A stretch of 44,165 nucleotides of DNA from the NCBI GenBank assembly GCA_017510425.1, contig JAFWNJ010000007.1, positions 1 to 44,165 on the forward strand. Reading direction: 5' to 3'. Shown here in pieces: positions 1 to 44,165 of this stretch (positions are counted from its first letter, which is position 1; every line of letters starts with the position of its first letter). The position numbers and the translations under genes were made by a program. The notes under the pieces were generated by a model that was given only the letters and a program-made list of their open reading frames with translations, had not been told where the DNA came from and did not search any database. Source of the stretch: Candidatus Saccharimonadota bacterium. GTDB lineage: Bacteria; Patescibacteriota; Saccharimonadia; Saccharimonadales; Saccharimonadaceae.

Positions 1-2
1 CT

Positions 3-3000
3 AGTACTGATATTAATGATACCTTTGATATTAGCTATGGTATTAAAGTAGATAGTACTATTACTCCAGGTACTTATAGAATGGCTAATGATACTAATGG
101 TACTAATGGTGCTATTGTCTACTACCTTACTATGGATACTACTTGTACTCAGTATACTGTATCTTTTAATCCTAATGGTGGTACATTAGTAAATACTAAT
201 CCAGATGATCCTAATCCATCCAGTACTATAGAACAAAATATACAAGAAGGACAAGCTACTAAACTTAACTCAGCCGAATCCATCACTGCTCCCACTACTT
301 CTAGCTATACTGATGCAGCAAACAATACTATTACCGGAGACCCAGACAAACTCTGGACCTTCTGGGGCTGGAATACACAGATAGATGGTACTGGTGATTG
401 GTATAAGGACAAAGAACCAGTAAATAACCTAACTAATGCTGGTAGTACTATTACCCTCTATGCTCAGTGGAAACAAGCAACACTAGCTGATATGACTGCT
501 GCTCCTGCAACCCAACCTACTGACCCGAAACAAATAGGTCATAATGAAATGCAAGACATGACTCCAGAAATCTGCTGGAACTCACCTATTACTACCGCTG
601 TGAATGCTCCCGCTGCCACCCTTCTAGACTATCGTGGCAAAGTTACAACCGGAGAAAACCCAGAACAACCAGAACAATACACTGTCTCTAAACTCGCCGA
701 TGGACTTTGTTGGATGACCAGGAATCTGAATCTCGGTAGGGCTTCAGGTGGCCTAAACAACAACGGCACCATTACACTAACCAGTGATGATACTGATCTC
801 GCAGCTAATACTACCTTTACTCTCCCAGCTAGTACTACAACATCTAATACTACAAATACTGCTGCTACTATCCGTACAACCAATAATAGTGGCAACAATA
901 ATAACGGTACTTACTATTCCTGGGCTGCAGCTGTAGCTAATACTACATCCATCAGCACTAACCCCACTACCTCCATCTGCCCGAAAAACTGGGATCTTCC
1001 CACTGACACTATGTACACTAATCTCTCATCTAAATCCGCCTATACCTCATCTAATCCAACCACTGCTCAGCCAAGTAGCTTCCTAACTAACGGTGGCTTT
1101 ACTCAAGGTTCATCCTTCTACAACAACAGCTACAGCTTCTTTTGGACTAATCGCTCCAGTGGTACCACTGTAGCTTATGGTGCAAGAGTCAACGGTACTG
1201 CCATGGCTGTTGACGCCAGCACAGGGACTAGCTCATCGTCCTACGGTGGCAACAAATATTACCGTAAGAATATCCGTTGTGTCGCCAGTAATGGCACCGC
1301 CACCATTAATTACGATGGCAACGGTACCACCGAACATCCAGTTACCGGCACTACCGCTTCCCAAGAAAACGTAGAAATAAACTCCACTAATACCCAGGCA
1401 AACGGCTTCACTAGAACCGGCTGGGCCTTCAACGGCTGGAATACCGCTGCCGATGGCTCTGGTACTGCCATTGCTGCAAGCACGGCTATCACTAACCTCA
1501 GTCCTGCCCCCAGCTCCACTATCACCCTTTACGCCCAGTGGATCCCACAATACACTATTACCTATGTAAACAACTGTCAGACCTACGCCAGCGCCAACGC
1601 CAGTTGTACAACAACTATCTCCGACGGTACTAGCGAGCAGAAGATTAACCTCACCAATAACCCCAGCACCGGTACAGAAACCGGCACTCTCGCCGCTTAT
1701 AACAAATGGACCCTTACTGGCTGGAAGATTAAAGGCTGGTCCACTGTAGCCGATAACTCAGACAATACAAATACCGAATACGGCGTAGGTAAGACCTACA
1801 CGGTACCCAGCGGTTCAAGCGTGGGCGATGGCATTACCCTATATGCTCACTGGGTCCCAGTCTATTCTATCCAATACGACGGCAACAATGCTGATAATCC
1901 TAATGGTATGGGTACTACTAATACTACTACCGGTGTAAAGAGCGTCAAACAAACCAACGTCGGTGAAGGTGACCCTGTAATTCTCCTTGCTTCTAACTTC
2001 AAGAAATCCGGTTATGGCTTTGCTGGCTGGTCTACTAATCCTAATGCCACCGTCACTAGTGGTGATAAAATCTACGGTCCCATGGAAACTATCTCCGCCC
2101 CAGCCTACCCCACTAACGGCACTAATATTATCACTATGTATGCCGTCTGGGTACCAGCCGAGAAATCCGACCCATCCGATCCATCAAGCAGCCCACTCTA
2201 TCTCCAAGACTTCACCGCCAGTGACTGTAGTGCACTAACTAGTACCAGCTTTAATACTACTACAGGCGAAATCACTCCAGGCAGCGTCATCGCCTTAACC
2301 GACAAACGTGACGATGAAGTCTACACTATTGCGAAACTTGCCGACGATAAATGTTGGATGATAGAAAACTTACGCCTAGAACACGAAGGTACCGTAGGGA
2401 ACAACAAGAATGACACAAGCGTCACTAACCAAAGCCTCTCTCAAGGTTATGGTGGTACCACTGGTACCTATGGTAACTTCGTCGGTCTCGCTAACCCAGA
2501 ATCTACCAACTTTTATAATTCCACTACTTCAAACTCCATCTACAAATCCTCACTTGCTTCACCTACGGATACTTATAATCCATCTACTGGTACACTAGAA
2601 GATATTGGCAACTCTAACTACCCAGGCTACCGTTTCCCACGTTATAATAATAGTAATATCTCCAGTGCCTTACAAAGTCCGACCTTTACGGAGAACTATG
2701 CCAATGCCGCCAGCCCATCCACTAGCGGTACCTATAAAAAATCCACAGTCTCATCCTACGGTAACTACTACACTTGGGCTGCCGCTATGGCGAATACTAC
2801 CTACTATAGCTCAGCTACCGGTACTTCCGGTTCTGAATCAGCCGGTACTTCCATTTGCCCTACCAACTGGACTTTGCCAACCAGTGGTACCACTGCCAAA
2901 GACTTCGGTATTCTTTCTCAACGCTACGGTGGTACAGGCAGTAGTCAGAGCGGAATATCACAATCAGGTGACATCATGAGTAACCGCTTTAGAAGCTTCC

Positions 3001-3215
3001 CAAACAATTTCATCTTCTCTGGCTTCTCTAGTTCGTCCGACGGTGATCGCAGTTCATTTGGTTACTATTGGAGTAAGTCAGCCAGTAGTAGCACGCTTTC
3101 TTACAACCTCTACTTTCACCCTAGCGGTTTACGTCCGTCATCTTCCAACCTTGTTGGTAACTATGCTGATAATAAGTACGGCGGTTTTAGCGTACGTTGC
3201 TTGATAGGAAGTTAG
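3..3215 (+). CDS. Large secreted repeat protein with InlB-type repeats and two FISUMP domains (5' end outside window)
   Basis: The reading frame is open from the first in-frame codon at base 3, so the gene begins before the window; the ATG at 81 is internal because the 26 preceding codons resemble the N-terminal domains of the two paralogs here. About 1070 residues are visible. There are four InlB/Listeria-Bacteroides-type repeats (about 50-156, 430-515, 516-618 and 619-715), each with a GW..N or GW..S core and ending in LYAQW, LYAHW or MYAVW. Two FISUMP (Fibrobacter succinogenes major paralogous) domains follow repeat 1 and repeat 4, recognised by KLADGLCWMTRNL and KLADDKCWMIENLRL and a closing (I/V)RC. 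It is rich in Ser, Thr and Asn. No LPXTG motif or C-terminal membrane anchor is visible. A cell-surface or secreted adhesion role is inferred; the domain families are recognised from motifs only. Confidence 0.8.
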   Translation, partial: STDINDTFDISYGIKVDSTITPGTYRMANDTNGTNGAIVYYLTMDTTCTQYTVSFNPNGGTLVNTNPDDPNPSSTIEQNIQEGQATKLNSAESITAPTTSSYTDAANNTITGDPDKLWTFWGWNTQIDGTGDWYKDKEPVNNLTNAGSTITLYAQWKQATLADMTAAPATQPTDPKQIGHNEMQDMTPEICWNSPITTAVNAPAATLLDYRGKVTTGENPEQPEQYTVSKLADGLCWMTRNLNLGRASGGLNNNGTITLTSDDTDLAANTTFTLPASTTTSNTTNTAATIRTTNNSGNNNNGTYYSWAAAVANTTSISTNPTTSICPKNWDLPTDTMYTNLSSKSAYTSSNPTTAQPSSFLTNGGFTQGSSFYNNSYSFFWTNRSSGTTVAYGARVNGTAMAVDASTGTSSSSYGGNKYYRKNIRCVASNGTATINYDGNGTTEHPVTGTTASQENVEINSTNTQANGFTRTGWAFNGWNTAADGSGTAIAASTAITNLSPAPSSTITLYAQWIPQYTITYVNNCQTYASANASCTTTISDGTSEQKINLTNNPSTGTETGTLAAYNKWTLTGWKIKGWSTVADNSDNTNTEYGVGKTYTVPSGSSVGDGITLYAHWVPVYSIQYDGNNADNPNGMGTTNTTTGVKSVKQTNVGEGDPVILLASNFKKSGYGFAGWSTNPNATVTSGDKIYGPMETISAPAYPTNGTNIITMYAVWVPAEKSDPSDPSSSPLYLQDFTASDCSALTSTSFNTTTGEITPGSVIALTDKRDDEVYTIAKLADDKCWMIENLRLEHEGTVGNNKNDTSVTNQSLSQGYGGTTGTYGNFVGLANPESTNFYNSTTSNSIYKSSLASPTDTYNPSTGTLEDIGNSNYPGYRFPRYNNSNISSALQSPTFTENYANAASPSTSGTYKKSTVSSYGNYYTWAAAMANTTYYSSATGTSGSESAGTSICPTNWTLPTSGTTAKDFGILSQRYGGTGSSQSGISQSGDIMSNRFRSFPNNFIFSGFSSSSDGDRSSFGYYWSKSASSSTLSYNLYFHPSGLRPSSSNLVGNYADNKYGGFSVRCLIGS

Positions 3216-3345
3216 TACGCTTATCCACCCCCGTTGTCCCCGCAAATGGGTATAGCTCAAAAGTAATTTCTGCTTCTCCCCGCGCTCGCCTCAGCGAGCC
3301 AAAAAAGTTTCCCCATACTCACCGCTACAATTCTTAAAGAGACCC
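3216..3345. other. Intergenic hairpin between convergent genes
   Basis: This gap separates the rightward surface gene from the leftward jag gene. It contains a stem GCTCGC-ctca-GCGAGC (about 3286-3301) next to an A-rich run on the + strand. It could terminate one of the convergent transcripts, but no T-run follows the stem on the + strand, so a standard intrinsic terminator is not clear. I see no gene in the rest. Confidence 0.35.
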
Positions 3346-3807
3346 CTATTCCCCCACTTTACTAATTATCAACTTCCTCTCTCTGCCTTCCCCCTCCGAA
3401 TGTGTCTCAATATCCGAATAGTCCTGCGCCAATTTATGTACTACCCGCCGATCTGCCGCGTTAAGATTAATTTCCATCGGCTCACCGGTTTTCCTTACCT
3501 TCGCAATCCAACCTTCTGCCTTTTCCGCAATTCGATCTGCCCGCTGCCTCTTATAATTCGCTACGTCTACATTTACCCTCGTCACTTCAGCCTCTCGCGA
3601 CACCAGCGCCATCGACACTATATGTTGCAAAGCTCTCAGATTATCTGCATTACGTCCAATCAATAGCGAATTTAAAGAAGTCGACGGCACCGATAGCTGA
3701 ATCACCTCATCATCAATCGTCGATGTCACCGCCACGTTAATACCAAAAAAACTCAACAAATCTTCCAAGTAGCGACTTGCAAACCTAATCGATTCATCTT
3801 TATTCAT
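3346..3807 (-). CDS. jag: Jag/KhpB-like RNA-binding protein (KH + R3H)
   Basis: This 153-residue protein combines a KH-type RNA-binding domain (about 30-85, core LLIGRNADNLRALQHIVSMA) with a C-terminal R3H domain (about 115-150, core NAADRRVVHKLAQDY). In the family these bind single-stranded RNA and affect cell elongation and division in Gram-positive bacteria. The N-terminal Jag_N domain is absent, as in short KhpB forms. It starts 4 bases after the yidC stop and has its own Shine-Dalgarno sequence (GGAG before ATAACAATATG), so it is co-transcribed with yidC, the usual order near bacterial origins. Confidence 0.88.
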   Translation of the reverse strand: MNKDESIRFASRYLEDLLSFFGINVAVTSTIDDEVIQLSVPSTSLNSLLIGRNADNLRALQHIVSMALVSREAEVTRVNVDVANYKRQRADRIAEKAEGWIAKVRKTGEPMEINLNAADRRVVHKLAQDYSDIETHSEGEGRERKLIISKVGE

Positions 3808-3811
3808 ATTG

Positions 3812-4921
3812 TTATCTCCTTTTCTTTTTAGTATCCTTTGCGGAGATGCGAGTGATTTTTGTTCCTGTTTTTTTATTTTCTACCACCTGAGCTTCTTTTA
3901 TATTTCTAAGTTCCTTCAGCACCACCTTGTCAGTCATATCATCAATATCCCGACTAATACTCTTCAAGATAATCTTTTGCTGAATAATCGTAATGATATT
4001 TGATAGGAAATAATAGAAGGCTAAAGCCCCGTTTAGATTAAACATGATAAAGAACATCATCAGTGGCATCATCGCCGACATCTGCCCGCTCGTGATACTA
4101 GAAATGTCCGAATCGTCAATCTCTTTCCCTGCCTTCGCTTCTTTCAGAATATCCCTGAACTTTTTCTTCTTTTCTGATTTACCCGACGGCATTTGTTGTT
4201 TTGTTACTATATACTGCACTACGCTCGCCATAATCGCACATACTAATATAAATAGTGCGCTCCATGAGAACTTCCCACTCAGCACATCACTAGCTTTCAC
4301 GTCTAAATTAATCAACCCAAATAGTTGTGGATGAAAATCATACGGTGCCTTCTCTTCCGCGGGTATCTCCGTATTAGTTAAATCCGCCAGATACACTTCT
4401 TGCTTCTCTTCCAACATCCGAATTTCCGAACCTTCATACGCCACAATCTCATAAGCCCTATTCATCAGATTATCTTGCGGCAGCGGTGTCGCAATCACCC
4501 TAATTGCCGAAAAAATCGCAATAAAGATCGGAAGCTGAATAATAAGAGTTAAAATCGAAGCAAAAGGCTTCACATTATATCTCTTATATAAATCCATCGT
4601 CTGTAGCGATTCAAGCTGTTTATTTCCCCTACAATTCTTCTTAATTTCCGTCAACTCCGGCTGCAACTTCCGCATCAACTTCGTCTGGTTTAGTTGCCTC
4701 TTCGTCAGCGGCAACATACAAAGCTTCACAATCACCGTAAATATAATAATAGCCAACCCAAAATCATGCACCAAATTAAAGATTACAAACAGAATATTCA
4801 CAATCGGCCGCACCACGATCATATCAATAAAGTTAAACGGACTCCCAGTCACAATCGACCCCACCACAAACGCAATAAATATCCCCCAATAGATATACTT
4901 TTTCACACTCTTCTTATCCAT
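3812..4921 (-). CDS. yidC: YidC/Oxa1 membrane protein insertase
   Basis: This 369-residue protein inserts and folds proteins into the cytoplasmic membrane. It has an N-terminal membrane segment (about 8-28), then the conserved Oxa1 core: FVIFNLVHDFGLAIIIFTVI, the cytoplasmic loop LCMLPLTKRQLNQTKLMRKL, ASILTLIIQLPIFIAIF, and later hydrophobic segments around 225-245 and 285-325. The tail is basic, typical of forms that contact the ribosome. The large periplasmic P1 domain of Gram-negative YidC is missing. The start is set by an extended -10 (TGG TATAAT) only 7 bases upstream of the ATG, implying an almost leaderless message. It is followed at once by jag; the usual partners rnpA and rpmH are displaced by the inserted surface-protein gene. 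Confidence 0.93.
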   Translation of the reverse strand: MDKKSVKKYIYWGIFIAFVVGSIVTGSPFNFIDMIVVRPIVNILFVIFNLVHDFGLAIIIFTVIVKLCMLPLTKRQLNQTKLMRKLQPELTEIKKNCRGNKQLESLQTMDLYKRYNVKPFASILTLIIQLPIFIAIFSAIRVIATPLPQDNLMNRAYEIVAYEGSEIRMLEEKQEVYLADLTNTEIPAEEKAPYDFHPQLFGLINLDVKASDVLSGKFSWSALFILVCAIMASVVQYIVTKQQMPSGKSEKKKKFRDILKEAKAGKEIDDSDISSITSGQMSAMMPLMMFFIMFNLNGALAFYYFLSNIITIIQQKIILKSISRDIDDMTDKVVLKELRNIKEAQVVENKKTGTKITRISAKDTKKKRR

Positions 4922-4928
4922 TCATTCC

Positions 4929-4937
4929 ATTATACCA
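4929..4937 (-). promoter_or_regulatory. Extended -10 promoter of yidC-jag
   Basis: On the minus strand TGG TATAAT is followed by 7 bases and the yidC ATG. It belongs to the set of near-leaderless starts seen across the window, here with one extra base. Confidence 0.6.
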
Positions 4938-4986
4938 TACATTCACCGATCTCAGCAAAATAAACACTCACGCCAAAATATCACAC

Positions 4987-5060
4987 GACTAGTAAAAGTA
5001 CCATTCCCATCTTCGGAGGCCGACTGGCGTCCGCAGGGAGGAAATGGTACTTTTCTAGTC
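4987..5060. repeat. Long inverted-repeat element, copy A
   Basis: The arms GACTAGTAAAAGTACCATT (4987-5005) and its near-perfect complement ending in CTAGTC (5041-5060) differ by a one-base bulge. The interior can form a second stem (CGGAGGC with GCGTCCG). A related element lies at 42545-42616 with the same arm motif. It sits about 40 bases past the stop of the leftward surface gene, so it may act in transcription termination or as a small mobile palindrome; the T-rich tract is inside the arm, not after it. Confidence 0.7.
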
Positions 5061-5102
5061 TGTTCGTTTACCGGGGACGAGAAAGCAGAAGCGGCAAAGC
5101 TG

Positions 5103-7607
5103 CTACGAGCCAGGAGCCAGGCACCGTACGGAAAAGCCATTTCGCTTATTGTAGCCGCCAGCGACAGGAGTGACGTCCTCAGCAGTGAAGTCCAGAGCCC
5201 TCGCGAAGCCACTATCGTCCGCTGTACGCGACCAGTAGAGGCCGTACAAGCCACGACCGCCCGCGACGGCGGGGCCCCACCATACGCCAGAGTAGAGGAA
5301 ATTAGCTGGGTAAGTGCGCCATCTATTGGAAGCTTCGGCACTGTTTTGATAGCTTCCTGTACCGCCCATAGCAGAGTCTAGACTACCGTATTGTCCACCG
5401 CTACCGCCAGAAGGTAGAATCCAACCACTCGGACAGATACTACCAGTAGCATTACCAGATGTTTGGGCGTATGTACCGGTACTAGCTGTAGCGGTATACC
5501 AGTTGTAATAGTTACCATAGCTATACCAGCTATAGTTATTGCCATCAATACCTTTAATACCGCCTGCTTCATTGCTACCGTTGTATCGACCAGGGCCATT
5601 GATCAGTGGAGTATTAGACGCATTAACGCCTCCCAAGTTGGTATTATTGATGTTTAGTTTGTTTTGATTAATACAAGTTTCATCTGTTTCTGTGCACCAA
5701 TCATCAGTGGAAGCTGCGATACTAGTGAATCCTGATGCTGGGTTGTCAGTATTAGTGCTATTTAGTGTAGCAGTATTATCTAGCCTGAGATTCTCCATCA
5801 TCCAGCAATTACCATCGGCTAGTTTACCTACTGTATAGACATTGTTGTCTCTGCTATCGGTAAGAGCTGTAACTTGGTTAGCACTTAAGCTGTTACAGGA
5901 GAAGTTCTGCATATTACCACTAGATTGTACCCATACGGCATATAGTACAGCAGATTTGTTATTGTCTTCATCATAAGTTAGGGTTCCAGCATTGATGTTT
6001 TGGTTAGGTCCATAGATAGTGTCACTACCATTTACTACAGCATTAGGATTCTCACTCCACCCAGCAAAGCCATAGCCTGTTTTCTTGAAGTTGGGCGCCA
6101 TGAGGTCTACTGTGTTATTCACTCCACTAGCATCATTCGGATTAGCTGGGTCTGGAATAGTAACAAAACCATTCATAGTACCAGCACTACTGGTGTTTCC
6201 TTCATAGACGATAGCGTATAGGTTAGCCGCAGTGACGGTAAGTCCAGTACTTACTACTTCGTCAGCGTGCTCATTAATGTAGGCTTTGATTTCTGCTTCA
6301 TCGGTGAAAGTTTCAGTACCTATAGTCCAAGAACCTTTGAAGTGGTTAGGTTCTATGTAAGTACCAGAATCTGCTATATAGTTACATATCGCAGTAGTAT
6401 CTACACCTGCTGGTTCAGTATTATAGATAGGATAGACTTCAGCAAAGTAACCATAATCTTGTCCATCAGTAGAAGTAGGTGCACTATTCGCCATCATATA
6501 GAAGGTCACTGTATCACCGTCAAAAGTATAAATAGCTGTACCAGTAGCAGGACCTTGGAGCATTTCATATCTACCAGCTGGGGCACCATTTCCATCATAG
6601 GCTCCTTCTATTACTGGAAGCATTGTTGCGCTAGATAGTCCATAGCGGATTACTACTTTCATTTTATCTGCACCGGTAGCAGTGATTGGAGTAAGCGTAG
6701 TGCCTTGTGCATAGGAGCCACTTTGATTACCGTCATTATCAACATTAGAAGTCTTAGCAATTAGTGGTGTAGTAGCTATATAGGTCGCATTAGTACAATC
6801 CTCCGTATAAATAACTCGGTTAGTAGTAGCCCCATCAGCGAATTGGAGTTCTCCACTGTTATAAGTGACTGATATACCGGCACCAGGAGCAGCATGGGAA
6901 GCTGGATGGACTAGGGTATAGATAACCTGTCCAGAATATGTATCAGCTGGTTGAGTCTTAGAAATGTAAGCCGCATAGGTAGTAGTAAGCTTAACTCCAC
7001 CAGTGGTTGCTGTCATATCAGTAGCTGAGTTCTTATGTGCTACTTTAACGTATTCATTTGGGACTACATGGTAGTCTGAGAAGGAGGCACTGGTGGCTCC
7101 TGATTCTGCTTCACTAGGTAGTGATACATTAGGAGCAGAGTCTATCACGAAGGCATTAGTACCAGTTGTATCACCAGAATCTTGTGTGATAGCTAGTTTC
7201 ATCGCCCAGTTAGATACATCTGGATTCCCGGCCGATGTAGCTAGTCCTGATTCTATTGCAGCATTATCACTGGCAGATGTCCCGACTAACTTATTACTAT
7301 TAGTCCCACCTATCTCATCTCCTGTATACCCTGCTGCATATATAGCGAATCCTTCATTATCATTACAGAATACATTCATAGTAGTAGTACCAATGTCTGG
7401 TGTATAGGTACCATTATTAATATTAGTATTATGACTATCCATACCAGTACCAGACATAGTACAGGACATAGGGACTGTGATACTAATCTCATCTACTACG
7501 GAAGTGTTGTCATCAGCTGAGACATAGGTAGATGCTAAAATCGTAGCTAATACCAGTATAGTTATAGCTGGTAAACCTAGTAGTATTTTATTATTTAGTA
7601 ATTTCAT
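5103..7607 (-). CDS. Secreted FISUMP surface protein with variable C-terminus
   Basis: This 834-residue protein has a signal peptide (basic MKLLNNK, hydrophobic stretch 8-28, cleavage near VSA-DD at about 31). An N-terminal beta-rich domain follows (about 35-240; ITVPMSCTMS, VFCNDNEGFAIYAAGYTGD, TYAAYI, VIYTLVHPAS), shared with the 21017-22942 protein. Next come a long linker, an InlB-type repeat (about 500-555, GYGFAGWSENPN to LYAVW), and a FISUMP domain (about 560-834, KLADGNCWMMENLRL to GFSVRC). The last 60 residues differ strongly from the paralogs, and the DNA there is much richer in G+C than the rest of the gene. No wall-sorting motif is seen. The gene has its own promoter (TGA TATAAT at 7652-7660) and a Shine-Dalgarno GAAAGGG. 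It lies between rnpA and yidC, which is unusual. A secreted or host-facing role is inferred. Confidence 0.85.
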   Translation of the reverse strand: MKLLNNKILLGLPAITILVLATILASTYVSADDNTSVVDEISITVPMSCTMSGTGMDSHNTNINNGTYTPDIGTTTMNVFCNDNEGFAIYAAGYTGDEIGGTNSNKLVGTSASDNAAIESGLATSAGNPDVSNWAMKLAITQDSGDTTGTNAFVIDSAPNVSLPSEAESGATSASFSDYHVVPNEYVKVAHKNSATDMTATTGGVKLTTTYAAYISKTQPADTYSGQVIYTLVHPASHAAPGAGISVTYNSGELQFADGATTNRVIYTEDCTNATYIATTPLIAKTSNVDNDGNQSGSYAQGTTLTPITATGADKMKVVIRYGLSSATMLPVIEGAYDGNGAPAGRYEMLQGPATGTAIYTFDGDTVTFYMMANSAPTSTDGQDYGYFAEVYPIYNTEPAGVDTTAICNYIADSGTYIEPNHFKGSWTIGTETFTDEAEIKAYINEHADEVVSTGLTVTAANLYAIVYEGNTSSAGTMNGFVTIPDPANPNDASGVNNTVDLMAPNFKKTGYGFAGWSENPNAVVNGSDTIYGPNQNINAGTLTYDEDNNKSAVLYAVWVQSSGNMQNFSCNSLSANQVTALTDSRDNNVYTVGKLADGNCWMMENLRLDNTATLNSTNTDNPASGFTSIAASTDDWCTETDETCINQNKLNINNTNLGGVNASNTPLINGPGRYNGSNEAGGIKGIDGNNYSWYSYGNYYNWYTATASTGTYAQTSGNATGSICPSGWILPSGGSGGQYGSLDSAMGGTGSYQNSAEASNRWRTYPANFLYSGVWWGPAVAGGRGLYGLYWSRTADDSGFARALDFTAEDVTPVAGGYNKRNGFSVRCLAPGS

Positions 7608-7651
7608 GTATGATACCCTTTCCTGTATGAACCTTTATTTAACTTATGTTT

Positions 7652-7660
7652 ATTATATCA
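7652..7660 (-). promoter_or_regulatory. Extended -10 promoter of the 5103-7607 surface gene
   Basis: TGA TATAAT on the minus strand lies about 45 bases upstream of the ATG at 7607. The message therefore has a leader with a Shine-Dalgarno sequence, in contrast to the leaderless genes. The 7608-7822 gap holds no other gene that I can support. Confidence 0.55.
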
Positions 7661-7822
7661 TACCTCATACTACATCCAGCAAAACTTTTTATCTTTTCCC
7701 TAGACTTTTAAGCCCATGTTTTACTCTTTTCTCAATTATAATCGTATCTACGCTACGTAGTTTCCGCTTCATTCTACAAACATAACTAATAAAACAAAGA
7801 TATTAAGCCTCAGGATTTCACT

Positions 7823-8173
7823 CTAAACACCACGACATATCTTACTCTCTTCAATCAGTTCCCCGATCTTCTTTTCTAATTCCTTAAATGGCATCTTCAT
7901 CACTTCCTTCGAATACACCACAAAAACATAATCCATTTTATTCGGAATAGTATCAAAGTTTAGTCTTAACGCCTCATAAACTCTTCGCCTTATCCGGTTT
8001 CTACCCACCGCACTTTTTTCTACTTTTTTTGACACCACCACTGCAAACCTAGTATAACCCTTCGTATTGGGCACAAAAACCAAGGCAATCTGTTGTCGCC
8101 GTACTGTCTTTCCGTGCTGATACACATATCTCACCCCACCCCTCGAATGAAAACGATACTTCTTCTTCAGCAT
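7823..8173 (-). CDS. rnpA: Ribonuclease P protein component
   Basis: This 116-residue basic protein is the protein subunit of RNase P, which matures tRNA 5' ends with the catalytic RNA. The family's RNR signature is visible at about 55-72 (KSAVGRNRIRRRVYEALR), with the preceding FAVVVSKKV strand. It begins 5 bases after the rpmH stop, the standard rpmH-rnpA operon. The length is normal. Confidence 0.95.
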   Translation of the reverse strand: MLKKKYRFHSRGGVRYVYQHGKTVRRQQIALVFVPNTKGYTRFAVVVSKKVEKSAVGRNRIRRRVYEALRLNFDTIPNKMDYVFVVYSKEVMKMPFKELEKKIGELIEESKICRGV

Positions 8174-8178
8174 TTCAA

Positions 8179-8316
8179 TTAGGCCGTTAACCTAGCGCGG
8201 CCCTTCAGGCGACGACGAGCTAATACCTTGCGGCCATTCTTCGTCGCATTTCTTTTCATGAAGCCGTGCTCAACCTTGCGTTGTCTCTTATGTGGCTGAT
8301 AAGTCCTCTTTGGCAT
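8179..8316 (-). CDS. rpmH: 50S ribosomal protein L34
   Basis: This 45-residue gene translates as [18 protein letters not shown], then [18 protein letters not shown] and LKGRARLTA, matching the L34 pattern (KRTYQP..., GF..R..T..GR.VL..RR.KGR..L). An AAGGA Shine-Dalgarno sequence lies about 7 bases upstream of the ATG. It is the first gene of the leftward rpmH-rnpA operon and borders the origin. Confidence 0.96.
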
Positions 8317-8370
8317 ATATTATTCCTTAAATTTTATAATTTATCAATTTTCTAGTATAGTATACCTCAT

Positions 8371-8500
8371 TTTTCCACAATTTTCAAGCAGTTTTCCACA
8401 TACCAATTAGGGCTAAGTATTGTCTTGTGGAAACATTTCTCCCCTAGTATAAAATTTAACTATTACAACACATTTTTTTCGCCACAAAACCTGTGGAAAA
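8371..8500. other. DnaA-box cluster upstream of dnaA (origin, left part)
   Basis: Four DnaA-box-like 9-mers lie between rpmH and dnaA: TTTTCCACA at 8371-8379 and 8392-8400, and, in the opposite orientation, TGTGGAAAC at 8426-8434 and TGTGGAAAA at 8492-8500. Each differs by one or two bases from the TTATCCACA consensus. They could serve origin function, dnaA autoregulation, or both. Confidence 0.75.
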
Positions 8501-8512
8501 CTCCCAGTTTCG

Positions 8513-8521
8513 TGCTATAAT
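8513..8521 (+). promoter_or_regulatory. dnaA promoter (extended -10)
   Basis: TGC TATAAT lies 28 bases upstream of the dnaA ATG, directly after a DnaA box (8492-8500) that covers the expected -35 region. Autorepression by DnaA is therefore plausible. The message carries a strong AAAGGAGG Shine-Dalgarno sequence. Confidence 0.65.
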
Positions 8522-8549
8522 GTCCTTACAAAGGAGGTAACAATACAAA

Positions 8550-9929
8550 ATGTACGACGTTTGGAAAAACGCACTTGCCGAGATCGAGCAGCAGATTTCT
8601 TCTGCCAATTATTCAACCTGGTTTCAGGATACATCCCTGATTTCCACTAAAGATGGTAACGTCAGAGTTAATGTCAAGAATACTTTCTATATCAAACAAC
8701 TCCAAAACCGCTATTATGACATTATCAAGAAAGCCCTCGAAAATAACAACGTCCAAGTTAATTCCCTCACCTTCGAAGTTCAGGCTACCACCAAACATAA
8801 AATAAGGCCTCGTGAAGTTATTAAATCTACATCCATCAGTAGCCACCTAAATGATGTTCGTAGCTCTCTACATATAAAGAATTCCAGTTCTGTGTCCCAA
8901 ACCACCCCAGAAACCGGCCTTAATCCCAAATATACTCTTGATACTTTCGTCGTCGGCTCTAATAATGATTTAGCTTTCTCTGCCGCCAAAAGTATCATTG
9001 ATTCCCCAGGCACCCGCTATAATCCTTTCTTCCTTTATGGTGGACCCGGCCTTGGTAAAACCCATCTCATTCAAGCCATTGGTAATGAGCTAGTTAAAAG
9101 AAACCCAAATTACCGTGTTTTTTACACCCCAATCTCACATTTCTATTCTGATTTTATCGAATCAATCCAGAACGGCAAAGGTAAAGAGTTTAATCGTAAA
9201 TTCCAGAAGCTCGACTGTCTCATCATCGATGATTTTCAACTCATCGTTAATAAGGAGAAGTCCCAGGAGGAATTCTTCAACATCTTCAATGACCTTTACC
9301 AACTCAATAAGCAAATCATCGTCACTAGTGATCGTTTACCAAACCAAATCAAAACCGTCGACGAGCGCCTCGCTTCTCGCCTCACCTGGGCCGGTGCCTT
9401 TGATCTTCAACTACCCAAGTTTGAAGATAAATGCGCTATTCTTCGTGCTAAAGCCGAGCAAATAGGAGCGGATATTGAGCCCGAAGCCATCGAATACATC
9501 GCCGAAAATGTAAATACCAACATTCGTGATCTCGAAGGTGAGTTTTCTACTATTCTCCTAATGTCTGAAGTGAGAGGTCTCACTCCACTCGAACTCATCC
9601 AGAACGGCTCCATCAGTGTTAATAAATCATCTAAAATGCGCCCCATCTCACCCAAACAAATCGTCGATAAAGTCGCCAAATATTACAACCTCTCCACCAC
9701 CGAGCTTAAGAGTAAGTCTCGTGTCTCCCATATCATGCTTGCCCGCCAAGTCGCAATGTTTTTGCTCTCCAAAGAGCTAAACCTAAGCACCAATAAAGTC
9801 GCAAACGAAGTCAACGTTAAAGATCACACCACTGTCATGCATGGTATCAAGAAGATTGATAAAGCCCTCAAGCTCAACTTTACCCTTCGTGATCAAATTG
9901 AAGAGATTAAGGAACGGTTATATGGTTGA
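8550..9929 (+). CDS. dnaA: Chromosomal replication initiator DnaA
   Basis: This 459-residue protein binds DnaA boxes and melts the origin. Domain I spans about 1-80 (WKNALAEIEQQISSANYSTW), a short linker follows, then the AAA+ domain with Walker A GGPGLGKTHL (about 164-173), Walker B DCLIIDDFQ (about 222-230) and sensor regions. The C-terminal helix-turn-helix domain IV carries the DnaA signature ending in DHTTVMHGIKKI (about 425-437). AAAGGAGG lies 11 bases upstream of the ATG. DnaA boxes flank the gene on both sides. Confidence 0.98.
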   Translation: MYDVWKNALAEIEQQISSANYSTWFQDTSLISTKDGNVRVNVKNTFYIKQLQNRYYDIIKKALENNNVQVNSLTFEVQATTKHKIRPREVIKSTSISSHLNDVRSSLHIKNSSSVSQTTPETGLNPKYTLDTFVVGSNNDLAFSAAKSIIDSPGTRYNPFFLYGGPGLGKTHLIQAIGNELVKRNPNYRVFYTPISHFYSDFIESIQNGKGKEFNRKFQKLDCLIIDDFQLIVNKEKSQEEFFNIFNDLYQLNKQIIVTSDRLPNQIKTVDERLASRLTWAGAFDLQLPKFEDKCAILRAKAEQIGADIEPEAIEYIAENVNTNIRDLEGEFSTILLMSEVRGLTPLELIQNGSISVNKSSKMRPISPKQIVDKVAKYYNLSTTELKSKSRVSHIMLARQVAMFLLSKELNLSTNKVANEVNVKDHTTVMHGIKKIDKALKLNFTLRDQIEEIKERLYG

Positions 9930-10223
9930 AAGCTCCCGAAACATGATGAATTATATAATTAATTTATTTGTTCAATTAGTGGAATATTTGTGCAAAAGTA
10001 GTTGTAAAAATTTGTGCAAACTAAATGCAAAAATTTGTGCAAAAAAAATTGACCCACAAATTTTGTGTAAAAATGTGACTCTTCCACAACGTTTTCCAAA
10101 TTTTCTCGCCAACTTATTCACAAGTCGCACCAATCTGTCACTAAGCAATATTATCCACATTTCCACACACCCTACCATAACTACTACAAATAATTTAAAT
10201 AGTAATATATAGAAAGGATTTAA
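9930..10223 (+). other. oriC: Origin of replication, dnaA-dnaN intergenic region
   Basis: The 294-base AT-rich gap has DnaA-box-like sites TCTTCCACA (10080-10088), TTATTCACA (10114-10122), a perfect TTATCCACA (10151-10159) and ATTTCCACA (10159-10167). The last two are followed by a short C-rich spacer and CTACCATAACTACTACA (10172-10188), which reads as DnaA-trio repeats on the complementary strand, then an AT-only tract (about 10188-10212). Boxes, GC-rich spacer, trios and AT-rich tract are the known layout of the bacterial basal unwinding system. Upstream lie four spaced TTTGTGCAAA-like repeats. Confidence 0.85.
9987..10071 (+). repeat. Iteron-like TTTGTGCAAA repeats in oriC
   Basis: TTTGTGCAAA occurs at 9987-9996, 10011-10020 and 10034-10043, with a variant TTTGTGTAAA at 10062-10071. 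Start-to-start spacings are 24, 23 and 28 bases, a little over two helical turns. The motif is nearly palindromic and unlike the DnaA box, so it may bind another origin factor or be a weak DnaA site. Confidence 0.7.
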
Positions 10224-11324
10224 ATGAAAATTAAAGTTACACAAGAAAAACTAAGTAAAGCCTTGAACGCTATTAGTCGCATAGCTATCGGTAAAGCTAC
10301 TCTACCAATCTTAAACAATGTCTTAATTAGGGTTAGTAATAAAAAAGTATCTCTAATTACCACCAATCTTGACATGGCAGTTGAGGATTATCTACCAGTA
10401 TCTGAATCCGAAGATGGTGTCATTACCGTACCAGCTAAGCTTCTCGCTGAGTTTGTTTCCAACCTACCTAAAGGTGAAAATATTGAAATCTTATCCAAAG
10501 ACACCAAAGTAACCATTAAATCTGGTAAATACTCATCCACTATCAATGGTACTGTAGCTGACGATTTCCCTGAGATTCCAGAGATTGACGAGAAAAAGAG
10601 TGTGGTTTATAAAATCGGTGTCGATGAATTCAAGAACAGTGTCAACCAAGTCATTATCGCAAGCTCTAACGACCTAACCAGACCAGCCCTCACCGGAGTT
10701 TTCTTTAATACCTATGATAAAACCCTAGCCATCGCAGCCACCGATGGTTATCGCCTAGCCGAGAAGAAAATCATCGAGAAAGTGGAGAGTGAGGTTAAAG
10801 CTATAGTTCCCTCCTCATCACTACAAGAGGTGCTCCGCTCAATTAGTGACGAGGTTGATGAAATTGAAATCTCATTTAACGAGGACCTCGTGAGATTTCG
10901 CCTCGGTGATATAGAGATAGTGTCCAAATTAATTGACGAAAGCTTCCCAGAGTATCAAAAACTCATCCCTAAAAACAATAATATCTCAGTTGCCCTCGAT
11001 CGTGAGGAATTAGTTAGGGTTACCAAGCTCGCTGCACTCTTTGCGCGCTCTGTTGGTGGCTCTATTGTTTGTGAAGCTATTACTCCAGACATCTTCTCAG
11101 TTAAATCCATCGCCAATGAATATGGTGAGAATGATTCCAGGATTGAGACCTCGGTTGATAAACCGGGCAAGATTAACCTTAATTCTCGCTTCCTATTAGA
11201 TGCTCTTAATGCCTTAGAGGAGCCAGAGATAGAGTTTGAATTCTCCGACCGGGTCGCCCCAGTGGTACTAAGAAACAAGAAATCCGATAAATATACTCAC
11301 ATCGTAATGCCACTTAACTCATAA
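10224..11324 (+). CDS. dnaN: DNA polymerase III sliding clamp (beta subunit)
   Basis: This 366-residue protein has the normal length and three-domain layout of the beta clamp, which holds the replicative polymerase on DNA. Recognisable stretches include GKATLPILNNVLI (about 23-35), RPALTGVFF (about 154-162), ATDGYRLAEKK (about 173-183) and a C-terminus ending in HIVMPLNS, close to the family's MP(M/L)R end. Its Shine-Dalgarno sequence is GAAAGGA, 6 bases before the ATG. The stop codon overlaps the recF start (TAATG). Confidence 0.97.
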   Translation: MKIKVTQEKLSKALNAISRIAIGKATLPILNNVLIRVSNKKVSLITTNLDMAVEDYLPVSESEDGVITVPAKLLAEFVSNLPKGENIEILSKDTKVTIKSGKYSSTINGTVADDFPEIPEIDEKKSVVYKIGVDEFKNSVNQVIIASSNDLTRPALTGVFFNTYDKTLAIAATDGYRLAEKKIIEKVESEVKAIVPSSSLQEVLRSISDEVDEIEISFNEDLVRFRLGDIEIVSKLIDESFPEYQKLIPKNNNISVALDREELVRVTKLAALFARSVGGSIVCEAITPDIFSVKSIANEYGENDSRIETSVDKPGKINLNSRFLLDALNALEEPEIEFEFSDRVAPVVLRNKKSDKYTHIVMPLNS

Positions 11325-12322
11325 TGATTGTAAAAAGTATTAAGTTAGTTAATTTCAGAAACCATAAAGAATATTACCTAGAGTGCAATGATGAAACTTC
11401 ACTTATCCTGGGTAAAAATGGTTGTGGTAAGACATCGGTCCTCGAAGCCATCTATATTTTAATGCGAGGCAAAAGTTTTCGTGCGGTAGATTCCGAAATC
11501 TTGAAGCGCGGCCAGGATTATTATCGGATTGAACTCCTCTTTTATAATGGTGACAAAATTATAGCCACCTTCGATGGTAAGACCAAATACTTCACTATTC
11601 TAGATAAGAAAACCAAACGTCTTCCCAATAAGAATAAATACCCAGTCATTCTCTTTATTCCGTCCGATTTAAATCTAATTAGCCATTCACCTGGTAGGCG
11701 GCGCGAATATTTTGATCGTGTGTTTGGCCAATTAGATAATAAATATACTTCAATCCTAAATAAATACGAGAAGGCAATTAAGCAGCGCAACGAATTATTA
11801 AAAGCAGAGTCTCTAAGTAAAGAACAATTATTCTCATGGAATGTTCTACTGTCGAATTATGGAGTTGAATTATATCACTACAGGACAAATTGTATAGATC
11901 AGTTTAATCAAAGAATTACTAATTTATACCGCTCTATTGCGGAAAACGATGATAATATTTTTATCAATTACAAAACCGAATCCCCTCCAAGTAGTGAGGA
12001 ATATCTTAAGAAGCTGGAACAAAGCTTCGAGAAGGATTCCTATCTTGGTCACACCACCTTCGGTATTCATCGGGATGATTATATCTTTGAATTCAATGGT
12101 CAACCAGCGGATGGCTCTGCCTCTCGTGGTGAGACCCGTTCCATTATTCTAGCCGTAAAATTTATTGAGGCCGAATTAATTCATGAACAAACCAATAAAA
12201 AACCACTAATTCTCCTAGATGATGTCTTTTCTGAACTAGATGAAACCAGGAGAAAATGTCTAATCAAGAATTTTAAAGACCACCAAGTTATTATCACCAG
12301 TGTAGAATCAATTAACGATTAG
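11324..12322 (+). CDS. recF: DNA replication and repair protein RecF
   Basis: This 332-residue SMC-like ATPase loads RecA at gaps. It has Walker A GKNGCGKTS (about 30-38), the RecF-typical LIGHSPGRRR-like stretch (LISHSPGRRREYFDRVF), the signature ASRGETRSIILAVKF (about 266-280), and Walker B PLILLDDVFSELD (about 294-306). The start ATG overlaps the dnaN stop, so translation is probably coupled. Its 3' end overlaps the converging gene at 12312 by 11 bases. Confidence 0.96.
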   Translation: MIVKSIKLVNFRNHKEYYLECNDETSLILGKNGCGKTSVLEAIYILMRGKSFRAVDSEILKRGQDYYRIELLFYNGDKIIATFDGKTKYFTILDKKTKRLPNKNKYPVILFIPSDLNLISHSPGRRREYFDRVFGQLDNKYTSILNKYEKAIKQRNELLKAESLSKEQLFSWNVLLSNYGVELYHYRTNCIDQFNQRITNLYRSIAENDDNIFINYKTESPPSSEEYLKKLEQSFEKDSYLGHTTFGIHRDDYIFEFNGQPADGSASRGETRSIILAVKFIEAELIHEQTNKKPLILLDDVFSELDETRRKCLIKNFKDHQVIITSVESIND

Positions 12323-14531
12323 CCACCTGATAATAATTCTCTAAAAAAGCTACCACTGGATTCTCGTCGCCTTCGAAATACAATATATTATTATAGGCGG
12401 TTGGACTATTTGAGAATTTACGTAGTGCTGCGATGGTTCTAGCAAGAGAAACATACCTTTGTGCGTATTTGTAGACTTGCCAACTCGGATTAGTCGAAGA
12501 ATTAACAAATGCTTCCCCAGTTGCTATTCTTTTCTCTTCGCTAGAAGAACCGATGAAAGATTTAACTAGTTGTATTATATTAGAAACAAACTTTATAGAT
12601 TTAGAATTATCATTAGATAATGACTCAAGTATTCCACCATCCGTTACTCCTAGAGGAGTTATTCTTTCGTTATTATATTGAATATAATTAGCTAAAACAG
12701 AATCATTCTTAATCACTCTTTTTCCGCTACTATCTAGCTCAGTATTGTTTTCAACAAAAGAAATAAACCCTGAGTTATTAAATGGGTCATTCTGTGTTGA
12801 GGTATCAAATGTTATATTTTCTGAACATATTACAGAACCCTTAGCATTAATAGAACCTAATTTAGTACAATCCCCGAAATGGGTTAAATAACCATTCGCA
12901 TTATCGGCATATGCCCCAGGAAGTAAACCTATAATAGATTGTTTAGTGGTAGGTATAATACCACTAAAACTAGTAACTATTTCACTCAATTTCCGATTGG
13001 AATAAAAAGTCATCGCAAGATTATAAAAAATCCTACCAAGAAACGTATTCTTAGAAGTAATGTCGAATGGACTCTTGTGTAAACGCTCAGCCGCCGCATC
13101 CATAGCAAGGACCTTATTGTTAAGCTTAGCGTATTCGAGGATGGAAGTCTCATCCCCAGCTGAACCACCACTTTGTTTAGCTAATAATTTACCAAAATTT
13201 ACTGCACCTTCCACTAAAAATTCGCCAGCATTTATACCTTTAAGTGTTTGGAAAGAATTATTTTCCAGTGAACTATCTACGATTGGTTCAGATAGGCTTA
13301 GTACGGCTTTGTCTCCAGTTTTATCACCAGATGGCAGTAGTCTACTAATTAAACCCTTAACACTAGAAGATACCGATGAGATGGTATTAAGAATAGTACC
13401 CTTATTGGCTTTGGTGCCAATCTGGTTTTCCGTTAACTGTATGATTCTATCAGAACTATAATTAGCTACACTATCCGCATCTATCTGACCATCCGCCATA
13501 ATGGCGACTAGGCTTGGAGCTTCTATTGGTGCACCGACTATCTTTACTTTTTCACCAGTTTTTACATCTACAACCTCCGATTCAGCACTAGTATATAAAT
13601 AATTCATCATTTCATTAATTACATCAGACCTACCATCGCCAGCCATCATCATATTAATTGCCTCCATAAGTAGTGCATAAAACGAACTAGACCTTTGTTC
13701 CTTTGAAATAGTATCAGCCACCGCAAGTAAAGTAGCCGAATCTAGAGTAGCCTGTTCCTCGGTGGTAGAGGTAGTTTGTTCACTTATTGTATCAATATAG
13801 TCACTTGCTTTACTCTTAGTTGACATCACTTCTGCGCTGGCTTCGTAAGCTTCATCTTTATTTTCTTGCTCCGCCTTCAGTGATACGTTACCAACACTAA
13901 TATTTGAACCACTTCCCATCTTTTCTTCCATTACTTCATTGAAAGAACGGTCACCACTATAATCTTTTTTATTAACGCCGACTTGTTCAAAAACTTTTTC
14001 ACCCAGGTCGTCGTCATAATTCAAAACATTACGATAGGTGGCCTCATCAATAGCATCATAAAGTTCGACATTATGCCAGATCTCGCCCATAAATGAGTCA
14101 GCATCCACGATTTTAGTTTCCATTTTTAAAGATAGTTCCCTATTTGCACTATTTGTTTCAATAAACTTGCCATCTTCTTCATATCCGACTAGTATGTTGT
14201 TCTGTTTCAAGATTTTTACTTCATCTTCAGCTATTTCGCCACCTTTTAACGCTTGCTGAAAGACTAATTGTTTGTCAATCTTTGTATTGGCATCTTGTAC
14301 ATCTGTCGCCTCTCGTAATCTCGTCATTAAAGCCGAAGGAATAATATTACCAGAACCAAACAGAATAGCAATTACTAGTATTACACCAAGTAACATGCCG
14401 GTGGCACCGTATTTTTTAATTCTGTCACCACCCTTCACTGTAATTGGTTTCTTCCCTGCGACATGAGAAATAAACTGACTATTACTTGTAGCTATTTTTT
14501 CGTTTCGTCGTAGTATTTCTTCGGCACTCAT
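12312..14531 (-). CDS. Unknown 739-residue single-pass membrane protein
   Basis: I do not recognise a family. The first 40 residues are polar and basic (MSAEEILRRNEKIA), followed by a single hydrophobic segment at about 43-65 (ATGMLLGVILVIAILFGSG). A long, Ser/Thr/Asp-rich exterior region predicted to be mostly helical follows, with no signal peptidase site evident. Two cysteines about 13 residues apart (GDCTKLG, SVICSEN, near 560-575) could pair outside the cell. The topology suggests an N-in, C-out protein of about 670 external residues. It shares an AT-rich divergent promoter region with the methyltransferase at 14586 and has an AAAGG Shine-Dalgarno sequence. It may be a lineage-specific envelope or secretion-apparatus component, but that is only a guess. 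Confidence 0.7.
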   Translation of the reverse strand: MSAEEILRRNEKIATSNSQFISHVAGKKPITVKGGDRIKKYGATGMLLGVILVIAILFGSGNIIPSALMTRLREATDVQDANTKIDKQLVFQQALKGGEIAEDEVKILKQNNILVGYEEDGKFIETNSANRELSLKMETKIVDADSFMGEIWHNVELYDAIDEATYRNVLNYDDDLGEKVFEQVGVNKKDYSGDRSFNEVMEEKMGSGSNISVGNVSLKAEQENKDEAYEASAEVMSTKSKASDYIDTISEQTTSTTEEQATLDSATLLAVADTISKEQRSSSFYALLMEAINMMMAGDGRSDVINEMMNYLYTSAESEVVDVKTGEKVKIVGAPIEAPSLVAIMADGQIDADSVANYSSDRIIQLTENQIGTKANKGTILNTISSVSSSVKGLISRLLPSGDKTGDKAVLSLSEPIVDSSLENNSFQTLKGINAGEFLVEGAVNFGKLLAKQSGGSAGDETSILEYAKLNNKVLAMDAAAERLHKSPFDITSKNTFLGRIFYNLAMTFYSNRKLSEIVTSFSGIIPTTKQSIIGLLPGAYADNANGYLTHFGDCTKLGSINAKGSVICSENITFDTSTQNDPFNNSGFISFVENNTELDSSGKRVIKNDSVLANYIQYNNERITPLGVTDGGILESLSNDNSKSIKFVSNIIQLVKSFIGSSSEEKRIATGEAFVNSSTNPSWQVYKYAQRYVSLARTIAALRKFSNSPTAYNNILYFEGDENPVVAFLENYYQVANR

Positions 14532-14570
14532 TTATAACCTTTATTTGATTATTTATATTATAACATATTT

Positions 14571-14579
14571 TGCTATAAT
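14571..14579 (+). promoter_or_regulatory. Leaderless promoter of the 14586 methyltransferase
   Basis: TGC TATAAT is followed by six bases (ATAAAT) and the ATG at 14586. Transcription should start at or within a base or two of the start codon, and no Shine-Dalgarno sequence exists. Confidence 0.7.
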
Positions 14580-14585
14580 ATAAAT

Positions 14586-15749
14586 ATGATCAAGGTAGAA
14601 AAATTTATCCCTGGTGGTCAAACATTAGGGAGATTGGAAGATGGTAAAAAAATCTTCTTCTGGAATGCCCTTCCGGGGGAAGAAGTTATCGATTATGACA
14701 TTACTAAGGTAAAATCCCATTATGTCGAAGCTATAGCAACAAATATTAGTAATCCGTCCCCTTTTCGTACTAATCCTAAAGACCAGTGTTATCTATCCAC
14801 ATCCCCCTGGCAAATCGTTGATTATGGTCATGAACTATCAGTTAAACAAGAGCTTGTCGTGGAAGTATTCCGCGAACACGGCATTATTATTGACTCGCCG
14901 GAAATAGCCACAGATTTCAAAGATTATCGCTATCGCAACAAGATGGAGTATGCTCTCTACTGGAACAATGAGACCAAGATGATCGAGCTGGCCTTTCATC
15001 AGCGTGGTTCTCATCGTAAAATCCCCATCACGAGGTCGAGTATTGAACGCCCCGAAATTTTAATCGCCGCTACCACTATTGTTAGAAGGCTAAATGAAGC
15101 CCACGAAGAGGCCCGCAGTTATCAGTCGATTCTACTGCGCTGCAGCCAAGACGGCAATGTATCAGGTGGACTATATAAGAACCATGAACCGCATCCAGTT
15201 TTCCCTAATCTTAGCGACACTATACTGGGTTATCAATATACTTATTCGCCAAACGGTTTCTTCCAAATCAATGTCCCCGTCTATGAAATGGCGCTCCAGA
15301 CTATCAAGCAGTACATTAATACTGACAAAGTCCTAGACCTTTATTCCGGAGTAGGCACAATCGGCTTATCTGTTGCCCGTGACCGCACATTAACGCTTGT
15401 GGAATGTGATAAATTTGCCTACGGCGAGCTGCAGAATAATATTGACCAAATTTCCAATCATCATCACATCTCTGCAATTCTGGCCAAATCAGAAGATGTT
15501 GTCAGCTACATCGAGCCAGATCAGACCGTTATACTAGACCCACCCCGGGCCGGTTGTGATTCTAGAGTAATCAATAAACTAAACGAACAAAAACCACACA
15601 CTATTATCTATTTATCTTGCAACCCCGCCACCCAGGCTCGCGATGTCAGGCTATTACTTGATAACTATGAAATAGAAACAGTAAAAACCTTCAATTTCTT
15701 CCCCCACACTCCCCATATTGAAAATCTCTTAATACTAAAAAGACAATAA
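14586..15749 (+). CDS. rlmD: RNA uracil-5-methyltransferase, RlmD/TrmA family
   Basis: This 387-residue protein would methylate C5 of a uridine in rRNA or tRNA with S-adenosylmethionine. An N-terminal TRAM-like domain spans about 1-55. The Rossmann core carries NGFFQIN (motif X, about 222-228), VLDLYSGVGTIGLSVA (SAM binding, about 251-266), ILDPPRAGCDSRV (about 318-330) and catalytic YLSCNPATQARD (about 345-356, nucleophile Cys). The family's four-cysteine iron-sulfur cluster is absent: only one Cys (DQCYLSTSPWQ, about 69) remains in that region. The target nucleotide cannot be told from sequence, so rlmD is used loosely. Confidence 0.85.
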   Translation: MIKVEKFIPGGQTLGRLEDGKKIFFWNALPGEEVIDYDITKVKSHYVEAIATNISNPSPFRTNPKDQCYLSTSPWQIVDYGHELSVKQELVVEVFREHGIIIDSPEIATDFKDYRYRNKMEYALYWNNETKMIELAFHQRGSHRKIPITRSSIERPEILIAATTIVRRLNEAHEEARSYQSILLRCSQDGNVSGGLYKNHEPHPVFPNLSDTILGYQYTYSPNGFFQINVPVYEMALQTIKQYINTDKVLDLYSGVGTIGLSVARDRTLTLVECDKFAYGELQNNIDQISNHHHISAILAKSEDVVSYIEPDQTVILDPPRAGCDSRVINKLNEQKPHTIIYLSCNPATQARDVRLLLDNYEIETVKTFNFFPHTPHIENLLILKRQ

Positions 15750-15794
15750 TTCTATTCATTTTTATAATTTTACGTGTTAGAATATTTTCAGGAC

Positions 15795-15884
15795 GGAAAG
15801 GTGGCCGAGTGGTTGAAGGCGCACGCTTGGAAAGCGTGTGACGGGGCAACCCGTTCGCAAGTTCGAATCTTGTCCTTTCCGCCA
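15795..15884 (+). tRNA. tRNA-Ser (anticodon GGA), CCA encoded
   Basis: The acceptor stem GGAAAGG pairs with CCTTTCC, followed by discriminator G and an encoded CCA. The D arm is GCC...GGC, the anticodon arm CACGC-TTGGAAA-GCGTG gives GGA, and a long variable arm (GACGGGGCAACCCGTTC) is typical of class II tRNA-Ser. The T arm has TTCGAAT. A promoter-like TGTTAGAAT lies about 11 bases upstream. The ABC-transporter gene starts 22 bases past the CCA. Confidence 0.96.
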
Positions 15885-15905
15885 TTAAGAAACATGGAGT
15901 AAAAG

Positions 15906-16721
15906 GTGAGCGAAAACATATTAATCGAGCTAAAAGGTTTAACCAAACGATATGGTTATGGCGATACTGAATCATTCGCGCTAAAAGACTTTGACCTTAG
16001 TGTAAAGCGCGGCGAATTTATCATGATAATGGGCCCATCAGGTTGTGGCAAGACGACTCTACTTGACATCATCGGTCTACTCGATCGGGCCACGCAAGGC
16101 GAATATTATCTAAACGGCGAGAATGTAGCCGGCATTTCCGCTCGTCGTCAAGCCAAGCTTCGCGCAAAGAAGATTGGCTTCATTTTTCAGAACTTCAATT
16201 TAATCGACGACTTACCTATCATTGAGAACGTTTCCCTTCCCCTTGTGTACTCAGGCTACACCAAGACCTCCAGGCTGAAGAAAGCTTCCACCGCACTGAA
16301 ACGATTCCATCTGGAAGAGCGCGAGTACTATCTCCCCTATCAATTATCTGGTGGCCAGCAGCAGCGTGTTGCGATTGCTCGGGCTATCGTCGGCGACCCT
16401 GAAATCATCTTAGCTGATGAGCCAACTGGTAATCTCGATTCCCGCAGCTCTCATATCGTTATGGAGGAATTAAAGGCCATCCATGAGGAAGGCAATACGA
16501 TTATCATGGTAACCCACAACCCCGCTCTTACCGTCTACGCTACCCGTGTGATTAATATGCTCGATGGGCAGATTGATACCGATGTTAAGACCGTCTCCGA
16601 TGCTAATTTGCCACAGCCTATTTCGGTTAGAATTAAAAAGAAAGACAACGAATTTGCCTCTCTGACCGAGAACGACACTAAACCATCTAAAAAGCACAAA
16701 AAATCAAGGAGAAAGAAATAA
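15906..16721 (+). CDS. ABC transporter ATPase, MacB/LolD type
   Basis: This 271-residue ATPase pairs with the FtsX-like permease that follows. It shows Walker [10 protein letters not shown] (about 38-46), Q-loop FIFQNFNL, signature [14 protein letters not shown] (about 143-156), Walker [13 protein letters not shown] (about 166-177) and the H-loop MVTHN. The final 40 residues are a basic tail ([11 protein letters not shown]) beyond the usual family length. The start is GTG; an upstream in-frame ATG is ruled out by a stop, and GGAG precedes the GTG by 9 bases. It probably shares a transcript with tRNA-Ser(GGA). The substrate is unknown; MacB-type systems export peptides, toxins or lipoproteins. 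Confidence 0.9.
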
Positions 16722-17953
16722 TGGCCTTATTATTAAAAACACATTTTAAATTAGCGAAAGCCTCCATTAAGGAGAATCGCACCCGTTCTTTCCTGACCTG
16801 CCTTGGTATCGCCATCGGCGTAGCAAGTATTATTTTGATTCTTTCATTAACAGGTAGTATTTCTAATTTAGTCAAAAGTGAAATTAACGAAATTGGTAAT
16901 GACTTAATTGTAGTTCGCCCTACCTCTACCAAAGATTCAATTACTAGTGTCGTAGAGGAATTAACCTCCGCGAACACCTTTCAGAATTCCAGCCTAGCAG
17001 CCTCAGATGTAGATGCCATCAAAAAGAATGGCAACGTCGTAGCCGCCTCTCCGATTGCTATTTCAAATAATACCGTTATCACGGAGAAAAACACTCTGAA
17101 CTCCGTCACTGTTCTGGGCACCAACCTAGACTTCATTAAGATAGAGCCATTATCGATACGCTACGGCGCCTTCTTAACCGAAGCCAATGAAGAGAAATCC
17201 ATCGTGCTTGGCCACACATTATCACTAGCTCTCTTTAATACGATCAATAGTACCATCGGCAAGACGGTCACCATCATGGGCGAGAAGTATATGATCGTTG
17301 GCGTACTGGATAAAGTCGATAAAGCCGTCAGCTTTAACAACGTTGACTATGATAATGCGGCCATTATTGATATCAAGAACTTAGAGAAAGCCACCGGCAC
17401 CGCTCAGGTTCAGCAAATCAATGTCAAAGTTTCAAACACCGATAGCCTTTCCAGCGTAAAAGAATACATCACCACGAGCCTGACCGAGCAGAAACATGGC
17501 GACACTAATTTCTCCGTCTCCTATGGCGACGAAATCACTCATCCAGCTGGTTCCCTCTTTAATATCGTGTCCAGTATGCTAGCCCTAGTTGCTGGTATTT
17601 CCCTCATCGTCGGCGGTATCGGTATTATGAATATTATGCTTGTCTCCGTTGCCGAGCGCACACACGAGATAGGAGTCAGGAAAGCCGTCGGCGCCTCTGG
17701 CCGCAACATCTTAATACAATTCCTGTTTGAGTCACTTATCCTCTCAGTTCTAGGAGGTATTTTCGGAATGGTTTTAGGATATTTCTTTGCTTTCCTCTTG
17801 TCTACCATTACTCCTTTCGTGCCTTACATTAGCTGGAAGATTGTTGGCATTACCTTTGCCACTGCTATAATTATTGGTATTCTATTTGGAATCTATCCAG
17901 CCATCAAGGCCGCCAACAAAGATTCGATCGAATCACTAAAGCATTATAGATAA
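16721..17953 (+). CDS. MacB/FtsX-type ABC transporter permease
   Basis: This 410-residue permease has an N-terminal membrane segment (about 27-47, SFLTCLGIAIGVASIILIL), a periplasmic MacB_PCD-like domain (about 50-270) and three C-terminal membrane segments of the FtsX domain, including GGIGIMNIMLVSVAERTHEI and GVRKAVGAS (about 303-330). This topology defines mechanotransmission-type exporters rather than substrate-channel pumps. Its ATG overlaps the ATPase stop (TAATG), so the two form a unit. The following murE-like gene starts 1 base after its stop. Confidence 0.9.
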   Translation: MALLLKTHFKLAKASIKENRTRSFLTCLGIAIGVASIILILSLTGSISNLVKSEINEIGNDLIVVRPTSTKDSITSVVEELTSANTFQNSSLAASDVDAIKKNGNVVAASPIAISNNTVITEKNTLNSVTVLGTNLDFIKIEPLSIRYGAFLTEANEEKSIVLGHTLSLALFNTINSTIGKTVTIMGEKYMIVGVLDKVDKAVSFNNVDYDNAAIIDIKNLEKATGTAQVQQINVKVSNTDSLSSVKEYITTSLTEQKHGDTNFSVSYGDEITHPAGSLFNIVSSMLALVAGISLIVGGIGIMNIMLVSVAERTHEIGVRKAVGASGRNILIQFLFESLILSVLGGIFGMVLGYFFAFLLSTITPFVPYISWKIVGITFATAIIIGILFGIYPAIKAANKDSIESLKHYR

Positions 17954-17954
17954 C

Positions 17955-19196
17955 ATGAAAGCATTATTGGAAAAACTCCCATTCTATAACAAGGCAGTCT
18001 TGCCCTATCACTACCTTCAGGCTTTAGCGGCTACAATCAAATATCACCATCCAGCCAAGGGCCTTCGTGTCATCGGTGTCACTGGCACCAACGGCAAGAC
18101 CACGACCTGTTTCATGATTTGGCGCATGCTAAACGAAGCCGGTCTAAAAACCGGCCTCATGACCACAGTTGCCTACGGGATAGATAAATTACAGCCCGAG
18201 TTAAACCACATGACGACCGTAGATGCTTTCACCCTGAACCGTCGCATTAAAGATATTAAGAATCAGGGCGCGAAGTTCCTAGTCCTAGAGGTTACCTCTC
18301 ATGCCCTCGCTGAATACCGTACCTTAGGTATACCCTTTGAGATTGCCGTCTTCACCAATCTCACCCACGATCATCTTGATTATCATAAGACCATCGCCAA
18401 CTATCGCTCCGCCAAGGGCAAATTAATGAAAAAAGCCAAGCAGAGTATCCTCAATGCCGATGACCCGGCTACCAAGTACTACATGAAAATCTCAAAGCAA
18501 TATATCACTTATGGTATAAAATCCGGCGATAATAAAGCAGAAAACATAAAACTATCTGTAAACGGCATAAAATATTCATTTGGTGATATAAATATTGAAA
18601 GTAGTATTCCAGGCGAATTCAACGTTTATAATTCAATGGCGGCAGCCCTAGTCGGGCGTGAATTAGGCCTAAATAATAAACAAATTCACGATGGTATCAA
18701 GGCCTTGAAAAGCGTTGAAGGCCGTATGAATATTATCGACGAAGGCCAGCCATTCACTGTCATTATTGACTATGCTCATGCTCCCGATGCTTTGGAAAAA
18801 GTCTTTAATTCCATCGGTAGCCACAAAGGCCGCATTATTTCTGTACATGGTGGTGCTGGTCGTCGCGACCCTACCACTCGTCCCATTCGCGGTGAGATTC
18901 TCGCCAAGCACTCCGACCTAGTTATCATCACGGAAGACGATTCTCGTGATGAGGATCCTGAAGTAATCGCAAGGGGCTTCATTGAGGGAGCGGAAAAACA
19001 AGGTAAGGTTATTGGCAAGAACCTATTTAAAGAGTTAGACCGTAAAAAAGCTATTCGCCTCGCGCTTGAATTAGCAAAGCCCGGCGACCTTGTCCTAATT
19101 CTCGGCAAAGGCCACGAAAAATCCATCCTCCGTGCCGACGGCCCGCACGAGTTTAACGATGAAAATATCACAAGAGAACTCCTAAAGAGCCTCTAA
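17955..19196 (+). CDS. murE: MurE-like UDP-MurNAc-dipeptide amino-acid ligase
   Basis: This 413-residue Mur ligase would add the third amino acid to the peptidoglycan precursor using ATP. The P-loop GVTGTNGKTTT is at about 41-51, and a TTVAYGIDK strand, EVTSHAL (about 114-120) and FTNLTHDHLDYH (about 135-146) follow. The C-terminal domain has DYAHAPDALE, HGGAGRRDPTTRP and GKGHE. The MurE substrate-selecting loop reads EDDSRDEDP where mDAP-adding enzymes have DNPR, so the third residue may be other than mDAP. The protein lacks about 80 N-terminal residues compared with classical MurE, so the UDP-binding domain is reduced. It ends the tRNA-Ser(GGA)-ABC operon. Confidence 0.85.
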   Translation: MKALLEKLPFYNKAVLPYHYLQALAATIKYHHPAKGLRVIGVTGTNGKTTTCFMIWRMLNEAGLKTGLMTTVAYGIDKLQPELNHMTTVDAFTLNRRIKDIKNQGAKFLVLEVTSHALAEYRTLGIPFEIAVFTNLTHDHLDYHKTIANYRSAKGKLMKKAKQSILNADDPATKYYMKISKQYITYGIKSGDNKAENIKLSVNGIKYSFGDINIESSIPGEFNVYNSMAAALVGRELGLNNKQIHDGIKALKSVEGRMNIIDEGQPFTVIIDYAHAPDALEKVFNSIGSHKGRIISVHGGAGRRDPTTRPIRGEILAKHSDLVIITEDDSRDEDPEVIARGFIEGAEKQGKVIGKNLFKELDRKKAIRLALELAKPGDLVLILGKGHEKSILRADGPHEFNDENITRELLKSL

Positions 19197-19197
19197 T

Positions 19198-19941
19198 TTA
19201 CGGCTCGTATTCTGCGATTCCGTCAACGATGTGTTTTGACGAAATCCCAATTGTATTCGCAATCGCGGCCGCGCAGGCCATATAGGAAGCCGAGGTCTCA
19301 CCAGTAACAAAAGTTGCTGCAGATATGATTTCAGAATCAATCGACAGCGAAACCTCCGTTCCTTTAGGGTAAAGTTTAGAATTAAGAATCTTCACGTCGG
19401 CACTAGTCTGCCCGTAGACGACCGTCTTATCCTTGCCCTTAAAGCCCTCAAAAGTCTCAAAGTTCTTATCGTCACTATTCAATACTACAATCTCGGGATG
19501 CATGTTGAATAAAGTCTTCTCTGAATTAATGTATTCTTCTGGAGTCATATCATTTAAGTCGGCAGTTACGAAATTTGTCATGGCCGCCACATTGATCGGC
19601 AGACCATAGAAGATATTATCCCGTAGCCCCTCGGCCGGCACAGTCACCACTACATAATTAGCCCCAGCCTTCCAGGCATCAGACAAGAATTTGTGCAGCA
19701 TACTAATCTTAAAGGGTTGATCCGAAGCCAGCACTGCCACTTGCTCACCGGCAGAACGCAGTATCTCGTGTACATAATGAGCTACGGTTACCTTCCCTGT
19801 CGTACCAGTAATGGCAATCAACTTCATGTCCTTAGCAGGATTACCATAGTAAGACTTTAGTAATTTCGCCTTCACTATTTGAGCGCGCTTCTTAATCTTG
19901 CTGCTCTTATTAGGTGCTTTAGTTGTTTGGGGTTTTTCCAT
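19198..19941 (-). CDS. Truncated Mur-ligase paralog with altered P-loop
   Basis: This 247-residue protein resembles the central ATP-binding domain of Mur ligases: AITGTTGKVTVAHYVHEILR (about 43-62), VVTVPAEGLRDN (about 98-109), MTNFVTADLNDMTPEEY (about 121-137) and LNSDDKNFE. It lacks both the UDP-binding and the C-terminal substrate domains. In the P-loop, GTNGKTT has become GTTGKVT, keeping the lysine but losing one of the paired threonines. The N-terminus is basic. It converges on the MurE-like gene with 1 base between the two stops. It follows tRNA-Ser(CGA) by 13 bases with a GGAG Shine-Dalgarno sequence, so the two are probably co-transcribed. A partner or regulator of the neighbouring MurE is a plausible inference. 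Confidence 0.8.
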   Translation of the reverse strand: MEKPQTTKAPNKSSKIKKRAQIVKAKLLKSYYGNPAKDMKLIAITGTTGKVTVAHYVHEILRSAGEQVAVLASDQPFKISMLHKFLSDAWKAGANYVVVTVPAEGLRDNIFYGLPINVAAMTNFVTADLNDMTPEEYINSEKTLFNMHPEIVVLNSDDKNFETFEGFKGKDKTVVYGQTSADVKILNSKLYPKGTEVSLSIDSEIISAATFVTGETSASYMACAAAIANTIGISSKHIVDGIAEYEP

Positions 19942-19954
19942 AATTTATTCTCCA

Positions 19955-20044
19955 TGGCGGAAGCGAAAGGATTCGAACCTTCGAGACGGTTACCCGCCCA
20001 CACGATTTCGAGTCGTGCGCCTTCAACCACTCGGCCACGCTTCC
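19955..20044 (-). tRNA. tRNA-Ser (anticodon CGA), CCA encoded
   Basis: On the minus strand the acceptor GGAAGCG pairs with CGCTTCC, with discriminator G and CCA. The anticodon arm CACGA-CTCGAAA-TCGTG gives CGA; the long variable arm (GGGCGGGTAACCGTCTC) marks tRNA-Ser. A TGA TATAAT promoter element (20052-20060) ends 7 bases before its 5' end. Confidence 0.96.
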
Positions 20045-20051
20045 GTCTACG

Positions 20052-20060
20052 ATTATATCA
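20052..20060 (-). promoter_or_regulatory. Promoter of tRNA-Ser(CGA) and the Mur-like gene
   Basis: TGA TATAAT on the minus strand, 7 bases from the mature tRNA 5' end, so the primary transcript would begin at or almost at the tRNA. It lies back-to-back with the promoter of the gene at 20102. Confidence 0.6.
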
Positions 20061-20086
20061 TATCGTTCCCTAAATCAAACCACAAG

Positions 20087-20095
20087 TGTTATAAT
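20087..20095 (+). promoter_or_regulatory. Leaderless promoter of the 20102 membrane-protein gene
   Basis: TGT TATAAT, then six bases (AATCCC) and ATG at 20102. Translating through it gives the telltale CYNNPM, which exposes a false upstream start. Confidence 0.7.
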
Positions 20096-20101
20096 AATCC
20101 C

Positions 20102-20674
20102 ATGGATAACACGTTAAACTTATGGTTAGGAATTGCCGTAATCTTTAGTATAGGCGTATTAGCGCATTTCTTATATGACATCAGCCGCGAGAACCATATC
20201 TTGGGACTCTTTGCGGCCGTCAATGAGTCGACCTGGGAGCATATTAAAATCGCCATCACGCCTTCCCTGCTCTGGTGTCTCTACGATGGCTATTTCTATG
20301 GTGAGAATCCTAACTATTTCTGTGCCAAGCTTACCAGCTTGCTTGTTATCGTGGTGGTAATTCCACTTATTTTCTACTCATATCAGAAAATCACTAAGCA
20401 CCCAGTTCTCATCGTGGACATTCTGACCTTCTTCGTTGCAATCATTCTCAGCCAACTCTCCTTCTATGCCGTACTTGAGTTAAATCCTATGGCATACATA
20501 GGTACTTACTTCTCATGTTTAGGCCTATTCGTCTTCTTCGGTGCCTATATGACCCTAACGCTCGACCCCTTGCGGCTCAACATCTTCAAAGACCCCACCA
20601 ACGGCCGATTCGGCTTCCATGCCCACCGCAATCTCTTCAAATCATTAAAAAAGAGTAGGAAAAAGAAACACTAA
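20102..20674 (+). CDS. Small polytopic membrane protein (DUF6512-like)
   Basis: This 190-residue protein starts with LWLGIAVIFSIGVLAHFLYD, then ENHILGLFAAVNESTWEHIKI (in the family this NES.WEH stretch is highly conserved), followed by about five more hydrophobic segments and a basic tail (KSLKKSRKKKH). I assign it to the DUF6512-type family from memory of that motif; no function is known. The start at 20102 is chosen because a leaderless promoter lies exactly 6 bases upstream; longer frames run back through the divergent tRNA-Ser gene and cannot be real. Confidence 0.75.
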   Translation: MDNTLNLWLGIAVIFSIGVLAHFLYDISRENHILGLFAAVNESTWEHIKIAITPSLLWCLYDGYFYGENPNYFCAKLTSLLVIVVVIPLIFYSYQKITKHPVLIVDILTFFVAIILSQLSFYAVLELNPMAYIGTYFSCLGLFVFFGAYMTLTLDPLRLNIFKDPTNGRFGFHAHRNLFKSLKKSRKKKH

Positions 20675-20705
20675 AAATACACCTGCACGTTTTTAAATAA
20701 TATGT

Positions 20706-20835
20706 TATAATAATAGTGTCATCTGCAAAGGTGATGCTCATTTAATTTCTAGGTGGATGTCGAGAAATATTTCAAAACATCCACATAATTACTCGAGGAC
20801 CCTAAAGGTCTAAGAATAAACCATTTTAATTTTGT
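20706..20835 (+). ncRNA. Possible structured RNA or tRNA-Arg leader
   Basis: TGT TATAAT ends at 20711, and no start codon follows at the leaderless distance. The next 120 bases can form stems CATC/GATG (about 20720-20736), GTGGATGT/ACATCCAC (20753-20760 with 20777-20784) and GACC/GGTC (20798-20801 with 20807-20810); CGAG in the second loop is complementary to CTCG at about 20793. It may be an independent small RNA or a processed leader of tRNA-Arg. I do not recognise an Rfam class. Confidence 0.35.
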
Positions 20836-20912
20836 GCGCCCGTAGCTCAGCTGGATAGAGCGTTTGCTTGCGGAGCAAAAGGTCGTAGGTTCAAATCCTG
20901 TCGGGCGTACCA
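20836..20912 (+). tRNA. tRNA-Arg (anticodon GCG), CCA encoded
   Basis: The acceptor GCGCCCG pairs with CGGGCGT; D arm GCTC...GAGC with A20 (AGCTGGATA), an arginine identity base; anticodon arm TTTGC-TTGCGGA-GCAAA gives GCG; T arm TTCAAAT; discriminator A and CCA. Most bacteria read CGU/CGC/CGA with an ACG (inosine) tRNA, so a G34 arginine tRNA is unusual. Confidence 0.93.
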
Positions 20913-20952
20913 TGAAATAAAAACAAGGCCAAGGGCCTTATTTTTATTTCAT
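20912..20952 (+). terminator. Long terminator hairpin after tRNA-Arg
   Basis: The arms ATGAAATAAAAAC-AAGGCC and GGCCTT-ATTTTTATTTCAT pair over about 19 positions with one C/A mismatch and an AAG loop. The first base overlaps the CCA end of the tRNA. Confidence 0.8.
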
Positions 20953-20958
20953 AACACT

Positions 20959-20974
20959 CCGACAGGATATGAAC
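20959..20974 (-). repeat. Inverted copy of the tRNA-Arg T arm
   Basis: Read on the minus strand this is GTTCATATCCTGTCGG, matching 15 of 16 bases of the tRNA-Arg segment at 20889-20904. Together with the terminator it makes an inverted repeat of about 40 bases per arm (20889-20974). Confidence 0.8.
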
Positions 20975-21001
20975 TAAAAAAGCTTACTTCCATAACGATT
21001 A

Positions 21002-21010
21002 TGGTATAAT
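21002..21010 (+). promoter_or_regulatory. Leaderless promoter of the 21017 surface gene
   Basis: TGG TATAAT, six bases (GAAAAC), then ATG at 21017. Confidence 0.7.
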
Positions 21011-21016
21011 GAAAAC

Positions 21017-22942
21017 ATGAAATCTAGATTTGTGAGCTTCTTGTTGCCTAGTGGTATGGTAGGTGTAGCTATTTTGGTTGGTGGGATATTGACTTTACCT
21101 AAGGCTATGGCAGATGATTCTAGTGTATCTACAGCTACCATTACAGTACCTATGGCCTGCTCTATGTCTAGTACAACCGATACTGCTCATACAGCAGAAG
21201 TCCCTAATGGTATAGATTCCCGTGGACAAGATTATTATCCTGATGGTATTGGACAAACTACGCTTAAAGTCTATTGTAATGATAATGAAGGATTCTCCGT
21301 CTATGCAGTAGGATATTCTGATGATACATTAGGAAATACATATCTAAGAGACAGTACACTAGGACAAACTAGTGATATCCTAACTAGTACTACTTTTACT
21401 GGCAATACTTCAGCTTGGGCGATGAAAATTGGTGTAACATCTGGTACTTATACACCCATCATTGCCGGAAGTACTAGTGACTCAGAAAAACAATCTGGAG
21501 ATACTGACTATAGTAACTGGGCTGCAGTACCATCTACCTATACTAGAGTATCTTATCGTAATTCTGGTACAGATGTAGATAATAACAGTATCTATACAGA
21601 AGGCGCTAGTGTTACTACTACCTATGCTGCATACATTAGTCCTACTCAGAAAGCTGGGACATATATCGGACAAGTGAAATACACTCTAGTCCATCCAGCC
21701 AGTGAAGTGCCACTACAACCTCAACCTACTACAGCTGGTCAAATCTGCTATTACCCAAATGGTAGCAAAGTAGAGGGTACAATGGGGTGCCAAAGTGTAT
21801 CATCTTCAGTGACCTTACTTGCATCTAACTTCTCCCGTGAAGGCTATGGTTTCGCTGGATGGAGTGACAAATATGATTATTCTACCGGAGCACATTTCTA
21901 CGGACCACAAGAAACTATAACACTAAATACAGCAGATTATTCTGGTAGTAACCCTGGTCTCTCCCTTTACGCAGTATGGGTAAAGAGCGCAGGTAATTTA
22001 CAAGACTCTAGTAAGGTAGCTTCGTTATGCGGTACTGGTACAGACTCTCTTACTCAAGCTCCGACTGATGGTACAGCCAACCTAAGCTCTGTCTCTGCCC
22101 TTACCGACCAACGTGATAATGAAACTTACGCTATTGCCAAGCTCGCTGACGGTAACTGCTGGATGATTGAAAACCTAAGACTAGCCGATACTCATCAGGA
22201 AGATGCAAACACGGTGCCTACTACACTAACTACTCTAAATACCAACAATCCACTAAATGATAATGATCCAACTAACCCAACTGTTACACTAAAACATAAT
22301 TATACAGATACTAACACCTTTACTAATCTATCTTCTACATCTAGTGTAGCCTATAATGCTGATACTGCTCCAGATGGCTGGTGTGGATCTATCTCTGCCG
22401 TCTGTTTTGATCAATCCAGGCTAAGAACTGATAATACTGCAAATAGAGCTACCAATAACCCGAATACTAATAGCGGTTCTATGTATAGCTACGGCAATTA
22501 CTACAACTGGTACTCTGCTACAGCTGGCAATGGAACCTATAGTAAATCCAGCGGCGAAGCAGTAGGTGATTTATGTCCAAACGGTTGGAAATTACCAATA
22601 GGCAATACCAGTACTGGTGACATAGAGCAAGGAGAAAGTGATTCTGCGAACAGGGTTAGTAGCTTCTCGTATTTGGATCGTAAGATGGGTGGAACTGGTG
22701 CATATCAAAGTACAGCTGAGGCTTCTCTTCGCTGGCGGAAATATCCAAATAATTATCTCTACTCCGGCTTCGTTGGCGGCGAGAGATTGAGTAGTCGGGG
22801 CACGAACAGCGGCTATTGGTCGTCTACGGCGTACTCTAGTAACATCGCTTACGACCTGCGCCTGAGTAGTGCCGATGTGAACCCAGTGACCCCCCTCGAC
22901 AATAAGTATTTCGGCCGGACAGTGCGTTGCGTAGCTCAGTAG
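21017..22942 (+). CDS. Secreted FISUMP surface protein with variable C-terminus
   Basis: This 641-residue paralog of the 5103-7607 protein has a signal peptide (MKSRFVSFLLPSG, hydrophobic 14-30, cleavage near AMA-DD at about 32). The shared N-terminal domain is at about 35-225 (ATITVPMACSMS, VYCNDNEGFSVYAVGYSDD, TYAAYISPTQ, KYTLVHPAS). An InlB-type repeat lies at about 255-322 (GYGFAGWSDKYD to LYAVW), and a FISUMP domain at about 335-641 (KLADGNCWMIENLRL; YGNYYNWYSATAG; GYWSSTAYSS; ending TVRCVAQ). The last 55 residues show the same conserved-frame, variable-filling pattern as the paralogs, with locally GC-rich DNA. The start is fixed by a leaderless promoter. No sorting motif is visible. Host-surface interaction is inferred from the domain types. 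Confidence 0.85.
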   Translation: MKSRFVSFLLPSGMVGVAILVGGILTLPKAMADDSSVSTATITVPMACSMSSTTDTAHTAEVPNGIDSRGQDYYPDGIGQTTLKVYCNDNEGFSVYAVGYSDDTLGNTYLRDSTLGQTSDILTSTTFTGNTSAWAMKIGVTSGTYTPIIAGSTSDSEKQSGDTDYSNWAAVPSTYTRVSYRNSGTDVDNNSIYTEGASVTTTYAAYISPTQKAGTYIGQVKYTLVHPASEVPLQPQPTTAGQICYYPNGSKVEGTMGCQSVSSSVTLLASNFSREGYGFAGWSDKYDYSTGAHFYGPQETITLNTADYSGSNPGLSLYAVWVKSAGNLQDSSKVASLCGTGTDSLTQAPTDGTANLSSVSALTDQRDNETYAIAKLADGNCWMIENLRLADTHQEDANTVPTTLTTLNTNNPLNDNDPTNPTVTLKHNYTDTNTFTNLSSTSSVAYNADTAPDGWCGSISAVCFDQSRLRTDNTANRATNNPNTNSGSMYSYGNYYNWYSATAGNGTYSKSSGEAVGDLCPNGWKLPIGNTSTGDIEQGESDSANRVSSFSYLDRKMGGTGAYQSTAEASLRWRKYPNNYLYSGFVGGERLSSRGTNSGYWSSTAYSSNIAYDLRLSSADVNPVTPLDNKYFGRTVRCVAQ

Positions 22943-23009
22943 ACAGGGCTAATTAGCACTCTCCCACCTTGGTTTCAACATAGTTAGTAGCATTGTTTTT
23001 TGATTTCTT

Positions 23010-23018
23010 TGTTATAAT
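23010..23018 (+). promoter_or_regulatory. Leaderless promoter of the PAP2-HIT pair
   Basis: TGT TATAAT, six bases (AGAACT), then ATG at 23025. Confidence 0.7.
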
Positions 23019-23024
23019 AGAACT

Positions 23025-23504
23025 ATGAAATGGGATTTAATATCAGACATTATTTTACTAGCATCATTCGCCATCCTAGGCGTATTTGTCGTGCTGGGCT
23101 TATATCAACTTATCACACGGAAATCACTTCTTAAGGTCGACCATCGCCTACTCTGGATGATTCTACCGCTAGCTCTTATGGCGATAACTTACGTCATATT
23201 CGACAAATTCTTAGTTCTAAACACCCGCCCCAATGGCTCAGGCGAAGCCTCCTTCCCTTCCACACATGTCATGGTTGTGTCGACAATCTTCCTCATCATC
23301 GTTCTTAATCTCCCTCATTACATCAAATCAAAAACCGCCTGGATTGTGATAGACATTGCCATGCTTCTACTCATTGTATTAGTTTGTGTTGGCAGAGTTT
23401 TGTCAGAAATGCACTGGCTGTCAGATGTCCTGGGCGGACTAGTCTTTGCAATCATTTTTGCGGTAATTTATTATTTAATCATAAGGAGAAAATCCAATGC
23501 CTAG
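23025..23504 (+). CDS. PAP2-family membrane phosphatase
   Basis: This 159-residue integral membrane protein belongs to the PAP2/undecaprenyl-diphosphatase-like superfamily. Conserved motifs are visible: RPNGSGEASFPSTH (about 67-80, the C1-C2 region with the phosphate-binding PSTH) and SEMHWLSDVLGG (about 127-138, C3 with the catalytic His-Asp pair). About five hydrophobic segments surround them. The C1 lysine-rich part is reduced. It may recycle the lipid carrier for wall synthesis or hydrolyse lipid phosphates; the substrate is not decided. Its 3' end overlaps the HIT gene by 8 bases. Confidence 0.85.
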   Translation: MKWDLISDIILLASFAILGVFVVLGLYQLITRKSLLKVDHRLLWMILPLALMAITYVIFDKFLVLNTRPNGSGEASFPSTHVMVVSTIFLIIVLNLPHYIKSKTAWIVIDIAMLLLIVLVCVGRVLSEMHWLSDVLGGLVFAIIFAVIYYLIIRRKSNA

Positions 23505-23877
23505 CATTTTTACTCAAATTATTCGCGGAGAGATTCCATGCTATAAGATTTATGAAGACGACAAAACTATCGCCTTTCTCGATATCCACCCGGAGACCAA
23601 GGGCCACACGCTTGTAATTCCTAAGAAAGAAGTCGACAAGATTTACGACCTTCCAGATGAGGATTACGAAGCTCTAATGGCAACCGTCAAAAAACTCTCC
23701 AAACATCTTGAGAAGCAGCTGAATGCTCGTATCCTCTGGAAAGTCATCGGCACCGATGTTCCACATACTCATGTGCATTTACTCCCCTACGACGAGACTT
23801 GGCAGCACGGCCGCACCCTCGAACTAACTCCTGCCGAATTCGAGCAAATCCGCCAGACATTAGAACTGTCAGAATAG
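23497..23877 (+). CDS. HIT-family nucleotide hydrolase/transferase
   Basis: This 126-residue protein has the HIT fold: the N-terminal IFTQIIRGEIPCYKIYEDD (about 4-22), AFLDIHPETKGHTLVIPK (about 27-44), and the histidine triad HTHVHLLP at about 92-99, which provides the catalytic histidine. Family members hydrolyse nucleoside phosphoramidates or dinucleoside polyphosphates. GGAGAA precedes the ATG inside the PAP2 gene, so the two are coupled. Confidence 0.92.
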   Translation: MPSIFTQIIRGEIPCYKIYEDDKTIAFLDIHPETKGHTLVIPKKEVDKIYDLPDEDYEALMATVKKLSKHLEKQLNARILWKVIGTDVPHTHVHLLPYDETWQHGRTLELTPAEFEQIRQTLELSE

Positions 23878-23903
23878 ATTCTGTTATACCTGTTACTATT
23901 CAT

Positions 23904-24021
23904 GGACGGGTGACGGCACTGAAGGGGGACCCCCAAAAATGCATGTGTCATTTTTGGGGGAAGAAAGTGCCGGCAGGCCCCGTCCAGAGATAGCCCCCGT
24001 CCAGTGATAGCCCCCGTCCAG
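23904..24021. repeat. Large palindrome plus 16-base tandem repeats
   Basis: Nested arms GGACGGG, CGGCACT and CCCCCAAAAATG (from about 23904) pair with CATTTTTGGGGG, AGTGCCG and CCCGTCC (to about 23991), leaving a CATGTGT loop. The right arm continues as three tandem units based on CCCGTCCAGTGATAGC (about 23978-24021). It fills the HIT-valS gap and could terminate the HIT transcript, but the repeats are unexplained. Confidence 0.8.
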
Positions 24022-24032
24022 TGAAAAATATG

Positions 24033-24041
24033 TGATATAAT
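24033..24041 (+). promoter_or_regulatory. Leaderless promoter of valS
   Basis: TGA TATAAT, six bases (GTATGT), then ATG at 24048. Confidence 0.7.
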
Positions 24042-24047
24042 GTATGT

Positions 24048-26897
24048 ATGAAATTTGCAAGTAGTTATGAGCCAGGAGAGTATGAGGCGGATATTTATGC
24101 CGCGTGGGAAGCTTCTGGTATTTTTAATCCCAAAATGATTACTAAGCCAGTCGATAACAATAAGAATGGTGTCGACGATAGGACGGAGATAGTAGCGGCA
24201 TCCCCGACTTTCTCCATCGTCATGCCCCCACCGAATGCTAATGGTAATTTGCATATCGGTCATGGCCTCACTATCGCCATTGAAGATTCGCTTACGCGCT
24301 ATCATAGGCTGAAGGGTCTATCGACCTGGTACATTCCAGGTGCCGACCATGCTGGCTTTGAGACCTGGGTGGTCTACGAGAGAAATCTTGAGAAGCAAGG
24401 CCACACCCGTTTTGAGTATAGCCGCGACGAACTTTATGCCCGTGTCTGGGATTTCGTCGCCGAGCAACGTGGCAATATGGAGCTGCAACTTCGTGCCCTC
24501 GGCGCATCCTGCGCATGGGACGATTTGACCTTTACCCTTGATGAAAATGTGATCGACCGTGTTTATACCACCTTTGAGAAAATGTGGAACGACGGCATGA
24601 TTTACAGAGGTGAGAAGCTGGTCAATTTCTGCCCCAAGCATCAGACCGCCTTCGCCGACATCGAAGTCGAACATAAAGATGAACCAGGTACTCTCTGGGA
24701 TATTGAGTATAAAGTAGTAAGCAAAGCCGCGAAATCCTCTTCTGAGGAATCTGTCGGAGGTTACGACCGAGACAGAAGGAGCGCGCCGCCCGTAACGACG
24801 GGCCGGCGCGACTCCGTGTCCGAAGAAGACGGATTCGCGGCTTCAATTACAGTTTCTACCACCCGCCCCGAGACACTATTTGGCGATGTCGCAGTGGCCG
24901 TCAATCCAGATGACCCACGTTACAAGAGCCTAATCGGCCAATATGTTGAACTACCTCTTACGAATGAGATTATTCCCATCATCGCAGACGAGCATGCCGA
25001 TCCAGAATACGGCACTGGCGCAGTTAAGATTACGCCAGCCCACGATTTCGATGATTTTGAAGTAGCAAGTAGACACAATCTGACTCGCAAGCAAGTCATC
25101 TCTGAATCGGGCAGGATGATTAATGTGCCAGAGAAATATCTTGATTTGACCACAGCAGAGTGCCGCAAGCAGGTTCTAGAGGATCTAAAAGAGCAGGGTC
25201 TTTTGAAAGGTGAGCAGAAGATTAACCACTCCGTTGCCCACTGTTATAAATGTGGCACGGTTCTAGAACCTACCTTGAAGGAGCAATGGTTTGTTGACGT
25301 GGAGAAATTAGCCAGTGTGGCAATCTCACACCTTGAAGCTGGTGAAATCAAATTCTATCCCGAAAACAAAGAAAAGGTGGTAATTAATTACCTTAAAGGT
25401 CTAAAAGATTGGAACATTTCTCGCCAGATTCCTTGGGGTATTGCCATCCCGATGTTTAAGAAGGCCGACGATTCGGCTACGGATGAGCCAGAATGGATTT
25501 TTGATCGTCACACTGATCAGAGTGAGATTGAAAGAGCCGGGGTGAAATATATCCGCGATGAGGATACTTTCGACACCTGGTTCTCTTCCAGTCACTGGCC
25601 GATTGTTTGCACCGATTGGACACCTGAGAATTTTAATCCATATTATCCGCTAGATGTCATGGAGACAGCCGCCGATATTCTCTTCGCCTGGGTCTCGCGT
25701 ATGATCATGATTGGCCTATATGTCACAGGCGAAGTGCCGTTTAAAAAAGTTTATTTGCATGGCCTAGTTTTGGATGAGCACGGCCAGAAGATGAGTAAAT
25801 CCAAAGGTAACGTTATTAATCCGATGGAGCTAATCGCAAAATACGGTTCCGATGCCTTCCGCCTGGGTATTTTAAGGGGTCGCTCCGCCGGCATGAACCA
25901 AGCCTTCAGCGAGAACTCCGTCATCGCCGGCCGCAACCTCTGTAACAAGCTCTGGAACATCTCCCGCTTCGTCCAGTCTGTCGTGGATGAGGAAAAGAAG
26001 GCGTCAGAAGATGTTCATTCGAGACCCTTGAGCGACGACGGGAGCGAATGGAGCGAAGCGAGCCCTGTAACGACAGGCGCGAGCGAGCGCGTCGAGAATG
26101 AATCATCTTTGACGCCTTATGAAACTAATTCGATGGGCGAAGACTGGATTTGTCGCGAAATCAACGATTGTTTGACCAAGGTCGATCAGAACATGCGAAG
26201 CTATCGTTTTTCTGAGGCTGTTGAGGTATTGTATCAAACCATCTGGGACAAATACGCCGACTGGTTCCTAGAAAGTCAAAAGATTTATAAGAATGTTAAC
26301 CTCATGAAGACCACACTAGAATCACTGCTAATTGCTCTTCATCCTTTCGCTCCGTTTGTGACTGAGGCCATTTGGCAGAATTTGTCCTGGACGAGTGGAT
26401 TTATCGCGATTGCCGATTGGCCTTCGAGGCTAGAATTTGACCCAATCAGCGCCGAAAACTTTGAAAACATAAGAACTATCGTCTCGGAGGTTAGAACCAC
26501 TTTACAGACCCTCTCAGGCGCCAGCAAGCGTAAAAATTATGGCCTATTATATGACAACGATAGTTTAGTAAAGGATAATCAGCTTCTGATTAAAACTTTA
26601 ACTAGAGTTCCCGAGATTAATAGCCTAGACGGTTCCCCGCGTGGATTGAGGTTGGCCCTCGCAAACCACGAGCTGTATCTCGACGTCCCAGAGAAGGTTG
26701 TAATTGAATTCAAAGAAGCTTTGACCGAGCGCATTCTCTCAATCGGCCGCGAGCTTGATTCCCTCAATGCCCGGCTCATGAACCCGAATTACGTTTCAAA
26801 AGCCCCAGCCCACCTCGTCAAAGAAACCAGAGACCAGATCGAAGAAAAAGAATCGCTCATCGCGAGACTAAAGGGTCAGCTGAACTATATTAAATAG
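24048..26897 (+). CDS. valS: Valyl-tRNA synthetase with two in-frame palindromic insertions
   Basis: This 949-residue class I synthetase charges tRNA-Val. HIGH motif region PPPNANGNLHIGHGL is at about 64-78, GADHAGFETWVVYER at about 103-117, the CP1 editing domain at about 230-380 (STTRPETLFGDVAVAVNP), KMSKS as KMSKSKGNVINP at about 583-594, then the anticodon-binding domain and a C-terminal coiled coil (about 885-945). Two stretches do not belong to the family: residues about 226-265, just before the editing domain, and about 651-690, between the catalytic body and the anticodon-binding helices. Both are encoded by palindromic DNA elements in surface loops. The protein probably still works, since every core motif is intact. 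A strong bidirectional terminator follows. Confidence 0.96.
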   Translation: MKFASSYEPGEYEADIYAAWEASGIFNPKMITKPVDNNKNGVDDRTEIVAASPTFSIVMPPPNANGNLHIGHGLTIAIEDSLTRYHRLKGLSTWYIPGADHAGFETWVVYERNLEKQGHTRFEYSRDELYARVWDFVAEQRGNMELQLRALGASCAWDDLTFTLDENVIDRVYTTFEKMWNDGMIYRGEKLVNFCPKHQTAFADIEVEHKDEPGTLWDIEYKVVSKAAKSSSEESVGGYDRDRRSAPPVTTGRRDSVSEEDGFAASITVSTTRPETLFGDVAVAVNPDDPRYKSLIGQYVELPLTNEIIPIIADEHADPEYGTGAVKITPAHDFDDFEVASRHNLTRKQVISESGRMINVPEKYLDLTTAECRKQVLEDLKEQGLLKGEQKINHSVAHCYKCGTVLEPTLKEQWFVDVEKLASVAISHLEAGEIKFYPENKEKVVINYLKGLKDWNISRQIPWGIAIPMFKKADDSATDEPEWIFDRHTDQSEIERAGVKYIRDEDTFDTWFSSSHWPIVCTDWTPENFNPYYPLDVMETAADILFAWVSRMIMIGLYVTGEVPFKKVYLHGLVLDEHGQKMSKSKGNVINPMELIAKYGSDAFRLGILRGRSAGMNQAFSENSVIAGRNLCNKLWNISRFVQSVVDEEKKASEDVHSRPLSDDGSEWSEASPVTTGASERVENESSLTPYETNSMGEDWICREINDCLTKVDQNMRSYRFSEAVEVLYQTIWDKYADWFLESQKIYKNVNLMKTTLESLLIALHPFAPFVTEAIWQNLSWTSGFIAIADWPSRLEFDPISAENFENIRTIVSEVRTTLQTLSGASKRKNYGLLYDNDSLVKDNQLLIKTLTRVPEINSLDGSPRGLRLALANHELYLDVPEKVVIEFKEALTERILSIGRELDSLNARLMNPNYVSKAPAHLVKETRDQIEEKESLIARLKGQLNYIK
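24724..24843 (+). repeat. In-frame palindromic element 1 (valS)
   Basis: About 120 bases. Outer arms AAGCCGCGAAATCCTCTTC (24724-24742) and the complementary GAAGAAGACGGATTCGCGG (24822-24840) enclose a small stem CTGTC...GACAG and a GC-rich hairpin around CCCGT-AACG-ACGGG (about 24781-24810). It stays open in the valS frame. Confidence 0.85.
26000..26116 (+). repeat. In-frame palindromic element 2 (valS)
   Basis: 117 bases (39 codons). Arms GGCGTCAGAAGATGTTCATT (from 26000) and GAATGAATCATCTTTGACGC (from 26096) pair with one bulge on each side. The interior of 75 bases is almost identical to that of the element at 31707-31823 and includes CCTGT-AACG-ACAGG. Confidence 0.9.
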
Positions 26898-26909
26898 CAA
26901 TTAATAGTT

Positions 26910-26937
26910 AAAAATAGCGCTCTCTAGCGCTATTTTT
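26910..26937. terminator. Bidirectional terminator after valS
   Basis: AAAAATAGCGCT-ctct-AGCGCTATTTTT, a 12-base perfect stem with A and T tracts, serves valS on the + strand and the small transposase remnant on the - strand, whose stop codon lies in the right arm. Confidence 0.9.
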
Positions 26938-27136
26938 TGTCATATTTTTTTAGATCAAAGAGCGGTGTTTTGTCGCCATCGATTATTCCCTGCGCTTTTT
27001 TGAGTAATTTTTGCAGCGCAAATTCCGAAGAAGCCGAGCCAACATGCACAGTGCGAACCACCTTAGTTCCCTGTTTGTAGCAAACCTGTACTCCGGTAGC
27101 ACCCGATGTTGTTTTGAACCGCCTAATATAAGCCAT
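26930..27136 (-). pseudogene. N-terminal fragment of an IS1634/IS4-type transposase
   Basis: The 68 residues (MAYIRRFKTTSGATGVQVCY ... LLKKAQGIIDGDKTP) resemble the N-terminal part of IS1634-family transposases, where a strand-rich stretch YIR..KT.SG...VQV is followed by a helix of the ELLKKA type. The catalytic DDE region is absent and no further homologous coding is visible downstream, so it is a remnant. It nevertheless keeps an intact leaderless promoter (TGG TAAAAT, 6 bases, ATG) and a perfect terminator, and may be expressed as a small protein. Confidence 0.65.
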
Positions 27137-27142
27137 AAATCA

Positions 27143-27151
27143 ATTTTACCA
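27143..27151 (-). promoter_or_regulatory. Leaderless promoter of the transposase remnant
   Basis: Minus strand TGG TAAAAT, six bases (TGATTT), ATG at 27136. Confidence 0.55.
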
Positions 27152-27259
27152 TACAAGGAGATTTGCACCACAATTCCCCACTATTTTTCCACCAAAACAC
27201 AAGCACAATGTGCCTACCATCAGAGTGATACTAGCAACCTTTCGGGCTAGCAACCGCAC

Positions 27260-27288
27260 TTGACAAACCAAATAGCTTCCGCTAAAAT
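27260..27288 (+). promoter_or_regulatory. Consensus promoter of the 27496 gene leader
   Basis: TTGACA (27260-27265), a 17-base spacer and TAAAAT (27283-27288). No start codon lies at the leaderless distance; the next gene begins 200 bases downstream. Confidence 0.75.
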
Positions 27289-27294
27289 CAAAGT

Positions 27295-27495
27295 AACAAC
27301 TCCGGCCGAGCCGAAGTTGGAGGTAGTTTTAGCAACCATGAACATTGATTAGAATCTCCACACTCTACGGGCTAAAACAGGGAAAACTACAAATTTCAAT
27401 CCGACATAGTAATAATTGGCGGTGTTTTTGCATAAATATAATATTATGCGGAAATTGTCAATTTAATTCACAAGTCAATATGATTAAAGGCGATT
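27295..27495 (+). ncRNA. Structured 5' leader of the Fem-like gene or a small RNA
   Basis: After the promoter there is a stem CAACTCCGGC/GCCGAAGTTG (about 27298-27320). The segment GTAGTTTTAGC (about 27325) can pair either with GCTAAAAC or with the nearby AAAACTAC (about 27370-27392); the two pairings exclude each other. A GGCGGTGTTTTT tract follows at about 27418. This looks like an attenuator or riboswitch-type leader, but I cannot match it to a known class. The 27137-27259 part holds a small GCTAG inverted repeat and nothing else I can name. Confidence 0.4.
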
Positions 27496-28428
27496 ATGAA
27501 TATACCAATCACACAATCTAAGGAATGGCAGAAGCTTCAGGACGATTTAGGGGAGAAATCCATTTTCGTCTCTAATGACAAGTATCAGTATCTAGGCATT
27601 ATTAAGAAAACCCCAGTAGGGAAGTATCTCTATTGCCCCTACGGCCCTGTCGCCAAAGACAAAAAAGCATTCGAGCTAGCCATCGATTCCATTACTAATT
27701 ATGCTAAAAAAGAGAAGCTAATCTTCGCGCGAATCGAACCATATGATGAGAAAATGAGCGAAAGTCTCCCAGAAACCGCCCAGAAGTCTAAAAACCTGAA
27801 TCCTAAGGAGACTTGGATCCTAGATCTTAAGGGCAGCGAAGAAGAGCTGAAGCTCAAGCTCCCCGAGAGGCTACTCCGTTATCACAGAGTAGCCGACAAG
27901 AAGGGAATCACCATTACGAAGAGTCACAACCCTGAGGACATCAAACATTTGGTAGATTTGCAGGCTAAGCTCGCCTCCGCTAAAAAAATCAACGTATTCT
28001 CACTAGATTATCTAAAAACAGAGGCTGCTCAGCCGTTTGCCACCACCTACATTGTCAATTATAAAGACCCCGAGAGGGATAAAACGGAAACAATCGCTGC
28101 CGGCCTAGTATTTGACGATAAGGATACAAGGTACAATTTGCAGGGCGCCCAGTCAGACACAGGTCGCAAGCTTCACGCCACAGGAATCCTAACCATCCAG
28201 TTAATTCTAGATGCCAAAGAAAAGGGCTTAGAGAGATTTGACTTCTGGGGTATTGCCCCAGACGATGCGCCAAATGACCACCCATGGAGAGGCTTTACGA
28301 ACTTCAAGAAAACCTTCGCTGGCACGGAGGTCCGTCATGCTGGCACCTATGATTTAGTCATCAATCCGATAAAGTACAAAACTTACCAAATCACGAGAAA
28401 GATAAATTTAATCAAAAGAAAAATCTAA
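27496..28428 (+). CDS. FemAB/FemX-type aminoacyltransferase (peptidoglycan bridge)
   Basis: This 310-residue protein fits the FemABX family, which uses aminoacyl-tRNA to add amino acids to peptidoglycan precursors. The N-terminal GNAT-like half (ITQSKEWQKLQDDLG, GKYLYCPYGPV) and the second half (LPERLLRYHRVADKKGI, NLQGAQSDTGRKLHATGIL, GLERFDFWGIAPDD, WRGFTNFKKTFAGTEV) follow the family layout. The coiled-coil arm of staphylococcal FemA is absent. An AAAGG Shine-Dalgarno sequence lies 7 bases before the ATG. Together with the MurE-like ligase this suggests a modified cross-bridge. Confidence 0.85.
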   Translation: MNIPITQSKEWQKLQDDLGEKSIFVSNDKYQYLGIIKKTPVGKYLYCPYGPVAKDKKAFELAIDSITNYAKKEKLIFARIEPYDEKMSESLPETAQKSKNLNPKETWILDLKGSEEELKLKLPERLLRYHRVADKKGITITKSHNPEDIKHLVDLQAKLASAKKINVFSLDYLKTEAAQPFATTYIVNYKDPERDKTETIAAGLVFDDKDTRYNLQGAQSDTGRKLHATGILTIQLILDAKEKGLERFDFWGIAPDDAPNDHPWRGFTNFKKTFAGTEVRHAGTYDLVINPIKYKTYQITRKINLIKRKI

Positions 28429-28456
28429 AAATCATCAATAAGTATAAAGGAGCAAA

Positions 28457-29341
28457 ATGTCTAGCAAAGTATATTATACCAAGGAAATCACTCCAGAAAG
28501 CCTCATTAAAATCTACGAAGCCCTCGGAGTGAAGCTCACGGGCAAAGTCGGCATTAAGGTGTCGACCGGTGAAACTGGTGCCAAGGGCTATCTTAAAGCC
28601 GATCTGATTGGCCCGCTTGTAAAGAAGTTAAACGGCACCATTATCGAATGTAATACCGCCTATGACGGCACCCACAACACCGTAAAAGACCACATCGAGA
28701 CGGCCAAGAATCACGGCTTTACCAGCATTGCCGATGTGGATATTATGGATGCTGAAGGGGACATTAAGATTCCAGTTAAGAATGGCAAACACCTTAAATA
28801 CGATTTAATTGGGAAGAATTTCGATAATTACGATTCAATTCTCAACTTAGCTCACGGCAAAGGTCACATCATGGGCGGTTTTGGTGCCAATCTCAAGAAT
28901 CAGTCTATCGGCATTGCTTCGCGCAAGGGAAAAGCCTACATTCATTCTGCCGGTAAAACCACCAGCCCGAAACTTTGCTGGATACTAAAGCACGCCCAGA
29001 TTGATTTTATCGAGTCGATGGCTGAAGCCGCAAAAGCGGTCTCCGATCACCTCGAGGAGCAGGGCAAACCCATTACATATATCACTGTTGCTAACGCGAT
29101 TTCGCTTGATTGCGATTGCGCAGCGAACCAAGGCGACCCTGTCATATCCGATATCGGCATATTTGGCTCACTTGATCCCGTCGCCAATGACCAGGCTTTC
29201 ATCGATGCCATCTGGGCCTCCAAGGAGCCAGGTGCTGAAGCTCTGAAGGAACGCATTGATACTCGCGAAGGTCGCGCCATTCTCCCTTACGCCGAATCCC
29301 TCGGCCTCGGCTCCTGTAACTATGACTTAATTAAGATATAA
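28457..29341 (+). CDS. DUF362-domain protein
   Basis: This 294-residue protein matches the DUF362 family: GKVGIKVSTGETGAKGYLK (about 29-47), a central NLAHGKGHIMGGFGANLKNQ (about 131-150), and CDCAANQGDPVISDIGIFGS (about 219-238) with DPVANDQA. The C-terminal ferredoxin domain found in many relatives is missing, but Cys pairs remain (DCDCAANQ). The family is tied to iron-sulfur chemistry, without a firm reaction. GGAG lies 8 bases before the ATG. Its stop codon overlaps the first operator of the downstream regulator. Confidence 0.82.
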   Translation: MSSKVYYTKEITPESLIKIYEALGVKLTGKVGIKVSTGETGAKGYLKADLIGPLVKKLNGTIIECNTAYDGTHNTVKDHIETAKNHGFTSIADVDIMDAEGDIKIPVKNGKHLKYDLIGKNFDNYDSILNLAHGKGHIMGGFGANLKNQSIGIASRKGKAYIHSAGKTTSPKLCWILKHAQIDFIESMAEAAKAVSDHLEEQGKPITYITVANAISLDCDCAANQGDPVISDIGIFGSLDPVANDQAFIDAIWASKEPGAEALKERIDTREGRAILPYAESLGLGSCNYDLIKI

Positions 29342-29423
29342 AGTATACATATTCACGGAAAAAGTGTACATAAAGTATACATGTACTTGACAAAAGTATA
29401 CATATTTGCTAATATGTATACAT
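29341..29423. promoter_or_regulatory. Operator array of AAGTATACAT sites over a promoter
   Basis: Sites: AAGTATACAT at 29341, 29373 and 29394, AAGTGTACAT at 29362, a reversed half-site ATGTACTT at 29381, and a perfect palindrome ATGTATACAT at 29414-29423. Start-to-start distances are 21, 11, 21 and 20 bases, so the sites lie on one face of the helix. They cover -35 TTGACA (29387-29392), -10 TAATAT (29410-29415) and the ATG. Confidence 0.85.
29387..29415 (+). promoter_or_regulatory. Leaderless promoter of the 29422 regulator
   Basis: TTGACA, 17 bases, TGC-TAATAT, six bases (GTATAC), ATG at 29422. The best-formed promoter of the leaderless set. Confidence 0.85.
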
Positions 29424-30453
29424 GACCACCGTAAAAGAAAAGATCTATCAAATACTTTTTAAACATCCCGGTCTTTCTGCTATCCAACTCGGCGAGAAGA
29501 CTGCACTCGGTAATCGTACCTATATCAGCAAGAATCTAGCCGAGTTAATCAAGGAAAACCGTGTTCGCTCCGAGAAGAATGGTCGCAATGTCACTTATTA
29601 TGTATCTGATAAAATTATTGCCCTCGAAGAAAACCTTAACCTAATCGGACTAAAGGAGGACGAAATTTGGACCAAAGTCCGTAAAACTACCACCTTCCTA
29701 AACGACCTCACCGAAAACGCCGAAAACATTCTTTATTTTGCCTTTACCGAGATGTTAAACAACGCCATCGACCATTCTCGCTCCGGCGTTGGCTACGTTA
29801 AAATTTGGCTAGAAGATGACGAGCTTAAATTCATCGTTAAAGACAATGGCGTTGGCGTTTTCAAAAACGTCATGATTAGTCGTAAGATAGATAACGAACC
29901 AGATGCCGCGAGGGAACTAATTAAGGGAAAGCTCACCACTCAGCCGGGTTGGCATTCGGGCGAGGGCATTTTCTGGACATCTAAAATCGCCGATCGATTT
30001 TCGCTTAAAAGCTACGACTACGAGCTTATCGTGGACAATACTATAAACGACTATACTATTCAAAAAACCGAACGCCCCACAATCGGCACTGAGGTCACCT
30101 TTGAGATCGCTAAAAACACCGACAAATCCCTGCAGAAACTTTTCCGCAGCTTCTCTTTCGATCACCAAACCCTTAGCCTAGATACCACAGTAATCCCAGT
30201 TAAGTTATTTAACGAAGGCGAAATTTGGATCTCTCGTTCTCAAGCCAAAAAGCTTCTTACGGGCCTCGATCAGTACAAAAAAATCATTTTTGATTTTGCT
30301 GGTATCGAAGTTATTGGTCAGGCCTTTGCCGACGAAATCTTTCGCGTTTTTAGTATTCATCACCCCGATATAGAACTAGAGCCAATCAATATGTCTGACT
30401 CCGTCAAACTTATGGTCTCCCATGCCCAACACGACCCCACCGGCCGCGAATAG
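29422..30453 (+). CDS. wHTH - histidine-kinase-like ATPase - DUF4325 regulator
   Basis: This 343-residue protein has three parts. A winged helix-turn-helix spans about 1-70 (YQILFKHPGLSAIQLGEKTA, ISKNLAELIKENRV). A GHKL-type ATPase domain spans about 85-235 with N-box TEMLNNAIDHSRSGVG, G1 DNGVGV and G2 GWHSGEGIFW. A C-terminal DUF4325/STAS-like domain spans about 255-335 (ISRSQAKKLLTGLDQYKKII, DFAGIEVIGQAFADEIFR). No phospho-acceptor His box or sensor is seen, so it resembles anti-sigma-like kinases or ATP-dependent switches rather than a classical sensor kinase. Its promoter is packed with repeated palindromes, so autoregulation by the wHTH is likely. Its targets and signal are unknown. Confidence 0.85.
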   Translation: MTTVKEKIYQILFKHPGLSAIQLGEKTALGNRTYISKNLAELIKENRVRSEKNGRNVTYYVSDKIIALEENLNLIGLKEDEIWTKVRKTTTFLNDLTENAENILYFAFTEMLNNAIDHSRSGVGYVKIWLEDDELKFIVKDNGVGVFKNVMISRKIDNEPDAARELIKGKLTTQPGWHSGEGIFWTSKIADRFSLKSYDYELIVDNTINDYTIQKTERPTIGTEVTFEIAKNTDKSLQKLFRSFSFDHQTLSLDTTVIPVKLFNEGEIWISRSQAKKLLTGLDQYKKIIFDFAGIEVIGQAFADEIFRVFSIHHPDIELEPINMSDSVKLMVSHAQHDPTGRE

Positions 30454-30465
30454 GCCACTTTTTTG

Positions 30466-30474
30466 TGCTACAAT
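30466..30474 (+). promoter_or_regulatory. Leaderless promoter of the P-type ATPase
   Basis: TGC TACAAT, six bases (AATCCT), then ATG at 30481. Translating through it gives CYNNPM, the same signature as at 20087. Confidence 0.65.
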
Positions 30475-30480
30475 AATCCT

Positions 30481-32889
30481 ATGAATTTACAAGGTCTCAC
30501 CACTAAGCAAGTCGCAAGGAAAATCGCCGAGGGCAAGGTTAACCAAACCTCTCGCAAGAATCAGAACACCACCCTAAAAATCATCCTCAAAAACACTCTC
30601 ACCATCTTCAATCTCGTCAATCTCATCCTCGCTCTCATGATTCTCGCCGTCGGCTCTTACAAGAACCTCCTCTTCGTCCTCATCGCCATCGCAAACACCC
30701 TCATTAGTATCGTCAACGAAATCCGCGCCAAACGCACCGTCGACAAAATGCGCCTCATCTCCGAGCAGCAGCCCACTGTCATTCGTAACGGCAAGCCAGT
30801 CCAAATCAACCAAAACCAAATCGTCGAAGGCGATCTCCTCGTCTTCTCCCTCGGCGACCAAATCATCGTCGATAGCGAAATCGAGGAGGGCAACGTCGAA
30901 GTCAACGAATCTTTCATCACCGGCGAACAGGACAATATCGAAAAACACCCCGGCGACAAACTCATCTCTGGCTCATTTATTGTTTCCGGCACCTGTAAAG
31001 CCACTGCCACCGCGGTCGGCGCGAAGACAGAGCTCAGCAAAATCGAAAAATCCGCCCATACCATTAGGACCGCCGACTCCAAACTCTTCAGCCTAATGAA
31101 TAACATCGTGAAATACATCGGCATTGCGCTAATTCCCATCGGCGCCCTGGTGCTCTGGAGCCGTTTTCGTGTCGAAAGCAACGATACCACCACGGCCATC
31201 ACGAGCACGGTCGCTTCGCTTATCAATATGATTCCGGAGGGTCTCATTCTCCTGACCAGTTCCGTTCTCGCCCTCGCCACTATCCGCCTCAGCAAGAAAA
31301 AGGTCCTCGTCCAGGATCTCTATTCCATCGAAACTCTCGCCAGGGTGGACACCATCGCTCTGGATAAAACCGGCACCCTCACCACGGGCAAAATGACCGT
31401 GCATGATTCTACTGCCACGGAAAAATCCTTTGAAAGGGCCCTATTATCGATTCTAACGCACCAAACTACCGAAAACGCAACCGTAAGCGCTTTAAAGCAA
31501 AAGTTCCTTAAAACCACCAAATTTGAAGAAATAGAGGGCATTACGGACATTATTGATTTCTCATCCGACCGCAAGTGCTCTGGAATCAAAACCAAAGATG
31601 CCACCTACCTCCTCGGCGCCATCGAATTCCTCACCGACGACGAATCGATCATCAATCAGGTCAAATCTATTTCTGGAGAATATCGCACCCTGGCAGTTAT
31701 TAAGAAGATGTCAAAAAACGTTCATTCGAGATCCTTGAGCGACGACGGGAGCGAATGGAGCGAAGCGAGCCCCGTAACGACGGGCGCGAGCAAGCGCATC
31801 GAGATTGAATCGTTTTTGACATCTCCTGACAAGCTTCTTGGTTTCATTCGTCTCGAAGACGAAGTCCGCCCCGATGCCAGAAGAATCATCAATTATTTTT
31901 ATAAAAATGACATCGACATCAAAATCATCTCTGGTGACGACCTTGAGGCAGTGTCTTCCATCGCATCCCGCGTGGGCGTGAAGAATATTCATGGTTTCAA
32001 TCTCTCCTCCGAGAAGAATCACGATTACGACCATCTCGCCAAGGAATATAATGTCTTCACCCGTGTCACTCCCGCGGAGAAAAAGGAACTAATCACGGCC
32101 TTTAAAAAGCAGGGAAGAACCATCGCCATGACCGGTGACGGCGTGAACGACATCCTCGCCATGAAGGAGGCTGATGTTAGTCTAGCCATCGGTGAAGGCG
32201 CCGATGCCGCTCGTCGCTCCGCCAAGCTTGTTCTTTTGGACTCTGACTTCGCCGCCGTCCCATCGATTATCGATGAAGGTCGTCAATCTATCAATAACCT
32301 CGAACGCTCCACCGCGCTTTTCCTGGCCAAGACCGTCTATGCCAGTATTCTTGCCGTAATTTTCATCTTCGTCCCTATCAAATACCCATTTTCGTCGCCG
32401 GTCGAGATGTCGCTTCTAAATTTTGCCTGCATTGGTTTTCCTGGTCTCGTTCTCTCTCTGGAACATAACACCGACCGCATCAAAAATCGTTTCACACGCA
32501 ACATTATCGAATATTCTCTCCCTGTTGGCTTAACTATTTCCATTTCCATGCTCACCATCTCCCTGCTCGCCCATTTTGGCATTTTCCCACACTACGACCT
32601 AGCCACCACCGCAATCTTTGTGACCTTCACAATTGACCTTATTCTCATCTATTGGATTTCCAAACCGCTCAACGTCCTCCGCGCCAGCCTCCTCTTCACC
32701 ATCATCGGCATCATGGTGGGCGCCTTCCTGATCCCGTTCTTCCACAATTTCTTCGATTTTGTCTTCCTCAGCTCCAATGGCCTTATTGCCACGCTTATCG
32801 CCATTGTCTCGTCTATCATTCTCTTTGAAATCCTAAGGACTGTCATGAAGAGAATCTCCGCCCACATTTTCGACCAGGGCGACATCTAG
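30481..32889 (+). CDS. P-type cation ATPase with an in-frame palindromic insertion
   Basis: This protein of about 802 residues pumps cations at the cost of ATP. The actuator TGEQ is at about 147-150 (FITGEQDNIEKHPGD), membrane motif MIPEGLILLTSS at about 251, phosphorylation site DKTGTLTTGK at about 295-304, and MTGDGVNDILAMKEADVSLA at about 550-569. The C-terminal half has six hydrophobic segments. It looks like the CtpE/MgtA-like group with PEGL in the ion site, which suggests Ca2+ or a related cation, but the ion is not certain. Residues about 410-447 come from a 117-base palindromic element placed in a loop of the cytoplasmic nucleotide-binding part. The start is the ATG at 30481; an upstream TTG lies in the promoter. 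Confidence 0.9.
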   Translation: MNLQGLTTKQVARKIAEGKVNQTSRKNQNTTLKIILKNTLTIFNLVNLILALMILAVGSYKNLLFVLIAIANTLISIVNEIRAKRTVDKMRLISEQQPTVIRNGKPVQINQNQIVEGDLLVFSLGDQIIVDSEIEEGNVEVNESFITGEQDNIEKHPGDKLISGSFIVSGTCKATATAVGAKTELSKIEKSAHTIRTADSKLFSLMNNIVKYIGIALIPIGALVLWSRFRVESNDTTTAITSTVASLINMIPEGLILLTSSVLALATIRLSKKKVLVQDLYSIETLARVDTIALDKTGTLTTGKMTVHDSTATEKSFERALLSILTHQTTENATVSALKQKFLKTTKFEEIEGITDIIDFSSDRKCSGIKTKDATYLLGAIEFLTDDESIINQVKSISGEYRTLAVIKKMSKNVHSRSLSDDGSEWSEASPVTTGASKRIEIESFLTSPDKLLGFIRLEDEVRPDARRIINYFYKNDIDIKIISGDDLEAVSSIASRVGVKNIHGFNLSSEKNHDYDHLAKEYNVFTRVTPAEKKELITAFKKQGRTIAMTGDGVNDILAMKEADVSLAIGEGADAARRSAKLVLLDSDFAAVPSIIDEGRQSINNLERSTALFLAKTVYASILAVIFIFVPIKYPFSSPVEMSLLNFACIGFPGLVLSLEHNTDRIKNRFTRNIIEYSLPVGLTISISMLTISLLAHFGIFPHYDLATTAIFVTFTIDLILIYWISKPLNVLRASLLFTIIGIMVGAFLIPFFHNFFDFVFLSSNGLIATLIAIVSSIILFEILRTVMKRISAHIFDQGDI
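31707..31823 (+). repeat. In-frame palindromic element 3 (P-type ATPase)
   Basis: 117 bases. Arms GATGTCAAAAAACGTTCATT (from 31707) and GATTGAATCGTTTTTGACAT (from 31803) pair with a bulge on each side. The 75-base interior differs from element 2 at about five positions, two of which form a compensatory pair in the apical stem (CCTGT/ACAGG becomes CCCGT/ACGGG). Confidence 0.9.
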
Positions 32890-32945
32890 CCAGACTCACA
32901 TTATCAACACTTAATAAATAGCACCATCACTGACTAGATTCATAT

Positions 32946-32975
32946 TTGACAATAAATTATGAACAGTTTATAATT
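32946..32975 (+). promoter_or_regulatory. Promoter and palindromic operator of the AbrB-PIN cassette
   Basis: TTGACA (32946-32951), a 17-base spacer, TATAAT (32969-32974). The 21-base near palindrome AATTATGAAC-A-GTTTATAATT (32955-32975) overlaps the spacer and -10, as expected for autorepression by the antitoxin. Confidence 0.75.
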
Positions 32976-32993
32976 CATACAAAGGATGGGACT

Positions 32994-33356
32994 ATGAAAA
33001 TTACTAAAAAGGACAAAACTATGACTTATGCAGTCGCAATCAATTCATCCGGACAGGCCACCATACCGAAGGCCATCCGTGATTTACTAGGGGTGGTACC
33101 AGGCGAGAATCGCCTTACTTTTGATATCGTTAAGGGCAAAGTCATCCTCGGTCGGGAAGCCTCCCGCCGCGAGCAGCTTCTTGCCTCTCTTGATAAAATC
33201 CACAAGAACATTGAACGAGAAAAGAAGCGCAATCCCGAATTTGCCAAAAACTACGAAAAATACAAGGGAATGGACTTCGAAGAAGTGCGTAATGCCTACG
33301 AAGCTACCCCAGAAGGTAAACGCGAGTTTAAGGAGAAATATGGAATTGACGTCTAA
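32994..33356 (+). CDS. AbrB/MazE-type antitoxin
   Basis: This 120-residue protein carries an AbrB-like swapped-hairpin DNA-binding domain at about 10-55 (YAVAINSSGQATIPKAIRDL, LGVVPGENRLTFDIVKGKVIL), followed by a charged helical tail that would wrap the toxin. The start at 32994 is chosen because AAAGGA lies 7 bases upstream; a longer frame to 32946 would begin in the -35 box. It overlaps the PIN toxin gene by 17 bases, the usual antitoxin-first layout. Confidence 0.85.
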   Translation: MKITKKDKTMTYAVAINSSGQATIPKAIRDLLGVVPGENRLTFDIVKGKVILGREASRREQLLASLDKIHKNIEREKKRNPEFAKNYEKYKGMDFEEVRNAYEATPEGKREFKEKYGIDV

Positions 33357-33762
33357 AGAATCAGCGATAGATAGCTGTATACTGCTCAGGATTATTCTGC
33401 GAGATAATCCTTCACAATATCAACAGGCCACGAGTTTACTGCTAAGTGGCACGGAGTTTTATGTAGACGATGTTGTGATTATGGAGGCGGTATATGTTCT
33501 CACTAAAGAAGGCATGTCCAGAACCAGTATTTTGGACAATCTCATTACACTATTAGACAATCCGATGCTTGACTACGATAGGCAATTCTATTCAGGTGTT
33601 TTCGAAAGGTATGACACTCATCCATCGCTCTCTTTCGACGATTGTGTCCTGGAAGCCCGCATTGCCATGAAACGCAAAGAGCCTCTCTGGACCTTCGACA
33701 AAAAGTTCGCCCACCAATCCACCTCCGCTAAGCTCCTCTCATCATCGGAGAAAGCAGCATGA
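33340..33762 (+). CDS. PIN-domain ribonuclease toxin (VapC-like)
   Basis: This 140-residue protein shows the PIN acidic residues: Asp in AIDSCILLR (about 9), Glu in VIMEAVYVL (about 48), Asp in SFDDCVLEAR (about 99) and Asp in WTFDKKF (about 119). PIN toxins cut RNA, commonly tRNA or rRNA. It overlaps the antitoxin gene and the dinD-like gene (by 4 bases), so the three are one operon. Confidence 0.85.
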   Translation: MELTSKESAIDSCILLRIILRDNPSQYQQATSLLLSGTEFYVDDVVIMEAVYVLTKEGMSRTSILDNLITLLDNPMLDYDRQFYSGVFERYDTHPSLSFDDCVLEARIAMKRKEPLWTFDKKFAHQSTSAKLLSSSEKAA

Positions 33763-34601
33763 CAAAAGGAGGAGAAATAGCCAAACCGGGCTTTGATGCT
33801 TTCGAATCCATCAAGCACACCGATGAAAAAGGTGATTATTGGTATGCTAGAGAGCTTATGAAGGTACTCGGTTATTCCCAATGGAGAAATTTTTTGCAGG
33901 TGATCGAAAAATCTCAAAAATCAGCCGAAAATAGCCAAACCACCCCTGAAATTCACTTTGCGCTTAAGGGCAAAGTGATTAGAGTGGGACATAATAATTC
34001 TACCTCAATAGAAATAGAGGATTATCGCCTAGATCGCTACGCCTGCTACCTTATCGCCCAAAATGGCGATCCGTCTAGAAAACCCAAAGTTGCCGAAGCT
34101 CAGACCTACTTCGCCATTCAGACCCGTCGCCAAGAGCTAAGCGACCAAGCCGTTGCGGATCAACAGAGGCTGGAGCGACGTAGAGAGTTTTCTGAATCTG
34201 ACAAACGCCTCTCAGAAGATATCATGGAAACTGGTGTTAGTGCTGTTGGCATGGTCAATATCAAAGAAAGCGGCAATCGCATTTTCTTTGGTGGTAAAAG
34301 CAGCAAGGAAATGAAGCGAAAACTTGGCACCGGCAGTCGCCCCTGGGCGAACAGAGCCAGCAACGTTGTTCTTGCCGGTAAAACCCTTGCCAATGAGCTC
34401 ACATCCGCTAACATCAAATATAATGGCGTTTCTGGTGCCGAAAACATCAAAGAGGCTAACAATTTCAATAATCAAACCGTCCGGAATGCTATAAATGATA
34501 GCCAAGGTATAAATCCAGAGGATTTTCCCGCTGAGGAAGATACCGAGAAAATAGAGCGCCGCCTCACCCGCCAATCCAAATCCCAGACTCTTTTGAAATA
34601 A
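33759..34601 (+). CDS. DinD-like DNA-damage-inducible protein
   Basis: This 280-residue protein starts with a BRO-N-like domain (FESIKHTDEKGDYWYARELM, KVLGYSQWRNFLQVIEKSQK) and continues with the DinD-type RYACYLIAQNGDPSRKP, AQTYFAIQTRRQE and a C-terminal basic part (KRKLGTGSRPWANRASN). E. coli DinD inhibits RecA. No SOS box is visible; transcription probably comes from the antitoxin promoter. The position inside a toxin-antitoxin unit suggests a mobile defence or stress cassette. Confidence 0.82.
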   Translation: MTKGGEIAKPGFDAFESIKHTDEKGDYWYARELMKVLGYSQWRNFLQVIEKSQKSAENSQTTPEIHFALKGKVIRVGHNNSTSIEIEDYRLDRYACYLIAQNGDPSRKPKVAEAQTYFAIQTRRQELSDQAVADQQRLERRREFSESDKRLSEDIMETGVSAVGMVNIKESGNRIFFGGKSSKEMKRKLGTGSRPWANRASNVVLAGKTLANELTSANIKYNGVSGAENIKEANNFNNQTVRNAINDSQGINPEDFPAEEDTEKIERRLTRQSKSQTLLK

Positions 34602-34645
34602 CCACATATATGCTACAATAAACATAAGAAATAAGGAGATTTTTA

Positions 34646-35587
34646 ATGGAAACAAACGATGATAAAACACCGGTCGAGACAAACACATCAGAATCAGCTG
34701 CGCCAGAGGCTTCAGCCGCCTCGGAAAAACCGATCAAAACACCCGAACCAACCGAATCGGCTTCTGAGCCTAGTCCTACGTCAACCAAATCTACTAAATC
34801 CACAATCTGGTGCCTCTCTATCCTAGCCATCATCGGCATTACCGCCGCAGCTGCTTTTGCCTATCTTTATTTCACCACCCCAACCACCACTCCATCTCCA
34901 TCCAATCCGAACAACAGTCAATCCTCTACTGCCCCATCTACCCCCAATAACAATCAAGGCACTACTCCTTCAGAAACTGAACAGAGCTCATCTGCACCTT
35001 CTAACTCGGAGACGACCACTACGATCACACTAGATGAAGCAAAAGCTCTGCTGGCTGATAAGTATAAATTCCCATCAGTTGCAAGACCAATTTTTGATGG
35101 TTGGCACAGATACATTGAAAATTTTAATCAAGCTGCCAAATTATTATTTGTAATCCATCAGTTAGAAGATGAGTTTACGCCGCAAGCCAACCCGTCAGAA
35201 ACTGCTACCAAGCGAGAAATTAGCTTTGACGATTTTAATTCAAAGTATGTATATTATTTTGGTAGCAAGGAGTCATTGGAGAAGAAAACCTATCAGCTCA
35301 GTTCTGATATTTACCTTTCGGAAATTGTTTACCAGCCAGAAAACGACAGTTTTGCTGTCTTGTTTCCTAATGGCATAGGCGGAACAACTACAGCTAGGAG
35401 AGTTAACAAGGTTATTAGTGTTTCGGATATTCAAGACGGTTTTAAGGCAATTGTTGCATCGACAACTATTGAACTAAATGATGATGGCGACTACACTACA
35501 GGGCTATTGGAAAGCCTTTCCGTGTACGAGTTTTATTTCACAAAAGAAAATGACGAGTATGTTCTGACCTCCATCAAGAAATTATAA
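34646..35587 (+). CDS. Unknown membrane-anchored protein with Ser/Thr linker
   Basis: This 313-residue protein has an acidic, low-complexity N-terminal tail (about 1-52, rich in Glu, Ser, Thr, Pro), one membrane helix (about 53-77, IWCLSILAIIGITAAAAFAY), a Ser/Thr/Pro/Asn-rich linker (about 78-125) and a folded C-terminal domain of about 185 residues. I do not recognise the domain. The topology is N-in, C-out. TGC TACAAT and an AAGGAG Shine-Dalgarno sequence precede it, so unlike its neighbours it has a leader. A terminator follows. Confidence 0.7.
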   Translation: METNDDKTPVETNTSESAAPEASAASEKPIKTPEPTESASEPSPTSTKSTKSTIWCLSILAIIGITAAAAFAYLYFTTPTTTPSPSNPNNSQSSTAPSTPNNNQGTTPSETEQSSSAPSNSETTTTITLDEAKALLADKYKFPSVARPIFDGWHRYIENFNQAAKLLFVIHQLEDEFTPQANPSETATKREISFDDFNSKYVYYFGSKESLEKKTYQLSSDIYLSEIVYQPENDSFAVLFPNGIGGTTTARRVNKVISVSDIQDGFKAIVASTTIELNDDGDYTTGLLESLSVYEFYFTKENDEYVLTSIKKL

Positions 35588-35603
35588 ACTACTATAAACA
35601 ATG

Positions 35604-35635
35604 AAAATGACCCCAGCCCCGAAGGGATCATTTTT
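35604..35635. terminator. Bidirectional terminator between 34646 gene and tsaD
   Basis: AAAATGACCCC pairs with GGGATCATTTTT across a short loop with one mismatch, and the tsaD stop codon lies in the right arm. Confidence 0.75.
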
Positions 35636-36818
35636 CAATCGAAATTCTCGGATAAATATTAATCTTATACGGGTCCACCGGCTTCACCCCGGACTGGATT
35701 TCAAAGAAACACGCCCCCGCCACCATTGCCCCATTATCGCCAGAAAGCGATGGGGAAGGGAAATATGCCTCCGGCAATGCTTCCCTTAAGGCCTGGTTTG
35801 CACTTACTCCTCCGGCGACTACGACAGACTGAGTGTCAGGATATTGCCCGAGCGCTTTCTCAAGCTTTTCGACCAATATATCCACAGCAGCCTTCTGGAA
35901 TGAAGCCGCAAAATCGGCCACCTGCTGAGGATTCAATAGTTCCTTTAGCTTATGTGACGGATACGAAATCGGCACCCCTACTTCCTTTTGCACGGCACGC
36001 AGCACCGCAGTCTTCAGTCCCGAGAATGAAAAATCTAGCCCATCCACCTTCGGGTGGGGAAACTCATATTTCCCAGCATCGCCATCCAGGGCAGCCTTCG
36101 CAATTGACGGTCCACCTGGATATGGCAGCCCCAGAATCTTCGCCACCTTGTCGAAGCACTCTCCTATCGCATCGTCTATCGTCGTCCCGATAATCTCGAA
36201 CTGGTTATGTTCCTGCATATGCAGTATCTGCGTATGCCCCCCTGACACCACCAGTGCCAATAGGGGGAATGTCGGGCAAGCTGGAATCTGTTCTTTCTGA
36301 AGCATAAAGCCCTGATTTGGATTTTCAACACGTATATTCCTGACGGCACCGAGAAAGCTGCCCTTTCGGGCAGTCTTTCCCGGATGCCCAGCGTATGACG
36401 TGCTTGAAAATTCAAGTCCAGCTGAAGAAAGAACAGATTCAGCTTGTCCGCCAATTACCCAATTCGCATACACATGCGACTTCAGGTGATGTACGGCATA
36501 TAGAGGCTTATCATAAAGGATTGCCAGAGCCCGTGCAGTCAGAGTGCCGATAAGTAGAGACCCAAGCAATCCCGGTGCATGTGTCACCGCAATCGCATCG
36601 ATATCCCCCCACCGACACCTAGCATCGGCGAGCGCTTTATCAATCACTGGTAGTATGGCCTCCAGGTGGCTTCTCGCTGCCACCTCTGGTATTACGCCCC
36701 CGTACTCCGCAAAAATATCAATCTGCGACACTACAACATTAGACAGTATCTTGATACCATCTTCCACCACAGCTGCCGCTGTCTCGTCACAACTAGTCTC
36801 TATTCCTAATATTTTCAT
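35628..36818 (-). CDS. tsaD: tRNA threonylcarbamoyladenosine synthase subunit TsaD with a palindromic insertion
   Basis: TsaD transfers threonylcarbamoyl to A37 of ANN-decoding tRNAs. Metal-binding HLEAI (about 51-55) and HHLKSH (about 110-115) motifs, ETSCDETAAAVV at the start, and LVVSGGHTQI, PYPGGP and SVVVAGGVSANQALR later are all present. The 396 residues exceed the usual size by about 59, and residues about 124-182, between ANWVIG and PTFPLLALVV, have no counterpart in the family. They are encoded by a 176-base imperfect palindrome. Without it the length is about 337, exactly typical. A leaderless promoter sets the start. Confidence 0.95.
   Translation of the reverse strand: MKILGIETSCDETAAAVVEDGIKILSNVVVSQIDIFAEYGGVIPEVAARSHLEAILPVIDKALADARCRWGDIDAIAVTHAPGLLGSLLIGTLTARALAILYDKPLYAVHHLKSHVYANWVIGGQAESVLSSAGLEFSSTSYAGHPGKTARKGSFLGAVRNIRVENPNQGFMLQKEQIPACPTFPLLALVVSGGHTQILHMQEHNQFEIIGTTIDDAIGECFDKVAKILGLPYPGGPSIAKAALDGDAGKYEFPHPKVDGLDFSFSGLKTAVLRAVQKEVGVPISYPSHKLKELLNPQQVADFAASFQKAAVDILVEKLEKALGQYPDTQSVVVAGGVSANQALREALPEAYFPSPSLSGDNGAMVAGACFFEIQSGVKPVDPYKINIYPRISIEK
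36274..36449 (-). repeat. 176-base in-frame palindrome in tsaD
   Basis: Four nested pairings: GGGCAAGCTGGAATCTGTTC... (36274-36303) with ...GAACAGATTCAGCTTGTCC (36421-36449); TGATTTGGATTTTCAACACG (from 36313) with CGTGCTTGAAAATTCAAG (about 36399-36416); GGCACCG with CGGATGCC; and the apical GAAAG-CTGCCC-TTTC-GGGCAG-T-CTTTC (36353-36379). The whole unit can fold as one long hairpin. It shares no evident sequence with elements 1-3. Confidence 0.85.
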
Positions 36819-36824
36819 CTCTTA

Positions 36825-36833
36825 ATTATATCA
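36825..36833 (-). promoter_or_regulatory. Leaderless promoter of tsaD
   Basis: Minus strand TGA TATAAT, six bases (TAAGAG), ATG at 36818. Confidence 0.7.
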
Positions 36834-36845
36834 CATGAAGCATAA

Positions 36846-37277
36846 TTACTCATGGTGATAATGACTCCCTCTTGCTATTTCTTGTGCCCTATAAATCTGC
36901 TCTACCACAATCAGCCTCGCAATCATATGTGGAAATACTAATTTCGAAAAACTCCAAACAAAATCTGCTCTTCTCCTTATTTTGTCATTAAATCCATATG
37001 CTCCACCGATTAGAATCACCACATCTTTCGAGTTAAGGAAAGCCCCACTAAGCTTCCGAGAAAATTCGTCTGATGATATATTCTCTCCGCGTTCATCGCA
37101 GCATATCACATATTCCCGTCCCGTGAATGGCCATTCGGCCAACCTCTTCAGGAGCCTTTCTTCCTCAATAAACTCCCATTTCACTTCGTATGGCTTACGC
37201 AGCCGTTTTTCGTACTCACTATAAGCCTCCTGACACCAGGAAAGGCTTTTCTTTCCCCCTGCAATTATCCTTATCAT
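36846..37277 (-). CDS. rlmH: 23S rRNA pseudouridine-1915 N3-methyltransferase RlmH
   Basis: This 143-residue SPOUT methyltransferase shows the family's knotted SAM site: VILIGGAYGFND (about 86-97) and the C-terminal LIVVEQIYRAQEIARGSHYHHE region, in which the last residues are almost invariant. N-terminal IIAGGKKSLSW and CDERGENISSDEF also fit. The start is set by a leaderless promoter (TGG TATAAT, six bases, ATG). It ends 28 bases before the tsaD ATG, but tsaD has its own promoter. Confidence 0.96.
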   Translation of the reverse strand: MIRIIAGGKKSLSWCQEAYSEYEKRLRKPYEVKWEFIEEERLLKRLAEWPFTGREYVICCDERGENISSDEFSRKLSGAFLNSKDVVILIGGAYGFNDKIRRRADFVWSFSKLVFPHMIARLIVVEQIYRAQEIARGSHYHHE

Positions 37278-37283
37278 CTTTTA

Positions 37284-37307
37284 ATTATACCATTTTTGTG
37301 GTAATAT
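37284..37307. promoter_or_regulatory. Divergent promoters of rlmH and tRNA-Gln
   Basis: Minus strand TGG TATAAT (37284-37292) lies six bases from the rlmH ATG. Plus strand TGG TAATAT (37299-37307) lies about 10 bases before tRNA-Gln. Confidence 0.65.
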
Positions 37308-37317
37308 AAGAAAGCAT

Positions 37318-37392
37318 TGGGATGTCGCCAAGTGGTAAGGCAACGGGTTTTGGTCCCGTCATTCGCAGGTTCGATCCCTGCCATCCCAGCCA
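37318..37392 (+). tRNA. tRNA-Gln (anticodon TTG), CCA encoded
   Basis: Acceptor TGGGATG with CATCCCA, discriminator G and CCA. Anticodon arm ACGGG-TTTTGGT-CCCGT gives TTG; T arm GCAGG-TTCGATC-CCTGC. The U1-A72-type first pair is typical of tRNA-Gln. Confidence 0.96.
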
Positions 37393-37530
37393 TTTATTTG
37401 AGTTAAAAGACGGCATCTCGGCATTTTTTCTTGCTCGCTCATCCATAAGATGCACTTCGCAAGAAGAAAACACCAATCTGCCACCCTACGTCCTACCTAC
37501 CCTTTACCCCTTGTGCTTTTCTGTTAAGTG

Positions 37531-37539
37531 TGCTATAAT
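37531..37539 (+). promoter_or_regulatory. Leaderless promoter of ftsK
   Basis: TGC TATAAT, six bases (ATACAC), ATG at 37546. Confidence 0.7.
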
Positions 37540-37545
37540 ATACAC

Positions 37546-39738
37546 ATGACTGCACGAAAAAGAAAAACCACCAAAAGGCGCTCCAGCCAGTCGCGCCGCC
37601 GCACTAAGGAGGCCCCAATCGAGCACGAGCTCCCCGGTGGCTTTTGGCATCAGACCTTCGCCGTCATCATGATTGCCCTAGCGCTCTTTTTCGTCATTAC
37701 TTGGTTTGGCCAGGGCGGTACAGTCCTAAATACCATCCACCAATTCTTCATTAACACCATCGGTTTCGCCGCTTATTTCGTCCCGGCGCTCTTAGTTTAT
37801 CTCGCCGTCAAAATCTTCCGCAGCGAGAACAATCGCATCGCGGCCGTGGTGTATATAGCGAGCATTTTGATGATTCTTTGGATTTCCGGCATTGCTGCCA
37901 TCTGGGGCAATGGCGGTGTCGTCGGTCAGTGGCTTAACGGCCTCTTCACTAACGTCCTAAATCAAGGTGTAGTTATTTTCATTTACCTTGTTCTAATTTT
38001 TATCACTACCGCTTTCATCATCCAGGTTTCACCTATCACCATGTTTAAAGGCACCAAGAACCTAGTTAAATCCGGTAAGAAGTCGAGCGACGGTGAAGGC
38101 TCTACTAAGAAGCTCGGCCAGCTCGAGATTAAAGTCAATTCCGGTGTAGGCCTCGGCCAAGCCGAATCGACCACCGCGAGATCCAGCGGCCACCTTCTAC
38201 ATAAAAACGACCCTAAGGCCCCAGCGAAGCCCGAGCCAGCCAAAGAGCCTACTGCCCTCGTCGCAGTTACGGACCCTGACTGGAAAATGCCCACAGTTGA
38301 CTTACTCGAGAAGAAGCAGTCTCCCGCCGATGCCGGTAACATCCAGCAGAATGCCTACATCATCAGGTCCACTCTTGCCGAGTTCGGCATTGATGTCGAG
38401 ATGGAGGGCGCCAACGTCGGTCCTCGTGTCACTCAATACACTATGAAGCCACCTGCCGGTGTCAATCTTTCCAAGATTCTTTCGCGCGATAAGGAGCTAG
38501 CCCTTAATCTCGCTGTCGATAAAATCCGTATCGAAGCCCCCATCCCTGGCACTCGCTCGGTCGGCGTTGAGATTCCGAATGCCCGTCCGGCTGATGTGCG
38601 CCTACGAAGCGTTCTTGAATCCAGCGACTGGAAGAAATCCACCGATCCTCTCACTTTTGCAGTAGGGAAGGACATCTCCGGCAAATCCGTTGTGGCCAAT
38701 CTTGCCAAAATGCCCCACCTCCTCATCGCCGGTACCACCGGTTCTGGTAAGTCAGTCATGACTAACACTTTAATTACCTCCCTGCTTTACCGTAACGCTC
38801 CGTCCGACATGAAGCTAATCATTGTCGACCCGAAGCAGGTCGAGATGGCTCAGTATCAGGATATCCCGCACTTACTTACCCCGATTATCACCCAGACTGA
38901 GAAAGCTCTCAGTGCCATGAAATGGTCTGTAGGCGAAATGGAGCGCCGCTACTCCCTGATGGCCGAAGAGAAGGTTAAAAACATTGCCGACTATAATGCC
39001 AAGATGGCCAAGAACGAGAACCCCGAAAAAGAAGGCAAAATGCCCTACATCGTTATTGTAATTGACGAGATGGCCGACCTTATGATGATGGCAGGTAAAG
39101 ACCTCGAAATGCTTATCGTCCGCATTGCCCAGAAGGGTCGTGCCGCTGGTATCCATCTAGTGCTTGCCACCCAGCGACCAGAGGTTAAAGTCATCACCGG
39201 CCTCATTAAAGCCAACATCCCAGGCCGTATTGCCTTCGCCGTCGGCTCCCAGATGGACTCTCGCATTATGCTCGACCAAGGTGGTGCCGAGAAGCTTCTC
39301 GGCAAGGGTGACATGCTCCTTCTCACCACCGAAATGATGGGCAAACCTCGCCGTATTCAGGGCGCCTGGGCTTCAGATGATGATATTAATAAAGTTACTG
39401 ATTTCTTGCGCGACCAGCGCCCACCGGAATACAACGATGAAGTCATTTCTCAGCAGGTCGCCATTAAAGGCATGACAGGTGGCCCTAGTGAAATGGACGG
39501 CCTTGGTCGTCGCTTCGATTCGCAGGATCCCATCGTCAGGAAAGCCGTCGAAATCTCCCTAAGTAAGGGCAAATTCTCTACCGCCATGCTTCAGACTTAC
39601 CTCGGTAAAGGTCACGGCTTCGTCTCCGGCCTCGCCATTTGGTTCGAAGAAATCGGCGTAATCGGCCCTCAGAACGGCAACAAGCCTCGCGACCTTCTCA
39701 TTTCCTCCATGGAAGAATTCGACCAGCTCGCCCAATAA
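37546..39738 (+). CDS. ftsK: DNA translocase FtsK/SpoIIIE
   Basis: This protein of about 730 residues pumps chromosomal DNA at the division septum. After a basic N-terminus come about four membrane helices (about 30-165), then a short linker rich in Lys, Ala and Pro, an alpha domain (VGPRVTQYTMKPPAGVNLSK), the RecA-like motor with Walker A LIAGTTGSGKSVMTN (about 394-408) and Walker B YIVIVIDEMADLMMM (about 500-514), LATQRPEVKVITGLIKANIP, and a C-terminal gamma winged helix (KAVEISLSKGKFSTAMLQTY) that reads orientation sequences. The start is the ATG at 37546; an upstream GTG would begin inside the promoter. Confidence 0.96.
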   Translation: MTARKRKTTKRRSSQSRRRTKEAPIEHELPGGFWHQTFAVIMIALALFFVITWFGQGGTVLNTIHQFFINTIGFAAYFVPALLVYLAVKIFRSENNRIAAVVYIASILMILWISGIAAIWGNGGVVGQWLNGLFTNVLNQGVVIFIYLVLIFITTAFIIQVSPITMFKGTKNLVKSGKKSSDGEGSTKKLGQLEIKVNSGVGLGQAESTTARSSGHLLHKNDPKAPAKPEPAKEPTALVAVTDPDWKMPTVDLLEKKQSPADAGNIQQNAYIIRSTLAEFGIDVEMEGANVGPRVTQYTMKPPAGVNLSKILSRDKELALNLAVDKIRIEAPIPGTRSVGVEIPNARPADVRLRSVLESSDWKKSTDPLTFAVGKDISGKSVVANLAKMPHLLIAGTTGSGKSVMTNTLITSLLYRNAPSDMKLIIVDPKQVEMAQYQDIPHLLTPIITQTEKALSAMKWSVGEMERRYSLMAEEKVKNIADYNAKMAKNENPEKEGKMPYIVIVIDEMADLMMMAGKDLEMLIVRIAQKGRAAGIHLVLATQRPEVKVITGLIKANIPGRIAFAVGSQMDSRIMLDQGGAEKLLGKGDMLLLTTEMMGKPRRIQGAWASDDDINKVTDFLRDQRPPEYNDEVISQQVAIKGMTGGPSEMDGLGRRFDSQDPIVRKAVEISLSKGKFSTAMLQTYLGKGHGFVSGLAIWFEEIGVIGPQNGNKPRDLLISSMEEFDQLAQ

Positions 39739-39932
39739 ATACATTATTATGCCTCAAACCATATAACCCAATCCATAATCAAACTTAATCATTGGCTAAA
39801 CTTTAGCTGTAAAAGACTCTGCTGGCAATCTCCAATCTTGGTCTGGCTGATTCCGAAGATGCCAATTTCGCAAGCTGAATTTACTTTCTTCCTCTCGTTT
39901 TATGGTATTATATACTAGTACAAGGAGGTAAA
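39739..39932 (+). promoter_or_regulatory. Intergenic region with promoter for the 39933 genes
   Basis: The 194 bases contain TGG TATTAT (39903-39911), followed by a short leader with AAGGAGG 5 bases before the ATG. I see no gene or strong hairpin in the rest. Confidence 0.5.
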
Positions 39933-40346
39933 ATGAAAATCTGCATTTGCTGCAGTCTAACTTTCACAGATCAGGTAAATGAACTCGCTAAGAAACTAAA
40001 GTCCCTCGGTCACGAAGTACTTCTGCCAAATGGCGTAATCATTGAAGCAATCAAGCAAGCCGATTTTGATCCCGTAGCCGCCAAGCGTAATAACGGCTAC
40101 GATGCCATCCGTGACCATTTCAGCAAGATTGAGGAATCAGACTTGGTTCTAATCTGCAATTACACCAAGAAGGGAATCGAGAACTATATCGGTGCGAACA
40201 CTTTTCTCGAAATCGGTTTCGCCTATTATTTAGATAAACCCATTTATTCATTGTATCCCTTACCCGACCAGCCGTACATTTATGACGAAATCGCATCCTT
40301 TGATATAAAAGTAATTAATGGTGATTTAGCCAAGTTAGGAGAATAA
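39933..40346 (+). CDS. Nucleoside 2-deoxyribosyltransferase-like protein
   Basis: This 137-residue protein looks like a small nucleoside 2-deoxyribosyltransferase-fold domain: ICICCSLTF at the start, LAKKLKSLGHEVLLPNG (about 18-34), DHFSKIEESDLVLICNYTKK (about 63-82), NYIGANTFLEIGFAYYLDKP (about 87-106). This layout, with a glutamate in the FLEIG helix, resembles family members that exchange bases between deoxynucleosides; the exact activity is not proven. It is followed 1 base later by the nucleotidyltransferase-like gene. Confidence 0.75.
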   Translation: MKICICCSLTFTDQVNELAKKLKSLGHEVLLPNGVIIEAIKQADFDPVAAKRNNGYDAIRDHFSKIEESDLVLICNYTKKGIENYIGANTFLEIGFAYYLDKPIYSLYPLPDQPYIYDEIASFDIKVINGDLAKLGE

Positions 40347-40347
40347 A

Positions 40348-40716
40348 ATGAATAAACAAGAATTTATCGCCGCCCTCGAAAAGCTTAATCTACCAAAAAC
40401 CGAGTTCATTATCTTATCTGGCGGCTCATTACTCATGCGCGGACTTCGCGAAGCCACTAATGACCTGGACCTTTGTGTCTCAAAGAAACTAGCCAAGCAA
40501 ATTGACCTCTATAATGCACCGAAGGATCAGAAAGGTTTCTATACCCCATTTGAGAACTGTCAGATGTTGGACGATATGGATGAATTCGAGTTCGACCTAG
40601 TAGATGGCTATCAGTGCGAAACTCTCGAGAGCGTACTAGCCTTCAAGAAGCGAGCCCACCGCCCGAAGGATTCGAAAGACATCGAAGTAGTTGAACGCTA
40701 TCTTAAAAATCATTAA
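40348..40716 (+). CDS. Nucleotidyltransferase-like protein
   Basis: This 122-residue protein has the start of a nucleotidyltransferase fold: FIILSGGSLLMRGLREATND (about 21-40) with the acidic LDL (about 41-43) expected to bind metal, and a C-terminal helical tail with KKRAHRPKDSKDIEVVERYL. Similar small proteins act as antitoxins or toxins (MNT/AbiEii type), but no HEPN partner is adjacent. Its stop overlaps the converging pseudogene by 4 bases. Confidence 0.7.
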   Translation: MNKQEFIAALEKLNLPKTEFIILSGGSLLMRGLREATNDLDLCVSKKLAKQIDLYNAPKDQKGFYTPFENCQMLDDMDEFEFDLVDGYQCETLESVLAFKKRAHRPKDSKDIEVVERYLKNH

Positions 40717-40976
40717 TCCTTCACCACGACATAGCAGAGCCATTTATCGCCAGTTTTGTCACCTTGCATAAAGAACTGCTTAATCCTAAAGCCCGTCTTT
40801 TCAATTAAATCATCCATATATGCTTTGTCGTAATAAGCAAAGAATCTTTTCTCACCCATATTATACAAATCTTTAACACTAATCCTTTCATCTTCGCTTA
40901 GTTTTTTCAGTACATCCGCTTTCCTTTCATCGTCTAATTTAAAACGGTTTTCCTCCGCATTTCTCCAATCATTATA
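40713..40976 (-). pseudogene. C-terminal remnant of a class I SAM-dependent methyltransferase
   Basis: The minus-strand frame is open from just after a TGA (40977-40979) to TAA at 40713-40715, 87 codons, without a usable start codon at its 5' end. The translation includes WRNAEENRFKLDDERKADVL, KRFFAYYDKAYMDDLIEKTG and FRIKQFFMQGDKTGDKWLCY, which reads like the last third of a methyltransferase of the FYD...L...GF.I...GDKTG.KWL type. The SAM-binding half is missing. Confidence 0.65.
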
Positions 40977-40993
40977 TCAGAATAACCATTAAC

Positions 40994-41022
40994 TTGACTT
41001 ATCAAGCAGAATATGTTATCAT
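40994..41022 (+). promoter_or_regulatory. Promoter of the leader peptide and MFS exporter
   Basis: TTGACT, 17 bases (TGT before the -10), TATCAT, then six bases (AGAGGT) to the ATG at 41029. The leader peptide is therefore leaderless itself. Confidence 0.7.
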
Positions 41023-41028
41023 AGAGGT

Positions 41029-41136
41029 ATGTGTAGATATATTTCCGTACACGAGTTTAACATGACTAATTTGGTCAACACACTTGGCCTTACTTCTTCA
41101 TGCTCAAATTCATACTCGTGCGCGGGAGTTATCTAA
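41029..41136 (+). CDS. Leader peptide upstream of the MFS exporter
   Basis: A 35-residue frame starts exactly six bases after the -10: MCRYISVHEFNMTNL, then VNTLGLTSSCSNSYS and CAGVI. The DNA can form CACGAGT/ACTCGTG and GGTCAA/TTGGCC stems inside the frame. It looks like an attenuation or translation-sensing leader, known from antibiotic-resistance genes; the inducer is unknown. No homolog is recognised. Confidence 0.5.
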   Translation: MCRYISVHEFNMTNLVNTLGLTSSCSNSYSCAGVI

Positions 41137-41292
41137 ACCTTATCAAATCTAAACAATTTACTCTTCTATTACTGGACTAGATAAGCTCCGAAGCGATGTT
41201 TCGGGGCTCTTCTAGCCGCACATGGCAAATACAATTTAACAATTGTAGGGGTATAGCGGCTTGGCAAATTAACACAAAAAAGGAGGCCATCT
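41137..41292 (+). promoter_or_regulatory. Structured leader RNA between leader peptide and MFS gene
   Basis: Stems: AGCTCCGAA/TTCGGGGCT (about 41186-41211), AGCCGC/GCGGCT (about 41214-41264) enclosing ACAATT-taac-AATTGT. An AAAGGAGG Shine-Dalgarno sequence lies 7 bases before the ATG at 41293. Alternative folding could expose or hide the ribosome site. Confidence 0.45.
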
Positions 41293-42474
41293 ATGAACAA
41301 GAATAAGAGAAACCTTTATCTCGTCATGGCCGAAGCTACGATTACCGAAGGTCTTTTGGCAATGTCAATCATGACACCTTTTTTTCATTCGGTCGGCCTT
41401 AGCAACGAGAAAATCTCCCTCACGCAGATCATTTTCACCGCCGTTCTGGTGCTCCTGAATGTTCCCACCGGCTACATCGCAGACCGCATTAGCCGTAAAT
41501 GGGCAAACATTATTGGAGACTTTGCGAGTAGTATCATTTTCCTTTGCTATGCCTTCACGAATAACTTTCTGGGTATTATTATCTGTGAAAGCTTGCTGGG
41601 TGTGACTTCCGCATTAAGCAGCGGCGTGGACCAAAGTCTGTTGAAACACTTTTCTGGTAAGCTAGCAAGAGGTAATGGTGAGCCAGAGGAGAGTGTATTG
41701 AAGAAATACACTGCAAGATTATGGTGCTTTAAGTATATTAGCAACCTGATCTTGCTCCTCCTCGGCGGGCCGATTGGCGCCATTGACTTACGCCTAGCCA
41801 TTGCACTTTCCGGTGTTCCTCCGTTTATCGGCGGAGTCATCAGTATTTTTATCGAAGATGACAGCGAAAAGCTGACTCCTAAGCATAAAAATCCGATGAA
41901 AGACATGCTAAGCGTTGCTAGGACCGCACTAGGCTCTAAACCTTTGCGGTGGCGTATCTTCGCCTATGCGGTTGGACGTCAGATGACACACGCGATCATC
42001 TGGGTGGCCACCCCCCTGTTCATACAGGCCGGTGTACCACTAGAATTCGTCTCGTGCGCGTGGGCGTTTAACTCGTTCATGGCAGTGCTTGGAGCACACC
42101 TCGCCGGAAAATTTGGCCATCGCCTGAATGATGTTCAGATCCTTGTCGTGCCAGTCGCTCTAATGAGTATTAGTATGACGACAATGTTTATCAATCTGAA
42201 CCTCGTCACGGTATGGCTGTATGGGCTGATGGGTATAGTGCAGGGTTGGTCGTCCAGCACTTTAACCCCTATGGTCCAGAGGTACGTCAAACCGAGCGAG
42301 CAGACTTCGGTCATCTCGCTCATGAAAGTATTCTCGGATGCACTATTCATCCCGACGACTTGGATCACAGGCTTAGTGGCGGACATTAAGCTAGAATATA
42401 GCTTGCTCACTACCGTCGCCATGTTCCTGCCACTCGGGTTGATAGTGATAAGACAGCTCAAAACCACTAAATAG
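41293..42474 (+). CDS. MFS transporter
   Basis: This 393-residue protein has twelve predicted hydrophobic segments. Motif A is visible after helix 2 as GYIADRISRKWANIIGD (about 59-75), and the central loop (about 190-215, KLTPKHKNPMKDMLSVARTA) separates two halves. The family exports drugs or other small molecules; the leader peptide and accessory setting suggest a resistance exporter acquired by transfer. Substrate unknown. A possible terminator hairpin CCCTCGG/CCGGGGG lies at about 42508-42528. Confidence 0.85.
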   Translation: MNKNKRNLYLVMAEATITEGLLAMSIMTPFFHSVGLSNEKISLTQIIFTAVLVLLNVPTGYIADRISRKWANIIGDFASSIIFLCYAFTNNFLGIIICESLLGVTSALSSGVDQSLLKHFSGKLARGNGEPEESVLKKYTARLWCFKYISNLILLLLGGPIGAIDLRLAIALSGVPPFIGGVISIFIEDDSEKLTPKHKNPMKDMLSVARTALGSKPLRWRIFAYAVGRQMTHAIIWVATPLFIQAGVPLEFVSCAWAFNSFMAVLGAHLAGKFGHRLNDVQILVVPVALMSISMTTMFINLNLVTVWLYGLMGIVQGWSSSTLTPMVQRYVKPSEQTSVISLMKVFSDALFIPTTWITGLVADIKLEYSLLTTVAMFLPLGLIVIRQLKTTK

Positions 42475-42751
42475 TTAAACAAAAAGTAGTTAATTTGCCA
42501 AAATTTCCCTCGGCCGACCACCGGGGGATTTCTGGTAACAACAAACTAGTAAAGTCCCATTCCCTCCCAGCGAGCGCCTACGCACCACCTGAAAACGGAA
42601 TGGCACTTTGCTAGTCAGAACCAGCCCGTAATGGTTAAGCTACTCTGTATCTTAACAAATTATACTTTGCGAACTGACGAAAAATTTATAGTTCATAAAA
42701 TAGACTTTACGAAATGAAAAGGTAGTGCTATAATAATATCAGAAAGGAAAT
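42475..42751 (+). other. Intergenic region with terminator-like stem and promoter
   Basis: It holds CCCTCGG-ccgacca-CCGGGGG (about 42508-42528), a second copy of the inverted-repeat element (42545-42616), and TGC TATAAT (42727-42735) followed by AGAAAGGA, which serves the DUF4143 gene. Confidence 0.55.
42545..42616. repeat. Long inverted-repeat element, copy B
   Basis: ACTAGTAAAGTCCCATTCCC (42545-42564) pairs imperfectly with GGAATGGCACTTTGCTAGT (42597-42615). The left arm matches copy A (4988-5008) except for one missing A and one substitution; the interiors differ. Confidence 0.7.
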
Positions 42752-43960
42752 ATGATAAACAGACCAGATTATTTAGAACAACTCAAGAGATTTAAGGACA
42801 AAAAGGTAATCAAAGTCACGACTGGTATCAGGCGATGTGGTAAATCATCGTTATATAATCTTTTTATTGATTATTTGAAGTCGGAGGAGGGTATATTAGA
42901 CAATCAAATCATTCACATTAGGCTAGATGACGGCGAACATGATGGTTTAGTTAATCATGCCGACTTATATAAATATATTAATGAGCGACTATGCAAAGAT
43001 AAAACTAATTATGTTTTTTTGGATGAAGTGCAATTGGTAGATGAATTCCAGAAAGCTTGTAATGCCTTATATAGTAAAGATAATGTAGATTTGTATATTA
43101 CTGGTTCTAGTTCTTCTTTGTTGTCTGGTGAGCTTGCAACGTATCTTACCGGCAGGTTTGTTGAGATTAAAATGTTGCCACTGTCCTTTAAGGAATATGT
43201 CTCTGTGCGCGGAGAAGAAGATTTGGCGCGTAAGTATAACGAGTATCTTACCACCTCGTCTTTTCCAGGAGCGATGGAATATAATAGTGTGCAAGATGTA
43301 AGAACATATCTGGACGGGATTTATAATTCTGCTATTTTGAAAGATGTGGTTACTCGTTATCGAATCTCTGACGTGGCAAGTCTTAATAAACTAGTCAAAT
43401 TCATGTATGACAATATTGGTCATGCATATTCAGCGGCTACGATTGAGGCTGCGCTGAAAGAAGAGAAAAAGTCTATTTCGGCACCTACGATAGATAACTA
43501 TATTGATAATCTAAAGAGTGCGTATATTCTTTATGAAGCACGCAGATATGACATAAAGGGGAAGGAATACCTGAAGGCACCGACGAAATATTATATTCCA
43601 GATATTGGATTAAGGTACTATTTGCTCGGGAGTAAGGGCACTGATATGGGCTTCGTACTGGAGAATGTTGTGTACTTAGAGCTCATAAGGCGCGGGTATG
43701 ATGTAGCGGTCGGTAAAGTGTATGGCCAAGAAGTAGATTTTGTGGCGATGGATAAAAATCAAGATCCGATTTATATTCAAGTGTCATATAAAACAGATAA
43801 TCCTGACACCTTGGCACGGGAGCTGAAATCGTTAGAAATGATTAATGACAATAATCCTAAGTACTTGATTACGTTAGATGATGAACCCTATACCTCGTTT
43901 AATGGCGTTAAACGGATAAATGCCCTGGATTGGCTATTGGATAAAAGTCGTGTATTGTAG
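42752..43960 (+). CDS. AAA ATPase with DUF4143 (RE-like) domain
   Basis: This 402-residue protein has Walker A GIRRCGKSSLYN (about 25-36), Walker B YVFLDEVQLVDEF (about 86-98), sensor YITGSSSSLLSGELATYLTG, and a C-terminal DUF4143 domain (about 205-370) with the nuclease-like YGQEVDFVAMDKNQDPIYIQVSY (abbreviated core: VDF...IQV). Members are common, often horizontally transferred and of unknown role. Codon use is more AT-rich than in nearby housekeeping genes. A Shine-Dalgarno sequence AGAAAGGA lies 6 bases upstream. Confidence 0.88.
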   Translation: MINRPDYLEQLKRFKDKKVIKVTTGIRRCGKSSLYNLFIDYLKSEEGILDNQIIHIRLDDGEHDGLVNHADLYKYINERLCKDKTNYVFLDEVQLVDEFQKACNALYSKDNVDLYITGSSSSLLSGELATYLTGRFVEIKMLPLSFKEYVSVRGEEDLARKYNEYLTTSSFPGAMEYNSVQDVRTYLDGIYNSAILKDVVTRYRISDVASLNKLVKFMYDNIGHAYSAATIEAALKEEKKSISAPTIDNYIDNLKSAYILYEARRYDIKGKEYLKAPTKYYIPDIGLRYYLLGSKGTDMGFVLENVVYLELIRRGYDVAVGKVYGQEVDFVAMDKNQDPIYIQVSYKTDNPDTLARELKSLEMINDNNPKYLITLDDEPYTSFNGVKRINALDWLLDKSRVL

Positions 43961-44032
43961 GAGCGGTACACTTTAATGCAAGAAAAGACCTTGATGACTC
44001 CATTTATCTCAATCAGATACGGATGCTGAATT

Positions 44033-44165
44033 CTATTTCAAATCACAAGACTTTTTGTTAACCACTAGGGCATGATTTTGGGACATTTTTTCCCGTGGAC
44101 TCATCCAATTTAGGCATTTTCTAGGTCTATTATTTATCTCGGTTACGGCTTTGTCAAGCATCGCC
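44033..44165 (-). mobile_element. 3' end of an IS30-family transposase (cut by window edge)
   Basis: The minus-strand frame from the right edge to TAG at 44033-44035 reads LDKAVTEINNRPRKCLNWMS and PREKMSQNHALVV. The INNRPRKCLNW.(S/T)P motif is the typical C-terminus of IS30 transposases. The gene's start lies beyond the window. The segment 43961-44032, before the DUF4143 stop, may hold the element's terminal inverted repeat (GGTACACTTTAATGCAAG near 43965-43982), but the partner end is not visible. Confidence 0.75.

Follow-up and report, generated by a model that had tools for sequence, protein, structure and literature searches.

Protein-coding palindromic elements of a gut Saccharibacterium combine a near-constant core with arms that mirror the host flank

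A gut Saccharibacterium was found to harbor a dense system of protein-coding palindromic elements, which work like the Rickettsia palindromic elements (RPEs) and differ from them by arms corresponding to the flanks of the host locus. Nearly all copies lie within essential genes, and these genes are left unbroken. Because the arms of each copy mirror its own surroundings, the pattern suggests that the elements spread and persist through errors in DNA copying rather than by means of a normal transposase. The reading considered most probable (roughly 0.7) is that the copies form a non-autonomous, selfish palindromic element group that belongs to one Nanosyncoccus-like family of Saccharibacteria and in which one arm was copied from the flank by template switching during replication. 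How RPE-type elements spread without a known transposase has been an open question since their description in 2000. Here, traces of the process can be read from a near-constant core, arms derived from the host flank, the polarity of the arms, a bulge at the junction, and the inversion of cores, in a set of ∼170 related genomes that includes occupied as well as empty alleles.

The window, that is, the whole stretch of 44,165 nt that was analyzed, contains three copies of 117–128 nt (Table 1). An earlier note, made from the sequence alone, had placed palindromes at 24724, 26000, and 31707; the positions were right and all three copies are in frame. The apical core said to be shared by them was recovered as motif CCYGTAACGACRGG, which had exactly three occurrences without mismatch, compared with a mean of 0.40 in shuffled sequence when up to two mismatches were allowed. 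The second and third copies, described as having nearly the same interior, were 94% identical over the 68-nt interior (87% over 128 nt), and the arms indeed differed between copies but were complementary within each of them. When aligned to ValRS from T. thermophilus (1GAX, 1gax_A), site 1 of valS corresponds to a short turn (residues 204–210) and site 2 to the linker after residue 601, between the catalytic and the anticodon-binding domains. Element 3 lies in the region of the ATPase that matched the HAD-hydrolase domain in a Pfam search. The site of element 1 is empty in the nearest relative, G100 (locus L144), and in many ValRS homologs.

Table 1. Elements and host genes in the window (positions are those of the window).
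Feature	Position	Strand	Details
Element 1, type II, inside valS site 1	24723..24844	+	5′ arm 24723-24743; 3′ arm 24824-24844
Element 1, core parts	5′ hairpin 24759-24768; apex 24789-24802	+	5′ hairpin GGTTACGACC; apex CCCGTAACGACGGG
Element 2, type I, inside valS site 2	25998..26118	+	5′ arm 25998-26020; apex CCTGTAACGACAGG 26064-26077; 3′ arm 26096-26118
Element 3, type I, inside P-type ATPase gene	31703..31827	+	5′ arm 31703-31727; apex CCCGTAACGACGGG 31771-31784; 3′ arm 31803-31827
valS (valyl-tRNA synthetase, 949 aa), host of elements 1 and 2	24048..26897	+	Pfam PF00133, PF08264
P-type (E1-E2) ATPase gene, host of element 3	30463..32889	+	Pfam PF00122, PF00702

The family is larger than these three elements, with ∼25 copies in the 0.84-Mb genome. 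The 68-nt interior, used as blast query against the assembly (840 kb, 30 contigs), returned 27 matches, ∼25 of which proved to be real copies on reading; L024 and L027 were rejected as chance matches. Whereas three copies are intergenic (L007, L012, and L022), 22 of 25 are located inside ORFs, in several reading frames, sense as well as antisense, and all 22 are in frame and without stop codon. Their host genes, as named by inspection of the protein sequences and not by family search, include those for ObgE (two), ArgRS (two), IleRS, LeuRS, AlaRS, MnmA (two), GatA, a TypA-like GTPase, and TatD. In-frame insertion into genes is possible because the apex lacks stop codons in five of the six frames. 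With respect to the host gene, 19 of the 22 intragenic copies are in sense and three in antisense orientation; across the coding copies of family A, the ratio is 69 to 30. This bias is not owed to stop codons, because the apex can be read through in every antisense frame.

Of 99 genomes from the genus, 76 contain copies; when 393 genomes from across the order were sampled, copies turned up in this genus and otherwise only in three genomes from other genera of the same family. The named relatives found via ValRS are mostly Saccharibacteria from the ruminant gut, including Candidatus Nanosyncoccus alces. For ValRS, MnmA, and ObgE, both occupied and empty sites were found. Searching the genome and its relatives for the interior, and comparing occupied with empty sites and with homologs lacking the insert, had been proposed in the earlier note, and both approaches bore fruit: the family has other members, its arms covary, and the inserts are missing from many homologs, each of which is the opposite of what the note had named as speaking against its reading.

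Read in element orientation, the 5′ arm of a copy is followed by a small 5′ hairpin, which exists in two versions (GGTTACGACC and CGCGACAACGGGAGCG); the apex CCCGT-AACG-ACGGG comes next, and then the 3′ arm. The core is near-constant (99% identity over 77 nt between L012 and L017). The outer arms, which are sequence of the locus and not of the element, have nothing in common across most copies. Within the 24 copies of this genome that were compared, the complementarity score of the two arms averaged 33.6 for arms of the same copy and 12.9 for arms of different copies (SD 2.3, maximum 23), and the copy's own right arm was the best complement of its left arm in 23 cases; the exception, L014, has decayed arms and fails the self-complement test. 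The cross-copy arm score was at background, and shared terminal inverted repeats borne by the element were not found among the copies of this genome. About two thirds of the copies have one extra nucleotide in the 5′ arm, ∼11–15 nt outside the core; in 111 oriented copies, single-nucleotide extras at 9–22 nt were found 71 times on the 5′ arm versus 25 times otherwise, and were mostly purines. The fetched loci also contained 217 long-arm hairpins, compared with two in triplet-shuffled sequence; they represent several unrelated core families, and a few may be ordinary terminators. Besides the family described here, there are, accordingly, many further palindromic families, with the same locus-specific arm behavior.

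The relation between arms and core is best seen at one ObgE site, where the same core type is present in four species. Among 22 arm pairs, 11 showed double changes, and 96.6% of the cells were paired; the covariation score was reached by none of 500 shuffles, and sliding the arms by a single column collapsed the signal. A second covariation set, of six, behaved similarly. The matched changes include synonymous ones in the native codons for LIAD, with mirror-image counterparts in the non-native arm. From species to species, the arms of a given site vary by such matched double changes while the core stays near-constant, the divergence at the ObgE site being 0.08 for the core, 0.35 for the arms, and 0.27 for the host gene. 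Moreover, L220 and L212 have an identical core between different arms, L220 and L235 have shared arms around different cores, and the element types are scattered over the (poorly resolved) host-gene tree. Core and arms, then, have had separate histories: elements entered the site more than once, or else cores were exchanged by recombination with the arms being set locally.

Between this genome and G100, the core of the AlaRS element and that of one MnmA element are inverted between corresponding arms, and MnmA of G100 has an extra, freshly mirrored arm. Core inversion is the signature of template switching between inverted repeats, which is documented to homogenize arms and invert spacers in coding inverted repeats (PMC8604942) and to create as well as maintain hairpins (PMC8794818). 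In AlaRS (L087, ∼2650–2925), the 5′ hairpin region of the element harbors a second palindrome, CGAAACGCTTGCGTTTCG, which is unrelated to the element and underwent the inversion along with it. MnmA (L087:4442–5719) and its counterpart in G100 (L130) share a long, near-identical tract around element L023, the rest being ∼80% identical; this tract probably reflects recent recombination between species, which brought the element along.

The origin of the arms was read from pairs of empty and occupied alleles. G100 (∼80% DNA identity, 89% in part of MnmA) has few copies, and most sites occupied in this genome are not occupied by the family there. In ObgE (L003), the native right flank encoding KDLIADLTHDG is common to both genomes; the left arm, AAAGTCAGCGAATTAGGTCCTTTT, repeats this flank in reverse and has no equivalent in G100. 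In TatD (L019), one arm continues the native left flank and the other arm is its inverted copy. Similarly, the empty ObgE allele L175 reads ...GTCAACC followed by AAGAAAGAATCTTTTTAGCTGAT, and in the occupied L215 the right side is retained up to the core border, with an inverted copy added on the left. An empty homologous site was available for 82 copies, 16 of which were informative for the native arm: it was at the 3′ side of the element in 13 and at the 5′ side in three (p = 0.02; copies antisense to the gene included), a count that is weak in numbers and composed of partly dependent cases, most other pairs being too diverged to read. That the native arm is always at the 3′ side is weakened by the three counter-cases and by the ObgE L220 group, the 5′ arm of which matches the empty allele L172 (a counter-case unless L172 is a relic). 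A direct target-site duplication was not seen in the readable pairs, where arm ends are fuzzy. Judged from these alignments, one arm in the readable cases is native host flank, usually at the 3′ side, and the other is an inverted copy. The proposal that one arm is copied from the other is supported by these pairs and by the inverted cores. The earlier note had tied this copying to movement; it appears to take place at insertion and also later, and the sequence copied is the flank of the host target, not the element.

According to the template-switching mechanism proposed here, the mobile unit would be a core of ∼60–80 nt, comprising the 5′ mini-hairpin and the CCCGT-AACG-ACGGG apex; the latter, being open in five of the six frames, would allow the core to be accommodated by genes in phase and to appear in the protein as an added surface loop. 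We infer that the nascent strand of DNA folds back at the hairpin and uses the flank as template; such template switching, within one molecule or between two, would occur when the core arrives and again and again later, so that mutations arising on one side would be copied to the other. The regular bulge, ∼12–14 nt outside the core, may mark the junction of the copied arm with the native left flank, and exchange of cores by recombination between species and between copies probably contributes. The bias toward sense orientation is left unexplained by template switching. Tentatively, the elements could represent a class in which every insertion generates an inverted copy of the target flank (∼12–25 nt, with a fixed junction bulge) using host replication enzymes only, without transposase and without terminal repeats of its own. 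On the main reading, essential proteins encoded by these tiny genomes would be reshaped at insertion hotspots by template switching during replication.

As an alternative to arm copying, the note had considered selection for the hairpin, which is disfavored in its RNA form. Selection for pairing in the mRNA predicts a clear excess of G·U. In 158 coding hairpins, however, G·U mismatches of the arms were not more frequent than A·C on the coding strand (126 versus 153), so selection for an mRNA hairpin is unlikely to be the cause; in addition, the arms of a copy with a decayed apex (L025 in G100) still changed together. The excess in family A alone, on the element strand (G·T 40 versus A·C 23), is slight and leaves some room for a small role of hairpin selection. 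More generally, the whole hairpin might be selected as mRNA or single-stranded DNA structure, with the arms covarying by ordinary compensatory substitutions. The strong covariation with its many Watson–Crick double changes, the conserved apex, and the mild G·T excess would be in line with this explanation, which is nevertheless unlikely, given that near-identical cores carry arms without common sequence and that occupied sites are empty in many relatives, meaning that no function is required. Strong covariation in a hairpin, therefore, need not imply RNA function. A rather unlikely scenario is that elements of the MITE or REP type, equipped with terminal inverted repeats and mobilized in trans by a transposase, preferentially entered pre-existing native hairpins, the arms being the old target stems. 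It would account for L058 and L231, where both outer arms align with the empty allele (12/13 and 8/9, respectively), and Yersinia YPAL does target areas of dyad symmetry (PMC2229807); yet the empty allele of the clean pairs has no inner 5′ arm, and at most of the empty ObgE sites that were folded, long native hairpins matching the arms were not evident. Furthermore, the Y1 transposase (RAYT/IS200, PF01797) is absent from this genome and from 96 of 99 relatives, with control genomes being positive, and RAYT/IS200 was rejected as the driver.

That 3′ flanks are native and 5′ arms copied would also fit target priming from the 3′ side by an element RNA, the cDNA of which snaps back to copy the flank with the help of a resident reverse transcriptase. 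RVT_1 (PF00078) genes are carried by 60 of the 99 genomes, this one included, and the sense bias of 69:30 would agree with such a retro-element, which we still regard as quite improbable: no reverse transcriptase is known to be linked to the elements, and the element-rich genomes G003, G036, G054, G081, and G095 gave no RVT_1 match, for which reason RVT_1 was rejected as a necessary driver; a reverse transcriptase that was lost or is divergent would escape this comparison. Small introns or byp-like translational bypassing hairpins would fit the location of the hairpins inside conserved genes, but splicing or bypassing would remove the constraint by which 22 of 22 intragenic copies keep the frame without a stop, and this possibility appears very remote. 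In a search of 198 genomes from the order, no match to the palindrome nuclease SbcD exceeded the cut-off (controls were positive), and the lack of a recognizable SbcD is a plausible permissive condition for palindromes; as the sole cause it was rejected, since the apparent loss is order-wide while the elements are confined to one family.

Reading the copies as RPE-like, that is, as dispersed, in-frame, protein-coding palindromic elements, is well supported. RPEs and the palindromic elements of Wolbachia are 105–146 bp long, dispersed, fall into several families, and lie in frame in conserved genes; the translated RPE insert is tolerated, no dedicated transposase is known, and different families occupy the same site in related species (PMC2229807, PMC3767692). 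The present elements resemble RPEs as palindromes of ∼100–150 bp with many dispersed copies, in frame in conserved genes and absent from orthologs. However, the terminal inverted repeats of RPEs are, as reviewed, ∼12 bp long and element-borne, whereas the arms of 20–45 bp found here are owned by the locus and mirror the host flank. RPEs also belong to a different phylum, and the two are set apart by descriptions in reviews and genome papers rather than by sequence comparison. The elements share with GTAG/CGTC-tagged REPs the nature of small dispersed hairpins, and CGTC REPs include RPE-4 and RPE-6, also without dedicated transposase (PMC3733652). Unlike REP/RAYT systems, the Saccharibacteria elements are longer, mostly intragenic, and not accompanied by a Y1 transposase; by inspection, the foot of the hairpin has no unpaired GTAG/CGTC tag, CGTC occurring only inside the apical stem-loop.

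Homogenization of arms, inversion of the spacer (here, the core), and multi-nucleotide changes in coding inverted repeats are features in common with template switching at quasipalindromes (PMC8604942, PMC8794818). Quasipalindromes, though, are short local inverted repeats, whereas here a dispersed family supplies the hairpin and gains 20–45 bp of host-derived arms. Long inverted repeats in translated genes are likewise reported for the coding palindromes of Nematomorpha mitochondria (PMC6649704); there, conserved protein is encoded by the two arms alike, and the abstract mentions no dispersed core, while in the present elements one arm is usually non-native filler. An account of such elements in CPR bacteria was not found in the open-access literature, which does not prove its absence.

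Some further repeats were observed. L102:1280–1469, L117, and L125 contain other palindromic families, in frame or near genes, with locus-specific arms; one of these families carries TTTGAATTTTCAACACGTATATTCCTGACG and another encodes FRSAAARELAxEPxGDGxERRDPE. Within the window, 15792–15891 and 19948–20047 form an inverted pair of 100 nt (79% complementary), 4 kb apart and near gene starts, and a tandem repeat of 32 nt (78%) occupies 29338–29401 in a short intergenic gap.
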